Origin: Bacteroidales bacterium
GTDB taxonomy: Bacteria; Bacteroidota; Bacteroidia; Bacteroidales; M50B96
Reading direction: 5' to 3'
NCBI GenBank assembly: GCA_018401015.1
Contig: JAGYLP010000006.1
Span: 1-64,000 of the forward strand
DNA: 64,000 nt
Below the pieces are notes generated by a model. The model was not told the DNA's origin. It saw only the letters and a list, made by a program, of their open reading frames with translations, and did not search any database. Shown here piece after piece: positions 1-64,000 of this stretch (position 1 is its first letter; each line of letters starts with the position of its first letter). The translations under genes were made by a program, and so were the position numbers.

Positions 1-118
1 AGGGAGGAGCAGCAATGGAAGTTCTTGTTAGCGGAACAAGTATTTTTCAATCTTCCGCTAATAGGTAGAATTACCAATCTTGAATCTTCGACCCTAAATC
101 GCAGCCAAGGAATCTTCC

Positions 119-916
119 CTACGCGGTAACGCGCACCTGATAGCCTCCGTGGTTGCGAACATTGAAGCAGGTGTGGTCGTCGAAAAGGAGGTATTGCCCT
201 TTAATGCCAATGAGGCGGGCACGAATCTGGGATTGCTTATCGAGCTTGATGGAACGAAGCTTTTCCGGGTAGGTCTCGACGGGATACTCGAAACGATATA
301 CGGTATCGTCGGGACTTATAAAAGATTCAAATGCAGGTACTAAGAGCTTAGCTACGCGCTTTTTCTCGGCAAGCAAATCGACCCCTTCTTTCACTTTGTT
401 CTGCAACATGAGCCGCCAGTTAGTCTTGTCGGGTAAATGCTTCTTTAACAAGACTTCGATTAAACCGGCTTCGTGACGATTATGGGTGCGTGCCAAGACA
501 ACAGCCTCGCTGGCACCTTGATCGATCCAGCGTGTTGGAATCTGCGATTCGCGGGTAACGCCAACCTTGACATCGGAACTTAAGGCTAAATAAACAACGT
601 GTGGCTGCAAACAAAACTGCTCCGACCATTCCATGTCGCGAGAAATACCTTCCTGCGCCTGACACATTTCCGGATGAAAAATACAATCGTCGGTCTGAGG
701 AAGAGTCTTGTAACACGGCCAACAATATCCGGAAAAATAGGATTTAGTGGTAAGTCGTCCGCAATGCTGACAATGAATCTGATGCTGAAAATCGATACGT
801 ATCTCACTACCAATCAGCGTATTCATCGGAATTCGTTCCGATCCGAGGTGGAGGGTATATTGAACGGGCGAGTGTTGCTCGCTTTCCATTTTTTCGAGGT
901 TTCCCAAATATTCCAT
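119..916 (-). CDS. DUF2797 family protein
   Basis: ORF 119..1030 with likely ATG at MEYLGNLEKMES (916); two CxxC pairs (CQHCGR..CWPC) and VYLALSSDVKVGVTRESQIPTRWIDQGA typical of DUF2797; 2 bp after aroC. Confidence 0.8.
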   Translation of the reverse strand: MEYLGNLEKMESEQHSPVQYTLHLGSERIPMNTLIGSEIRIDFQHQIHCQHCGRLTTKSYFSGYCWPCYKTLPQTDDCIFHPEMCQAQEGISRDMEWSEQFCLQPHVVYLALSSDVKVGVTRESQIPTRWIDQGASEAVVLARTHNRHEAGLIEVLLKKHLPDKTNWRLMLQNKVKEGVDLLAEKKRVAKLLVPAFESFISPDDTVYRFEYPVETYPEKLRSIKLDKQSQIRARLIGIKGQYLLFDDHTCFNVRNHGGYQVRVTA

Positions 917-918
917 AG

Positions 919-1920
919 TTAATTCTTTTCGTGGTGAATGGGTGAACGTTGTTGGGCGATTAACAGTGCATCGGCGAGGACCAAAGCGGTAACCGCTTCG
1001 ACTACAACAGGCACGCGCAGGGCAATACACACATCGTGTCGGCCGGCTACTTCGAGGGGCTGAACGCTCTGTTGGGCAAATTGAAAACTCTCCTGGGTTT
1101 TACCAATGCTGGAGGTGGGTTTTACAGCTGCTCGAAAATGCAGCTCGTTCCCGTTGCTAATGCCTCCGTTGATGCCTCCGGCATAGTTACTGGCGGTGGT
1201 GCCGTCGGCAGCTATGAGGGCATCGTTATGCTCGGAGCCACGCATTGCTGCTGCCTGGAAACCGGAACCAAACTCAATTCCTTTGATGGCAGGAATGGCG
1301 AAGATTGCATGACTAATCATCGATTCCAGACTATCGAAAAAAGGTTCGCCTAAGCCGATAGGAAGTCCTTGTGCACTGCACGCTACTACTCCGCCAATGG
1401 AATCGTGATCGTGAATAGCTTTGGCTACTGCTTCCTCGATGTTTGGATTTCCGCCGGCTGTAATCAGTTGAGCCTGAATGTGAATAGGATTACAAATCTT
1501 TTTAGCCACTACCCCTGCGGCAACCAAAGCCAGGGTAAGACGACCGGAGAAGTGTCCTCCGCCCCGATAATCAGCAAAGCCACCGTATTTGTGACGGGCG
1601 GTAAAATCGGCGTGTCCCGGACGCGGGTGTTCCTGTAAGTGAGCGTAATCCTTTGAGCGGATATTTTCATTCAAAAACTCAATGAGCAAAGGAGCACCGG
1701 TAGTTTTTCCCTGAAAAATCCCGGAGCGAAGCACCGGTTCATCGCTTTCTTTTCGAGGAGTAGTTCCGCTGGCTCCGGGCTTGCGACGCTGCAAGTCGGC
1801 TCGAAAATCGTCGACCGACAAGGGAATACCTGCCGGCACTCCGTCGAGCAACACCCCTACCCGCTCGCCGTGCGATTCACCAAAAACATGCACTCGAAAA
1901 ATTCTACCGTATGTATTCAT
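919..1920 (-). CDS. aroC: chorismate synthase
   Basis: MNTYGRIFRVHVFGESHG..GVLLDGVPAGIPL; GGHFSGRLT; GIEFGSGF. Confidence 0.97.
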   Translation of the reverse strand: MNTYGRIFRVHVFGESHGERVGVLLDGVPAGIPLSVDDFRADLQRRKPGASGTTPRKESDEPVLRSGIFQGKTTGAPLLIEFLNENIRSKDYAHLQEHPRPGHADFTARHKYGGFADYRGGGHFSGRLTLALVAAGVVAKKICNPIHIQAQLITAGGNPNIEEAVAKAIHDHDSIGGVVACSAQGLPIGLGEPFFDSLESMISHAIFAIPAIKGIEFGSGFQAAAMRGSEHNDALIAADGTTASNYAGGINGGISNGNELHFRAAVKPTSSIGKTQESFQFAQQSVQPLEVAGRHDVCIALRVPVVVEAVTALVLADALLIAQQRSPIHHEKN

Positions 1921-1975
1921 GTTACTTTCAATTTGGTTCTAAAAGTATCGTTCCTTCCATCCATCTGCAAACGAA

Positions 1976-3220
1976 TCATGCCTCGATTCGTTCTAAACGA
2001 ACGCCTACCTGTTCCAAGTGGTTCCAAAAATCGGGATAAGATTTCTGAACCGATTCGGCCCCTTGAACAACAACAGGTGCTTCGGCACGGAGACCCAGCA
2101 AAGCCAAGGCCATAGCCATTCGATGATCCTGATGTGCATCGACTGTTCCGCCCTTCACTTTCGAGCCTCCCAGTATACGTAAAGCATTTCCTTCGGCCCG
2201 AATGTTCACCCCCAAACGAGCAAATTCGGTCAGAATCGCTTCTTTCCGATTACTTTCTTTGTTCAATAATCGGCCGGTTCCCAGCAGAACCGATTCACCC
2301 TGACTGTAAACCGCCAGAGCCGACAGGACCGGAAAAAGATCCGGGGCATCGTGCAAGTCAACAAGAAATGCCTGGTTAGCTGCCTGTTCAACCATAAGTG
2401 AATCAGCCTCTTCCCGAAAAGGAATAAGACTTTGGATTCGTGCATCGGCCTGCAAGCTCTGTTGATTCAGTCCTTGTAAGGAGATTCTACCTGCAATTAG
2501 GGCTGCCACGGCCATGCTGGCTGCACTGCTCCAATCTGCTTCAACGGCATGTTTACCGGCGATGTATTCTTGGTTTCCCCGAAGGTAGAAACGATTACCG
2601 TCGCGTTTTATGCCGATGCCAAAGTCGGCGAGCACTTGTACACTCATGTCAACATAAGGAGCGGAAACTAAACCCGTCACATTCAATACGCTATCTGCCG
2701 AAAGGAGGGGTAAGGCGAAAAGTAATCCGCTCACTAATTGTGAACTCTTCGACGCATCGACTGTATAATGACCTGGCAATAAAGGGCCTTGCAGGTGAAA
2801 AGGAAAAAATCCGCTGAAGTCGTCCGATTGCACTCCCATTGGGAATAGGGCATCGACAATGCCTTGCTGATTGCGTTTTAGCAAGCTTCCGCGTGCCTCG
2901 AAATGCACCTTTTGTTCCCCAAGAAGCAGCAAGGGCATCAGCATTCGAGCCGCCAGGCCTGATTCACCGAAAGAGAAATGATTCCCGTTAAGGCTGCGTG
3001 TTCCTCGCACCCGAATACGGTCTGTTGCCAGAAGCACTTCGGCTCCAGCCTGCCGAATAATTTGAAGAAACGATTCCACATCGGCCGACAATCCCTTGAA
3101 TTCCAACTCGCTCTCGCCCGGAGCCATCATAGCAGCAGCCAGTAAGCGCTGGAAGTGACTTTTGGAGGACGGAATATGAATTTCTCCATTAAGGCGAGAT
3201 GGATGAACGCGGACAATCAT
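1976..3220 (-). CDS. aroA: 3-phosphoshikimate 1-carboxyvinyltransferase (EPSP synthase)
   Basis: IHIPSSKSHFQRLLAAA; DASKSSQLVSGLL; DHRMAMALALLGL. Confidence 0.95.
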   Translation of the reverse strand: MIVRVHPSRLNGEIHIPSSKSHFQRLLAAAMMAPGESELEFKGLSADVESFLQIIRQAGAEVLLATDRIRVRGTRSLNGNHFSFGESGLAARMLMPLLLLGEQKVHFEARGSLLKRNQQGIVDALFPMGVQSDDFSGFFPFHLQGPLLPGHYTVDASKSSQLVSGLLFALPLLSADSVLNVTGLVSAPYVDMSVQVLADFGIGIKRDGNRFYLRGNQEYIAGKHAVEADWSSAASMAVAALIAGRISLQGLNQQSLQADARIQSLIPFREEADSLMVEQAANQAFLVDLHDAPDLFPVLSALAVYSQGESVLLGTGRLLNKESNRKEAILTEFARLGVNIRAEGNALRILGGSKVKGGTVDAHQDHRMAMALALLGLRAEAPVVVQGAESVQKSYPDFWNHLEQVGVRLERIEA

Positions 3221-3876
3221 AAGCCTTTGGGATTTTGAAGGTCAGATAATTTGGTTTGAATCTCCTCCCAGGACCACTGCCCGGGAGCTGTCGGCCCCAT
3301 TCGATCGAGATAAACATAGGTGAAAGGAGCTCCGTGGCGCACGCTTTCAAGGCGACTTGCTCGTCCGGCTTCCCCCATACCAAAAATGATGAGTCCCGGC
3401 CGATCATAAAATGCTTCAATGCGTTCCAAATCAGCACGGTTATGTGCCAGGCAGGCGATTTTAACTAAGGTGGCACCTAAGTGGCGTCCCTGCTGGTAAA
3501 TATCTTCCAGGAGAGCCAGCTCCGGGGTTTTTCCAAAATCGTGAAAAGAAGCGATAAGTGCTGCCGAATTGCGTTCTATCTCGGGTTGCAAGGCTTTGAT
3601 AAGCAACTCATCCTGAATAAGATCCAAATCGACATACTTGATTCCCCGATCGAGGTAGAACCGATAGATTCGGGTACGTTCCGAATCGTTCCAGCGGGAA
3701 TCTTTCCGACAGGTGGCAATAATTTTCTTATCGGCCGGAAGCGGGAGAGGAAGTTTGTAGGGATCGTCCCAACAATCGACCCTCAGTTCGAACCAATCGG
3801 CCATTTTCGTGATTTCGTCCCAAATAAAATCACGTTGATTTAGGCTGATGCAGAGCCGGTTGCCAAGACTATTCAT
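3217..3876 (-). CDS. aroD: type I 3-dehydroquinate dehydratase
   Basis: FELRVD, IIATCRKDSRW, ALIASFHDFGKTPE, LVKIACLA, FGMGEAGRASR and APGQWS match class I DHQ dehydratase; start taken at MNSLGNRL within ORF 3217..4038. Confidence 0.88.
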   Translation of the reverse strand: MNSLGNRLCISLNQRDFIWDEITKMADWFELRVDCWDDPYKLPLPLPADKKIIATCRKDSRWNDSERTRIYRFYLDRGIKYVDLDLIQDELLIKALQPEIERNSAALIASFHDFGKTPELALLEDIYQQGRHLGATLVKIACLAHNRADLERIEAFYDRPGLIIFGMGEAGRASRLESVRHGAPFTYVYLDRMGPTAPGQWSWEEIQTKLSDLQNPKGL

Positions 3877-4912
3877 GTACCCAGAGAGCTTGAAGGTGTT
3901 GGATAAGCTCGGCGAAAGTCCAGGAGACCAATTCCGGTTCCCCTGGATTTTTGAGCAACGGGTAAGCCAAGCGGTCGTCGGATTTCTTTTTATCGTTGCG
4001 GATGTATTTTTCGAGCAGGGGCAAGGCCAATTGACCACGCAAATCGTGGTATCCCACCGATTTCATCCAGTTTTTAATTTCGATAGCCAGTTCCGAGGGG
4101 AATTGCAGGTACCGAACCGATAAATCCAGATCGAGCATCATTCCGGCAGCGATTGCTTCGCCGTGTGGAATGCCAAGCGCCGCCTCAAAGGCATGTCCAA
4201 GCGTGTGTCCGAAGTTGAGGATTTTTCGCCATCCATTTTCTTGTTCATCGAGGTTTACGACTTGCGCTTTAAATCGAATCGATTGTTCCAGAATGGGCAT
4301 CAGGGCTTCAGCATTGCCCTGCTTCATGGTTTGGATATGTTCAGTCCAGTGAGGCCAAAGCGACCAATCCTGGAGCAAGGTGTGTTTGAACGCTTCGGCT
4401 AGCCCATTTTTCATCTCCTGCGGTGGAAGTGTATCGAGGAAGATGGGATCGCAAAGCACGAAGGACGGTTGAGCAAAAGTGCCCAGCATGTTTTTACGTC
4501 CACCGAAATTGATCCCCGTTTTGCCACCCACCGAGGCATCGACCATGGCAAGAAGGCTGGTTGCGAGGTAGCCAAATTCGCATCCTCGCATGTAGATCGA
4601 CGCCATGAAACCAGTGAGATCGCAAACCACCCCACCCCCTACACCTAAGAGAAAACTATCCCGATCGGCTTGTAGATCGATGAGTTGCGAGGCGACAAAT
4701 TCGAGGCTACGCAGCGATTTGGCCTCTTCGCCCGGAGCGAGGACAATGGGCGAGAAATCAGCGAATAAGCTACCATAGATATCGTGCACGTTTTTATCGG
4801 TGATGAGGATAACCCGTTTATCCGGCAGTAGTTCGCTCAATTGATTAATCACCTCGCCCAGGAATACCTGCGAGTTGCCGTTTTTACCGTGAATCGTAAC
4901 CTTAATAGACAT
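3869..4912 (-). CDS. aroB: 3-dehydroquinate synthase
   Basis: GVGGGVVCDLTGFMASIYMRG; SLLAMVDASVGGKTGINFGGRKNMLGTFAQP; NFGHTLGHAFE. Confidence 0.97.
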   Translation of the reverse strand: MSIKVTIHGKNGNSQVFLGEVINQLSELLPDKRVILITDKNVHDIYGSLFADFSPIVLAPGEEAKSLRSLEFVASQLIDLQADRDSFLLGVGGGVVCDLTGFMASIYMRGCEFGYLATSLLAMVDASVGGKTGINFGGRKNMLGTFAQPSFVLCDPIFLDTLPPQEMKNGLAEAFKHTLLQDWSLWPHWTEHIQTMKQGNAEALMPILEQSIRFKAQVVNLDEQENGWRKILNFGHTLGHAFEAALGIPHGEAIAAGMMLDLDLSVRYLQFPSELAIEIKNWMKSVGYHDLRGQLALPLLEKYIRNDKKKSDDRLAYPLLKNPGEPELVSWTFAELIQHLQALWVHE

Positions 4913-5144
4913 AGACGGAATGTTTGAAAGGCGAAGGTAATGAATTGCTCGCTTCGCAAGAACGCAAGTGAAGCTCCGACTCCCTGGAATTTTTCATTAC
5001 CAAAAGCAAAATAGATTTACACTCCGATTGGGGATTAAGCGTAACTCGCATGTGGACTGCTAAAACCTTATCGTTTGGTGTTCGAGAAGGTCTAAAAGCC
5101 CAAAAGGATTCCTACCTTTATGTTTTTTTCTGAGTTCGGGAACG

Positions 5145-7058
5145 ATGAGGGGAGTTTTACTTTTTAACTGGTTATTTATTCTGTCGCTAGCAGGTTTAGC
5201 TCAACAGGTTCCATTCAGCTATAGCGATCCCGGTGGGTTCTACGAGGAATCGTTCGAATGGAGTATTCTGGTGAATCCGGACCTTACGGTACGTTACACG
5301 CTCGACGGTACTGCGCCAACGCCGGAATCGACCCGCTACACCCATCCCATGTTTCTTGATAGTTCCATGCTTTCCCCTGCTAACATTAGTCAAATCGCGA
5401 TCAGTCCTCCCGATTTGTATCATCCTCCCTCTCCCAACAGGGTTCAAAAAGCCATAATCATTCGAGCAGCCATTTTCAATGATTCCGGGATGCAGCTGTC
5501 TGATATTCTAACACATACCTATTTTATCCGGTCACTTGGCATCGAGCCATCGCCCTTACCCGTTCTTTCCATAGCAGCCAACCACCCCGATTTATTTGAT
5601 TACGAAACCGGCATTTTCGTTCCCGGAATCCATTGGGATCCGGAGAATCCCGATTGGACTGGAAATTACTATTTAACCGGAGAAAACTGGGAACGGAAGG
5701 TATTTGTAGAATATTTCGCATCGGCGGAGGACTATGATTTGGTGATGGATTCTGGGCAGGCGATGCAACCCGTTATTCGACAGTATGCCGGACTTCGCAC
5801 ACATGGAGGCAATGCGCGTCGATTTGCCCAAAAAGGTCTTCGCTTGTACGCACGCGATGAATACGGCACCAATCGATTTGAGTTTCCGCTTTTTGAAGAA
5901 CATCCTCTACAAAGCTTTAAGCGACTTGTTTTAAAACCCATATCCTCTTCGTGGAGCGATGCCGGCATCGAAGATCATCTCTCCTGTTGCATTGCTTCGG
6001 CGCTTAATCTGGAAGCACCTGCCAGTCGGCCCATTCAACTTTATCTGAATGGTGAATACTGGGGCATTTATTTTCTGCAAGAACGATTCGACGACTTCTA
6101 TTTTGCCGACCACTTTGAATATGATCGCGATCGAATTGATTTAATCGAAAATTGGGCAGGGGTTATTTCCGAAGGAGAGAACGACGATTTTCTCGACTTG
6201 TATCAATTTATCGAAAATAATGATTTATCAAACCCCGTCATTTATCAAGAAGTAGCAAACCGCATCGATATTGATAATTTTATTGAATCGCAGTTATACG
6301 AAATATTTATTGCGAATTACGATTGGCCGGCCAACAACATGAAATGTTGGCGAGCCAGGCCCAGTGGGAAATGGCGCTGGACTTTCTACGATGGCGATGC
6401 GGCATTGAAAAACACCGCGTTCGACATGTTTAGTCATGCCCTGTGTACCGGAGATGATTCCTGGCCCACAAATGCAGCTACTACCTTGTTTTTCCGAAAA
6501 CTCATGGAGAACGAAGATTTTCGGAATCGCTTCTTCGAACGTGCAGAGATCCTCTTAAACGACACCCTTTCGCCTGCAAGAACACTCCATCATTTTACCG
6601 CAATTGTGCAGGCTTTGAGTCCAACCATGCCGTCGCAAATACAACGATTTAATTATCCGTCGAACCTGGAAAGTTGGAAGGATGATTACCTGAAAAACCA
6701 ATCCTTTTTAACCCTTCGACCTTGTGAGCTGGTGAACCAGGTTGAAGAAAAGTTTCAGCGTACTATGCTGGTGGAAGGCTGTGAAGAAAACGCACCCTAT
6801 TTGACAGAGCTAGAAGCTTATCCGAACCCAAACAGCGGAACAGTTCACCTTCGAATTGAATCAGACATCAACGACATTGGTGTTATCGTTCTTTCCGATT
6901 TAGTTGGCAAGCCACTTTTTTCCGATGAATTCCCGGTTATTAAAGGAAAAAATGATTGGACACTGCCAGACCTCGCTCTAAGTAACGGTATTTGGCTTAT
7001 TTCACTAAAAACCCGACATCACACCAGCACGGTCAAACTCTATGTAGTTAATCCTTAA
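5145..7058 (+). CDS. CotH kinase family protein with chitobiase-like N-terminal domain and T9SS C-terminal sorting domain
   Basis: Signal peptide; YTLDGTAPTPES chitobiase-like motif; RTHGGNARRFAQKGLRLYARDEYG and YLNGEYWGIYFLQERFDD CotH motifs; C-terminal AYPNPNSGTVHLRIE..SLKTRHHTSTVKLYVV. Confidence 0.85.
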   Translation: MRGVLLFNWLFILSLAGLAQQVPFSYSDPGGFYEESFEWSILVNPDLTVRYTLDGTAPTPESTRYTHPMFLDSSMLSPANISQIAISPPDLYHPPSPNRVQKAIIIRAAIFNDSGMQLSDILTHTYFIRSLGIEPSPLPVLSIAANHPDLFDYETGIFVPGIHWDPENPDWTGNYYLTGENWERKVFVEYFASAEDYDLVMDSGQAMQPVIRQYAGLRTHGGNARRFAQKGLRLYARDEYGTNRFEFPLFEEHPLQSFKRLVLKPISSSWSDAGIEDHLSCCIASALNLEAPASRPIQLYLNGEYWGIYFLQERFDDFYFADHFEYDRDRIDLIENWAGVISEGENDDFLDLYQFIENNDLSNPVIYQEVANRIDIDNFIESQLYEIFIANYDWPANNMKCWRARPSGKWRWTFYDGDAALKNTAFDMFSHALCTGDDSWPTNAATTLFFRKLMENEDFRNRFFERAEILLNDTLSPARTLHHFTAIVQALSPTMPSQIQRFNYPSNLESWKDDYLKNQSFLTLRPCELVNQVEEKFQRTMLVEGCEENAPYLTELEAYPNPNSGTVHLRIESDINDIGVIVLSDLVGKPLFSDEFPVIKGKNDWTLPDLALSNGIWLISLKTRHHTSTVKLYVVNP

Positions 7059-7120
7059 CTCTCTGAAGGGAACTGTGAATGACTTGGCGAGGGGGCGACT
7101 TCGGCGAATGGGCGACTTCG

Positions 7121-7381
7121 CGAAGAGGCGAAAGCAGCAACAACGAGCTGCCGCGCGGCTCCCGGCGCGTGGCTTTCATGCTCGTTCAAAGAAAAGCATG
7201 CAAAAACCTTTAGCTAAAAGCCAAAAGCCAACCGCCAAAAGCCAACCGCCAAAAGCAAGCATAAAACGCTGCGAACTTTGCGGGTCCTTTGCGAGAACCT
7301 TAGCGTACTTTTTAGACCTCCGCGGCCTATATTCAAAGTGAAAAGGCGAAGAGGCGAATGCAGCAACAACGAGCTACCGCG
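7121..7381. repeat. Imperfect direct repeat pair (7121-7155 and 7347-7381) enclosing low-complexity tandem repeats
   Basis: cgaagaggcgaaagcagcaacaacgagctgccgcg versus cgaagaggcgaatgcagcaacaacgagctaccgcg, 33 of 35 identical; (gccaaccgccaaaa)n between them at about 7215-7257. Confidence 0.8.
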
Positions 7382-7763
7382 TGTGGCAATCATTCTATTT
7401 CAAGGACTAACTTACAACGTGTACAATTTTGAATTCTGAAGCGTAGCGAAAGTCCCGATTTATCGGGATTGAATCTTGAATTTTGAATCTTGAATCCGAT
7501 TTTATCAACTTGAATCAAATCGGTGTAAATCCGTCAAATCTGTGTCATCTGTGTTCTAATAGAAGGAGGGCTTTACCTGGATCATATTCCAAAAAAGCGA
7601 TCCAATTAAAATTCAAAACGTATATCAACCAACTCGGATTACCTGGATTCTTTTCGTCAAGAAAGTTTTGAAAAGCTGCGAAATTCTCTTAAATTTACGG
7701 GAATTGAAACGCAATCACCCATCAAACCCCGTTTCTTTGTGTATCAACCTAAATTAACCTCTT

Positions 7764-8162
7764 ATGAAAGCGAAAAACCTCTTCGTCCTATTGTCAATCT
7801 TCCTGGCAGCCTTTTCAGGCAATGCTCAATCGGATCTTACCCTATCCATCCATAACAACAGTGAGAGCGATGTTACCGTTGTTGTTACTTTTAATCAAAC
7901 CATTAATTTATCGAGTCCACCCAATAGCCCAACAAGCTTTACGGTCGCATCGGGTGCTACTTATGTAGCCCATTATAAGCCGGATGAATATGATGTAAAC
8001 TTCGCAAGTATAAAATTTACCGAAAGTGGCGCTTCACCTGGCCACTGGACTTCTAATGCCATGTGGCTCCCGGTAACTTTTGGTTCATCAAGCCTAACTG
8101 CTGAACTTATATCTTATTTTGGCCAAGGTATTTACGAAGCTCTTGATTTTGAGATAAATTAA
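7764..8162 (+). CDS. small secreted protein of unknown function
   Basis: 132 aa with signal peptide MKAKNLFVLLSIFLAAFSGNAQ; followed 12 bp later by the FG-GAP gene. Confidence 0.65.
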   Translation: MKAKNLFVLLSIFLAAFSGNAQSDLTLSIHNNSESDVTVVVTFNQTINLSSPPNSPTSFTVASGATYVAHYKPDEYDVNFASIKFTESGASPGHWTSNAMWLPVTFGSSSLTAELISYFGQGIYEALDFEIN

Positions 8163-8174
8163 ACTGAGAAGATT

Positions 8175-11162
8175 ATGAATAGAAATAATTCTCTTACAAA
8201 AAAAACAGTGCTTTTCCATTCAATTCTGATGTTGGTTTCTACAATCATTTATGCACAACAAACATTTATTCCGCACAATCTAACCCATGGCGCCCGATCG
8301 CATAGGGTTGATTTACTGGATTTGGACGGTGATAATTATTTGGATATCCTTTCCTTTTCCTTTTCTGAAAGCGCTGTTTTATGGTACAGAAACGATGGGT
8401 ACGGATATTTTGATACGATTTTTGAGGTCACCAGTGACATTCACAAAGTGATGGTGGCTTTTCCCCTTGATTTCGATTTCGACGGAGACATCGATGTCTT
8501 AACCGGAGAAATAGATGGTGTCTATCTATACAAGAATCAAGGGAATGGCGCATTTGATAATCCAGTAAAGGTCAATTCGGTTCCCATGAAGTTGTATTCA
8601 AGAGTATATGCCATCGACCTCGATAACGATACCCTGATTGATGTGCTTTCAGCCTCTACCTTGGATAATACCCTTGGATGGAGCCGAAACCTGGGCAACA
8701 ATACATTCGACACGTTTCAAGTAATTGACACCATCCCTTCCTGGGCCTGGTCGCTAGCTTCGGCCGATTTAAACAACGATGGAAAAATGGATATCATTTA
8801 CAACTCAAGTCCGACCTCTTCGTTTACAACAATAGCCTGGCGGGAAAATTTAGGAAATGGCAATTGGGGGTTAGAACAAATTCTTGACACCTCCTCGACC
8901 TGGAATTATTCCATAAAAACCGCCGATGTAAATAACGATAATCGACCCGATATAATCACCTCATACAGCTCCATCAACCTAAATGGTGTTAAATGGTTCC
9001 AAAATTTGGGTAATGGCAATTTTTCTGCCGGGTTAGCTATAAACACCAGCTTGAAACAACCAAAATGTTTTGCTACTCAAGACTTGGATGGTGACGGTCT
9101 GTTGGATATACTGATGACATCCTGGTCGAATGATTCCATAGGGTGGCAACAAAATCTGGGAAACGGAAATTTTAGTCCATTTCACCTACTAAGTAGCGAG
9201 GTAGATGGAGCACATGGAATTTGTGCCGGGGATATCGATAATGATGGCGATATCGACATTGTTGCAAGTGCCGAAAACAATTCTGATCTCGTGGTTATTG
9301 AGGACCTCGGACATAATATCTATGAACTGAAACAAAGAATAAATTATTCGACTCTATTTGTGACCAACTTATTTTACGAAGATTTAAATAATGATGGTTT
9401 AACCGATGTAGTTTCTGCATCGATGGGAGATCATCAGATTTCTTGGCATCAAAACCATGGAAACAAGCAATTTTATCTACCTCAACTCATTGCTGATCAA
9501 ATTAATGTAGCGTCCTCGGTTCTTGCCGCCGATTTAAACAACGATGGGACACCCGAAGTAATCGCTGGCGGCTGGCCCGATACAATCTCCTGGTCGCAAA
9601 ACCTTCCTGGTGGGATATTCGATACCTGGGAACCCTTGATCGATGGGATAGGCAATACAAGAACCCTAAGAGCCAAGGATTTAGACCTAGACAACCGGAT
9701 TGATATCATCGGCAACGTGGGCGATCAAATCCGCTGGGCTAAGAATATGGGCAATGGAATATTTGCGGCCATGCAAGTCCTTTACGAGGCACAAACCCTC
9801 ACTACCTTCGATATCGCCTTGATTAACAACGACAGCCTGCCCGATATCGTTTATGGCAACCAAGGATTCCTATGTGTAGGAATCAATTTGGGGAATGGCC
9901 TGTTCGCTCCACCTGATACCATCAATCCAACCGACGGAATACGGGATATTCAATTATCCGATATGGATAACGATGGAGATAACGATATTCTGTACATGAA
10001 CCAAATCCCTTTTACCACCGACCCCTACCATGTTGGTTGGTATCCAAACGATGGATTCGGAAATTTCGACACCCTAATCTTCGTTGCCGACCTCGATTAT
10101 TCGAGTTGGTGTGTCAATGCTTCCGATATCGATCAGGATGGCGACATGGATATTTTTGTATCCCAAAATGGGCCAGTCAACACCAGCGGCAACCTGATAT
10201 GGTTCGAAAACTTAGGCCAAAACAATTACAGCCTTGCACAACATGCCGACTATATCGGTGGACAAATAAAGGATTTGCATTTCGTGGATCTCGATGAGGA
10301 TAACGATGAAGATTTGATTCTTGCCATTCAAAATCAAAATCATGTAAAATGGTTAGAAAATACCCTCAACAATGTAATCGATACCCTGTTAAAATGCCCG
10401 GACGATAGTCTCCAAATCCAATCGAACTGGATTATCGATCCGGGATTATATCAAACCGACTCACAGATCAATTCCCTGGGCGGCGATAGCATCAACTTCG
10501 TTCTGGTCGAAAACTACCCCACTCAGTTTACCCTAGATTCCATCGAAATTTGCGACGGAGACTTTTACGACTTTAACGGTCAAATACTAACGGAGTCTGG
10601 CGTTTATACGGCCAGTTTTCAATCTGTACACGGCTGCGATAGCCTTGTCGAGCTTCCTTTGGTTGTTCTTCCTACACCGGCGGTAAACATCGACGAATTC
10701 AATCCGGATTCGGTGAGTACGCTGGGAGGAGTCCTTCCTCTGCCGAATGCACAGCCTGTCGGAGGAACCTATTCCGGGACAGGAGTAACGGCGCAAGGAT
10801 TTGACCCATCGGTTGCCGGTCCCGGCGAATTTTGGGTAAGTTATTCCTTTACCGATGCGGTCACCAACTGCGTAGGGAGCGATTCTTCCCTCATAAAAGT
10901 GTACGATCCGCTCAGTTTAATCGAACTAAGTGAAAGCTCAGTCCGAATCTATCCCAATCCGGGATCCGGTTGGTTTACCATCGAAGGAATAAATCTTCAA
11001 TTGATTGAAATATACACCCTAACCGGGCAATTCATTCGGGAGATTGAAGGAAAACATCAGTCCAGTATCGCCTTTTGCATGGATGAAGAAGAAAAAGGAG
11101 CCTATTTCCTACGAATCATCTATTCCGAAGGGGAAAGCATGCGGTTATTGATTTTGGAGTAA
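8175..11162 (+). CDS. FG-GAP/VCBS repeat protein with T9SS C-terminal sorting domain
   Basis: 14 DxDxDGxxD-like motifs (e.g. LDLDGDNYLDIL, GDIDNDGDIDIV, SDMDNDGDNDIL); C-terminal RIYPNPGSGWFTIEG. Confidence 0.9.
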   Translation: MNRNNSLTKKTVLFHSILMLVSTIIYAQQTFIPHNLTHGARSHRVDLLDLDGDNYLDILSFSFSESAVLWYRNDGYGYFDTIFEVTSDIHKVMVAFPLDFDFDGDIDVLTGEIDGVYLYKNQGNGAFDNPVKVNSVPMKLYSRVYAIDLDNDTLIDVLSASTLDNTLGWSRNLGNNTFDTFQVIDTIPSWAWSLASADLNNDGKMDIIYNSSPTSSFTTIAWRENLGNGNWGLEQILDTSSTWNYSIKTADVNNDNRPDIITSYSSINLNGVKWFQNLGNGNFSAGLAINTSLKQPKCFATQDLDGDGLLDILMTSWSNDSIGWQQNLGNGNFSPFHLLSSEVDGAHGICAGDIDNDGDIDIVASAENNSDLVVIEDLGHNIYELKQRINYSTLFVTNLFYEDLNNDGLTDVVSASMGDHQISWHQNHGNKQFYLPQLIADQINVASSVLAADLNNDGTPEVIAGGWPDTISWSQNLPGGIFDTWEPLIDGIGNTRTLRAKDLDLDNRIDIIGNVGDQIRWAKNMGNGIFAAMQVLYEAQTLTTFDIALINNDSLPDIVYGNQGFLCVGINLGNGLFAPPDTINPTDGIRDIQLSDMDNDGDNDILYMNQIPFTTDPYHVGWYPNDGFGNFDTLIFVADLDYSSWCVNASDIDQDGDMDIFVSQNGPVNTSGNLIWFENLGQNNYSLAQHADYIGGQIKDLHFVDLDEDNDEDLILAIQNQNHVKWLENTLNNVIDTLLKCPDDSLQIQSNWIIDPGLYQTDSQINSLGGDSINFVLVENYPTQFTLDSIEICDGDFYDFNGQILTESGVYTASFQSVHGCDSLVELPLVVLPTPAVNIDEFNPDSVSTLGGVLPLPNAQPVGGTYSGTGVTAQGFDPSVAGPGEFWVSYSFTDAVTNCVGSDSSLIKVYDPLSLIELSESSVRIYPNPGSGWFTIEGINLQLIEIYTLTGQFIREIEGKHQSSIAFCMDEEEKGAYFLRIIYSEGESMRLLILE

Positions 11163-11370
11163 GAAGATTAGGATGATCTGAATGGATTAAGCGATAACTA
11201 CGAGCTTCTCTTTTCTCGCCATGCAGGATTATCCTGAAAAGTCGCTCGATGCAAGCTAAAAGTTTCATGGTCATCCTTTTGTATGTGCTTTTGAATTCCT
11301 TTCTTTGAAAGTGCTAGTCAATTCATATTTGTATAACCTACCATCCCAATCAAGTAAGATATCCATTTGA

Positions 11371-12444
11371 ATGAGTAAAGTGTATCAAACCATCGGATCG
11401 CTCAAGCAAGTTAAGGCCCATCTTGACCAGCATGGTTTAAGCGAATTTAGCTCCTTGCAAGATGTTATCAGGTTTCATCAACAATTCGAATTTAAGCGGC
11501 AGGCAGTAATCGCACAGCACTCCGACTTCATCAAACAAGAAAAAAATACCCTCAGCGAGGAACTGGTAATTTTAAAGGATGAATTAGAACGTTCGAGAGA
11601 AATCGTTCGGCATCAGTTGGAAACGGAGAAAGAGTCATGGCAACAGAAGCTAGATTCGATACCAACTTATGCATCGCTTTCTATTAAGAAATTCTTTTCC
11701 GATTTCAGGAGAAAGAGAATCAGCAATAAGCTTGAAGGATTGAAACTCGAATCGGAGCTAATTATCGAAAAAGCGGTTAAACCAAAGAATCAAGCTTACC
11801 TTCTGAAGCGCGCGCGCTTTGATTTTCTTGACCAAAATCTGCATCAGGCAGTAGATGAGAGCGCTAGATTGGATCTACTTGAACTCGATAAAAAACATAA
11901 GCTGATTAATGCTATTATGCCAACGGTTTGGGGTGCCGTGGGCGAAAATAAAGTAGTAAAAGAATTAGAACGATTGCCCGATGGGTATTTTTTAATCAAC
12001 GATTTGAACCTACATTTTCCAAAGCCACTGTATTATAAAGAAGATGGCAGTTACATTCAATCCGTTCAAATTGATCATGTGCTCGTTTCACCAGCAGGTG
12101 TGTTTGTGATTGAAACCAAGCACTGGAGCCGGCAGTCGCTGGCTAATCTCGATTTACGATCGCCCGTCCAGCAAATAAAACGAGCAGGTTATGCCATGTA
12201 TATGGTCATTCAGAGTTATTTATCTGCAGGATTTGGCTTACATCGGTGGGGAAAACGAAAAATTCCTGTTAGGAACGTTATAGTATTTATCAATCAAAAA
12301 CCCATCGGAGAATTCAGTCACGTTAAAATACTAATTTTAAGCCAACTACGAAGCTATATTTCATATTTTGAACCCAGTCTATCGGAATCGGAAACCGAGC
12401 GACTGACGGATTTTCTACGGTCGATTAATCCATCGAGCGAGTAG
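11371..12444 (+). CDS. NERD (nuclease-related domain) protein with N-terminal coiled coil
   Basis: WGAVGENKVVKELERLPDGYFLINDL, SVQIDHVLVSPAGVFVIETKHWS are NERD motifs. Confidence 0.88.
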   Translation: MSKVYQTIGSLKQVKAHLDQHGLSEFSSLQDVIRFHQQFEFKRQAVIAQHSDFIKQEKNTLSEELVILKDELERSREIVRHQLETEKESWQQKLDSIPTYASLSIKKFFSDFRRKRISNKLEGLKLESELIIEKAVKPKNQAYLLKRARFDFLDQNLHQAVDESARLDLLELDKKHKLINAIMPTVWGAVGENKVVKELERLPDGYFLINDLNLHFPKPLYYKEDGSYIQSVQIDHVLVSPAGVFVIETKHWSRQSLANLDLRSPVQQIKRAGYAMYMVIQSYLSAGFGLHRWGKRKIPVRNVIVFINQKPIGEFSHVKILILSQLRSYISYFEPSLSESETERLTDFLRSINPSSE

Positions 12445-12525
12445 AGTGAGCAGTATTAAATGAGAGTTTATAGTTAAATAGCGGGAATGGAGCAAGAAGA
12501 AGTCGTTCAATCGTTAACTCTCTAT

Positions 12526-13638
12526 TCAAAAATCTCCCTCATACAGGATATTCATAAACCGGAAAAAAAGAGAATCGGGATGAATATCGGTAAGGCTATT
12601 AAAATAGATGATAACCGTACAGTTTTTTGCTATGCTGTGGTACATGGAAGTGGTGTATCCGGGCAGAGCACCGTTGTGACCGAAAAACGAACCCCGTTTC
12701 AGGATCGCATAACCGTAGGCTTTATTGGGTTCCAGGTATTGCAATTCAGTAATCCTTTTTTGCTGGAGACTATCGCTCAAAACCCCTCCTTCAACAATTG
12801 TTTGCACATATTTTTGAAGCTCCCGCGGACATGAGTAGGCGGCACCGGCGGCCCATGCCCAAGAAACATCAAAAAGATTACTTACATCGAAATAGTTGTT
12901 TTCAACTTCATCCCAGAGATAGCCCTTGCTGTGCTGATTCGGCAACTCAGTGCCACTTGTCAACAAAGCAGTATGATTTAGATTTAAAGGAAATAGGAGG
13001 CGATTTTCAACCTCAACCTGCAGAGAATTTCCAGTTATCTTTTCTATGATCATTCCTAAAATAATCGTATTCGTATTGGAGTAATGCCAGTCAGTACCAG
13101 GGTCAAAAATATAGTCGTGCGCGAAGCCGGCTTCAACAAGCTCATGCGGCATCCATACTCTCGTTGGATTTTCATTGACTTCATTTCCCCAAGCTTCATC
13201 CTCCAGATAATTGAATATTCCACTCGTCATATTGCACAACATGGCGATACTAACTTCATCAGAACGAGGAAATTCCGGGAAGAAATCGGAGAGCTTATCA
13301 TCTAACGAAAGTTGGCCTTCACCCACCAATTGAAGCAGTACAGTAACCGTCATTGTTTTGCTAATGCTCCCTACTCTAAAAATATTATCCCCATTCATTG
13401 GCACTTGATTGGGAATATCGCTGTAGCCAGCCGTATAAAGCCAATCAATTCCTTTTTGATGATCAACCACCAGCGCAACAATACCCGGCACACGAGCATG
13501 CTGAATTATGGAATCAGTGACTGCTTTCATTTGTTGTATAAAAACCTCATTTGGATCACTTGTTTTCTCTATTTCACAGGCACCAAACAAGAAAATGGAG
13601 ATAAGCAGCAATGAAAAAAGTTTTGTAATAGTTTTCAT
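12526..13638 (-). CDS. serine hydrolase (beta-lactamase class C/AmpC-like), lipoprotein
   Basis: Lipobox LFGACE; FRVGSISKTMT (SxxK); WHYSNTNTIILG (YxN). Confidence 0.9.
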   Translation of the reverse strand: MKTITKLFSLLLISIFLFGACEIEKTSDPNEVFIQQMKAVTDSIIQHARVPGIVALVVDHQKGIDWLYTAGYSDIPNQVPMNGDNIFRVGSISKTMTVTVLLQLVGEGQLSLDDKLSDFFPEFPRSDEVSIAMLCNMTSGIFNYLEDEAWGNEVNENPTRVWMPHELVEAGFAHDYIFDPGTDWHYSNTNTIILGMIIEKITGNSLQVEVENRLLFPLNLNHTALLTSGTELPNQHSKGYLWDEVENNYFDVSNLFDVSWAWAAGAAYSCPRELQKYVQTIVEGGVLSDSLQQKRITELQYLEPNKAYGYAILKRGSFFGHNGALPGYTTSMYHSIAKNCTVIIYFNSLTDIHPDSLFFRFMNILYEGDF

Positions 13639-13655
13639 GTGTTAATTATTTATAG

Positions 13656-14756
13656 CTATGAGCTAAAACGAGACCTAAATTGCCGTCCATATTGATCGGC
13701 TTTAATCAGCGCTTCATAAACCTGTTGAGCATCTATTCCATCTCGTTCGTGATGGATGGACGAACCGGGCTCTGATGATTTTTGGGCAACGACCATCAGC
13801 TTCTCTTTTGTTATTTCTTGTATTCCTATTTGCGATAGCGTAACGGGAAGTCCAACCGAGGCACAAAAACGACATACTGTATCGATTTCATCCTCAGGCG
13901 CATAGCTTAGGTGCAAGCCTGTTAACACCCCAAATGCAACCTTTTCTCCATGATAAAAAGGATGCGTTTCGGGAAGCGCGGTCAAGCCGTTATGTATGGC
14001 ATGTGCCGACGCTAATCCTCCACTTTCAAAACCAATACCGCTCAGTAAAATATTAGCTTCAATGATGTTTTTCAAAGCTTTGCTTAGGACACCCTTTTCG
14101 TGATCAAGTTTAGCACGAAGTCCGTATTCAATAAGTGTATCGTAACAAAGTCTCGCAATGTTTTGTCCGGCGAGGGTACTTAGCCCTCCACATTCATTTT
14201 TCGAGGAAGTTTTTTCACACGATCGTGCTTCAAACCAGGTTGCTAATGCATCGCCCATGCCTGCGACTAAAAACCTGACCGGTGCTTTTGCAATGATTTC
14301 TTCATCCACTATTACAGCAGCAGGATTGAGACGCTGATAATGAACTTGTTCAAAAATCCCGTCTTCAGAATAAGTTACCGCACAACCACTACACGGAGCA
14401 TCGGTTGATGCAATAGTGGGGACAATAATAACTGGCAACCCGGCCCTGTCAGCTGCAATTTTGGCCGTGTCAATCACTTTTCCTCCACCCATTCCGATAA
14501 CAATATCTGCTTTCAACAGCTCAATGCGTTGAGAGAATCGCTCCAATTCTGATTCAGTACATTCGCCTCCAAATACTTCAACAGCTACTTGCGACGACAA
14601 GGGCGGTTGATCATAGCTTGCCGGCAGAAACTTTTTTGCAGTTGGCGAGGTAATCACCAGAGCCTTGCTGCCAAACTTCTTAAACATACTTTCCAGCTGA
14701 AGGATGGAACAACAGCCTTGTATGTATTTTCCGGGGAAACATGCAATAAGATTCAT
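13656..14756 (-). CDS. gldA: glycerol dehydrogenase (iron/zinc-dependent alcohol dehydrogenase family)
   Basis: GMGGGKVIDTAKIAAD; VPTIASTDAPCSGCAVTYSEDG; ASAHAIHNGLTALPETHPFYHGEKVAFGVL. Confidence 0.9.
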   Translation of the reverse strand: MNLIACFPGKYIQGCCSILQLESMFKKFGSKALVITSPTAKKFLPASYDQPPLSSQVAVEVFGGECTESELERFSQRIELLKADIVIGMGGGKVIDTAKIAADRAGLPVIIVPTIASTDAPCSGCAVTYSEDGIFEQVHYQRLNPAAVIVDEEIIAKAPVRFLVAGMGDALATWFEARSCEKTSSKNECGGLSTLAGQNIARLCYDTLIEYGLRAKLDHEKGVLSKALKNIIEANILLSGIGFESGGLASAHAIHNGLTALPETHPFYHGEKVAFGVLTGLHLSYAPEDEIDTVCRFCASVGLPVTLSQIGIQEITKEKLMVVAQKSSEPGSSIHHERDGIDAQQVYEALIKADQYGRQFRSRFSS

Positions 14757-15031
14757 GGGCTTATTTTATTAGAATGGTTGACATTTTTCTAATGCGAACT
14801 TAATGCTGTTTTTCATTCTTTCACTATTGTTTCCCCTTCAATTTATATCGGTCGTTGATTGTTTCTTACACTTGGAGGTAGCGGATCGCGGGAATAAATC
14901 GTTTGGGTGAGCGGGCTGCGTTCGTTTACTCCACGACTAAACGTTGATGCGTGGCAACATACTCAAATAACCACTGCACCTCGAATGTTTTATGACCGCG
15001 TGTTGTAAGCATTTACTTTTTAATCTCCGCT

Positions 15032-15595
15032 CTAAAACCAAATGCAACCATAATCTTTTTTCTTTAACATGAAATTTATTTCATCCTTGTTAAAATATTC
15101 AGGGTCAAATTCACCCCCCAACCATTCAATATAACTAGCATATTCTTCATGTCCGGGTTGTTTAAGTATTTCAAGCATATCTGAATAACCCCATATTCCG
15201 CCACAATCTTCAGGTGGACAATTCCGCCTACCTGCTATACATTTTGGTGTTTGTATCTGATTATCTGGAGGTAATATTTTTTCAAGGGTTATCGTATGTT
15301 CCCAACCATCACCAAAATCATATTCATAATTAATCTTTGATCTTTCCCTATCTAATAATTTATTCAATCTTATCGTTCTTGAATCACTTGTAAAGTCGAC
15401 TTCAAATTCCTTTGGTGAATAATCGTCAATACCATCTGAAAACACATGTAGATGTGAATTTGTCCAGCCCATTGTTGTTTGTATAATGCAATGAAAATCC
15501 ACTAACAAGATATCCGAATCTACCAGTATTCTTCTCCATATTCTAGGTTTGGATCCCTTTAAAACTATTTGAATTTGATATACCTTTTTAGCCAT
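15032..15595 (-). CDS. plasmid pRiA4b ORF-3 family protein
   Basis: YQIQIVLKGSKPRIWRRILVDSD; NYEYDFGDGWEHTITLE; CIAGRRNCPPEDCGGIWGY; likely start MAKKVYQ. Confidence 0.88.
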   Translation of the reverse strand: MAKKVYQIQIVLKGSKPRIWRRILVDSDILLVDFHCIIQTTMGWTNSHLHVFSDGIDDYSPKEFEVDFTSDSRTIRLNKLLDRERSKINYEYDFGDGWEHTITLEKILPPDNQIQTPKCIAGRRNCPPEDCGGIWGYSDMLEILKQPGHEEYASYIEWLGGEFDPEYFNKDEINFMLKKKDYGCIWF

Positions 15596-15916
15596 GTTTT
15601 TTCCTTCAAATGTAGTTAAATTGTCCATTCGTGGGTTGTTTTAATTGCTTACAACTAACACATATCGCGAACTTTGGATTACTTTTTCCAACACAGCGCC
15701 AATCCTCCTATCGACAGAATTAACCTTGCTTAGCTTCCTTAACTATCCATTTGAACGGGAGGACGACATACTCGAAATTTTTGCTGACTCTAAAATAGTA
15801 ACCTGGGAAAATAGGAAAGTCGGATTTGGTGAAAACTGAAGAGTCGAAGGAATCTTTCATGGTTAAACATGAGCAATTGTTGTTGCGAATACCTTAGTGG
15901 TAATTTTGGGGAGGGA

Positions 15917-16867
15917 CTACAGGACAATAGCAAATTGCCCGACGCGCTGTGTTATTAATTCCTTGTAGGCTTTTTGTTTGTCTGAATCAAGGAAAGAGCT
16001 GTCGATCAGCGCTATGGCCTCTGGAAACCATTTCGTCAGCCTTTTGTAAACCGCGGTGATTTGTTTGTCATTTAGTTGTAATACAGCCCCTAGACGATCG
16101 AAATACGTTTTGTTGAAGTTTTCCTTTTTACCACCCAGAAGCAAGGCTGTGTCGTCCTTATCATTTGGAAAGATCATTTTCACATTCAACAAGTCGTAGA
16201 AAGGAGAAAGCACCCAACCCATTTCTGATAAAAACATCGAATAGTTTTTTAAGTGCATATCGTTGTTCCCGATGATATAGTTGAATACCGTTGTTTCAAA
16301 AAAACGCAACTTGTCAAACAGGGTGTTAACGGATAAATCGCCTATGGTTTTTCCGAGTGTTTCCATAGTGCCTTTGTATTTATCAGCCAGTTCAAGTATT
16401 TGCAGAAAATCGATCATGTGATTTTTAGATCCATCCGGGTTACGATCAATGCGTTTGGTAATAAAGCACAGTTCACCCGATTGTAAGCGAATCATATTTA
16501 CAGGTACAATGTCTATTTTGAACAATTCGGCCAGTTTCATAGAGAGGTGTTCATTTTCAGGCATCTGCGGATAATCGGCATTTTGCGGTTTGAGGATATA
16601 GTTCCCTTCTAAAGCATCCATGATGGTCAGACGCCCCTGATGGCCATTTTCCAATGCAGATTTTATCCACCCCAACGACAGTTTGGGCTGAACCCCCGGA
16701 ACGGTAATAGATAGCTCTGCGGCTTCTTTCGCCAGTTTTTCCATCTCTGATAAACGATAGGGTAATAAGGGAGCATGTTTGGTCCCAAAAAAAGCTTTAC
16801 TGCAATTAGGATGATAGTCCGCTTGCTTATCATCCAACTCCTTATAACAATAGAGGCATTTATGCAT
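15917..16867 (-). CDS. HipT-like kinase (HipA core and C-terminal domain) with N-terminal CxxC-x11-HxxC putative zinc knuckle
   Basis: SITVPGVQPKLSLGW loop; YILKPQNADYPQMPENEH; catalytic NNDMHLKN; LSPFYDLLNV; N-terminal CLYCYKELDDKQADYHPNC. Confidence 0.88.
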   Translation of the reverse strand: MHKCLYCYKELDDKQADYHPNCSKAFFGTKHAPLLPYRLSEMEKLAKEAAELSITVPGVQPKLSLGWIKSALENGHQGRLTIMDALEGNYILKPQNADYPQMPENEHLSMKLAELFKIDIVPVNMIRLQSGELCFITKRIDRNPDGSKNHMIDFLQILELADKYKGTMETLGKTIGDLSVNTLFDKLRFFETTVFNYIIGNNDMHLKNYSMFLSEMGWVLSPFYDLLNVKMIFPNDKDDTALLLGGKKENFNKTYFDRLGAVLQLNDKQITAVYKRLTKWFPEAIALIDSSFLDSDKQKAYKELITQRVGQFAIVL

Positions 16868-17204
16868 TGGTTCCAGGATTTACCGGGTGAACACTTACCG
16901 CACCAATGGCATTTTGACAACAGGCCAGCAGCAGACCCATGCGGTCATTCTTGTTAATCTTCCAGCTTTCAGCGGCTATATTCAATAGCCAACCTTCAGG
17001 AATGAGTCCATCGAAAAACGGGAACAATCGCTTACTTCGGTATGGACTTGTTGATACTGGCATTTGAAAGGAGATGAATTGGTTTGGGTAGGTTTGGGCG
17101 TACATTTCATCATATACAAAGAGATATTCTCCATTATCCTCTTCAGTTAGAAGACCAGCCTGAATGTTATTGTATTTAACTATTCCTTGTCGCATGGCTC
17201 TCAT
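16860..17204 (-). CDS. HipS-like protein (HipA N-terminal subdomain 1)
   Basis: 114 aa; LFPFFDGLIPEGWLLNIAAESWKINKNDRMGLLLACCQNAIGAVSV is the HipA N1 signature; overlaps the HipT-like start by 8 bp. Confidence 0.88.
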   Translation of the reverse strand: MRAMRQGIVKYNNIQAGLLTEEDNGEYLFVYDEMYAQTYPNQFISFQMPVSTSPYRSKRLFPFFDGLIPEGWLLNIAAESWKINKNDRMGLLLACCQNAIGAVSVHPVNPGTNA

Positions 17205-17391
17205 TCAATGGACCTAAAACATGACCAAACATGTGTAGCACCTGATTGACCTTTGACAGGCTGAGGTTTTCTTTGCCTTGTTCAATCTTTCGAATAACCG
17301 TAAGCGCAACCCCAGCCTTTTCAGCAAATTCCTCCTGGGTTAGGCCTAATTGCTTTCTTTTCGTTTTTACAAAGTCTGATAATTCACTCAT
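17176..17391 (-). CDS. HipB-like XRE-family helix-turn-helix antitoxin/regulator
   Basis: MSELSDFVKTKRKQLGLTQEEFAEKAGVALTVIRKIEQGKENLSLSKVNQVLHMFG; ATG at 17391 (the listed ORF extends to a TTG). Confidence 0.88.
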   Translation of the reverse strand: MSELSDFVKTKRKQLGLTQEEFAEKAGVALTVIRKIEQGKENLSLSKVNQVLHMFGHVLGPLNESHATRNS

Positions 17392-17393
17392 AT

Positions 17394-17491
17394 TATATGT
17401 ATTTACATACAAAAATAGCAAAATCGCCGATACTATATGCAATTACGTATAAAAAAGATTCGACCCCCACTTTTATATGCAATTGGATATA
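17394..17491. promoter_or_regulatory. Three near-palindromic putative HipB operators with 40-bp periodicity
   Basis: TATATGTATTTACATACA (17394), TATATGCAATTACGTATA (17434), TATATGCAATTGGATATA (17474); half-site symmetry 7/9, 7/9 and 8/9. Confidence 0.75.
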
Positions 17492-17936
17492 ATTTTCAAA
17501 ATCGATATAAAATTTCCCTCGGCTATGAAACTCTCATTCCAGGCAGTTTTAAAATCTGCAAGCGCTTCTTTTTCAATGGGCATGTTGTCTTTAATGGTCT
17601 TCTCTACTTACAGCGGAATATTCAGGTTGAAGTCGTTTCCCTTCCGATTCTTCAGACAACCGGTTTATTGGTGAACTTTTAATTGATAATAGTGGTGAAC
17701 TTTCAATGGTAATCTACACATTTCATTACCTATTGATGTCGTTTTAAATCCTGTTCAAATTTGCAAATCAAATAGCTCAAATTGTTTGCTGACTGTTATT
17801 TTAACATGGCTGATAGCGGTCACGTTGATGAAACGTTTGGCATTTCGAAGCACTTTCCAATTAAGTCACACCTATTTTTGACACGACCTGAAATATTTAC
17901 TAAACCACTGATTGGCTGGAAGGGTAATTGGTTGGT

Positions 17937-18144
17937 TTTACTACAAAGGTTTCGTCCCTACGGGACTGATTTGAGTCTTTCAACGAATCATTTTTTTTCA
18001 AAGGTTTGGCCCCAGGGAGATCGCTCCTGAGCCACACGACTCATCATTTTTACCTTATTGATTTTGTTTTGCCTTGCTCTGTGAAAAGTTCTTCCTTTTA
18101 CTACAAGGTTTCCTCCCGGCTGGACTTCACCTGAACCACACACC
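17937..18144. repeat. Three diverged copies of a roughly 50-bp intergenic repeat
   Basis: ttttactacaaaggtttcgtccctacgggactgatttgag (17937), ttttcaaaggtttggccccagggagatcgctcctgagccacacgac (about 17995), ttttactacaaggtttcctcccggctggacttcacctgaaccacac (about 18096). Confidence 0.6.
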
Positions 18145-18246
18145 TTAGATTACAGCAACAATCTTGCGGGACATTTTCCCCACCTTTTAAACCTGCCAAA
18201 TCCGTCTGAAAATCCATAAATAAAATCCAATAAAACCCATATTTCT

Positions 18247-18351
18247 TACGAATTACTTGGACATTTTAAAACCAATCCTGTCGATACTGAAGATATTGGA
18301 ATTTATTCAGACGCGGTAGGCCGAATGCTTACTAATCTAACTCGAAACTGA
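18247..18351 (+). pseudogene. Possible C-terminal fragment of a decayed gene
   Basis: Open frame without a good start, YELLGHFKTNPVDTEDIGIYSDAVGRMLTNLTRN followed by TGA; composition looks protein-coding but no family recognised. Confidence 0.3.
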
Positions 18352-18494
18352 CTTTAGTTGGGAAAAACCTATCTGCCTCGTGCTCAGTTCTAATTACTCT
18401 ATACTGCCATGTGAGTTTTGAGTTTTGAGTAGGAACACTGGTCGGAAAAGAGCTTGCAACCTCTTGCTCATTACTCTTGCTCCAAACCGCTTGG

Positions 18495-18566
18495 TGATCT
18501 CGGCGGGAATCGAACCCACATCGTCGGAACCGGAATCCGATATTCTATCCATTGAACTACGAGACC
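18495..18566 (-). tRNA. tRNA-Arg (anticodon CCG)
   Basis: Reverse complement GGTCTCGTAGTTCAATGGATAGAATATCGGATTCCGGTTCCGACGATGTGGGTTCGATTCCCGCCGAGATCA folds as a cloverleaf; anticodon loop TTCCGGT. Confidence 0.92.
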
Positions 18567-18614
18567 TTCATTGGTGGCGCAAAAGTAATATTCTTTGGGG
18601 AAATTTGTATCGCT

Positions 18615-19667
18615 CTATTCCTTTAATAGCCAAATATCAGGCTTAATCTGAGTTCGTAAAGTGGATAAACGACGCAAAGCATCGGATTTATCACTATGTG
18701 ACTCAACACAAACCCGAAAACGACCGTTAGGAGCAGAACGCAACTCGGCTTGATAACCCTTGTTTTGCAATCGATTCACGAATCGCAATGCGGGTTCTTC
18801 CTGAGCATAAGAGGCTGCCACCAAATAATACCGTGGCGTTAACTCCAAATCCTTTTCCTGAGTAACTTGAAGCGCTTGTTGTGTTGCCGCGAAGTCGGCG
18901 CTCAATGAATCAAGTATATCATGCGCTTCTAACTGTATGTCGGCCAGGGACAAAGCTACCTCCGAGACTGAAAAAGGACTATGATGGGTATAGGTAGCGA
19001 CGGTTAAGGAAGTCGATGCTTTTACTCGCTCCAAAGGAACTTCCGATTCCTTCAGGCTAATGGTCGTACTTTGTTTCCAAAGCGAAGAGATTCCGATGCG
19101 GGCTAGACCTTGTTCCGCACTTTGGGGTAACTGAAGAGAAAAGAGGGCTAATCCCAACACGATTGGTGTGAGCATCAGGGTACGTGTGGCAATTTTTCGA
19201 TAATCGTATTTTCTAACCACAACCCCCGTTGAATGTTTCAAGGGTTTTACCGGTCGCAAATAAAAGGAGGTAAGGCCATAGGAATAGAGGTCGAAATTGG
19301 CCTCGGAATCGGCTTCAAACTGCCAATTGCCTTGAGCATCTTCCGTAAAAATGCCGAGCTGATCCAAAGCAACATTGCCTTCGTCGCGTAAGCGAAAAAC
19401 TAACTCTTGCCTAAATTTCTCTATTTCACGAGCGGCCTCGGCATAGCTTATATTTAAAAGCGTAGCAAGGCTATGTTGGAGCAAGCCATCATTTTTTTGT
19501 AGCTGGATATTGAATTGAATCTGTTTACGAGGAGGAGCATAGGAATGTTGCGCGCGCTGAACAATCGCCGGTTGGGAAAAAGCTACAAAAGCGCCCATTT
19601 GGGGTACAATCACCAAGTCGTGATAATACAATAACTGCCGAATCGTTGCTACTACCTGTAAATTCAA
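18615..19667 (-). CDS. HU-CCDC81-like and SPOR domain protein
   Basis: N-terminal LLYYHDLVIVPQMGAFVA..YAPPRKQIQFN typical of Bacteroidota HU-CCDC81 proteins; transmembrane segment TLMLTPIVLGLALFSLQL; C-terminal YYLVAASYAQEEPALRFVNRLQNKGYQAEL (SPOR). Confidence 0.85.
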   Translation of the reverse strand: MNLQVVATIRQLLYYHDLVIVPQMGAFVAFSQPAIVQRAQHSYAPPRKQIQFNIQLQKNDGLLQHSLATLLNISYAEAAREIEKFRQELVFRLRDEGNVALDQLGIFTEDAQGNWQFEADSEANFDLYSYGLTSFYLRPVKPLKHSTGVVVRKYDYRKIATRTLMLTPIVLGLALFSLQLPQSAEQGLARIGISSLWKQSTTISLKESEVPLERVKASTSLTVATYTHHSPFSVSEVALSLADIQLEAHDILDSLSADFAATQQALQVTQEKDLELTPRYYLVAASYAQEEPALRFVNRLQNKGYQAELRSAPNGRFRVCVESHSDKSDALRRLSTLRTQIKPDIWLLKE

Positions 19668-19816
19668 AATCGCTCGTTGTTTAATGTCAGGAACAAAAAT
19701 AAAGCTTTCGTCTGCCTTTCATACCTACCTGATGGACGAAGTTATTAACCAGAAACCAAATCCCTGTTGAAAACCTGTTAATAAATCGCCACGCTTCTTG
19801 CTAAGAGGCTGTAAAA

Positions 19817-19860
19817 GAATACCCCGAAGCAGATTCTGAAAACCTTGCCCCGGGGTATTC
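19817..19860 (-). terminator. Rho-independent terminator-like hairpin
   Basis: gaataccccg...cggggtattc, 10-bp arms, followed on the minus strand by TTTTAC. Confidence 0.6.
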
Positions 19861-19881
19861 GAGTGCTGTGAAATAAACCTC

Positions 19882-22053
19882 TTATTCTTTAACGAGCACG
19901 CGTTGGAAGAGGCCTTCCGACTGCTCTAGTCGTAAGAAATAAACACCGGCCGACTCCGCTTGAATATCCATCGAGTGCAATTCCTGTCCATTAGCCACAC
20001 GGCTGTAAACAAGCTGCCCCTGAGCATTATACAACTGTATTTGCACAATTCCTGGAACCGATGACAAATCGATTTGAAAGAGTCCGTTTCCGGGATTTGG
20101 ATAAATTCGGGCGGGTAATTCATCCACTTCCGATGCATTTAAGTAACTAAAACTAAAGCTTCCTTCGGTGAGCATATTGCCACTTAGGTCCGATAGATTT
20201 TGAACCGTGAGGGTGTAATCTCCTCCATTCAGGTTTTCAACTCCCAGAATGACGCGTTTCTTATCGAAGGCATGCTGCGCCGCCGAAGTAATCACCACCC
20301 CGTTATCGATAGCATAATTCGCCAAAGTGGACGAAGAGGCAGCTTCCAAATCTTCGTTGAAATAAACGTAAATCAGATTAGCCGATAAAGGTTCTACATT
20401 GAGAATGAAAGGCGGTTCTTCGTCGGTTCCGGCTTCGACATCGTCCGGACCGCGCAACTCAATTTTGAATTGATCGAAATCGTAATTCAACACGCCCATG
20501 ATGTCGTAATACTCCCCAATTACGTATGGATAAGAGTAGATGGCCGAGTTATGAATGAGGGCATCGCCGGTTCCATCGTTAACAATCCACATTCCAAAGG
20601 CTGTATCGCGCACGCACTGAGCATTGATTACTTTCACAAAGACACTTTCCCACTGCTCATCTTCGGTAGCTCCGGTTTGCAAAATAACCGGATCGGGCAA
20701 GGGATTATTCGACGAAATAAAAAACACATCGCTTACGGAGGTAATCTCCGTTTTACCGTAGTATTCAATCACTTCGCCGGTTACGATTAAGCTATCTCCC
20801 ATATTAGGAAAATAACCGGAGTTATAAACATACACTCCCGACCAGGGCCCATCGCCTTCCTGAAGGAAGAAATCGGCTCCAAATGCGCCGGTTACAATTC
20901 CTGCTACCGATACATTTTGTCCTACCATTGGCGAAGAAGCTGCTTGTCCCTGTACTTGCTGAATGGGTGTAATTGTTCCGGAGAAAGGATAGTTTGCCAC
21001 ATCGTACCAGGCACGGTAATAATTCGTATCGGTACCGTTCGAAGCCACTATCATCATATACACCCGCTCGTTGGCATCTTGCCCGGGGATTTCAGCTTGC
21101 CATGAGCTTCCGACAGAAACCATAGGAATAACCTGCGACATATCGTAGTAACTCGTTCCCCAATAAAGGTCGGCCGACTGAATGAGCCCGGAAGAAGGAA
21201 TGATATCGGCAGTCACCATAACGGGATCGAGCGGTTGAGGTTCGGTCGGATTGAGCTGAGCCGGATTAAACTGAATGGGATTAACGGTAGCATTATTCCA
21301 GATTAAATCGACCAATTCGGGATAATCGATAAAGGGATTGCGGTTTTTCTGCCAGCGATGAATCACATCGTTGCGTCGGCGCTCGAAAGCATCGGGCGGA
21401 TCTTGCTGATGCCACTGCAACAAGGTCGATAATTTCCCATGTTGTGGCAAGGGAAAGGTATTTATTTGATCAACCGCAGTGAGGTCGAGTTCTCCGTTGG
21501 TTCCTTCGTAACGGACATCCATGTATAGGATGGTTCGGGCCACATCGCCTTTCACTTCGTCGCGTGGTTCCCAGGTCGAGGTAGTTGAGTAGCAACCGGT
21601 GGGAATACCATTGTCGTAGTATTCGTTTCCCCCTTCGTCGAAATCTTTGTATGACCGAGCATTATTGACGGAATTATCGACCGGACGCAGAGCGTGTGCA
21701 TCGGTTCCTGCTCCGGGATCGGTACCAAAATCGCCATGCGATTTAGCCCACACGTGTTCCCGATTCCAGTAATCGAGCGAATCGATGCTGGAGGCGAAAT
21801 TAGCTTTGGGTATCGACCAGCCGGTATAAAAAAGGATGATGTTATCGTCGTTAGCCGGATCTTCGTCGGAATCGCGAAGGATTTGTTTCACAGTTGAATA
21901 CTGAAATTCCTGATGTTCGTTGATTACTTCGTGAAGTGCTGCTTTTAAAGCAGTTCCATTCAGGTTTTGAATAGACTCATAATAACTAAGAGGCTGAGCT
22001 TGAATAGCCAGACCCAATAAGCCGAATAAACCGGCTAAAAACCATTTACGCAT
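19882..22053 (-). CDS. endonuclease I family secreted nuclease with T9SS C-terminal sorting domain
   Basis: Signal peptide; WNREHVWAKSHGDFGTDPGAGTDAHALRPVDNSVNNARSYKDFDEGG endonuclease I core; C-terminal RIYPNPGNGLFQIDL. Confidence 0.9.
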   Translation of the reverse strand: MRKWFLAGLFGLLGLAIQAQPLSYYESIQNLNGTALKAALHEVINEHQEFQYSTVKQILRDSDEDPANDDNIILFYTGWSIPKANFASSIDSLDYWNREHVWAKSHGDFGTDPGAGTDAHALRPVDNSVNNARSYKDFDEGGNEYYDNGIPTGCYSTTSTWEPRDEVKGDVARTILYMDVRYEGTNGELDLTAVDQINTFPLPQHGKLSTLLQWHQQDPPDAFERRRNDVIHRWQKNRNPFIDYPELVDLIWNNATVNPIQFNPAQLNPTEPQPLDPVMVTADIIPSSGLIQSADLYWGTSYYDMSQVIPMVSVGSSWQAEIPGQDANERVYMMIVASNGTDTNYYRAWYDVANYPFSGTITPIQQVQGQAASSPMVGQNVSVAGIVTGAFGADFFLQEGDGPWSGVYVYNSGYFPNMGDSLIVTGEVIEYYGKTEITSVSDVFFISSNNPLPDPVILQTGATEDEQWESVFVKVINAQCVRDTAFGMWIVNDGTGDALIHNSAIYSYPYVIGEYYDIMGVLNYDFDQFKIELRGPDDVEAGTDEEPPFILNVEPLSANLIYVYFNEDLEAASSSTLANYAIDNGVVITSAAQHAFDKKRVILGVENLNGGDYTLTVQNLSDLSGNMLTEGSFSFSYLNASEVDELPARIYPNPGNGLFQIDLSSVPGIVQIQLYNAQGQLVYSRVANGQELHSMDIQAESAGVYFLRLEQSEGLFQRVLVKE

Positions 22054-22063
22054 TTCTTCTTCC

Positions 22064-24772
22064 TTAAAAATTAATTGAAAATGAAGTATTTACTCGTGTT
22101 CCTAAACCCAAGAAGACCGAAGCTGAGCTCGCATCAAAGTTATTGGGAGACTGCTGATAGATGTATTGATCGTTATTGAGGGCATCGGAGATGTAAACGG
22201 TATTCAGCGCATTGAGCACCGAAACCCGGAAGCTCATCCGATAATCTTTCACAAAGAAAGTATAACCTGCATGCACATCGAGCAAACCGTAGGCAGGTAT
22301 TTGCCAGGAGTCACGAGGCGAACCATCTTCGTTAATAGCGGCACCTTGACCATTCAGGGTATTGGGAGAAAAATCGGAATAATACCGGTCGAAATAGATA
22401 TAACTGGCGTTGAGGTAAAGGCGTTTAATCGGTTCGTATCGAACACTGGCCATGAGCTGTGTTTGTGCAGCATCGCCAACGTGAACACCACGAGCATCGA
22501 AGTTGATGTATCCGTCTTGTTGCTCGGTGTTGCGTTCGTAAACCGGAACGCTATCTACTTGCGACTGATAAATCCAGTTCCCGATAGAGGCTAATCCTTG
22601 AAAAGAAAGCTGTTTCGAAACAAGGTAGATAAAATCGACCTCCACTCCCTGGTGCAATTGGTCAATTCCATTAACCCGGGCAATTAAATCCTGACCAATT
22701 TGGATATCGTTCATCGGTTTATCTTCCCATGAAGTATTGTAAATATTTACATTGTAACTAAAACGAGGCGATGCGTAGGAATATCCCAGTTCAACAGCCC
22801 GAACAATTTCGTTCGGAGTAGAAGCTCTGAATCGAGCTGCATAGCCATCGTAAATATAATTGGAAGCACGCACGCGCGACAAGAAGCCGACGTTCATGAA
22901 GAGATTGGAGCGAGCGGTAAGGTTATAATTGGCTCCAGCTTTCAAGGTATAGCTGGGTTTATATAACCAATCAGTCGAGCGTTGCGGATCGTCGGGCGTA
23001 CGGAAATAATCTTCTTTCTTGAAGGCTGAAACCGCTAGGCTGGCATTTCCAAAGAAACTCCAAACACCATCGGAATATTCCACCTGACCAAAACCTCCAC
23101 CCCAGTTTACCCAGGCATCGTCGAAATAATATACTTTGTCTCCTTCGAATTTCACAGCCGTGTCCTGATTAGCGTTAGCATAATCTACTGCATAATCACC
23201 TCCCAATAAATCGTAAATTTCCCGATAGTGCCGTCCTTTGTAAGAACGAGCATCAATACCTCCACTAATCGTAATCTCTTTCGACATTTGGTAATTGAAG
23301 GTCGATAAGAGTCCGTACCAAACATGCTCATTAACGTTCATAACCCGGTAGTTACTCGATTTGAAAAGAGTTGGACTATAGGCTAAATCGATGGCAGAAA
23401 ATCCGGTAGTACGACGGTTGGCATCGTAAAAAGCTTGCCAGTTAATTTGGCCTTCATCGTCGAGGTCTTCATCTTTCAACGAATTTTTGGTGCTGGTTCC
23501 CCCTCCGTTTCCGATGGAAAGGTAAAGCACATTGGAAACATAGAATTTATCGTTTACGGTCCAGAAATCGCGTAAACTGAACATGGGTTTGTGGTACTCG
23601 TTCAGGGTTGAACTCACTTTCCCCCGATTATGCAAGGTATCGTACACATAGTCGTATCCGCCGGTAAAGATATTATAGCTGGAATCGACCATTTCGCCCA
23701 GCTCCCAACGATCGAGGTAGCCCCAGTGTTGATTGTAGCGTATTCCCTGATCGATAATGCGAGGCAATGTATCGATTCCCAGGGAGGCAGCATAAGTGGT
23801 ATCGTAGGTTGCAACGGCACGTTTATAGGAACGTTGTCCGTGCGACTGAGGCGAGCCCATAGCCGAGAAGCTAATGATGTGATTTTTAATGCGTTTATCT
23901 ACTTTGAGATAGTAGAAAAAGGCTTTCGACCAGGTTTCATCGGCCCAGCCATCGCCCTCTTTGTAGGAAGTAGCCGCGGTTACCCCCCAACCATTGGCTA
24001 ATGGACCGGAGGTATAGCCGAGGGATGTACGCCAGCGTCCTTCGCTGTCGATTTCCTGTCGAATGGAGGTTTCTTTTTTATTCTCGATTCCTTTGGTGAT
24101 GATATTCATGGATCCACCCACGGCCGGAATCGTTAACTTGGAGGCCGATAAACCACGTTGAACCTGCATGGTACGAGTTACCATATCGAGTCCAAACCAG
24201 TTCGACCAATACACCCAACCATTTTCCATATCGTTTACCGGAATTCCGTCGAGCATAACGGCCACATTGCGTTGGTTAAAGCCTCGAATATTCACGCGTG
24301 CATCACCATCGCCACCTCCCTGTTGGGTTGCATACACTCCCGGGGTGGAATTAAGCACCATGGGTAAATCGCGATTACCCAGCTCCTCCTCAATTTTGGC
24401 GGGCTTGATATTGGTAAAAGCAACAGGGGTTTCCCGTTCGCGGGCCACGTCGGACACCACACTCACCTCGCCCAGCATTTGTGGTTCGAGGATGTACACC
24501 TGGTAAACATCTTTCGTGAGGCTAAGTTTTTTCACGATCGGTTCAAATCCAACGTAGGATACCTGCACTTGATAATCGCCCGCTGGTAATTCAATAGAGA
24601 ATTTCCCCTCGTAATCGGTAATGGTTCCACGTCCACCGCCCAGGAGAACATTCGCTCCGATGAGCGTTTCGCCGGTTTCCCGGTCTTTGACTAATCCTGA
24701 CAAGGTGAAATTTTGACCCCAAACTCCCATAGTTAGGACGAAAGACAGTATGAATACAAGTAATGATTTCAT
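22064..24772 (-). CDS. TonB-dependent receptor with carboxypeptidase-like regulatory domain
   Basis: VKDRETGETLIGANVLL..YEGKFSIELPAGDYQVQVSYVGFEP; plug NIRGFNQRNVAVMLDGIPVNDMENG; C-terminal aromatic SFSINF. Confidence 0.93.
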   Translation of the reverse strand: MKSLLVFILSFVLTMGVWGQNFTLSGLVKDRETGETLIGANVLLGGGRGTITDYEGKFSIELPAGDYQVQVSYVGFEPIVKKLSLTKDVYQVYILEPQMLGEVSVVSDVARERETPVAFTNIKPAKIEEELGNRDLPMVLNSTPGVYATQQGGGDGDARVNIRGFNQRNVAVMLDGIPVNDMENGWVYWSNWFGLDMVTRTMQVQRGLSASKLTIPAVGGSMNIITKGIENKKETSIRQEIDSEGRWRTSLGYTSGPLANGWGVTAATSYKEGDGWADETWSKAFFYYLKVDKRIKNHIISFSAMGSPQSHGQRSYKRAVATYDTTYAASLGIDTLPRIIDQGIRYNQHWGYLDRWELGEMVDSSYNIFTGGYDYVYDTLHNRGKVSSTLNEYHKPMFSLRDFWTVNDKFYVSNVLYLSIGNGGGTSTKNSLKDEDLDDEGQINWQAFYDANRRTTGFSAIDLAYSPTLFKSSNYRVMNVNEHVWYGLLSTFNYQMSKEITISGGIDARSYKGRHYREIYDLLGGDYAVDYANANQDTAVKFEGDKVYYFDDAWVNWGGGFGQVEYSDGVWSFFGNASLAVSAFKKEDYFRTPDDPQRSTDWLYKPSYTLKAGANYNLTARSNLFMNVGFLSRVRASNYIYDGYAARFRASTPNEIVRAVELGYSYASPRFSYNVNIYNTSWEDKPMNDIQIGQDLIARVNGIDQLHQGVEVDFIYLVSKQLSFQGLASIGNWIYQSQVDSVPVYERNTEQQDGYINFDARGVHVGDAAQTQLMASVRYEPIKRLYLNASYIYFDRYYSDFSPNTLNGQGAAINEDGSPRDSWQIPAYGLLDVHAGYTFFVKDYRMSFRVSVLNALNTVYISDALNNDQYIYQQSPNNFDASSASVFLGLGTRVNTSFSINF

Positions 24773-24851
24773 ATCGATTTAAGCTAATAGAGTGGTGAAA
24801 TTTAGGAGGATTCCTTATTGATTCAAAAGAATTTAACGAATGAGATTGCAC

Positions 24852-24893
24852 AAAAAAAGGTATCAGTTTCCTTTGTGAGACTGATACCTTTTA
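24852..24893 (-). terminator. Rho-independent terminator downstream of the lamin-tail gene
   Basis: aaaaaaaggtatcagtttcctttgtgagactgataccttttaa hairpin with T-tract on the minus strand. Confidence 0.75.
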
Positions 24894-24919
24894 ATTTGTT
24901 TAATGCTTGTATGTCAAGG

Positions 24920-25915
24920 CTAGCGGACGATTAATTTACGAGTGGCAATGGTTCCATCTTCGAATTGAACGCGAACAAAGTTCAAGCCGGTTGCGGTTTG
25001 AGGAAGTTCGAGGGTATAATCGCCTCGATACTGAGGATTTTGCTCTTGAATGAGTACTTGTCCGAGGGCATTGATTAATTGAACTTGTTGAATGATGGCG
25101 GTACCTTTAATCAATACTTTTGAATCGGTAGCCGGGTTGGGGAACATGAAAATTTGATGTTGTTGTGGAGTAGATGGCAATTCGTCGATACCCACCTGAT
25201 TACAATCGCAGGTATGCGAGCCTAAGTTATCCCAGATATCGGCACGAACGTATTCACCGTCCACCATGATTCCGGGAACCGTATCCCACTCAGTATGAAC
25301 CATGAAATAAACCGGAGCACCTGGAGAACCAGGATTAAGAGTAACTCCTTTTTTCACTTCAGGCTTACGAATAAGTGTGCGGTTGCTGGTCCAGCTTAAC
25401 CACCAATATTGGGAACCTGTAACATAATTGAGCGTATCCACATCGGTCCAACCGGTTCCTGGATCTTCGCCAACCTTACCAAAAATATCCAGGATGATTC
25501 CGGTTTGCGTTTCTAAGGTTAAAGCATCGTTTCCATTAAAGTAGGTAGGCGCCGGATAAGGATGATCCAGTTGATCGGCTAAAGCCTGTAAAGCCGGGTC
25601 GGCAGGAGTGGAAGTTCCCACCGTATCGGTTTGACCATTTACAATTATCCAAGTGCCATAGGGAGGGATTACACCCGTTAATTGAGTGGTACCACCAGCT
25701 GCCGAAGTAGTAGAACCATTGGAATAACGAGCCAAAATAATTCCGGCGGCAGCTAAATCGAATGGTTGGTCGGTCGGGTTGTAAATTTCAACCCCTTTGC
25801 TGTTATTCGTTCCCTCTACATATTCTGAAATGAAAGGAACTGTGCAATCCTGAATTTGAGCCATACCTGCTAAGGTAATGAGCAAGGATAAACTTAGAGT
25901 AAAAATGTGTTTCAT
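24920..25915 (-). CDS. lamin tail domain protein with T9SS C-terminal sorting domain
   Basis: PFISEYVEGTNNSKGVEIYNPTDQPFDLAAAGIILARYSNG lamin-tail motif; C-terminal MFPNPATDSKVLIKG..RKLIVR. Confidence 0.88.
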   Translation of the reverse strand: MKHIFTLSLSLLITLAGMAQIQDCTVPFISEYVEGTNNSKGVEIYNPTDQPFDLAAAGIILARYSNGSTTSAAGGTTQLTGVIPPYGTWIIVNGQTDTVGTSTPADPALQALADQLDHPYPAPTYFNGNDALTLETQTGIILDIFGKVGEDPGTGWTDVDTLNYVTGSQYWWLSWTSNRTLIRKPEVKKGVTLNPGSPGAPVYFMVHTEWDTVPGIMVDGEYVRADIWDNLGSHTCDCNQVGIDELPSTPQQHQIFMFPNPATDSKVLIKGTAIIQQVQLINALGQVLIQEQNPQYRGDYTLELPQTATGLNFVRVQFEDGTIATRKLIVR

Positions 25916-26068
25916 TGAAAAATCGTTTTATGCTTGTTTAGTATTATTTCTGTTGATTCTGATTTGTTCAAAAGTGAATTTATGCTGTGGCAAAAGTAAG
26001 GAATTGAAGAGGACCGATTAGTTGCTTCAGGAAAAATTTAACAATAAAATCACCTCTTAGAGAGCCAA

Positions 26069-26096
26069 AAAAGGCCGCCTGTTATAGCGGCCTTTT
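26069..26096 (-). terminator. Rho-independent terminator
   Basis: aaaaggccgcctgttatagcggcctttt. Confidence 0.75.
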
Positions 26097-26116
26097 CTTG
26101 TAATTGCAGATTAAGC

Positions 26117-27043
26117 TTATTCATCGACCGATTTACCATCGCTGGTAAATTGGAGGAAATAGTTTTGCGACATGAGTGAGTTATAGGTAAAAGTACCTTG
26201 ACAATCCATGAATCCTTGTCCGGGAATATTTACTTCGTATTCTTCGTCGAGTTCCTGATAGAATCCATTTTCATAATTGGAAGCCATAAGGGTCATCTCT
26301 TTGGATTCCAGTTTATCAAGTTCCATGATTATGGCTTCGTTACTAAACGTAATGCCATTGATCCAGTTAATTTGGAAGGAACCATTGATATCATACTGAC
26401 GACCAATGTTTTCTTCGGTAAGATTCAGGAATGGAAAGCCATCGAATTGAATACCTTGCTTGGTTCCGAGGCTGTTATCGGTCCAGTGCCATTCGTCGAC
26501 ATATTCAAAGGTGCCTGAAAAGGTTTCTCCGTACTGGGGTTTATCATTCGAGCTGGGGAATGGATGCAGGTAATCGTCTTCGAACAGGTTGTAGGTTATG
26601 TAACAACGATACGTTCCATTTTTCTTGATGGTCAATTCGTACTTGAAATTGATATCACGAATAATGCTGATAGCGTCTTCGTACTGTTTCCCGGGAACAA
26701 TCATCGAACCATCCATAAACTCAGGACGAGTTGTTTCAAATCCATGCTCGTAACGAGCCAATTCGTTACTAAAATTGTAGGAGATGGTTTTGGTATCGGT
26801 TTCCCGGTATTCGGGAATCATGCCAATACCGTCTTCGCAGTCGTCGTCGGTCCAACGAAACTCTTCGTTCTCTTGCAGAAGATAATCGTAGTGGCCATTG
26901 GAAAGGGTCCAAACAGCAGAGATACGGCTATCGCGAGAAAGAAGCGATAAAAAAGGGTCGTTTTCGCCTCTCTTACAGGAAGAAATGAAAGGAACTGCCA
27001 AAAGAACAGCAAGGGAAACCAAAGTGAATTTTCTGAGTTTCAT
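26117..27043 (-). CDS. lipoprotein of unknown function
   Basis: MKLRKFTLVSLAVLLAVPFISSCKRGEND lipobox; no family recognised. Confidence 0.7.
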   Translation of the reverse strand: MKLRKFTLVSLAVLLAVPFISSCKRGENDPFLSLLSRDSRISAVWTLSNGHYDYLLQENEEFRWTDDDCEDGIGMIPEYRETDTKTISYNFSNELARYEHGFETTRPEFMDGSMIVPGKQYEDAISIIRDINFKYELTIKKNGTYRCYITYNLFEDDYLHPFPSSNDKPQYGETFSGTFEYVDEWHWTDNSLGTKQGIQFDGFPFLNLTEENIGRQYDINGSFQINWINGITFSNEAIIMELDKLESKEMTLMASNYENGFYQELDEEYEVNIPGQGFMDCQGTFTYNSLMSQNYFLQFTSDGKSVDE

Positions 27044-27279
27044 ACGTATAGCTTTAATTTTGAATATCGATACCAAATTGATTTTGCGCACACTAAGAAA
27101 CGCAATTCTATCAAAAAAATTTACCTGTTTGGGTAAAAATTTAAGACACCGTGCAAAATTAAAAAGAAATCCATGCTGACCAAGATTTTTTCCTGTTGTT
27201 TAAGCTTTTAACGCGATTCGTTTCAGTAACTTGAACATTGCTTCTGCAGTCCCTGTTTAGTGGAGGAATAATCAATTCG

Positions 27280-27768
27280 ATGAAACTACTTATTACAATT
27301 TTCTTAGGAGTTCTAACAGCGTGGACTGGCTTTGCTCAAACCCCTGTAATCGTAAACTATACAGAACTTAAACCTCTACTACATAAGCAAAACGATACCA
27401 CCTATTTGGTGAACTTTTGGGCCACCTGGTGTAGTCCCTGTGTGGAAGAACTGCCCTACTTAGAAGCTATTAACGAAAAATATGAAGGCGATGAAGCGTT
27501 CAAAATGCTTTTGATAAGCCTCGATTTTAAGCGGCATTTAGATTCCAGACTCATTCCTTTCATCGAAGAAAACAAGCTAGATCCGGAGGTAATCCTCCTC
27601 TCCGATACCGATGCCAACTACTGGATTAACGATATCGATTCCTCCTGGACAGGAGCCATCCCTGCTACACTTATCTACCGCAACAAGCAACGTTGGTTCA
27701 AGGAAGGTAGCATCACCTTCCAGGAAATCGATTCAGTCCTCATAAATCACTTCTTTAAAACTGAATAA
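27280..27768 (+). CDS. TlpA-like thioredoxin-fold disulfide reductase
   Basis: Signal peptide; YLVNFWATWCSPCVEELPYLEAI; start at MKLLITIF. Confidence 0.88.
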   Translation: MKLLITIFLGVLTAWTGFAQTPVIVNYTELKPLLHKQNDTTYLVNFWATWCSPCVEELPYLEAINEKYEGDEAFKMLLISLDFKRHLDSRLIPFIEENKLDPEVILLSDTDANYWINDIDSSWTGAIPATLIYRNKQRWFKEGSITFQEIDSVLINHFFKTE

Positions 27769-27770
27769 TC

Positions 27771-28370
27771 ATGAAAAAAATCCTATTCTTCTTCCTCTTA
27801 TTCGGTAGCTTAAGCTCCGTTTTTGCTCAAGGATACCAAATTGGCGACAAAGCCATGGACTTTAGTCTCAAAAACATCGATGGTTCGATGGTATCGATGG
27901 CTGATTTTAAGGAAGCGAAAGGCTTCGTCGTCATTTTTACCTGCAACCATTGTCCCTACGCTATCGCTTGGGAAGATCGCATCATAGAACTGCATCAACG
28001 GTATGCTGCCAAAGGCTATCCAGTCATTGCTATTAACCCCAACGATCCGGAGGTTCAACCTGCTGATTCCTTCGAAAAGATGATTGAACGAGCCAGGGAA
28101 AAGAACTTTCCATTCTCCTATCTATTCGACGAAGAACAAAGCGTTTATCCGGTTTATGGTGCTACCAAAACGCCTCATGTTTATCTTCTCGAAAAAGAAG
28201 GGAAAGACCTGATTGTAAGATACATTGGAGCAATCGACGATAATTACGAAGATGCCAACGCGGTTTCGAAAACTTACCTGGCCGATGCCGTCGAAGCTCT
28301 TTTGGCAGGCAAAGCTCCCAATCCGGCAGAAACGAAAGCCATCGGTTGTAGTATCAAATTCAAAAAATAA
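27771..28370 (+). CDS. periplasmic peroxiredoxin/AhpC-TSA-like thioredoxin-family protein
   Basis: Signal peptide; GDKAMDFSLKNIDGSMVSMADFKEAKGFVVIFTCNHCPYAIAWEDRI. Confidence 0.88.
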   Translation: MKKILFFFLLFGSLSSVFAQGYQIGDKAMDFSLKNIDGSMVSMADFKEAKGFVVIFTCNHCPYAIAWEDRIIELHQRYAAKGYPVIAINPNDPEVQPADSFEKMIERAREKNFPFSYLFDEEQSVYPVYGATKTPHVYLLEKEGKDLIVRYIGAIDDNYEDANAVSKTYLADAVEALLAGKAPNPAETKAIGCSIKFKK

Positions 28371-28387
28371 TTTTTCGTATCCCAACT

Positions 28388-29158
28388 TTGAATAACGACC
28401 ATCATGCGCTGCTTGAACTTCTTAATCAGGAAGTGGAGCGCTTCAATCATCCGAATTTTATTCCCGACGATCCTATTTCGATTCCTCATCGTTTCCGGCG
28501 CAAGGAGGATATTGAAATATCGGCCTTTCTGGTGGCGACCATTGCCTGGGGCAACCGCAAATCGATTCTTGCAAATGCCAATCAATTGATGGAATTGATG
28601 CTCAATGCTCCTTATGAGTTCGTTATGGATCATTGCCGAAACGACCTCATGCTGTTGGAACAATTTACTCATCGGACTTTTCAGGGAATCGATCTTCAAA
28701 CTTTTATCGCCGGCCTTAGGAATATCTACCTAAGGCATGGCGGTCCGGAAGCCATATTTACGCGCTACCAAACTGCCGATTCCCTACAACCGGCCATAAG
28801 CGAGTTCAAAAAGCTTTTCTTCACTATTCCTCATAGCCCTCGCACGCAGAAACACATTTCGGATCCCGCCAAAGGCTCTGCGGCTAAACGGATTAACCTA
28901 TTTCTGCGATGGATGATTCGGAACGATGATAAAGGGGTCGATTTCGGATTGTGGAAGCAAATTTCACCTTCCAAACTTTCCTGCCCACTCGATATTCATT
29001 CCGGAAGGGTGGCCCGTGAACTTGGACTGCTTACCCGCAAACAGAACGATGCCAAAGCGGTTCAGGAGCTCGATCGGGTCCTTCGACAATTCGACCCAAA
29101 CGATCCGGTTAAATACGACTTTGCCCTTTTTGGTTTGGGCACCACCAAAGCTATTTAG
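28388..29158 (+). CDS. TIGR02757 (DUF2400) family protein
   Basis: DPISIPHRFRRKEDIEISAFLVATIAWGNRKSILANANQLMELM; KRINLFLRWMIRNDDKGVDFGLWKQI; PLDIHSGRVARELGLLTRKQND. Confidence 0.93.
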   Translation: MNNDHHALLELLNQEVERFNHPNFIPDDPISIPHRFRRKEDIEISAFLVATIAWGNRKSILANANQLMELMLNAPYEFVMDHCRNDLMLLEQFTHRTFQGIDLQTFIAGLRNIYLRHGGPEAIFTRYQTADSLQPAISEFKKLFFTIPHSPRTQKHISDPAKGSAAKRINLFLRWMIRNDDKGVDFGLWKQISPSKLSCPLDIHSGRVARELGLLTRKQNDAKAVQELDRVLRQFDPNDPVKYDFALFGLGTTKAI

Positions 29159-29163
29159 CAAGC

Positions 29164-30270
29164 TTAGTTAATTCGTACAATTTTCCCCGGCAGCACACTT
29201 AAAAAACCCGAGAACTCAAGTGGCAGTAGCATGCTCGCAACAACCGAAGCCGGCATTTTAAGTTTATAGCTTAGGGTATCGATATTCATTTCCTTGTGAA
29301 TGCGCAGCTCGCTGAGCAATGCTTGCTCCTGCTGGCTAAGCGAATAAAACAAATTTTGCTGAACGGCCTTTTGCTCGCGGGTTGGTTTATCCCAGTTCAA
29401 ATAAAACTCCAGGTCTTTAGCCGATTGAATCAAAGCTGCTTTGTTGGAATGAATCAGGTAATTACATCCAGCCGATTGTTCGTCGGTAATGCGACCGGGA
29501 ATCGCTAACACTTCGCGGTCGTAAGAAATAGCCAATTCGGCCGTGATGAGCGATCCTCCTTTTATGGCCGATTCTACCACTAAGGTAGCATCGCTCAAAC
29601 CGGCAATGATTCGATTTCGGCGAACAAAGTTTTGTGGATCAGGACGCGTTCCTGAAAAGAACTCGGAAACCAGGGCACCTTGCCGAGTAATTTTCTGAGC
29701 GATTTCGCGGTGCTCGGGAGGATATAGGGTATCGAGACCATGAGCCAGAACGGCCAGGTTTTCCATTCCTAATTCCAATGAAATGCGGTGTGCCAATCCA
29801 TCGATGCCAAAGGCAAGTCCACTCACTAAAACCAATCGATGCCCTCGTTCGGCCAACTCGGTTAAGAGCTTTTCAACCACTTGCTTCCCATAAGGAGTAG
29901 GTTTACGGGTTCCAACTACGCTAAGCACACGAGCTTGGTTAAACTCCACATCTCCTCTGTAAAACAACACGATGGGTCCGTCGTCGCATTCGCGCAAACG
30001 GCGGGGATAATCCGGATTTCGATAATACACGTGCTTGATTCCATTTCGTTCCATGAAGCTAATTTCAGCTTCGGCACGCGAGAGCACTTGGCTTTTGCTA
30101 ATGGAATCGGCGATTTTTTTACCGATCCCATCGATCTTTTGAAGGTTGGCCGACTTTTCACGGAAAATAGCCTCGGCGCTTCCTAAATGCGCTATTAATT
30201 TCTTGGCGTTGGAAGGACCGATCTTGGGAATTAATCCTGCGGCCAACTGATACAATACCTCTTGTCCCAT
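29164..30270 (-). CDS. dprA: DNA-processing protein DprA
   Basis: RVLSVVGTRKPTPYGKQVVEKL; LVSGLAFGIDGLAHRISLE; RNRIIAGLSDATLVVESAIKGGSLITAELA. Confidence 0.95.
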   Translation of the reverse strand: MGQEVLYQLAAGLIPKIGPSNAKKLIAHLGSAEAIFREKSANLQKIDGIGKKIADSISKSQVLSRAEAEISFMERNGIKHVYYRNPDYPRRLRECDDGPIVLFYRGDVEFNQARVLSVVGTRKPTPYGKQVVEKLLTELAERGHRLVLVSGLAFGIDGLAHRISLELGMENLAVLAHGLDTLYPPEHREIAQKITRQGALVSEFFSGTRPDPQNFVRRNRIIAGLSDATLVVESAIKGGSLITAELAISYDREVLAIPGRITDEQSAGCNYLIHSNKAALIQSAKDLEFYLNWDKPTREQKAVQQNLFYSLSQQEQALLSELRIHKEMNIDTLSYKLKMPASVVASMLLPLEFSGFLSVLPGKIVRIN

Positions 30271-30400
30271 AAAACACAGACAAAATACTCAACGCTAACC
30301 ATCGAGTAAGTGAATAATACGGGGCACTGATGTTTAGGGGGCAAAGGAAGATAAGCCGATTATCTGGTTAATTAAACTAGATCGATTTCACGAAAGGGAA

Positions 30401-31063
30401 TTAATTCAATCGATAGCTCAGACCAATGGTGCTGAGGGTATATAGACCGAAACCCACTTCGCCGTGAACAGCAAGTTTAGGAGTGAAATAATAGCGAGCA
30501 CCGGCTGTTAGTCCCAAACCCAGATTGAAAAAGGAATCTCGCACAACGATGTTTCCTTCCTGCACATCAAGGATATTGGGGTCGTTTTCGAAATTTGAAC
30601 GATACAATTGGATGATTGCTCCGGCTCTAACTCCACCATAAATATCGAATCCGCTAAAGTCGAATTGGATATCGGCATCTTCCAAAAAAGGAGTCACATG
30701 AAAATTGGCCATCAAAGCAGGAACAATGAAATGATAATTCTTGTGCACTTCGTACTTAAACGACTGATTTTGTGCAACAACATCTTTATAAACATACTGA
30801 TTATGATACTGGAGGAAAGCCCCAATGGTGATGTAAGAAGCATATTCCGGGGCCAACGAAAAGTTCTTAATGCCCTGTTCTACGGACACATACATGGGCA
30901 AGGCAAACTTCATATCGTAATCGGCAATGCGCTTGTTATAAGGACCCGACACACCAAATCCCAAACCGGCGTTGAGAAGCTTGGTGGAAGCGTCGAACTG
31001 AGCTTTCACAGGAGGAATAAAAAACAAGAATAGAAGACTAATTACCAGTAGAATTCGTTTCAT
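30401..31063 (-). CDS. outer-membrane beta-barrel protein
   Basis: Signal peptide; amphipathic beta-rich sequence LNLGLGLTAGARYYFTPKLAVHGEVGFGLYTLS. Confidence 0.65.
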   Translation of the reverse strand: MKRILLVISLLFLFFIPPVKAQFDASTKLLNAGLGFGVSGPYNKRIADYDMKFALPMYVSVEQGIKNFSLAPEYASYITIGAFLQYHNQYVYKDVVAQNQSFKYEVHKNYHFIVPALMANFHVTPFLEDADIQFDFSGFDIYGGVRAGAIIQLYRSNFENDPNILDVQEGNIVVRDSFFNLGLGLTAGARYYFTPKLAVHGEVGFGLYTLSTIGLSYRLN

Positions 31064-31240
31064 CTGTTCGATTTTTTAAATTTAGACCATTCGCTTCAAA
31101 CAGTCCTCGAAAGGAGCCGTTCTCAGCAATTATCATTGTTTACTGAAATAGGATTTATCGGACAGCTTTACAGCAAGATTGTTACTGCTCGATTTATCCC
31201 GGAAATTAAAACAGACTGGGGCAGCAGTGGTTCAAAGAAC

Positions 31241-31945
31241 CTAATGACAATATTTTTTCTCGTACGAATAAAGCAAACTTTCGAAAAGAACTCGTCCATC
31301 GGTGTTGCCTAATTCATCGTCGGCCGCTCTTTCCGGATGAGGCATCATTCCAAATACATTTCTGCGTGCATTACAAATTCCTGCGATATTCTCGACCGAA
31401 CCATTTGGATTCGATTCCTGAGTAGCTTTCCCATCTTTATCGACATAGCGGAAAAGAATCTGCTTGTTTTCGTGCATTTCTTTTAAGGTTGCTTTATCGG
31501 CATAATATCGACCTTCGCCATGCGCGATTGGAATTTTATAAGGACGATCGGATTCGGCCAAACGAGTAATGCAGGTATCGTGGTTTACCACATTAACATA
31601 CACGTTTTTACACACGAATTGTTGATGATCGTTGTGGAGGAGTGCACCGGGTAAAAGGCCGGCTTCGCATAGAATCTGGAAACCATTGCAAACGCCAAAT
31701 ACAAAACCACCGTGGTTAGCAAACTGAATTACCTTTTCCATAATTGGCGAGAATCGAGCGAGTGCACCCGAACGCAAATAGTCGCCGAAAGAAAAACCGC
31801 CGGGAAGAAAAATTCCTTCTACTCCTTTTAAATCGGTGTCCTTGTGCCACAATGGAACCACTTCTTGCTCCATAATTTCGGATAAGACATACATCATGTC
31901 GTGATCGCAATTGGATCCCGGGAAAATTACTACACCTAATCTCAT
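31241..31945 (-). CDS. purQ: phosphoribosylformylglycinamidine synthase subunit PurQ
   Basis: GVVIFPGSNCDHDMMYVL; LPGGFSFGDYLRSGALARFSPIM; GVCNGFQILCEAGLLPGAL; MMPHPERA. Confidence 0.96.
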   Translation of the reverse strand: MRLGVVIFPGSNCDHDMMYVLSEIMEQEVVPLWHKDTDLKGVEGIFLPGGFSFGDYLRSGALARFSPIMEKVIQFANHGGFVFGVCNGFQILCEAGLLPGALLHNDHQQFVCKNVYVNVVNHDTCITRLAESDRPYKIPIAHGEGRYYADKATLKEMHENKQILFRYVDKDGKATQESNPNGSVENIAGICNARRNVFGMMPHPERAADDELGNTDGRVLFESLLYSYEKKYCH

Positions 31946-32112
31946 TATTTTCAGTTGGTTAGTTTGGAAACCTCGCTACTTGGCACCAAGGATTACACGC
32001 TTAATCAGAAAAGAATCGACCCGCTTGTAAAGCCCCCGTTCGCCAAGGCTCAAAGATAGTGAAACAATATCTGTTTAGGGAAAAGGTATGGGAAGTTTTT
32101 CACAAGCCAGCT

Positions 32113-33099
32113 TTACTTATCCCAAGGTATCTTTTCAATCTTAATACTGTCGTTTACCGCACTGTAGCCGGCAAAAATCCCTAAACCATTTTCGATATTA
32201 GTGTACACCTGCACAGGTTGAGAGAAGAAGAAGAAATCGCCGGTTTCCTGATAATTTTCGAGCGATGAGGCGTAATAGTAGTAAGCTTCGGAAATTCGAT
32301 GCAAATAAACCCTCAAGTGCTGATCCCCATCGTTGCCCTGAAAATAATACTCATCCATAAGGGCAGAAAAAACACATTCTCCTCCATCGAAAAGAACATC
32401 ATTAATCAGGAAGCTGCTGCGGAAATCGTAAGCATCCAGTCCTCCTTCGCTATTCATGGTACGAAGCTCAACCGGATATTCTTCCCACACTGTATCGCCA
32501 TCGGTATTGTTCTGGTAATCCCAATCGATTCGCGGCGAAAGCATGGTAAATTTCAAGAGGTAGAAGTCGCTGCCCTGTGGGTCGTTGAATCGCACTTCTA
32601 CTTCGCGATAGCGGTAATCCCAGCCATCTTCCATAACTGTAATCCAATTGCCAAAGCCAATTGCATTGAAAAGAGGTGCCTCAGGAACTTGATTCCATGC
32701 TGAAACCGGAACATAGCTTGGGTGTTCTACTGTTAGCTCGTAGGTTTCACCGGGCATAATCTGCCACAGCGGATTAAGGTACCAACCATCATTATCGTGC
32801 TCTAAAATCCACACATCGCCCTGACTATTTCTCACCTCCACTTGTGCATCGTCGATGCTTTCAATGGGCTTTTGATCGAGGATGTATTTACTGGCTGTAA
32901 CCCACACTTTGGCCGTATCGTCGGTTCCGAAAACCGAGTTTACCACCATTTTTGGCTCAGTGTAATCGATGGGAATTTCTACGTCGGTTTCGCAACTATA
33001 GCCGCCCATTGCGAGTATTGCTAAAAGGAAATAGATTGGCAGGTGGGCCCTATTTTTTTTACGCTGAATCATTTCTGGATTAATCGGGTAGTTTTTCAT
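32113..33099 (-). CDS. DUF4249 family lipoprotein
   Basis: YSCETDVEIPIDYTEPKMVVNSVFGTDDTAKVWVTASKYILD typical of DUF4249; directly follows a TonB-dependent receptor. Confidence 0.85.
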   Translation of the reverse strand: MKNYPINPEMIQRKKNRAHLPIYFLLAILAMGGYSCETDVEIPIDYTEPKMVVNSVFGTDDTAKVWVTASKYILDQKPIESIDDAQVEVRNSQGDVWILEHDNDGWYLNPLWQIMPGETYELTVEHPSYVPVSAWNQVPEAPLFNAIGFGNWITVMEDGWDYRYREVEVRFNDPQGSDFYLLKFTMLSPRIDWDYQNNTDGDTVWEEYPVELRTMNSEGGLDAYDFRSSFLINDVLFDGGECVFSALMDEYYFQGNDGDQHLRVYLHRISEAYYYYASSLENYQETGDFFFFSQPVQVYTNIENGLGIFAGYSAVNDSIKIEKIPWDK

Positions 33100-33103
33100 T
33101 CGA

Positions 33104-35569
33104 TTAGAATTTAAAATGATACGAAATGGAAGGAATGAGAGGAAACAAGCTGATTTGTTTCAGCGAACGCATCGACACCCACTGATTATTGATTTGAACA
33201 TACTCGTCTTGGAAATAGAGGTAGAAAGGATTCATACGATTATAGACATTATACACCGAGAAGTTCCATCCGTCCTCCCAACCATTCAACTGACGATTAA
33301 AATTGATGGAGAAATCCATTCGATGATAGGCCGGTTCGCGGAAATCGTTTCGATTCTCGTAGTTATCAATTTCGACTACATTGGGGTTATAACCGTATGG
33401 GTCGGGGTAATACGGATCGTAGCCTCCGTAATAAGAAGAAGTTAAGCTCAATGCATTGTAGGATGAAGTGGGTAAGGAAATTGCATTTCCGGTTCCATAC
33501 ACCCAGGTTAGGCCAAAATCCAGCTTCCAATCACTCTTACCAAAAGTTTTTGGGTATTCATAAACCAAAGCAACGCTTACATCGTGCCTACGGTCGTACT
33601 TATAGGGGAACCATCGACCAAAATTGAGCTCCTCGAATTGTCGATTCGACCAGGCCAGGGTATAGCCGAGCCAACCGCTGAGTTGCCCTGCCTTTTTCTG
33701 CAGGAAAAATTCGACGCCAAAAGCTTCGCCATTGCCAACCTCAATTTTACGATCCCAGTTCTCGGCACTTCCCATGAAACTAGCTCCATCCTTGTACTCG
33801 ATGAGGTTATGCATGCGTTTGTAATATCCTTCGACGCTAAACTCGTATTCGTCGAGCAGGGTATAGGCAAACCCACTCGCCAGTTGATTCGCAAAAATGG
33901 GCGGAACCGAGGAGGTTACAGGAACCCATAAATCGGTCGGTAAGCCTATCGTTCCATTGGTTAAAAGGTGGAGAAACTGCGCCATTCCGGAATAGGACAG
34001 TTTGTAGGAGAAATTAGGAGCCAGCAAAAAATTAAGCGACAAGCGTGGTTGCAAGCTACGGTAGGTGGTGTCGTCGACCCAAAATTCGGTGTAATACAAA
34101 CCGGCGTTCACTTTAAGCCGCCGCGTGAGTTTCATATCGTCTTCGAAATAAGCATGAATTTCGTGCGCATATTTATTTCCGGCACCATAGGTTGTATCGG
34201 CCGAGAGCTCATTATTGGCCATGGTCATACTATTCACCCCCGGACGGAAGGTGTGATAGGTATTTCCAAATCCAAAGCGGATATAATGGTTCGGAGACGG
34301 CAGGTAATCGAAATCGATTTTCCCTCCCCAATCGTCGATTCCCGACAAATACAAAAAGCTATAGCGGCTCTCGTCGATACTATCGAGGTAAGAATAGGTA
34401 TCGATGTATTCCATTCCCACATCGAATTGATAGCGGCTATAGGTAGCGGTAGCGTTTGCAAACAGTTTGGGATTAAACTGGTAGTTATAGCGCATCATGG
34501 TGGTAAGGTTTCCCCATTGCAAGTGATTATTGAAGCGCGATTCGTATTTTTCCTGATACCAGGAGTTTTCACTAATCAGGTTTGCATAGGCTTTATCGCG
34601 TCCGGTATAGGCGCTGGCATAAAACCGGCTTTTATCGGAAAATTTGTGATTGATTTTGGCATTTAAGTCGTAGAAATAATAGCCGGCCCGTACGCTTTCT
34701 CCTGAAATGCTTTGAGACATAAGCGTAAGGAAGGGCTGGGTAATAAGATCGAGGTAAGTCCTTCGGGCAGAAATGATAAAAGAGGTTTTATCTTCCCAGA
34801 TAGGTCCTTCGAGGGTAACTTTACTGGCAATAATTCCGATGGATGCTTCGCCTTTAAATTCCTTCATGTTTCCTTCTTTCATGCGGATATCGAGTACCGA
34901 GGAGGCTCTTCCTCCATAACGAGCCGGAAATCCACCTTTCAGTATCTCGACCTGATTAATGGCACTGGAGTTAAAGACAGAAAAGAAACCAAATAAATGC
35001 GAAGCATTGTACACCGGCACTCCGTCGAGTAAAATCAGGTTTTGATCTGGTCCTCCACCCCGCACATACAATCCGCTCGATCCTTCTTGCCCCGATTGAA
35101 TACCGGGCAGCAACTGAATCATTTTCATGATATCGCGTTCTCCTAAAAAAGTAGGTAATCGTTCCACTTGGCGCATGGGAATTTTCACCGCGCTCATTTG
35201 CGTTCGGGTATGTGGCCGTTCATATACCGCAGCAGAAATCTCTACCTCTTCGAGGCGGGTATCAAGCGCCTTAAGCGACACATCGAGCCGGGTATCTTCG
35301 CGTAAATCAATCTCTACCTCGACCGCCTCGTAACCAATAAATGAGATAACAAGCGGATACTTTCCCTGATCAAGGGTCAAACTAAAAAAACCATACACAT
35401 TGGTAGTCGTTCCTAAGTAGTTATTGGTTTCATAAACCGAAGCTCCTATCAATTTTTCACCACTCGAAGCATCTTGAATATACCCGCTTATGGTTGCCTT
35501 TTGCCCAAATACCGCGAAAGGTATCCAGAGTAGACTTAGAATGAAGAATCTTTTTAACATAATTTCCAT
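33104..35569 (-). CDS. TonB-dependent receptor with carboxypeptidase-like domain
   Basis: ISGYIQDASSGEKLIGASVYETNNYLGTTTNVYGFFSLTL; plug LPGIQSGQEGSSGLYVRGGGPDQNLILLDGVPVYNASHLFGFFSVFN. Confidence 0.94.
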   Translation of the reverse strand: MEIMLKRFFILSLLWIPFAVFGQKATISGYIQDASSGEKLIGASVYETNNYLGTTTNVYGFFSLTLDQGKYPLVISFIGYEAVEVEIDLREDTRLDVSLKALDTRLEEVEISAAVYERPHTRTQMSAVKIPMRQVERLPTFLGERDIMKMIQLLPGIQSGQEGSSGLYVRGGGPDQNLILLDGVPVYNASHLFGFFSVFNSSAINQVEILKGGFPARYGGRASSVLDIRMKEGNMKEFKGEASIGIIASKVTLEGPIWEDKTSFIISARRTYLDLITQPFLTLMSQSISGESVRAGYYFYDLNAKINHKFSDKSRFYASAYTGRDKAYANLISENSWYQEKYESRFNNHLQWGNLTTMMRYNYQFNPKLFANATATYSRYQFDVGMEYIDTYSYLDSIDESRYSFLYLSGIDDWGGKIDFDYLPSPNHYIRFGFGNTYHTFRPGVNSMTMANNELSADTTYGAGNKYAHEIHAYFEDDMKLTRRLKVNAGLYYTEFWVDDTTYRSLQPRLSLNFLLAPNFSYKLSYSGMAQFLHLLTNGTIGLPTDLWVPVTSSVPPIFANQLASGFAYTLLDEYEFSVEGYYKRMHNLIEYKDGASFMGSAENWDRKIEVGNGEAFGVEFFLQKKAGQLSGWLGYTLAWSNRQFEELNFGRWFPYKYDRRHDVSVALVYEYPKTFGKSDWKLDFGLTWVYGTGNAISLPTSSYNALSLTSSYYGGYDPYYPDPYGYNPNVVEIDNYENRNDFREPAYHRMDFSINFNRQLNGWEDGWNFSVYNVYNRMNPFYLYFQDEYVQINNQWVSMRSLKQISLFPLIPSISYHFKF

Positions 35570-35752
35570 GAATGTAAACGCATACGTAAAAACTGAAATC
35601 CCTCAGTAATATTAGTATGAGCAAATTAAAAGAATAATATGTCCGAATTTTTACGTAGTCAACTTTATTTTTAGGAAATCTTAATCCAAGTTCTATTCGA
35701 ATTCGATTACTTTTGCTACCCGATAATTATTAAACATAAACCTGAAAATATT

Positions 35753-36070
35753 ATGGCAATTCATGTAACAGACTCCAATTTTGAGGAAGTGGTATTAAAG
35801 TCGGATAAGCCGGTGCTCGTCGATTTCTGGGCAGAATGGTGTGGTCCATGCCGCATGGTAGGACCCATTGTAGAAGAACTCAGTGTCGATTACGACGGTA
35901 AAGCAATTATGGTAAAGATGGATGTGGATGAAAATCCAATGACTCCAGCCAAATTTGGTATCCGCAACATTCCAACGCTCTTGTTCTTCAAAAATGGAGA
36001 AATGGTCGATAAACAAGTAGGTGCTGTACCTAAATCGACTCTGGCAAAAAAATTAGACGCACTGGTATAA
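35753..36070 (+). CDS. trxA: thioredoxin
   Basis: PVLVDFWAEWCGPCRMVGPIVEEL; FGIRNIPTLLFFKNGE. Confidence 0.96.
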   Translation: MAIHVTDSNFEEVVLKSDKPVLVDFWAEWCGPCRMVGPIVEELSVDYDGKAIMVKMDVDENPMTPAKFGIRNIPTLLFFKNGEMVDKQVGAVPKSTLAKKLDALV

Positions 36071-36093
36071 GCTGCGCACGAAGCGAACAAATA

Positions 36094-36129
36094 CAAAGGC
36101 TACCTTTTTCGGGTGGCTTTTGTTTTTTT
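36094..36129 (+). terminator. Rho-independent terminator after trxA
   Basis: aaaggctacctttttcgggtggcttttgttttttt. Confidence 0.7.
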
Positions 36130-36141
36130 CTAAACAGACCA

Positions 36142-37065
36142 ATGATGAAAAACCTAAACGATATCCGGGAACTGGGGCAATTCGACCATTTGGAGTTTAT
36201 TGCACGCGAGGTAGTTGAGGGCTTTATAACGGGTTTACACCGCAGTCCTTTTCACGGTTTTTCAGTAGAGTTTGCTGAACATCGGCTCTATAATCAAGGG
36301 GAATCGACCAAACACATCGATTGGAAATTATTCGCCCGTACCGAAAAACTTTTCGTAAAACGGTACGAAGAAGAAACGAACCTCCGTAGCCATATCATTA
36401 TCGACAACTCAAGTTCGATGCTTTATCCGGGCGACGGCTCCCTGCAAAACAAACTAGCTTTTTCGGTGTACTCGGCTGCTGCCCTCATTCAACTGTTGCG
36501 GAAACAACGCGACGCGGTAAGCCTTACCTTATTCAACGAAGGAATTGAACTGCAAACTCAGGCGCGCGTCTCAGCCTCGCATGCGCGCTTGCTCTTTGCC
36601 TACCTGAACGAACAACTACAACCGGAAAAGCAAGCTAAAGAACGCAAAACATCTACCGCTGAAACGCTTCACCTGCTCGCAGAAAGCTTCCACAAACGAT
36701 CCCTCGTAATCCTATTCAGCGATATGATGAGTCATGAAAATGCCGACGATGTCTTTTCGGCACTGCAACATCTGCGTCACAATAAACACGAGGTTATTCT
36801 CTTTCATGTTACTTCGCATCGCGACGAACTAGCGTTCGATTTCCAAAACCGTCCTTATCGATTTGTCGATATGGAAACCGGCGAATCGATTAAATTGAAT
36901 CCAAATGAAGTGAGAGAAACGTATCGTGCCAGAATGAGCCACTTCCTGAGCGAATTGAAATTACGTTGCGGTCAGTTCCAAATCGATTTCATCGAAGCGG
37001 ATATAGCCAAAGATTTCGAACAAGTTTTACTGGCATACTTAATTAAACGATCCAGTTTATTCTGA
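36142..37065 (+). CDS. DUF58 domain protein (vWA-like)
   Basis: GLHRSPFHGFSVEFAEHRLYNQGESTKHIDWKLFARTEKLFVKRYEEETNLRSHIIIDNSSSM. Confidence 0.92.
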   Translation: MMKNLNDIRELGQFDHLEFIAREVVEGFITGLHRSPFHGFSVEFAEHRLYNQGESTKHIDWKLFARTEKLFVKRYEEETNLRSHIIIDNSSSMLYPGDGSLQNKLAFSVYSAAALIQLLRKQRDAVSLTLFNEGIELQTQARVSASHARLLFAYLNEQLQPEKQAKERKTSTAETLHLLAESFHKRSLVILFSDMMSHENADDVFSALQHLRHNKHEVILFHVTSHRDELAFDFQNRPYRFVDMETGESIKLNPNEVRETYRARMSHFLSELKLRCGQFQIDFIEADIAKDFEQVLLAYLIKRSSLF

Positions 37066-37087
37066 ACGTCCAATTCCCCCCGAACCG

Positions 37088-37504
37088 ATGTTGAAAAAAA
37101 TCCTTGCCTTTACCCCTGCCATCTTTGCAGCCATCACGTTTACCATCCTATCGGCCGTACCGGGCGATTCCATTCCTTTGCCTCCCATCTGGAATGCCGA
37201 TAAGTTCGTGCATCTGCTGGTTTATTTCGTACAAACGATCAGCATCTTACTGGGATTTTACTTCCTGGAACCAGGCACTTACAGAACCACCAGCAGACTA
37301 GCACAAGCTGTGCTGTTCTCTATAATCATGGGAGGCATGTTGGAAATACTCCAGGAGCATGTTTTTATAAATCGCTCTGGCGATTACCTCGATTTTCTAG
37401 CCAATAGTCTTGGTGCCCTGTTAGCCGGTTTGCTTTTTAAAGGGTGGCCGCTGTTTGAAATCGTTCCTTTTCTAAAAACTATTTCAAACAAGCTTTCTAC
37501 CTAG
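37088..37504 (+). CDS. VanZ family membrane protein
   Basis: WNADKFVHLLVYFVQTISILLGF..GGMLEILQEHVFINRSGDYLDFLANSLGALLAGLLF. Confidence 0.85.
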   Translation: MLKKILAFTPAIFAAITFTILSAVPGDSIPLPPIWNADKFVHLLVYFVQTISILLGFYFLEPGTYRTTSRLAQAVLFSIIMGGMLEILQEHVFINRSGDYLDFLANSLGALLAGLLFKGWPLFEIVPFLKTISNKLST

Positions 37505-40500
37505 GATAAGGAAAAATCCCAACCCTCTTCGACCTTGAAATAATCGAGCAAATGCTCCGATAGTTCAATGCGATACTTACGGGAAAATAAATCGAGGCTG
37601 ATTTTATCTTCGCGATCGATAATTTTCAGGTAAACATCGGTTTTACCGGGATGCTCCTCTACAATTTCCATGAAACGAGCTACCACATCTTCCCGAATGG
37701 CCTCGAGCGGTATATGAAGCGTAAGTTTTTTAATTTTCTCCTTCATCTCGGAAAGAAACTCTACCGTTTCGATTCGAAACTCCACTTCGTTCGTATTTCC
37801 GAAGCTGCGTCGTTGCACCCTGCCTCGGATAAACACAGAAACCCCTTCATGAAAGAATTTTCCGAAATTCAAGAAGTCTTTTCCGAATAAAGCGAGACGG
37901 TAACTATCGTGGAAATCCTCCATCTCGACCCGTAAGAAAGGATTTCCTGTTTTAGTAAGATGGTTTTGAACCGAAGTAACGATTCCACCAACCGCTACTG
38001 TACGATTCAGCAGCGATTCGGGATTAGCCAAATCGGCTAACGTATGCGTACAGAAATGGTCGATCGCAATTCGGAAATCGTCGAGCGGATGAGCCGAAAG
38101 ATACACCCCGATTAAATCTTTTTCCTGATTAAGCTGAGCAATTTTCGAAGGAGCTTCCACTTCGGGTGGTTGTGGTTTGGGAATCTGAAATTCAACCGCA
38201 TCGCCAAAAAGCGACGTTTGGAGGTTGTTCTGTTCCGACTGCACTTTCTGGCCGTAGCGTAAAAGCACATCGAGAAAATTCTGTTCGGAGTTAGGCATAT
38301 CGGCCAGCAATAAATGACGGCTGTTCGGATGTGCAAAATCGAAAGCACCGGCCATTATCAAATTAGCAATCGCTTTACGATTCACAATTTGATGATTGAC
38401 CCGTTCCACAAAATCGTACAAATCCTTGTAAGGTCCATGCTCTTCGCGCTCCCGCACAATTTCCAGTGCAACCGATTCTCCCATCCCTTTAATGGCGACC
38501 AAGCCAATGCGGATATTGTTCTCTTTGTTCACAACAAACTTGATCCGACTTTCATTCACATCGGGACCCAAAACCTTTATTCCCATGCGCTTGCACTCAT
38601 CGAGAAAGATGGTAATTTTTTTGATATCGGTAATATTCCGACTGAGCACCGCTGCCATGAACTGGGCGGGATAATGCGCTTTAAGATAAGCCGTTTGATA
38701 CGATAGCAGGGAATAGCAAGTAGAATGCGATTTATTAAAAGCATATTTCGCGAAGGCCACCCAATCGTTCCAAATTTTCTCGATAATCTTCAGGTCGTAA
38801 TTATTCTTCTTGCAACCGGCAAAAAACTGCTCCTTGAGGCGCAACATCATGTCCTGATCTTTTTTACCCATAGCTTTCCGAAGCGAATCGGCTTGTCCAC
38901 CAGTGAAACCAGCTAGTTTTCGCGAAAGTAACATCACCTGTTCCTGATACACCGTAATCCCATAAGTATCCTTTAAATAGGGTTCCATCTCAGGTAAATC
39001 GTAATGAATCGTTTGCTGACCATGCTTCCGTTTCACAAAATCGGGAATATACTCCATTGGGCCGGGTCGATAGAGCGCATTCATCGCAATCAAATCGTCG
39101 ATTCGATTAGGCTTCAACTCCTTGAGATACTTCTTCATCCCGGCCGATTCAAATTGAAAGAGTGCTGTCGTTTCTCCTTTAGCGTACAACTCATAAGTCT
39201 TTTTATCTTCCAAAGAAATGGTTGATAAATCAATTGTTTCCCCTGTCGAAAGTTGAATATTCTCGATAGCATCTTTGATGATGGAAAGTGTTTTTAAACC
39301 CAAGAAATCCATTTTGAGCATTCCAACGCTCTCAATGTATTTGCCGTCGTATTGCGTGATGAGCAAATCGGAATCTTTCGAGGTAAAAACCGGCACATGC
39401 TCCATGAGGTCGTCGCGGCCTATGATGATGCCACAAGCATGAATTCCTGTTTGCCTTACCGAACCTTCCAAGGTCTCGGCATACTTTAGGGTTTCGCTTA
39501 TTTTAGGATTATCGGAACTTTTAGCTTCTCTCAATTCCTTCACTTCCTTGAACGCACTTTCGAGCGAGGTTCCAGGTTTATCGGGAACCAATTTAGCCAG
39601 GTAATCGGCATCGGGAAGCGGAAGTCTCTGTACGCGAGCCACATCGCGAATAGCCATCTTGGCAGCCATCGTACCAAAGGTCACTATCTGAGCGACTTTA
39701 TTCCTTCCGTATTTATTCACCACCCATTTTAATATTTCTTCGCGTCCATCTTCGTCGAAGTCGATATCGATATCGGGCATGGAAATACGATCGGGGTTCA
39801 GGAAACGTTCGAACAGCAAATCGTACTTAATGGGATCCACATCGGTTATTTGGGTGCAGTAAGCCACGACCGATCCGGCTGCTGAACCCCGTCCCGGTCC
39901 GACGGAAACGCCCATTTTACGAGCAGCATCGAGAAAATCCTGGACAATGAGGAAGTAGCCGGGAAAACCCATTTTCTTAATCGTGGCGAGCTCGAAATCA
40001 ATTCGTTCTATGAGGGAATCGCTCAATTTTTCTCCATAGCGCCAACGCGCTCCTTCGTACACTTGCTTCCGCAGGTAATCAGCTTCGAGTTTCACTTTTA
40101 ATACGTGTTCGTAGTCGCCCATCCGGTCGTAGGCTTCGCCAAATTCGGATTTCAAATCGTCGGGTTTACATTCCTCTCGCAGCTGATCGAGCGTCTTGAA
40201 ATCAGGTGGAATAGGGAATTCCGGCATAATCGCATCATGATTGAGTTTATAGGATTCAATCTTGTCGGCTAAGGCAATGGTATTATCGAGCGCTTCGGGG
40301 AAATCGTGAAAGAGTTCGCTCATTTCTGCTTTCGACTTCAGGTATTCTTGCCGGGTATAGCGGAGTCTGTCGGGATCGTCGATGTCCTTGGCGGTACTCA
40401 AACAAATGAGATGATCGTGAGCTCCGGCATCTTCGGCTTCAATAAAATGTACATCGTTCGTAGCTATGAGCGGAATATTCAGTTCCCGGGCGAACTGGAC

Positions 40501-41097
40501 CAAAACTTCGTTCACTTCTTCCTGATAGCGGAAAACTCCCGAATCAATATCCGGATCGCCTGATTTGTGGCGCATGAGTTCCAGGTAAAAATCGTCGCCA
40601 AAAATATCGCGGTATTCGAGTATTTTTTGCCGTGCTTCCTCGATATTTCCTTTCATGATCGATTGCGGCACTTCGCCGCCGAGGCAAGCCGACGAAGCGA
40701 TTAAGCCTTCGTGGTATTCGCGGAGCAGCTCTTTATCCACTCGAGGGGTGTAATAAAACCCTTCGGTATAGGAACGAGAAATGAGCTTAACCAGATTATG
40801 ATAGCCGGTTTTATTTTTTGCCAGAAGGATTAAATGAAAGCCCGAGCGATCGGTTTTATCGGTTTTGGCAAATCGATTATTTCGAGCCACATACACTTCG
40901 CAACCGAGAATCGGTTTGATTCCTTTTTTGGTGGCTTTATCATGAAAGATTTTGGCTCCGAACATGTTTCCATGATCGGTAATGGCGAGCGCTTTCATTT
41001 CGTGCGCTTTTGCTTTATCGAGCAGCTTATCGATATTGGAAGCTCCATCGAGTATAGAAAACTGAGTATGGACGTGGAGGTGTATAAAATCGTTCAT
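37501..41097 (-). CDS. dnaE: DNA polymerase III subunit alpha
   Basis: PHP domain FIHLHVHTQFSILDGA; VGPGRGSAAGSVVAYC; MPDIDIDFDEDGREEIL; 1198 aa. Confidence 0.97.
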   Translation of the reverse strand: MNDFIHLHVHTQFSILDGASNIDKLLDKAKAHEMKALAITDHGNMFGAKIFHDKATKKGIKPILGCEVYVARNNRFAKTDKTDRSGFHLILLAKNKTGYHNLVKLISRSYTEGFYYTPRVDKELLREYHEGLIASSACLGGEVPQSIMKGNIEEARQKILEYRDIFGDDFYLELMRHKSGDPDIDSGVFRYQEEVNEVLVQFARELNIPLIATNDVHFIEAEDAGAHDHLICLSTAKDIDDPDRLRYTRQEYLKSKAEMSELFHDFPEALDNTIALADKIESYKLNHDAIMPEFPIPPDFKTLDQLREECKPDDLKSEFGEAYDRMGDYEHVLKVKLEADYLRKQVYEGARWRYGEKLSDSLIERIDFELATIKKMGFPGYFLIVQDFLDAARKMGVSVGPGRGSAAGSVVAYCTQITDVDPIKYDLLFERFLNPDRISMPDIDIDFDEDGREEILKWVVNKYGRNKVAQIVTFGTMAAKMAIRDVARVQRLPLPDADYLAKLVPDKPGTSLESAFKEVKELREAKSSDNPKISETLKYAETLEGSVRQTGIHACGIIIGRDDLMEHVPVFTSKDSDLLITQYDGKYIESVGMLKMDFLGLKTLSIIKDAIENIQLSTGETIDLSTISLEDKKTYELYAKGETTALFQFESAGMKKYLKELKPNRIDDLIAMNALYRPGPMEYIPDFVKRKHGQQTIHYDLPEMEPYLKDTYGITVYQEQVMLLSRKLAGFTGGQADSLRKAMGKKDQDMMLRLKEQFFAGCKKNNYDLKIIEKIWNDWVAFAKYAFNKSHSTCYSLLSYQTAYLKAHYPAQFMAAVLSRNITDIKKITIFLDECKRMGIKVLGPDVNESRIKFVVNKENNIRIGLVAIKGMGESVALEIVREREEHGPYKDLYDFVERVNHQIVNRKAIANLIMAGAFDFAHPNSRHLLLADMPNSEQNFLDVLLRYGQKVQSEQNNLQTSLFGDAVEFQIPKPQPPEVEAPSKIAQLNQEKDLIGVYLSAHPLDDFRIAIDHFCTHTLADLANPESLLNRTVAVGGIVTSVQNHLTKTGNPFLRVEMEDFHDSYRLALFGKDFLNFGKFFHEGVSVFIRGRVQRRSFGNTNEVEFRIETVEFLSEMKEKIKKLTLHIPLEAIREDVVARFMEIVEEHPGKTDVYLKIIDREDKISLDLFSRKYRIELSEHLLDYFKVEEGWDFSLS

Positions 41098-41297
41098 AGG
41101 GCTTATAATTTGATAAAGAAACGAGGGGCAAGGACCCTCAAGATGAGATACAAGAAGCTAACTATCAGCATCATAAAAAGCTTCTGCTTCGATTTTAAAA
41201 ATAGAGATTTTTCAATTCAAGCAAAGGAAATAGTTATCAACAATGCGATAGGTTTAGCTGGTTCGGTAGCATAACAAGTTAAGTTAGGCGAAAAGAA

Positions 41298-41331
41298 AAA
41301 GAGCTGACTCCTGGTTGGAATCAGCTCTTTT
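41298..41331 (-). terminator. Rho-independent terminator after the exbD genes
   Basis: aaaagagctgactcctggttggaatcagctctttta. Confidence 0.75.
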
Positions 41332-41356
41332 AGGATTGAGAAAGAGAACAGCGTAG

Positions 41357-41824
41357 CTATTCGACTTTTTTACGGGTCGAGTAATTTATTTTAAGTGCTT
41401 GAACTTCTCTGAGTTCTTGTTTCACATCGGTAACGATACCCATTTCGCATTCGTCGTCGACTTTAAGCGAAGTAGTTAATAAGGGCACCTCGGCTTCGTC
41501 GCGTGCAGCCCGCTCGCTTTCGATAAATTGGCGTATATCGCTCACCGATGCGAATTTATCGTTGAGCTGAATACGAGGTTCTGTTCCAAAGAAAGATTGG
41601 TATTTAGGAATAGGTTCCCCGATGTAGATGTAGCTTACGAGTGATTTTTTCTCGAGTTTTTTAATTTGGGTTGCTTCCGGGATACGCAGTTTAATTTTCA
41701 TTTCCACTTCGCGCATTACCGTTGTTACCATAAAGAAGAACAGCAACATGAACACGATATCGGGCAGCGAGGCGGTCGAAATAGCCGGAGTTCCCCCTTT
41801 CCCTTTTCTGGTAAACTTTGCCAT
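41357..41824 (-). CDS. ExbD/TolR family biopolymer transporter
   Basis: MAKFTRKGKGGTPAISTASLPDIVFMLLFFFMVTTVMREVEMKIKLRIPEA. Confidence 0.92.
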   Translation of the reverse strand: MAKFTRKGKGGTPAISTASLPDIVFMLLFFFMVTTVMREVEMKIKLRIPEATQIKKLEKKSLVSYIYIGEPIPKYQSFFGTEPRIQLNDKFASVSDIRQFIESERAARDEAEVPLLTTSLKVDDECEMGIVTDVKQELREVQALKINYSTRKKVE

Positions 41825-41825
41825 A

Positions 41826-42401
41826 TTAGTTTCCTCCGATATTTTTGGGTTCTGCTTCAGAAATACGCTGTGGAAATACGTCGCGCACCGCCTCTTGTTG
41901 ATCTTCGGGCAGATTATCGTATTTTTTACCAAAGCGCTTCACCGCTAATTCGTCGCGTAATTCGTTGTATGCCGCAATAAGGGCATCCTGAACAGCGATA
42001 TAGGTTCCATATTCGGTACCCCGGTCGTTTTGAAGACTAACAACCCCTTTCGACACGCGGTAGAGACCAAAGTATGGAATTTCTATTTCTTCCTTTTCCG
42101 GCATATTTTCAAGATCGTTTGGATTAGCGACAAACTCCTTGCAGGCTTCTTTAAGGTTTTCGATTTGCATCAGTTCACCTTGCACCTGCAGTTGGTTTTT
42201 GCTATTGACCAGTACTACGAAGATGTTACGTTTTTTCACATCCACCTCCGTATCGTCTTGATTTTGGGCCGGAGGGGGTAATCTTCGTGTCAATCCGGTA
42301 TCGACGTCCATGGTCGTGGTAACCAGAAAGAATATTAACAACAGGAAAGCGATGTCGGCCATCGACCCTGCGTTAATATCTGAATTTTCTCTTCGAGCCA
42401 T
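41826..42401 (-). CDS. ExbD/TolR family biopolymer transporter
   Basis: INAGSMADIAFLLLIFFLVTTTMDVDTGLTRRLPPP. Confidence 0.92.
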   Translation of the reverse strand: MARRENSDINAGSMADIAFLLLIFFLVTTTMDVDTGLTRRLPPPAQNQDDTEVDVKKRNIFVVLVNSKNQLQVQGELMQIENLKEACKEFVANPNDLENMPEKEEIEIPYFGLYRVSKGVVSLQNDRGTEYGTYIAVQDALIAAYNELRDELAVKRFGKKYDNLPEDQQEAVRDVFPQRISEAEPKNIGGN

Positions 42402-42442
42402 TGTTTATATTTTTTAAACCAAGTATCATTAAGGATACTTAT

Positions 42443-42931
42443 TTATTTGAACATCTTGGATATCTCGGCATAGAGTACAGAAACGACCGCTAATCCCATG
42501 AGAATGTACATGGTCCAGAGAGCGGTATCGACGTAACGCGAGAAGGTATTCGGATCCATTGCATTGTCTTCGTAGTAGAATTTTTCGTATCCCGGGAATT
42601 TATAGATTTCGGGAGAAGCTACGAGATAGGCAACTAAAACGACTACTCCCATTACCGCAACAATTATGAGGGTTTTTTTAGAAGAAGCAGGATTAGTAAC
42701 CATTTGGATCAATGGAAAAATGATAGCTGCGGCAGCTCCGAATAATACTAGAAAGTACGACCAATTGAGGAAGAGATTCAAGCGCCATCCGAGAATAGTA
42801 ATCTGCTCACTAAATTCCGTATCGGGGCCGTAGGCAGTGGTACCGAAGTAGAATACTGCGGCCAATACTGCAGAGGCTGCCATTAGAACAATGAGCAGGA
42901 TGTTGAGTATGGTTGTTAATTGCGTTTTCAT
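42443..42931 (-). CDS. conserved multi-pass membrane protein in the exbB-exbD operon
   Basis: Four to five hydrophobic segments; same strand and tight spacing between exbB-like and exbD-like genes. Confidence 0.75.
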   Translation of the reverse strand: MKTQLTTILNILLIVLMAASAVLAAVFYFGTTAYGPDTEFSEQITILGWRLNLFLNWSYFLVLFGAAAAIIFPLIQMVTNPASSKKTLIIVAVMGVVVLVAYLVASPEIYKFPGYEKFYYEDNAMDPNTFSRYVDTALWTMYILMGLAVVSVLYAEISKMFK

Positions 42932-43001
42932 AGTATTCTGTTTTTAGATTAAAAGTATGTGAAAGCTGAACAAGCAGTGATAGCTGCTTAAACGGATTTC
43001 A

Positions 43002-43865
43002 TTATCCTTTTAAACTCTTTTTAGCATCGTACTTAACCAACATATCGATGAGAGAAATGGAAGAATCTTCCATCTTGTTAACGATACTATCTACTTTGGA
43101 AACGATTAAGTTATAGAAGATTTGAAGGATGATTGCTACGATAAGACCCGATACCGTGGTGATAAGTGCAACTTTAATACCTCCTGCTACGAGCGACGGG
43201 CTAATATCGCCGGCTGCTTCGATAGCGTCGAATGCTCCAATCATACCAATTACCGTTCCCATGAATCCGAGCATAGGTGCAAGAGCGATAAACAGCGAAA
43301 TCCAGGTAATTCCTTTTTCGAGCAAGCCCATTTGAACACTACCATAAGCAATAACCGATTTCTCGACTACTTCGATTCCTTCGTTGGAACGATCGAGACC
43401 TTGGTAGAAGATACTGGCGATTGGACCACGAGTATTGCGACAAACTTCTTTAGCCGCTTCAATTCCACCTGAATTCAACGCTTCTTCAACATCGCTCAAT
43501 AATTTGTCGGTGTTAGTAGAGGCTAAACTCAGATAAATAATACGTTCGATAGCAATGGCTAAACCGAGGATCAAAGCTATCAGTACCACACCCATAAATC
43601 CGGCACCTCCTTCGATGAACTTGGTTTTTAATTGCTGGTGTAACGACTTCGGAGCTTCGGGAGCTTCTTCGGTTTCTGCAGCTAACTCGGCAGCTTCTTC
43701 AGCAGGTTCTTCGGCAACCTGAGCGGTTGAGTCGGTGGTCATTTCAGCCTGCTCAGTTTGTTCTGTTTGTAAGGCAGCATCCTCTTCTACTTGTGCGTAA
43801 ACCGTTTGACTCACGTTCAAAAACAGGAGGCTTAATACAGCGATGATGGCAAATAGCTTCTTCAT
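43002..43865 (-). CDS. exbB: MotA/TolQ/ExbB proton channel family protein
   Basis: ALAPMLGFMGTVIGMIGAFDAIEAAGDISPSLVAGGIKVALITTVSGLIVAIILQIFYN. Confidence 0.93.
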   Translation of the reverse strand: MKKLFAIIAVLSLLFLNVSQTVYAQVEEDAALQTEQTEQAEMTTDSTAQVAEEPAEEAAELAAETEEAPEAPKSLHQQLKTKFIEGGAGFMGVVLIALILGLAIAIERIIYLSLASTNTDKLLSDVEEALNSGGIEAAKEVCRNTRGPIASIFYQGLDRSNEGIEVVEKSVIAYGSVQMGLLEKGITWISLFIALAPMLGFMGTVIGMIGAFDAIEAAGDISPSLVAGGIKVALITTVSGLIVAIILQIFYNLIVSKVDSIVNKMEDSSISLIDMLVKYDAKKSLKG

Positions 43866-43909
43866 GATTTTTTGAATTGATTTAATAAAAATTGCTAGTT
43901 AAAAATCTC

Positions 43910-44001
<92 letters not shown>

Positions 44002-44122
44002 TTCAATATTTTAGCTCGTAAAAGAACGAAATTTTTGAGTTCACCAAAGTATAAAAAAGAAGCATAACTAAAAATTAATTTTCGTGCTTAAATCATGATG
44101 TATAACAGGCGGAAAGGATAAT

Positions 44123-45256
44123 TTAATCAGCCTGTTCCGCAAGTAAACTCTCCATAATTTCATTAAACTTCAACGCACTTTCATCCCACTTGAATCGCTC
44201 CTTTTGATCATCGCCCGCCTCAATCAACTTCTCTACTAAACTCGTATCGTCGTACAAACGAATCATTGCCGCTATTATTTCATCCACCCGACTAGGATCT
44301 ACCTGCAAGGCTGCCGCACCGGCTACCTCGGGTAAACTGGTAACCTTACTGGTTATTATGGGTATCCGAGCCTGCATAGCTTCCAGCACTGGCATACCAA
44401 AACCTTCAAAATAGGGAACATATACCAGCGCAAAGGCAGCTCCGTAGTAATTTGCCAATGCTTCGCGCGATAAGCGACCGGTGAAATGGATGTCCTTCTC
44501 GTATCGTTCGGACACCGACATAGTCCCGGTTCCCTTTCGAAACATGGGAGCTCCAGCCAAAACCAACTGAAAATCGGAACCGGTTCGATTCTTAAATCCT
44601 TCGAACGCTTGTATTAAATTCGGAATGTTTTTACGCGGATGAACCGACCCAACGTATAAAAAATAAGGCTTCCCTCCGGTATGCAACGCCCGCCAATCGC
44701 TTGCCTCCTCCGGGCCAAGGGGGCGTATCCATTGAAAAGCTCCATTGTAAATCACATCGATCAAAGCCGGATCGAGGTGATAGCTGGAGGCAATATCCTG
44801 CCGCGAGTAATCTGAAACAGTTACCAACCTATTTGCCTTTTGGGCAAATCGTGGAAAAAAATAATTGTAGTACCGGGCATAAGCCCAAGGTAAATCCTCC
44901 GGACGATGATGGAAGTTAATATCGTGTATCACCGCTAGCTGTTTACCTGAATAGGGCAATGCGAGATTCCCGTCGGGGCTGATAAAAAGATGTACCGACA
45001 ATTTTTTGAGCAAGCGAGGCAAAGCCCACTGAAACCAATAAACGTAAAGGAGCGGGTGACGAGTGGGGGGAGTAAGCACAAGCGGGTGAATATTGGGCAG
45101 ATCATAAAACGAAGGATGTGGTTCCCGGTCGAAAATGAAATAGAAATCATCCTGAGGCCTTAAAGCTGCAACTCGAAGAAAAATTTGCTCGGTAAAATTT
45201 CCGATTCCCTCCAATCGGTCTTTCAACAATAAGCGAACATTTACCGCAATCTTCAT
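44123..45256 (-). CDS. glycosyltransferase family 1 (GT4-like)
   Basis: YFLYVGSVHPRKNIPNLIQAFEGFK; VYVPYFEGFGMPVLEAMQARIPIITSKVTSLPEVAG. Confidence 0.92.
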   Translation of the reverse strand: MKIAVNVRLLLKDRLEGIGNFTEQIFLRVAALRPQDDFYFIFDREPHPSFYDLPNIHPLVLTPPTRHPLLYVYWFQWALPRLLKKLSVHLFISPDGNLALPYSGKQLAVIHDINFHHRPEDLPWAYARYYNYFFPRFAQKANRLVTVSDYSRQDIASSYHLDPALIDVIYNGAFQWIRPLGPEEASDWRALHTGGKPYFLYVGSVHPRKNIPNLIQAFEGFKNRTGSDFQLVLAGAPMFRKGTGTMSVSERYEKDIHFTGRLSREALANYYGAAFALVYVPYFEGFGMPVLEAMQARIPIITSKVTSLPEVAGAAALQVDPSRVDEIIAAMIRLYDDTSLVEKLIEAGDDQKERFKWDESALKFNEIMESLLAEQAD

Positions 45257-45430
45257 TTATAAGGTATCAATTAAAATTTCATCTTCGCAACCAAATCCAG
45301 CTGTCATTCATCTTGTGTGTATTGTAATGATCCGGCCAAATCGCTTCAAAAATAGCGATTATTCGTTCGGTGTCCTTGCAATAAGCCAGGAATCGAGGCA
45401 ATTTAAACAAACCTGAAAAAGAGTTTTGCA

Positions 45431-46873
45431 TTGAAGAAGAAGTTCATCACCAATTTGGCCCTGCTCTTATTTCTGAACCTCCTGATTAAACCTTTTTGGA
45501 TTTTCGGAATCGATCTCGAGGTCCAAAACCGGGTAGGAGCCAACGACTATGGTTTGTATATTTCCCTTTTCAATTTTTCTTTACTGCTAAACGTAATCCT
45601 CGATTTAGGAATCACAAACTACAACAACCGGAAAATATCACAAAATCATAGCCTGATTTCCAAGTATTTTTCGAGCATCGTAGCCATTAAATTTTTACTT
45701 GCTTTTGCCTACGCTGCAGTGAGCTTTGGCTTAGCCTTCCTGATTGGTTATGATACAATTCAGCTTCATCTCTTGAGTTTCCTGGTGGGAAACCAATTCC
45801 TCATCTCGTTCACCCTTTATTTGCGCTCGAACATTAGCGGTTTGCAATTATTTCGGACCGACAGTTTATTATCAGTACTCGATAAGAGCCTCATGCTCAT
45901 CCTAATGGGCATTTTACTTTATGGAAATGTGAGCGACAAGCCCTTTGATATCCATTGGTTTGTGTACGCTCAAACAGCTGCTTATGCCGCCACCTTCCTC
46001 GTTGTGCTATTGATCGTTAGTGTGAAAGGACGAGTTTTTCACCTACGTTTCGACCGTAAACTCATGCAAAAGGTTCTTTTGGAGAGTTGGCCATATGCCC
46101 TCTTGGTTTTACTAATGGCATCCTATCAATGGATTGGGATGGTGATGCTGGAGCGGATGTTGGATAATGGAAAAACCGAAGCAGGTATTTATGCTCAAGG
46201 TAATCGCCTGCTCGAAGCGGTTTCACAGTTCGGGTTTTTATTCGCAGCCTTGCTGCTACCCATGTTTAGCAAAATGATTCAGAAAAAAGAATCAATTCAC
46301 GAACTCCTGCGTTTGTCAAGCCTTCTCCTTCTAGTTCCGGCAATTTTACTGGCCATTACCGGAATTTGCTTCGACGAAGAAATCATGCTTGCTCTTTACC
46401 ACGAAATTCATCCGGGAACAACAATCATTTTCACCTTGCTCATGAATAGCTTTTTGGGCATTGGGTTAGTTTATGTTTTTGGAAGCCTGCTCACCGCAAA
46501 TGGAAGCTTGAAAAACCTCAGTAAAATCGCTTTTGTCGGATTAGTAATCAATGTAGGTTTAAACCTCTGGCTCATTCCACAATACCAGGCAGTAGGAATG
46601 GCGATTGCCAGTTTGTGCACTCAACTGGTCATGGGATTTTTGCACGTTTGGCTTGCCAAAAAAACCTTCCTGTTGAAAACCGATTACAAAACCCTTATCC
46701 GACTAAGTTTATTCTTTGCCATCCTCCTGATTTTGGCTCCCATTTCAAAAACAATTTCTTCTTATTGGCTAGTTAACTTGGTTCTCCTTTTAATAGGAGG
46801 CTTATTCATCGCCTTCTTCCTCCGGCTTTTTAGTTTGAAAGCCCTATTCCAAATCCTTCGCGGAAACGAATAA
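45431..46873 (+). CDS. polysaccharide biosynthesis protein/flippase (MATE-like)
   Basis: 12 or more transmembrane segments; NRVGANDYGLYISLFNFSLLLNVILDLGITNYNNRKIS; GMVMLERMLDNGKTEAGIYAQGNRLLEAV. Confidence 0.88.
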   Translation: MKKKFITNLALLLFLNLLIKPFWIFGIDLEVQNRVGANDYGLYISLFNFSLLLNVILDLGITNYNNRKISQNHSLISKYFSSIVAIKFLLAFAYAAVSFGLAFLIGYDTIQLHLLSFLVGNQFLISFTLYLRSNISGLQLFRTDSLLSVLDKSLMLILMGILLYGNVSDKPFDIHWFVYAQTAAYAATFLVVLLIVSVKGRVFHLRFDRKLMQKVLLESWPYALLVLLMASYQWIGMVMLERMLDNGKTEAGIYAQGNRLLEAVSQFGFLFAALLLPMFSKMIQKKESIHELLRLSSLLLLVPAILLAITGICFDEEIMLALYHEIHPGTTIIFTLLMNSFLGIGLVYVFGSLLTANGSLKNLSKIAFVGLVINVGLNLWLIPQYQAVGMAIASLCTQLVMGFLHVWLAKKTFLLKTDYKTLIRLSLFFAILLILAPISKTISSYWLVNLVLLLIGGLFIAFFLRLFSLKALFQILRGNE

Positions 46874-47000
46874 GCATACTTCCGTCTTTTAATTGTCGCT
46901 CAACTTCTTTACTTTCGTCAGGTTTCAGGCTGACACGAAATTACAGCAACAAAGCCTTCAGAATCAGCCTATAGTAGCACAATTACAAATAGTTTTTATC

Positions 47001-48293
47001 ATGAATGTTTTAATTTTGGGCTCCGGTGGACGAGAGCATGCGCTCAGCTGGAAAATTGCTCAATCGCCTCTTTGCAAATCGATTTATGTAGCACCAGGCA
47101 ATCCGGGCACTGCAGAGTTTGCTCAAAATCAAAACCTCGACGTAAACGATTTCGAAGCTATCGCTCAATTCGTTGTCTCGAAACAAATCGACTTGCTTAT
47201 CGTTGGGCCTGAAGACCCGCTCGTACACGGATTAGTGGATTTCCTCAAAGAAAATCCCGATACTGCCTCGCTTAGAACAATCGGCCCCACCCGAGCGGGA
47301 GCCATGTTGGAAGGAAGTAAAGATTTTGCCAAACAATTCATGAAGGAAGAAGGCATTCCAACTGCTGCCTACCTATCGGTGACTCAAAGCAATTTGAACG
47401 AGGGCTTAGCTTTCCTGCAGCAACTTAACGCTCCTTATGTCCTTAAAGCCGATGGCCTTGCAGCCGGAAAAGGAGTGCTGATTCTGGATAAGCTCGAAGA
47501 AGCAGAGGAGGCATTGAAAGAAATGCTCGACGGCAAGTTCGGAGCAGCCAGTAAAACAGTTGTTGTAGAGGAGTTTTTAGACGGAATTGAATGCTCTGTC
47601 TTTGTCCTTACCGATGGAAAGTCCTACCTCATGCTTCCCGAAGCAAAGGATTACAAACGAATTGGTGAAGGCGATACCGGATTAAATACCGGAGGCATGG
47701 GAGCAATCTCCCCCGTTCCTTTTGCAACCCCTGATTTTCTGAAGCGAGTCGAAAAAGAGATCGTTGCTCCCACGCTCAAAGGGCTGAAAAGCAGACGAAT
47801 TGATTATCGGGGATTTATCTTTTTCGGGCTCATGAAAGTGGGCGAACAACCCTATGTAATTGAATACAATGTTCGAATGGGCGACCCGGAGACCGAAGCT
47901 GTTCTGCCCCGTATAGAATCGGATTTACTAAAACATCTGCTAGCCTGCTCCGAGCAATCACTTGAAAATGAATCCCTTCGAATTGATATGCGTACTTGCG
48001 CTACCCTCATGATAGTCTCTGGAGGTTATCCCGGTTCGTATGAAAAAGGAAAAGGAATTTTACTTCCCTTTACCCCCCAATACAGTGTGTTGTTTCACGC
48101 CGGAACAGGAGTCGATGCGGGCAAACTGGTAACAAAAGGCGGAAGAGTCATTGCTGTCAGTTCATTAGCCGATGATTTGCCTGCGGCGTTGAAAGCATCC
48201 TATCGGCTGGCACAGGAAGTTCAATTCGAAGGAAAGTATTTCCGAAACGACATTGGTCAAGACTTGCTCCATGAGGATGAAAACAGATCTTAG
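47001..48293 (+). CDS. purD: phosphoribosylamine--glycine ligase
   Basis: MNVLILGSGGREHALSWKIAQSP; YVLKADGLAAGKGVLI; EYNVRMGDPETEAVLPR; start at ATG 47001. Confidence 0.96.
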   Translation: MNVLILGSGGREHALSWKIAQSPLCKSIYVAPGNPGTAEFAQNQNLDVNDFEAIAQFVVSKQIDLLIVGPEDPLVHGLVDFLKENPDTASLRTIGPTRAGAMLEGSKDFAKQFMKEEGIPTAAYLSVTQSNLNEGLAFLQQLNAPYVLKADGLAAGKGVLILDKLEEAEEALKEMLDGKFGAASKTVVVEEFLDGIECSVFVLTDGKSYLMLPEAKDYKRIGEGDTGLNTGGMGAISPVPFATPDFLKRVEKEIVAPTLKGLKSRRIDYRGFIFFGLMKVGEQPYVIEYNVRMGDPETEAVLPRIESDLLKHLLACSEQSLENESLRIDMRTCATLMIVSGGYPGSYEKGKGILLPFTPQYSVLFHAGTGVDAGKLVTKGGRVIAVSSLADDLPAALKASYRLAQEVQFEGKYFRNDIGQDLLHEDENRS

Positions 48294-48306
48294 AAAGTAA
48301 TCCATT

Positions 48307-49317
48307 ATGCTGCTCAATTTTTTAAAAGGAAACTCATTGTTTCATCTGCTTTTGGTTCCGCTCTTGGCAATCGTGTTATGGTTGCCGGGTGGTTTTGCCG
48401 AAAGCCGTGTCCTATTTCCTTTCGAAGAAATTAGCCCCATGCCTTTGTACGGCTTACTATCGACCATTTTGGGAACATCCTTGTTGCTTCAAACCGGCAG
48501 TGGTGTCGTCATTTTATTACTTACGGCTTTAATCCTGACACGTATTAATAAACAGTATGTTTTAATAGAAACCCGTTCTTATTACTTAGCCCTACTGCTA
48601 ATTTTAATCGTTTCGGGTTACACTCCCTTCAATCGATTACATCCTTCGCTTATTGGGAGCTTCTTTATGAGCTTAGCCTTGTTTCGGGTTTTTCAGGCCT
48701 ATTCCACCGATCGGATAACCACCTACTTTTTCGATGCTGCCTTTTTAATCGGATTAGGCTCCTTGTTCTATTTCCCCTTAATCTACCTGGGACCCTTTCT
48801 GTGGATAAGCCATTTCATTATCCGACCCGTGCAATTACGAGAATGGCTTCAAGTGGCGGTCGGATTAATCTTACCCTATTTACTAGCCTTTGCAATTGCC
48901 TACTTAATCGATCAAAACGATGCGCTCATCCTAGCTATTAGGCAGAATCATCAACTTACAATCGGCTTACCGGTAATTCGTTTAATGCCCATTTTGTACT
49001 ACACTATCCTGGCAATTATGATTGTACCAGCTAGCATTAAAATGATAGGCCAATTAAACCATAAAAAAGTAAGCGCTCGAAAATACCTGCACGTGCTTTT
49101 TTGGCTGGCTGCCTCTAGCATCGTTTTAAGTATATTTTCGAGCGCCGTTTCGTTTACGCTTATCCCGGTTCTGGCAATTCCCCTGTCTTTTTTGCTCACG
49201 AATTACTTCATCAGCATCAAAAATCTTTTTTGGGGGAACATGATCCTGATGATCCTTATTTTGCTAACCATAGGGATTCATCTGGAGCATTATTTACTAC
49301 CCCGAAATTTATGGTAA
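48307..49317 (+). CDS. DUF6427-like multi-pass membrane protein
   Basis: Roughly ten hydrophobic segments; ETRSYYLALLLILIVSGYTPFNRLHPSLIGSFFMSLALFRVFQAYS. Confidence 0.75.
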   Translation: MLLNFLKGNSLFHLLLVPLLAIVLWLPGGFAESRVLFPFEEISPMPLYGLLSTILGTSLLLQTGSGVVILLLTALILTRINKQYVLIETRSYYLALLLILIVSGYTPFNRLHPSLIGSFFMSLALFRVFQAYSTDRITTYFFDAAFLIGLGSLFYFPLIYLGPFLWISHFIIRPVQLREWLQVAVGLILPYLLAFAIAYLIDQNDALILAIRQNHQLTIGLPVIRLMPILYYTILAIMIVPASIKMIGQLNHKKVSARKYLHVLFWLAASSIVLSIFSSAVSFTLIPVLAIPLSFLLTNYFISIKNLFWGNMILMILILLTIGIHLEHYLLPRNLW

Positions 49318-49324
49318 AATCCTA

Positions 49325-50431
49325 CTAATCTTGCCATTCTGCCAGGAAAAGGTTGGTATCGCGTGTTCCTCCATTATGGCGGTTACTCGAGAAAACGAGG
49401 TATTTGCCACTGTAAGAAAATACAGGAAACGCATCGAATATTGGATCGTAAGTTACACGCTCTAGTCCGGTACCATCGATGTTGATGATGTACAAATTGA
49501 ACTCAAACCCGCGTTCCGAAGCATGATTGGAGGAAAAGATTACTTTTTCGTCGGAAGGATGAAAGAAGGGACTCCAATTCGCATTTCCGAGATCGGTTAG
49601 CTGGCGTAAATCGCTCCCATCGGCATTACAGATATACAGTTCCATGTTGGTTGGCTTAACAAGACCCTCGGTGAGCAGTTGCTTGTATTCAGCAATTTCG
49701 GCGTCGGTTTTCGGACGGCTTGAACGGAAAATGAGTTTATCGCCACTGTTGGAAAAGAAGGCGCCACCATCGTAACCTAATTCAAAGGTGATTTGCTTCA
49801 CGTTGCTTCCGTCGATATCCATGGTGTAGAGTTCGAGATCGCCACTTCGGATGGAAGTGAACACAATTTTATCGCCTTTGGGGGAAACGGTTGCTTCGGC
49901 ATCGTAACCGGGCTCATTGGTAAGCTGGGAAACAATATTGCCTTTTAAATCGGCTACATAAATATCGAAACTGTCGTATATGGGCCAAACGTATTTTCCA
50001 TCTTCACGGGGAGCTGGCGAATGAGGGCAAGAAGCATCGTGCTCATGAGTGGAAGCATACAAAATGGTGGTATCGCCCGGCATAAAATAAGAACAAGTGG
50101 TTCGTCCGTCGCCGGTGCTAATTAATTCGGGCATACTATCGGGATGCTGCTCTTTCGCCCAATCCATCATGAAGATTTGATCGCAATGTGCTCCCCATTT
50201 TTCGTTGGTTGCTTGGAATACTAAGCGAGAATCGTCGAAACTCCAGTAAGCTTCGGCATTATCGCCGGCAAAGGTAAGCTGGCGCAAGGATTTAAAATGT
50301 TTTTCGCCCGGATAAATGAGGGAATCGACTGCCGACGATTCTTGCGTAGCAGGTTCTTCTTTGGGGGCTGCAGGCTGACAAGCTATGAATAAAAGGAGGA
50401 GGAAAATAAGACCTAAATAGGTTGTTTTCAT
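49325..50431 (-). CDS. TolB-like WD40/PD40 beta-propeller lipoprotein
   Basis: Lipobox LFIACQP; repeated blades such as VSPKGDKIVFTSIRSGDLELYTMDIDGSNVKQIT. Confidence 0.9.
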   Translation of the reverse strand: MKTTYLGLIFLLLLFIACQPAAPKEEPATQESSAVDSLIYPGEKHFKSLRQLTFAGDNAEAYWSFDDSRLVFQATNEKWGAHCDQIFMMDWAKEQHPDSMPELISTGDGRTTCSYFMPGDTTILYASTHEHDASCPHSPAPREDGKYVWPIYDSFDIYVADLKGNIVSQLTNEPGYDAEATVSPKGDKIVFTSIRSGDLELYTMDIDGSNVKQITFELGYDGGAFFSNSGDKLIFRSSRPKTDAEIAEYKQLLTEGLVKPTNMELYICNADGSDLRQLTDLGNANWSPFFHPSDEKVIFSSNHASERGFEFNLYIINIDGTGLERVTYDPIFDAFPVFSYSGKYLVFSSNRHNGGTRDTNLFLAEWQD

Positions 50432-50589
50432 GATGATAATGGGATTTAAAAAGTGTTAAGGTTTAAAAAGTGGTCAAAGAAAGATCAAAATTACCTAAAC
50501 TAAAAACTACTTTTGCGGTTCAGATTTTAGGAAAAATTAATAGCCACAGGCTCGGTGCTTTTGGCTACTCTTCTCGAAAACAAAAAGTT

Positions 50590-50955
50590 ATGCAAAACAA
50601 AAAAACGCTAATCATTGGAGCATCTCCTAAGCCTGAGCGCTATTCATACAAAGCGCACCGAATGCTTCAGTCGCACGGACACGATACTGTTTTAGTTGGA
50701 AGTCGCCCTGGTGAACTGGATGGTAAAACCATTCAAACCGGAGAGCCTAAGCTCGACGATATTCACACGGTTACGTTGTATGTAAATCCTCAGATTCAAG
50801 AGAAATATTATCCTTACATTTTAAACTTGAAGCCCCAAAGAGTCATTTTCAATCCGGGTACCGAGAACGATGCATTTTATCACCAATGTAATCAGGCAGG
50901 GATTGAAGCAATCGAAGCATGTACGCTGGTGCTTTTATCGACCAATCAGTTTTAA
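50590..50955 (+). CDS. CoA-binding domain protein
   Basis: KKTLIIGASPKPERYSYKAHRMLQSHGHDTVLVGSRPGELDG; VIFNPGTEN; ATG at 50590. Confidence 0.88.
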   Translation: MQNKKTLIIGASPKPERYSYKAHRMLQSHGHDTVLVGSRPGELDGKTIQTGEPKLDDIHTVTLYVNPQIQEKYYPYILNLKPQRVIFNPGTENDAFYHQCNQAGIEAIEACTLVLLSTNQF

Positions 50956-51076
50956 TCGAAATCAATTTTTAATCAACTAAATACAATCGGGCAAAAGCAC
51001 GATGAAGCCATCACGGTGCGAAAGAACCGAGGCTTATCGGTAACGACTGCCCACTGTTAATTCAAACACCAAACAA

Positions 51077-51493
51077 ATGAAAACAAGTGTATCAATCAAT
51101 TGGTTAGACAAAATGGCTTTCGAAGGGGAAGCCGATGGTCATAAATTTATTTTCGATGCAGATCCCCAGGTAGGAGGTGAAGGACGCGGATTTCGTCCCA
51201 AGCAATTCATGATGTATGCCTTAGCGGGCTGCACTGCCATGGATGTGATTTCTATTCTGAAAAAAATGCGGGTTGAAGTGGAAGCTTTTCACGTAGAGGT
51301 TGAATCGGAATTAACTGAAGAGCACCCCAAACATTACACCAGCGCTCATATCATTTTTACCTTTAAAGGAAAAGATTTACCAATGGATAAGCTGGAAAAA
51401 GCAGTTAACCTGTCGGAAGAACGTTATTGCGGAGTGAGTACCGTGTATAAAAAAGTGATGCCGGTTACTACCGAAATTCGCATCGAAGAATAA
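51077..51493 (+). CDS. OsmC family protein
   Basis: RPKQFMMYALAGCTAMDVISILKKMRVEVEAFHVEVESE; AVNLSEERYCGVSTVYKKVMPV. Confidence 0.93.
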   Translation: MKTSVSINWLDKMAFEGEADGHKFIFDADPQVGGEGRGFRPKQFMMYALAGCTAMDVISILKKMRVEVEAFHVEVESELTEEHPKHYTSAHIIFTFKGKDLPMDKLEKAVNLSEERYCGVSTVYKKVMPVTTEIRIEE

Positions 51494-51527
51494 TCACTTA
51501 AGGAGTTACAGGGCGGGAAAAATTTTA

Positions 51528-51535
51528 TATTTTTG
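51528..51535 (+). promoter_or_regulatory. Bacteroidota -7 promoter element for tRNA-Val
   Basis: TATTTTTG matches TAnnTTTG 10 bp upstream of the tRNA; no clear -33 TTTG seen. Confidence 0.5.
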
Positions 51536-51545
51536 CGCCCACTTC

Positions 51546-51620
51546 GGGCATTTAACTCAGTTGGTTCAGAGTGTTACCTTGACAGGGTAGAAGTCACTGG
51601 TTCGAGTCCAGTAATGCCCA
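51546..51620 (+). tRNA. tRNA-Val (anticodon GAC)
   Basis: GGGCATTTAACTCAGTTGGTTCAGAGTGTTACCTTGACAGGGTAGAAGTCACTGGTTCGAGTCCAGTAATGCCCA cloverleaf. Confidence 0.95.
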
Positions 51621-51629
51621 CTTCCCGAA

Positions 51630-51656
51630 AAGCCGCTACTTACTAGCGGCTTTTTT
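51630..51656 (+). terminator. Rho-independent terminator after tRNA-Val
   Basis: aagccgctacttactagcggctttttt. Confidence 0.8.
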
Positions 51657-51782
51657 CATCTAAATAAAACCTTTTCGTTAACAATGCTGAATCGTGGCTT
51701 GCATTCTGCTGCCGTTTTGCCCTCAAGCTCTTTGCTGATCTTCTAATTCGTATTTGCAAAGCTCGTCATGATGAAATAAATC

Positions 51783-52652
51783 CTATCCGTGCAATGAACC
51801 ATGGTCGAATTTCAAATTGACTATCAAATCCTTGAAATACCTTGAACTCCATATAGCTATATTTTCATCATTTTCAATAAACCTAACTACATCCTCTTTG
51901 ATACTACTAAAAGAGACCGATTCAATTTTCCTGTCCAATAATTGAAGAATCTGTGCTTCGGATATACGGTCTTCTTTCCAGTCATTGGTGTCCTTTGCCC
52001 TCGCTAAAAAATGATTAACATCCAAAGGAATTCCCTTCTTTATATACCATTCCAGATCATACCAATCCCTTCCCTTGACTCTGTTTTTCCATTTTCTGAA
52101 TAGTAAAGCGTGCATCTTTCCGGCAAACAAACTCGATTTAGAAAAGCATTTAACGTAGCAAGAAAATGGACGAAGCAGCAGTTTTTCTTCTGTCTGGAAA
52201 TTTAAGGGAGGTCGTTTATCGACTTCGAGTTTTATTTTTAGCGCTTTATTGGATCTTATGCCCATTTCTTCGATTACATCCTCTAACACGATTTCCTGCC
52301 ATATCGTTTCTGCCTTCAAAAAGGTAGATTCAATAGCAGCTTGATGTGTTTTTTTCTTTTCCTTAATGCTAACTGTCAGCCCTAAGGATTTAAACTCCTC
52401 TGTTATACCCTTAAAATAGGGCTCTATGGAAAAATCTGAATCTGGTCTAAGTAAGGAGAAATCCAAGTCTCCAGAATACCTGTCCAAACCATAAAAAACC
52501 CGGAGAGCAGTTCCCCCATAAAATGCTGCTTTCTCAAAAAAATCTGTTCTCGATAAAGCAGCCAACGTAATTTCTTGCATTATTTCGCGTAATGCAGATA
52601 ATACATCTTCTTCATTTTCTGGAATATATTCCTCAATCCACTCCTTTATCAT
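51783..52652 (-). CDS. abiEii: AbiEii/AbiGii-type nucleotidyltransferase toxin
   Basis: AAFYGGTALRVFYGLDRYSGDLDFSL; KIKLEVDKRPP; FAGKMHALLFRKWKNRVKGRDWYDLEWYI. Confidence 0.92.
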   Translation of the reverse strand: MIKEWIEEYIPENEEDVLSALREIMQEITLAALSRTDFFEKAAFYGGTALRVFYGLDRYSGDLDFSLLRPDSDFSIEPYFKGITEEFKSLGLTVSIKEKKKTHQAAIESTFLKAETIWQEIVLEDVIEEMGIRSNKALKIKLEVDKRPPLNFQTEEKLLLRPFSCYVKCFSKSSLFAGKMHALLFRKWKNRVKGRDWYDLEWYIKKGIPLDVNHFLARAKDTNDWKEDRISEAQILQLLDRKIESVSFSSIKEDVVRFIENDENIAIWSSRYFKDLIVNLKFDHGSLHG

Positions 52653-53287
52653 AAATCCATTAGCGTTTTTACAAGCATTTTCAAACTCATCTTTTTGGGA
52701 GCATTTTCAAGCCAAGATTCTATTAGGTTAGAATCCAAGGAACCTAACACTTCAGGATCCATCCGAAGGTCCTCGAGTAAAAAATCCCGCGTCTGTTTTA
52801 TACTTCTAAGGTTTATTTGTGCTGTCAATACAATTTTATCGCACAGTGCTTTTTCGCGTGAAGCAATTAAAACCGTTTGATTGGGCAAATAGGCTAGCTT
52901 TACTAGTCCATAGGAGTAATAAGGTGTGCCTAAATGTCTGTAACTATATCGTCCTACTGGAGTTTTATAGATTTTTGAGCTCTTTGTGGTCACGGAACTT
53001 ATTTCATAGGCTCGTTCAGGGATCATGTTCCAAAAATCCAACGCAGACTCCAAGGACACATAACTCGGTCCTCTTAGATGGTTTGCTATTAAAAACGGCC
53101 CAGGTGATGGTAAGTCAATTTTTGAGCCGATAGTGTACAAACCTCTCCGAAGAGAAATTAGCTCTTCCCTTTTTAGTAATTCACTGATCTTGTCATTTGG
53201 ACTCTGGTACTCTTTAAACAGCTCCAACATTAAATGTCTGGATATGGGAGCTTCGGTATATCCTTTAATGATAGTTCTGAAATCCAT
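52649..53287 (-). CDS. abiEi: AbiEi-type antitoxin/transcriptional regulator
   Basis: LKREELISLRRGLYTIGS (wHTH); FLIANHLRGPSYVSLESALDFWNMIPERAYEISSVT; SREKALCDKI; 4-bp overlap with the abiEii-like gene. Confidence 0.88.
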   Translation of the reverse strand: MDFRTIIKGYTEAPISRHLMLELFKEYQSPNDKISELLKREELISLRRGLYTIGSKIDLPSPGPFLIANHLRGPSYVSLESALDFWNMIPERAYEISSVTTKSSKIYKTPVGRYSYRHLGTPYYSYGLVKLAYLPNQTVLIASREKALCDKIVLTAQINLRSIKQTRDFLLEDLRMDPEVLGSLDSNLIESWLENAPKKMSLKMLVKTLMDL

Positions 53288-53307
53288 CTTCTCAATTTTA
53301 CTGATAA

Positions 53308-53328
53308 TAATCGGAATAAACCTGATTA
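53308..53328. promoter_or_regulatory. Imperfect inverted repeat, putative proximal AbiEi operator
   Basis: TAATCGG-AATAAAC-CTGATTA, 6/7 arm match, 7-nt spacer. Confidence 0.6.
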
Positions 53329-53360
53329 ATCCATGCAAATATAGGAAGATTATGCAAATT

Positions 53361-53401
53361 TAACAACACATAATCGGAATAAAACCGATTATGTGCTGTT
53401 A
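53361..53401. promoter_or_regulatory. Long inverted repeat, putative distal AbiEi operator
   Basis: TAACAACACATAATCGG-AATAAAA-CCGATTATGTGCTGTTA, 17-bp arms with one mismatch, 7-nt spacer. Confidence 0.75.
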
Positions 53402-53610
53402 GTTTGACGATCTAAAAGTAAGTAAACGAAACATCTACTGGATCCCGTTTGAGAGGAAGACCACCCTACTTACTACACCTAGTTCCAATTTGATGGCGAG
53501 GATCGATAAGATGGGGACCCATTAAGACGCAAAAAACCTTATGAGGAAGAAGAAGCTGCCTCCTTCAGTTGAAAGTTGAACCCAATCCGGGTTAATTTGA
53601 GACGAGCAAA

Positions 53611-54051
53611 CTAATGCTTTGCTTTGCTGAGCTCTTCCTGCAACATTTGCTTCACATCGGCAGGTAAGTCCATTTCAAGAACCACCTTGATTCGATCCTG
53701 CAAACTGCTAAGCGATTGCTGGATACTCTCATGGGTATTGGATAAATTCGAGAAGCTCAATTGACAGCGGTTCGGGGCAAAAGCAGCTTCGAAATCGAAA
53801 ATGACCGATTGCGAATCAATTACCCATTTAGCTTTCCCTTTGATCGATTCCTCCATGACCTCCATGGTCACCAGCTGGTTTTGATCGTTCTTAAAAAACT
53901 GCGAAAACCATTGATAGGCTTTCAATTTCATATCCTGTGCACTTACATTTTCGTACACGAAGGTTTTTTCTAAAGCGACTTTCGTCTCGCTTTGAGCCTG
54001 CAACGTCCAGCCTAGACCTAACAGGCTGATGATGAACAACATTTTTTTCAT
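53611..54051 (-). CDS. small secreted protein, DUF4468-like
   Basis: Signal peptide MKKMLFIISLLGLGWTLQAQ; KAYQWFSQFFKNDQNQLVTMEVMEESIKGKAKWVID. Confidence 0.65.
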   Translation of the reverse strand: MKKMLFIISLLGLGWTLQAQSETKVALEKTFVYENVSAQDMKLKAYQWFSQFFKNDQNQLVTMEVMEESIKGKAKWVIDSQSVIFDFEAAFAPNRCQLSFSNLSNTHESIQQSLSSLQDRIKVVLEMDLPADVKQMLQEELSKAKH

Positions 54052-54139
54052 TATGCACTATTTTAAAAGTTAAACTGATGCGAATTTCAATCGTTACTAT
54101 TTAAATTAAAGGTGTAACCCTGAAGCTTACCGAAATTGA

Positions 54140-54820
54140 CTACTCTTTCTTTCGCTTCGAAAGATAATACTCCGACCATTCCCAATCTAGCTTTGAGGTA
54201 ATTTTTATGTTTTCCTGATTATTATCGGCAAGAAAGATGGGGAATCCTGCTTGTTCTACCAGCGTTGCATCGTCGAAAAAGCGACTTTGATAAGCTTGTT
54301 GATAGGCTGCTTTTAGCCATTCGGAACGAAATATCTGTGGGGTGTGAACTTGCCGAAAATGTTCCCGGTTTACTGCCTTGCTTCCTCCCTCGCGGACCAT
54401 TCGCAAGCTATTGGGCAAATGACTAACCGGAACTGCGCTACCCTGTGCGACAGCCAGATCGATGCATGATTGAAACGTTTTTTCATTCACAAAAGGACGA
54501 ACTGCATCGTGCACACCAATAAATTCCGACTCGGGAACCACTTTTAAGGCAGCCTTAACGGAATCGTAGCGCTCCTTACCTCCAAGAATTGCCTGATGAG
54601 GAATGGAACAATTAAATTCCTTCATGATTCGCTTCCACTCCACTATTCCTTCTTCCGATAAAGCGACAATAATTGGCATTTCCGAATCGAACCGATGAAA
54701 AAATTCCAGGGTATGCATCAAAACGGGTTTATCGGCCAGCAACATAAATTGCTTTGAACCTGGCGAGTCCATTCTTTTACCTACACCTGCTGCAGGAATG
54801 ATCATGCTAATTAACCTCAT
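54140..54820 (-). CDS. ispD: 2-C-methyl-D-erythritol 4-phosphate cytidylyltransferase
   Basis: MIIPAAGVGKRMDSPGSKQFMLLADKPVLMHTLE; GVHDAVRPFV; VHTPQIFRSEWL; start uncertain (54820 or 54805). Confidence 0.93.
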   Translation of the reverse strand: MRLISMIIPAAGVGKRMDSPGSKQFMLLADKPVLMHTLEFFHRFDSEMPIIVALSEEGIVEWKRIMKEFNCSIPHQAILGGKERYDSVKAALKVVPESEFIGVHDAVRPFVNEKTFQSCIDLAVAQGSAVPVSHLPNSLRMVREGGSKAVNREHFRQVHTPQIFRSEWLKAAYQQAYQSRFFDDATLVEQAGFPIFLADNNQENIKITSKLDWEWSEYYLSKRKKE

Positions 54821-55036
54821 ACACCTATTTATTATCTTGGCGAACTCCACTCAGACGAATGAAATGCGAAAGGGTTGCAAATTGAGGCAAATCTTCTTTC
54901 AAAACCATTCGTAAAAGGAAAGAAGAAAACTGGTCCAAACATACACAGAATCGACCTTTATAATGAACTGCTAATGAACTACATTGCCTAAATAAATCAA
55001 GTTTTTAAAAAAATAGTTCATTTCTTGTTGAAAATA

Positions 55037-55067
55037 TTTGAAGAAATAAAAACATGCTCTATATTTG
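55037..55067 (+). promoter_or_regulatory. Bacteroidota housekeeping promoter for tRNA-Glu
   Basis: TTTG (55037-55040), 19 bp, TATATTTG (55060-55067), 20 bp upstream of the tRNA. Confidence 0.75.
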
Positions 55068-55086
55068 CAGCCGCAAAAGTTAAGAC

Positions 55087-55158
55087 GGTCCGTTCGTCTA
55101 GGGGTTAGGACGCCAGGTTTTCATCCTGGTAGCAGGGGTTCGATTCCCCTACGGACTG
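55087..55158 (+). tRNA. tRNA-Glu (anticodon TTC)
   Basis: GGTCCGTTCGTCTAGGGGTTAGGACGCCAGGTTTTCATCCTGGTAGCAGGGGTTCGATTCCCCTACGGACTG. Confidence 0.95.
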
Positions 55159-55191
55159 CTTTTTTTTATTTAAAAGAAAAAATTATCCACT

Positions 55192-55443
55192 ATGGCGCAT
55201 CATAAATCAGCACTTAAGCGAATTCGTCAAACCGAACAGAAGCGTTTGCATAATAAATACTATGCTAAAACTACTCGTAATGCGATGAAAAAGCTTCGCT
55301 TAACCAGCGATAAATCAGCAGCTACCGAGCTTCTTCCTAAGGTTTCTGCCTTGTTGGACAAATTAGCTAAGCGCAATATCATCCACAAAAACAAAGCTTC
55401 CAATCTGAAATCCGGATTAGCCTTGCACGTGAATGCGCTCTAA
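55192..55443 (+). CDS. rpsT: 30S ribosomal protein S20
   Basis: [57 protein letters not shown]. Confidence 0.96.
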
Positions 55444-55462
55444 GCCATTATGGCTTTCGATG

Positions 55463-55502
55463 AAAAGAGGTTGTCTTTCGAAAAGACAACCTCTTTTTTT
55501 TT
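55463..55502 (+). terminator. Rho-independent terminator after rpsT
   Basis: aaaagaggttgtctttcgaaaagacaacctctttttttt. Confidence 0.9.
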
Positions 55503-55600
55503 GCTGGGTTTGTTTACATTTGGGCTCGCTGGAATAAATCAGCAAGCCATTGAATTAGATGGCGGATCTCGAGCATCATTAATAACTTAAAATCAAGAAT

Positions 55601-56971
55601 ATGAAGCCTTTGCTATCGATTGTAGTCATTTTTGCCATGCTTCTGGCAATACCTGCCTGTTCGGAAAAAAGAACTCCTCCTCCGGCTCCTGAAAAAGAAA
55701 ATGTTACCTATCCATCTTGGGTAGATCAAGCGGTAATTTACGAAGTAAACATTCGTCAATACACCCCGGAAGGAACGTTTGCTGCCTTCCAAGCACACTT
55801 ACCCCGGCTCAAGGAATTAGGAGTCGATGTGCTTTGGTTAATGCCCATCCATCCGATTGGGGAAGTAAACCGAAAAGGAAGTTTAGGAAGCTATTATGCC
55901 GTGAAAGATTACAAACGAATTAATCCGGAATTCGGAACACAAGAAGATTTTCGGGCACTAGTCGAAGCCATTCATGCTCAAGGAATGCATGTAATCATCG
56001 ATTGGGTTGCCAATCACACTTCCTGGGACAATACCTTAATGCATAACCCTGACTATTATTCAACCGACGACCGTGGAAACGTCATTAGTCCGGTAGCCGA
56101 TTGGAGCGATGTAGCCGATCTCAATTTCGATAACTACGAGATGCGTCAATACATGATGGATGTGATGTCGTTTTGGGTAAGCGAATACGACATTGATGGA
56201 TTTCGATGCGATGTAGCCGACATGGTTCCCCACGATTTCTGGAATAAACTACACTACCAATTGAATGAAATCAAACCCGTATTCATGCTCGCCGAAGCCG
56301 ATAACCCTAAGCTCTTAGACGTAGGCTTTCACATGGATTACAACTGGGAATTTCATCATCTGATGAATGATGTAGCCAAAAGAATGAAAACCCCGATGGA
56401 AATTAGCCAGCACTTTGTGAACCAGTCTGAAATTTATCCGAATCGGGCTATTCGAATGAACTTTACCAGCAATCACGACGAAAACTCTTGGAACGGAACA
56501 GCTAAAGCCCGATTGGGAGAAGCTTTGCCGGTAATGACTGCCTTAACGGTTGCTGCTCCCGGGATGCCCCTCGTTTACAGTGGTCAGGAAGCCGGATTAG
56601 ACAAAGCCTTACGATTCTTCGATAAAGACACAATTGTCTGGAAGGAAGATCCGATGGCCGCTCTTTATCAGGAACTTTTCGCCATTAAGAAAGCAAACAA
56701 AGCTTTGTGGAATGGACAGGAAGGCGGTGCTTATGTGGAACTAAGCGTTTCGGACGTAGATAGAGTTTTAGCTTTTGCCCGCGAGGTGGAAGGCAATTTA
56801 GTAGTGGCTTTATTTAACTTGAGCTCGGAGGATGTTACTTTTAATTTGATGGCAAACGGCTACGAAGGCAAGTACACCGATTTACAGACGAAAGCAGTCG
56901 TTAAATTACAGGAGGTCAATTCGCTTACCTTACCTGCCTGGGGTTATCAGTTGCTCGGCATGAATTACTAG
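55601..56971 (+). CDS. alpha-amylase family (GH13) lipoprotein
   Basis: Lipobox AIPACSE; VDVLWLMPIHPIGE; DGFRCDVADMVP; FMLAEADNP; NFTSNHDENSW. Confidence 0.94.
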   Translation: MKPLLSIVVIFAMLLAIPACSEKRTPPPAPEKENVTYPSWVDQAVIYEVNIRQYTPEGTFAAFQAHLPRLKELGVDVLWLMPIHPIGEVNRKGSLGSYYAVKDYKRINPEFGTQEDFRALVEAIHAQGMHVIIDWVANHTSWDNTLMHNPDYYSTDDRGNVISPVADWSDVADLNFDNYEMRQYMMDVMSFWVSEYDIDGFRCDVADMVPHDFWNKLHYQLNEIKPVFMLAEADNPKLLDVGFHMDYNWEFHHLMNDVAKRMKTPMEISQHFVNQSEIYPNRAIRMNFTSNHDENSWNGTAKARLGEALPVMTALTVAAPGMPLVYSGQEAGLDKALRFFDKDTIVWKEDPMAALYQELFAIKKANKALWNGQEGGAYVELSVSDVDRVLAFAREVEGNLVVALFNLSSEDVTFNLMANGYEGKYTDLQTKAVVKLQEVNSLTLPAWGYQLLGMNY

Positions 56972-56986
56972 GCTGAAATGCTACCA

Positions 56987-57027
56987 AAAAAAAATCCGAT
57001 TCATTTCGATGAATCGGATTTTTTTGT
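56987..57027. terminator. Bidirectional rho-independent terminator between convergent genes
   Basis: aaaaaaaaatccgattcatttcgatgaatcggatttttttg. Confidence 0.85.
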
Positions 57028-57029
57028 TT

Positions 57030-58253
57030 TCAAGCTAATTGTTTCTCGAGCAGCTTCTTCCCAAAAGATTTCCCAAAAATGAACAAGCGTTCTTGCATGG
57101 CTTCATCCGGACGGAATTTAGCGGCAATACCTTGCTGGAAAACCTCGAGTTTTAAGTTCTTCAAATTCTCTTCGATTAACTTTACCCCTTCGCCACTCCA
57201 ACCATACGAACCAAAAGCACCGGCTAATTTCCCCTTATCGCGTAAGGGATTAATTGCTGAAAAAAGTTTGTAAATAGGCAGCAGAATATTTTGGTTAATC
57301 GTAGGACTACCAACAATGACTCCATGAGCTTTCGTAAGCGAAGCGTCCATTTCGCCGAGTGGAACATGCTCAATATCCATTACTTCTACTTCGAGGTCGC
57401 CAACCGATTCGATGCCCTTTTTAATAGAATTGGCCATTTCGGCGGTATAGCCATAGGCCGAAACGTATGGAATGAAAACCCGCATTTCGTTTGAACCCGA
57501 CGATTCGAGGTATTCGCGTGCATATTGTTCGCTCAAGTCGACATATTTCTTCCAATGAGTGCGCAAAATAGGGCCATGTCCAGGGCAAATCGCCTTAATT
57601 TCGAGTGGTCGAATCTTTTCAATTGCCTTGAGCATAAACTTGCTGAAAGGTCTCAAAATGACCTCGAAGTAGTATTGAAAGGAATCGTCCCATTCGCCCA
57701 CCAAATCGTCGAACATAGCGGGGTGTGCATAATGAGCTCCAAAGCTATCGCAGGTAAATAATAGCTGATCGTCCTCCAAATAGGTGTACATGGAATCGGG
57801 CCAATGCAAATTAGGAGCAGCAATAAAACGCAGGGTTTTGTTTCCTAAATCGAGGGTATCCCCATCTTTCACTTTAATAAAACGAAAGGGTTCACCAACA
57901 ATATCTTCCAAATAACGAATAGCATTGCCGCTACCCACCACCTGTGCATTGGGCGCTAGCTTCAGAAGTTCCTTCAAGCTACCCGAATGGTCGGGCTCGG
58001 TATGATTCATTACGATGTATTCGATTTCGGAAACATCGATAAGGGATTGAATCTTAGCCAAGAATTCGGGGAATTTCTTTTCCTTAACCGTTTCTATTAT
58101 CGTTTTCTTTTCAGCATCGATGTAATAGGAATTATACGTGCTTCCGTATTTGGTTTCCATCACCACATCAAAGGTGACCAAATCGAAATCGAGGCTGCCA
58201 ATCCATTTTACCTGAGGGCTTACTTCCAATACATTAACTTGATTATCAGACAT
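57030..58253 (-). CDS. FprA-family A-type flavoprotein (flavodiiron protein)
   Basis: YIVMNHTEPDHSGSLKELLKLAPNAQVVGSG; LLFTCDSFGAHYA; VGSPTINQNILLPIYKLFSAINPLRDKGKLAGAFGSYGWSGEGVKL. Confidence 0.94.
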   Translation of the reverse strand: MSDNQVNVLEVSPQVKWIGSLDFDLVTFDVVMETKYGSTYNSYYIDAEKKTIIETVKEKKFPEFLAKIQSLIDVSEIEYIVMNHTEPDHSGSLKELLKLAPNAQVVGSGNAIRYLEDIVGEPFRFIKVKDGDTLDLGNKTLRFIAAPNLHWPDSMYTYLEDDQLLFTCDSFGAHYAHPAMFDDLVGEWDDSFQYYFEVILRPFSKFMLKAIEKIRPLEIKAICPGHGPILRTHWKKYVDLSEQYAREYLESSGSNEMRVFIPYVSAYGYTAEMANSIKKGIESVGDLEVEVMDIEHVPLGEMDASLTKAHGVIVGSPTINQNILLPIYKLFSAINPLRDKGKLAGAFGSYGWSGEGVKLIEENLKNLKLEVFQQGIAAKFRPDEAMQERLFIFGKSFGKKLLEKQLA

Positions 58254-58355
58254 ATCATTTGATATTTAATACACAAATCGCTACGATTTTACGAAGAACA
58301 AAAGTAGGAAATTAGCCTGTTAAGCATCAGAACAAGTTGTAAAGCATAGATTCGC

Positions 58356-59930
58356 TTAAAACCCGTTCAAGTCGAGGTAGATGGTAGGAAGGAGGAGTAA
58401 AAATCCGAGCAGGATAAGAACAATCATGAAGGGAGTTATCCACTTGACCCATTTTTCATAAGGAATGCGTGCCACACCCAATACCCCGATTAAGACACCA
58501 CTGGTTGGGGTAATCATATTGGTAAAGCCGTCGCCAAACTGAAAAGCCATTACGGTTGCCTGCCGCGACAAGCCAATCAGGTCGCTAAAAGGAGCCATGA
58601 TGGGCATGGTTAAAGCCGCTTTAGCCGAACCGGATGGAATAACCACGTTGATGAGCGTTTGAATCACGTACATTACGCCGAGGGTTGCGGTTTGCCCAAA
58701 GCCTTCCATGGCAGAAGACAGGCTGTGAAGCAAGGTTCCAATCACTTTCCCATCCTCCAGCAACACAATGATTCCTCCGGCAAATCCTACTACCAGTGCG
58801 GCAGAAAGTATATCTTTCACCCCATCGAGAAAGAGTTTAGTAAGTTCGTTGGCGCGGTATCCGTAGGCAATTCCGGCAAAAAGCCCCATCGCAAAAAATA
58901 AACTGGCAATCTCCATGATGTACCACCCATAGGCCATCACCCCAATGATTAGAAAGAGAATCGTAGCCAGTAGAATATTCAGGATAAAAAAGGCCACCCC
59001 TTTTCGGAGGCCAATTCCGCCCAATAAAATAAAAATGCCTGCACTCACAGGGATCATGGGCAAATGCGCCACACTGGTTCCCAGTTTCATTTCGCTGGAT
59101 GGGAAATTCCAGGCGAGCCAAATCATCAGTGCAGAGAGAGAAAAGTAAACGAACCAGGCAATGCGGGGAGTTTGCCCTTGGTCGCTAATAACCACCTGAT
59201 TATCGCGATTCCTCCAGTAGGCATCGTCGGAATAGACCAGGGAAGCTTCCGGGTTTTTATGAACTTTAGCCGCATACCGAAGCACCCAGATAATGCCAAC
59301 CAGATTGATGACAAACCAGGCAAACAAGCGGTATTCGAAGCCCGAGAAGAGCGGCAAATCCGACAAACCCTGGGCAATTCCAATGGTAAACGGGTTCAGC
59401 ATGGCCCCGGCGAATCCGAGCCCGGCGGCTACAAAAACCATGTTCACCCCCACAATGGAATCGTAACCCATGCTGATAGCTAGAGGAACAATAATCACTA
59501 TAAAGGCGATGGTTTCCTCGCTCATGCCAAAGACGGCTCCAAAAAGACTGAACAGGAGCATAACGAGAGTGATGATGATGTTATTCACTCCTAGCCAGCG
59601 AATTAGCCTCCATCGTTCGAGTTTCCGGGTAAAGGAAAGGAAAGAGAAGATGCCCGTATCGATAGCCTTGCTGGCATTCATAATCCAAAAGGCGCCTCCA
59701 ATCATTAAAATGAAAACAATGATTCCGGCCTGTTTTTCAAATCCTTTAAATAAAGCGGAGAAAATTTGCCAGGTTTGAGGCTCGTTCGGCATGGTACGGT
59801 ATTCCAACCGGGTTTCCTCTCCCTCAGGTACCTCTACGTATTCGCCTCCCGGAACAAACCAAGTGGTAACTGCTGCCAGGAGGATGATGAAGAAAATGAT
59901 GACATAGGTATGAGGTACTTTCTTAAACAT
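58356..59930 (-). CDS. YfcC/ArcD-like basic amino acid permease family protein
   Basis: FKKVPHTYVIIFFIILLAAVTTWFVPGGEY; ALFKGFEKQAGIIVFILMIGGAFWIMNASKAID; LTMPIMAPFSDLIGLSRQATVMAFQFGDGFTNMITPTSG. Confidence 0.9.
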   Translation of the reverse strand: MFKKVPHTYVIIFFIILLAAVTTWFVPGGEYVEVPEGEETRLEYRTMPNEPQTWQIFSALFKGFEKQAGIIVFILMIGGAFWIMNASKAIDTGIFSFLSFTRKLERWRLIRWLGVNNIIITLVMLLFSLFGAVFGMSEETIAFIVIIVPLAISMGYDSIVGVNMVFVAAGLGFAGAMLNPFTIGIAQGLSDLPLFSGFEYRLFAWFVINLVGIIWVLRYAAKVHKNPEASLVYSDDAYWRNRDNQVVISDQGQTPRIAWFVYFSLSALMIWLAWNFPSSEMKLGTSVAHLPMIPVSAGIFILLGGIGLRKGVAFFILNILLATILFLIIGVMAYGWYIMEIASLFFAMGLFAGIAYGYRANELTKLFLDGVKDILSAALVVGFAGGIIVLLEDGKVIGTLLHSLSSAMEGFGQTATLGVMYVIQTLINVVIPSGSAKAALTMPIMAPFSDLIGLSRQATVMAFQFGDGFTNMITPTSGVLIGVLGVARIPYEKWVKWITPFMIVLILLGFLLLLPTIYLDLNGF

Positions 59931-59941
59931 GCTTTATCGGT

Positions 59942-61495
59942 TTATAATTTAGCCAGGTATTGTCGCATGGCCAGCTTCGATTCTAAAATGCCACGAAGCG
60001 CATCGATACTAACTCGTTCCTGACTCATGGTATCGCGATCGCGAATGGTCACTTGGTTGTCCGTTAGGCTATCGTGATCGATGGTAATGCAGTAGGGTGT
60101 TCCGATGGCATCCTGACGACGGTAGCGACGTCCGATAGCATCTTTTTCATCGTACTGGCAATTGAAATCAAATTTCAATTCGTTCATGATCTCGCGTGCT
60201 TTTTCAGGCAGACCATCTTTCTTAACAAGCGGTAGCACAGCCAATTGAACCGGAGCGAGGAAAGGAGGGATTCGCAGTACCACCCTTTCATCGACTTGTC
60301 CGTTTTCCTTTTCGATCTTTTCCTCCTGATAGGCATTACTTAAGATCATGAGGAAAGTACGGTCGAGGCCAATCGAGGTTTCGACCACATAGGGAACATA
60401 GCTCTCGTTTATTTCCGGATCGAAATATTGCATTTTCTTGCCACTATGTTGTTGATGAGCCGACAAATCAAAATCGGTTCGGGAGTGAATTCCTTCCACC
60501 TCTTTGAATCCGAAGGGGAATTTGAATTCGATATCGGCCGCTGCATTGGCGTAATGAGCTAACTTATCGTGATCGTGAAAACGGTACTTTTCGGCTCCCA
60601 AGCCCAGACTCTGGTGCCAGTTCATCCGCTTTTCTTTCCAGTATTCGTACCATTTGAGTTCTTCGCCCGGACGCACAAAAAACTGCATTTCCATTTGTTC
60701 AAATTCACGCATACGGAAAATGAATTGGCGTGCTACGATTTCGTTGCGGAAAGCCTTACCAACCTGAGCAATCCCGAAAGGAATTTTCATTCGTGCCGAC
60801 TTTTGCACATTGAGAAAGTTGACAAAGATGCCTTGAGCCGTTTCCGGTCGCAGGTAAATGGTACTGGCATCTTCGCTTACAGATCCTAGTTTAGTGGCAA
60901 ACATGAGGTTAAACTGGCGTACATCGGTCCAGTTGGCTGTACCGGAAATGGGGCAAACGATTTTATTTTCTACAATCAGATCGCGGATGGCTCCCATGTT
61001 TTCAGCTTCGAGGGCATCCTGAAAACGCTGAGTCAGGTCATCGATTTTCGCCTGATTTTCGAGCACCCGAGGGTTAGTAGCGCGGAATTGCGATTCGTCG
61101 AAAGCATCGCCAAAACGTTTGCGTGCTTTTTCTACCTCTTTCTCAATTTTAGCATGAAGCTTTTCCCGAAACTCTTCAATGAGCACATCGGCCCGATACC
61201 GTTTCTTGGAATCTTTGTTATCGATGAGTGGATCGTTGAATGCATCGACGTGGCCCGAAGCTTTCCAGGTGGTTGGATGCATAAAAATAGCCGAATCGAT
61301 TCCAACAATGTTCTCGTGAAGCAAGACCATCGATTTCCACCAATAATCGCGAATATTCTTTTTCAGTTCCGCCCCGTACGGACCGTAATCGTACACTGCA
61401 CCGAGTCCGTCGTAAATTTCGCTCGATTGAAAAATATATCCGTATTCCTTCGAGTGAGCAATGAGTTTCTTGAAAAGGTCTTCTTGAGCTATCAT
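59942..61495 (-). CDS. glyS: glycine--tRNA ligase (single-subunit type)
   Basis: YIFQSSEIYDGLGAVYDYGPYGAELKKNIRDYWW; YLRPETAQGIFVNF; FGIAQVGKAFRNEI; start at MIAQEDLFKKL. Confidence 0.95.
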   Translation of the reverse strand: MIAQEDLFKKLIAHSKEYGYIFQSSEIYDGLGAVYDYGPYGAELKKNIRDYWWKSMVLLHENIVGIDSAIFMHPTTWKASGHVDAFNDPLIDNKDSKKRYRADVLIEEFREKLHAKIEKEVEKARKRFGDAFDESQFRATNPRVLENQAKIDDLTQRFQDALEAENMGAIRDLIVENKIVCPISGTANWTDVRQFNLMFATKLGSVSEDASTIYLRPETAQGIFVNFLNVQKSARMKIPFGIAQVGKAFRNEIVARQFIFRMREFEQMEMQFFVRPGEELKWYEYWKEKRMNWHQSLGLGAEKYRFHDHDKLAHYANAAADIEFKFPFGFKEVEGIHSRTDFDLSAHQQHSGKKMQYFDPEINESYVPYVVETSIGLDRTFLMILSNAYQEEKIEKENGQVDERVVLRIPPFLAPVQLAVLPLVKKDGLPEKAREIMNELKFDFNCQYDEKDAIGRRYRRQDAIGTPYCITIDHDSLTDNQVTIRDRDTMSQERVSIDALRGILESKLAMRQYLAKL

Positions 61496-61771
61496 TTTTT
61501 TGGGTTTAATGGAGGCCAAAAATAATAATTCCTCCCAACGAACCACGAATAGAAACGATCCCTGAAAAATAATCCGGAAGCGATCCTGTTCATCGGTTTA
61601 ATCCGGCAAAAGACATCAGCCTAGTGAGAGCTTAACAATTTGACCAAAGGGATAAAAAGCCCCTAAAAAGGAGCTCTAAAAATACCTCGATTCGAATCAG
61701 AATGGCTTTTGATAAAACGAGCTATTCCGAAGGATATGGTTATATTTGCCCATATTCCTTAAACCGAACGA

Positions 61772-63997
61772 ATGATACCCGAAGTAACTTTAGAAACCGC
61801 TACCTCACTGGGATTAACTCCTGAGGAATTCGAAATGATTCAATCCATTTTAGGCCGAGTACCAAACTATACCGAACTGAGCATTTTTTCGGTCATGTGG
61901 TCGGAGCATGCCTCGTACAAAAATTCTATCAAATGGTTAAAGAAATTACCCCGTTCGGGTAAGCATTTGTTGGTAGAAGCCGGTGAGGAAAATGCCGGGT
62001 TAGTCGATATTGGCGACCAGCTTGCCTGTGCGTTTAAAATAGAGAGTCATAATCATCCTTCGGCTGTTGAACCGTATCAGGGTGCAGCAACCGGAGTGGG
62101 CGGCATCAACCGCGACATTTTTACCATGGGAGCGCGTCCCATTGCGCAGTTAAACTCCTTACGATTTGGCGATTTGAAGAACGACCGAACCAAATGGTTA
62201 TTAAAAGGAGTAACCAAGGGAATTGGCGACTATGGCAATGCTTTTGGCGTTCCCGTTGTAGGGGGTGAAATTTATTTCGACGACTCCTACGAATCGAATC
62301 CACTAGTGAATGCGATGAGCGTGGGAATTGTGAAACAAGGTCGGGTTATTTCTGCCATTAGCAAAGGTGAAGGCAATCCCATTTATATTGTTGGAAGTTC
62401 TACCGGCAAAGACGGAATTCATGGAACGACCTTCGCATCGGCCGAACTGACCGAAGACTCGGCCGACGACATCCCCAGCATTCAGGTAGGCGACCCTTTT
62501 ATGGAGAAGCTTTTACTGGAAGCTACGCTTGAATTGCGCAATACCGATGCAATTATCGGGATGCAGGACATGGGAGCCGCCGGAATTATTTGCTCCACTT
62601 CCGAAATGTCGGCTAAAGGGAAAGGTGGAATGCGCATCGATCTGGATAAAGTTCCCTTGCGTCAGCAAAACATGGAAGCTTTTGAGATTCTGCTATCCGA
62701 ATCGCAAGAGCGAATGTTGGTGTGTGTTAAAAAAGGAAGGGAAGCCGAAGTTGAAGCAATTTTTGAAAAGTGGGATCTGAACTGTGCTCACATCGGCGAA
62801 GTAATCGACGAAGATCGACTCTATTTTTACTACCACGGCGACTTAGTTGCCGATGTACCTGCCGAGAGTTTAGTTTTAGGAGGAGGCGCTCCACAATACG
62901 ATCGGGAATATAAAGAACCTGCCTACTTTAAAGAATATCAACAATTTTCGATCGACACCGTTCCTGAGCCGGAACACTTACAAGATGTTGCCTGGTTCCT
63001 GCTTGCACAACCGAATATTGCCTCCAAACGATGGATTTACGAACAATACGATAGCATGGTAGGAACGGTAAATCTCACTACCAACTTCCCGGCCGATGCG
63101 GGAGTGGTGAATGTGAAAGGAACCAACAAAGCCTTAGCGCTCACCACCGATTGCAACAGCCGCTACGTAAAGGCCAACCCGATGGAAGGAGCAATGATTG
63201 CAGTATCGGAAGCAGCCCGAAACATTGTTTGTACCGGTGGCGAGCCCGTTGCCATTACCAACTGTTTAAACTTCGGTAATCCTTACAATCCGGAAGCTTA
63301 TTGGCAATTCGTGATGGCCGTTCAAGGCATGGGAAAAGCTTGCGAAAAGCATGGCACTCCGGTAACCGGCGGCAACGTTAGTTTTCACAACCAAGCAACC
63401 ATTGGAGGGAAAACGGTCCCGGTAAATCCGACTCCAACCATCGGAATGTTGGGAATTATTCACGATAAAAACCATCAAATGGACATGGCCTTTAAGGACA
63501 AAGGGCACATGATTTACCTGATTGGCGAATCGCGCAACGATATCGCTTCGAGTGAGTATCTGTATGCCTGGCATGGCATCAAAGCTTCCCCGGCACCCTG
63601 GTTCGACCTGGACTACGAGCATCGCTTACACCAGGTGGTAAGGAAGCTGATTAAACATAACCTGATTGTTTCAGCTCACGATGTTTCCGAAGGTGGTCTA
63701 TTCGTCACCCTCATTGAATCGAGCTTGCCGAACGGACTTGGCTTCGACATTACCTCCGATGCCGAAAATCGGACCGATGCTTTCCTATTTGGAGAAGCAC
63801 AGGGTCGCATCGTAGTCTCCGTAAACAACAAACACGAAAATGCTTTCATCGATTTCATGATGGCCGAAAAATTCCCCTTCTCAACCATTGGCCATGTAAC
63901 CCGCGGCGAGTTGCGCGTGGACGATTCCAGCTTCGGATTTATCGAAGATGCCCGCAAAGTGTACGACAACGCCATCCATAAACTGATGAACGCTTAA
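61772..63997 (+). CDS. purL: phosphoribosylformylglycinamidine synthase subunit PurL
   Basis: FSVMWSEHASYKNSIKWLKKLP; KIESHNHPSAVEPYQGAATGVGGINRDIFTMGARPIA; full-length 741 aa, stops 3 bp before the window end. Confidence 0.96.
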   Translation: MIPEVTLETATSLGLTPEEFEMIQSILGRVPNYTELSIFSVMWSEHASYKNSIKWLKKLPRSGKHLLVEAGEENAGLVDIGDQLACAFKIESHNHPSAVEPYQGAATGVGGINRDIFTMGARPIAQLNSLRFGDLKNDRTKWLLKGVTKGIGDYGNAFGVPVVGGEIYFDDSYESNPLVNAMSVGIVKQGRVISAISKGEGNPIYIVGSSTGKDGIHGTTFASAELTEDSADDIPSIQVGDPFMEKLLLEATLELRNTDAIIGMQDMGAAGIICSTSEMSAKGKGGMRIDLDKVPLRQQNMEAFEILLSESQERMLVCVKKGREAEVEAIFEKWDLNCAHIGEVIDEDRLYFYYHGDLVADVPAESLVLGGGAPQYDREYKEPAYFKEYQQFSIDTVPEPEHLQDVAWFLLAQPNIASKRWIYEQYDSMVGTVNLTTNFPADAGVVNVKGTNKALALTTDCNSRYVKANPMEGAMIAVSEAARNIVCTGGEPVAITNCLNFGNPYNPEAYWQFVMAVQGMGKACEKHGTPVTGGNVSFHNQATIGGKTVPVNPTPTIGMLGIIHDKNHQMDMAFKDKGHMIYLIGESRNDIASSEYLYAWHGIKASPAPWFDLDYEHRLHQVVRKLIKHNLIVSAHDVSEGGLFVTLIESSLPNGLGFDITSDAENRTDAFLFGEAQGRIVVSVNNKHENAFIDFMMAEKFPFSTIGHVTRGELRVDDSSFGFIEDARKVYDNAIHKLMNA

Positions 63998-64000
63998 GTG

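Follow-up and report, generated by a model that had tools for sequence, protein, structure and literature searches.

Positions 15917-17391 of the window, by which we mean the whole stretch of 64,000 nucleotides analysed, very probably hold a chromosomal toxin-antitoxin module, a HipBST of the Legionella-type lineage. A sequence-only reading had proposed three overlapping minus-strand genes of HipBST-like identity at this locus, and all three open reading frames are intact:

17176..17391, minus strand: hipB, XRE/Cro HTH repressor, 71 aa (TIGR03070 couple_hipB 77.2 bits, HTH_3 44.8 bits)
16860..17195, minus strand: hipS, stand-alone HipA N-subdomain 1, predicted antitoxin, 111 aa (Couple_hipA 84.2 bits, TIGR03071 90.7 bits, HipS(Lp) E 3e-15)
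15917..16867, minus strand: hipT, HipA-like Ser/Thr kinase without N-subdomain 1, predicted toxin, 316 aa (HipA_C 142.3 bits, HipT(Lp) E 8e-38)

In the HMM search, the curated cut-offs are exceeded by hipB (TIGR03070 couple_hipB of NCBIfam, 71.65 bits), by hipS (Couple_hipA, 22.5 bits, and TIGR03071, 27.8 bits) and by hipT (HipA_C, 30.5 bits). The HipBST-like identity also agrees with the order of the genes, the predicted fold and the relatives of solved structure.

The extent of hipS differs somewhat from the initial description, which gave a stand-alone N1 subdomain of 114 aa and a hipB/hipS overlap of about 20-29 bp. The stand-alone N1 subdomain is retained here, but a length of 111 aa is more likely. 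An upstream ATG at 17204 yields the 114 aa form, and a second ATG follows at 17195. The Met of the second is invariant in 73/73 aligned HipS and the first Met is variable, so that 17195 is most likely the start, which places the hipB/hipS overlap at 20 bp, the lower end of the range. The overlap of hipS and hipT comprises 8 bp, as claimed, and reads ATGCATAA.

Relatives of the module were fetched as 80 loci from a one-genome-per-species collection. Nearly all of those with sufficient flank display the gene order hipB-hipS-hipT. The hipS/hipT overlap measures 8 bp (59 loci), 11 bp (10 loci) or 14 bp (3 loci), i.e. in 72 of the 76 loci with an assigned hipS. The same three-gene layout is present on annotated plasmids of Runella (conjugative), Bacteroides, Flammeovirga, Parabacteroides, Arcobacter and Legionella. 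Because order and overlaps recur in relatives, finished genomes included, and on plasmids, the split is real, and a frameshift assembly error joining hipS and hipT is ruled out.

HipT-like matches (E <= 1e-20) occur in 79 of 396 sampled Bacteroidota genomes. A phage-borne origin was rejected, as the phage collection contained one weak match only (23% identity). On the Aliivibrio plasmid pCG103-32 (L111, 416-2523), two HipT-like kinases stand in tandem behind a single hipB-hipS pair; the canonical catalytic-loop pattern did not match the second kinase. The window's genome contains a second HipA-like kinase of the full-length type, truncated by the end of contig C20 (L179, 2-1150).

Legionella-type HipBST was reported in 2023 across the FCB superphylum including Bacteroidota (PMC10653801), and the presence of HipBST in a Bacteroidota genome is an already known kind of system. 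The comparison drawn initially was with E. coli HipBST; the family is correct, but the Legionella type is nearer. HipT scores 133.7 bits against HipT(Lp) (E 8e-38, about 31% identity) and 68.2 bits against E. coli HipT (E 6.5e-18), and HipA is still more distant. The AlphaFold model of HipT, built from a 33-sequence alignment, has a mean pLDDT of 80.5 and a pTM of 0.84, with the Gly-rich loop (residues 55-76) as its low-confidence part. Foldseek ranks HipT(Lp) (7vkc, TM 0.81) first, followed by E. coli HipT. The Legionella pneumophila module (lpg2368-2370) shares the gene order and the split hipA and provides the nearest solved HipS and HipT; it differs in the HipS motif (EGI vs EGW) and in the HipT loop (SVQ vs TVP). 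E. coli O127:H6 HipBST shares the tripartite split, the HipS Glu/Trp wedge, the N-terminal mini-domain of HipT and the catalytic residues, and has SIS in the loop instead of TVP. HipBA (E. coli K-12, Shewanella) has in common the kinase fold, an HTH partner and an autoregulated operon; in contrast, its HipA is one polypeptide, HipB is the antitoxin, and the target of E. coli HipA is GltX. Phylogenetically, the window HipT forms a group with the proteins from Dyadobacter (Cytophagales) and from two Bacteroidales MAGs (support 100/99). It is 86% identical to the Dyadobacter HipT, while TrpS of the window's genome reaches 78.6% identity even against its counterpart in a same-family genome, which suggests horizontal transfer within the phylum.

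HipT and HipS contain the following elements:

16802..16858, minus strand: putative zinc knuckle of HipT, C4-x2-C7-x11-H19-x2-C22 (motif conservation and model)
16676..16711, minus strand: Gly-rich loop of HipT, S53-I-T-V-P-G-V-Q-P-K-L-S64, T[IV][TP] type (alignment; loop groups from PMC10627512)
16244..16270, minus strand: catalytic motif GNNDMHLKN of HipT, residues 200-208 (alignment)
16184..16207, minus strand: Mg-binding motif SPFYDLLN of HipT, residues 221-228 (alignment)
16989..16997, minus strand: Glu-Gly-Trp wedge of HipS, E70-G71-W72 by the numbering of the 114-aa form (corresponding to Glu63/Trp65 of E. coli HipS)

Both kinase motifs named beforehand, NNDMHLKN and SPFYDLLN, were thus found. 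Substitutions of K64, K86, H212, N215 and D233 abolished the toxicity of E. coli HipT (PMC9325769); the equivalents of these five residues are K62, K93, H205, N208 and D225, none of which varies in the alignment of 33 rows. Judged by these residues, the kinase should be active. The position of the autophosphorylated Ser is occupied by Thr in the window HipT and by Ala in 17 of 77 relatives, and the regulatory step of autophosphorylation therefore may not apply. The SxS double phosphosite of the E. coli-type loop is absent, with T55-V-P57 in its place.

In the N-terminal mini-domain of HipT, C4, C7, H19 and C22 are invariant throughout the first set of relatives (77/77). The motif C-x2-C-x(9-16)-[HC]-x2-C is present in 113/113 HipT sequences, a sample biased toward query-like sequences, weaker matches often aligning only from about residue 30. 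The mini-domain is modelled with a pLDDT of about 90 and a helix at residues 20-27 (AlphaFold), a layout which is that of a putative zinc knuckle. HipT of Arcobacter has a C-x2-C...C-x2-C N-terminus, i.e. a His-to-Cys swap, which is typical of zinc ligands; this sequence, from Arcobacter cloacae plasmid pACLO (L110, 1486-2481), stems from outside Bacteroidota. The first Cys alone is kept in HipT of Legionella, Aliivibrio, and the Flammeovirga and Parabacteroides plasmids, in contrast to the full C..C..H..C of the window HipT, and the mini-domain of E. coli O127:H6 HipT also lacks the full set. The E. coli mini-domain was described earlier, its significance being given as unknown. No report of zinc in HipT was found in the open-access literature.

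Upstream of hipB, the following predicted operators and promoter box are located:

17394..17411, minus strand: predicted operator O1, TGTATGTAAATACATATA
17434..17451, minus strand: predicted operator O2, TATACGTAATTGCATATA
17474..17491, minus strand: predicted operator O3, TATATCCAATTGCATATA
17410..17417, minus strand: presumed Bacteroidota-type -7 box (TAnnTTTG), TATTTTTG, overlapping O1

The three 18-bp operator-like sites resemble TATAYNYAANWRCATATA and follow each other at an exact pitch of 40 bp, about four helical turns. Elsewhere in the 2.88-Mb genome just two such sites occur, with one mismatch each. The upstream regions of relatives contain 195 RCATATA cores (2.6 per region, vs 0.054 expected from the surrounding sequence), with at least two cores in 69 and at least three in 50 of 75 regions. 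The distance is exactly 40 bp in 94 of 122 neighbouring core pairs, which makes it the modal pitch. The array is mostly missing in relatives with a HipT identity below about 45%. We take TATTTTTG to be a -7 box, assuming the Bacteroidota consensus TAnnTTTG, and a -33-like TTG at 17440-17442, within O2, is presumably placed at the -33 distance of the same consensus. The -7 box is kept in most of the relatives' upstream regions inspected. HipB carries an HTH according to the HMM search, and the three operator-like sites are conserved according to sequence comparison; control of the operon by HipB autorepression is likely. The operators bound by HipB in Legionella likewise number three, are 18 nt long and evenly spaced (PMC10653801). 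These are inverted repeats upstream of the operon, as predicted in the window, but with gaps of 53 bp rather than 22 bp; Legionella-type operators are reported missing upstream of E. coli hipBST.

According to these comparisons the module would work as follows. HipS would dock onto HipT in the manner of HipA N-subdomain 1 and place its Glu70/Trp72 wedge at the Gly-rich loop, by which ATP binding would be blocked. HipB would link the HipS-HipT complex to DNA and repress the operon from the three 18-bp operators, which lie at 40-bp pitch across the -33/-7 promoter. The short gene overlaps may couple translation, so that the antitoxin is made along with the toxin, and the N-terminal mini-domain of HipT is probably a zinc-stabilised knuckle.

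The roles of HipB and HipS could also be distributed as they are in bipartite HipBA: HipB would be the true antitoxin, HipS a mere structural subunit, and the split no more than a genetic rearrangement. HipB exceeds the couple_hipB family cut-off and HipB neutralises in HipBA; however, in the two HipBST systems examined experimentally, those of E. coli O127 and L. pneumophila, neutralisation is due to HipS and not to HipB (PMC6581861, PMC10653801). The Glu/Trp wedge has been described for E. coli HipS, with Trp65 as an essential residue (PMC10627512), and its E-G-W equivalent is invariant in 73/73 HipS of relatives. We consider HipB as antitoxin highly improbable and HipS, which keeps the wedge needed by E. 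coli HipS, the likely antitoxin. A further question concerns the target, which might be TrpS as for E. coli HipT and two of its relatives (PMC6581861). E. coli HipT phosphorylates S197 of the TrpS motif KMSKS and, at lower confidence, S199. The only TrpS of the window's genome possesses KMGKS, where the second Ser (E. coli S199) is retained but the main acceptor S197 is Gly. Phosphorylation at S197 is therefore excluded in this genome. Among sampled HipT-bearing genomes the motif is mixed (9 KMSKS, 7 KMGKS), and toxicity of HipT(Lp) is rescued neither by TrpS nor by GltX (PMC10653801). TrpS is thus an unlikely target here, and a module acting on TrpS in the manner of E. coli HipT appears very improbable indeed. 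GltX of the window's genome retains KLSKR.

The upstream side of O3 is adjoined by a remnant of a restriction-modification (R-M) gene:

17497..17664, minus strand: hsdM remnant from the C-terminus of the type I methyltransferase, 56 codons interrupted by a stop (tblastn against the whole window, 61% identity, E 3e-13)

A same-family genome (G002; L178, 3032-12694) contains, all intact, a WYL-like regulator, hsdM, hipB-hipS-hipT, a second hsdM, hsdS and hsdR, the regulator and HsdR being named from sequence reading without HMM. Its second hsdM overlaps hipT by ATGA. In five further loci (L001, L003, L004, L006 and L008), hipBST is flanked by fragments of one hsdM gene or of both. In L008 (2013-4570) the locus is collapsed into the start of hsdM1 fused to the end of hsdM1, an intact hipBST, the start of hsdM2 and the end of hsdR. 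There is no HsdM_N match in the window's genome, and no significant match to a second hsdM remnant downstream of hipT in the window. Given the hsdM remnant and the loci of relatives, the window hipBST looks like a surviving relic of an R-M operon, and the simplest history would be that a type I R-M operon once contained the module, which persisted when the operon was lost. A fixed neighbourhood partner is rejected: when 98 neighbouring proteins were tallied by Pfam and PADLOC, no common neighbour of hipBST emerged. The gene hsdM is common to the closest relatives only. Directly 3' of hipT, on the same strand, the window contains a plasmid pRiA4b ORF-3-like protein (15032-15628, PF07929, 218 bits). 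A tRNA-Arg(CCG) on the same strand (18492-18566), about 1.1 kb upstream of hipB, is a possible island boundary. Near hipBST in L003 (480-1514), a macrodomain protein resembles the DarG antitoxin on sequence reading, which suggests a defence-gene neighbourhood.

With the R-M operon lost, the module might itself be a decaying relic, inactive or unexpressed since then. The hsdM fragment adjoins the module, and hipS is broken in two close relatives: with an in-frame stop in L001 (2660-3000) and by a disrupted frame in L006 (2640-3010), hipT being still open in both. Sequencing error, decay, or loss of the antitoxin beside a silent toxin are alternatives for these two loci; if HipT were strongly toxic, an open hipT beside a broken hipS would scarcely be tolerated, and this counts against the toxin-antitoxin explanation. 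In the window, however, the three frames and both overlaps are intact, as are the promoter box, the three operators and every catalytic residue, and a decaying module seems very unlikely. Under another reading, HipBST of this subclade evolved as a guard integral to the type I R-M operon, with growth arrest upon disabling of R-M, a target of the zinc-knuckle HipT unlike the synthetases of known Hip kinases, and the window copy as a survivor; this we regard as unlikely.

The details that are new for a Legionella-type HipBST module are the operator pitch, the putative zinc knuckle, the absent TrpS phosphosite and the likely R-M ancestry. HipBST work in the accessible literature covers the E. coli and Legionella types only, which differ in their targets; the Bacteroidota branch is widespread. 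The operator array, the putative zinc knuckle and the lost TrpS phosphosite bear on the target choice of Hip kinases and on the control of split systems. The decayed R-M loci retaining hipBST are natural examples of toxin-antitoxin modules that have outlived their carrier defence operons.
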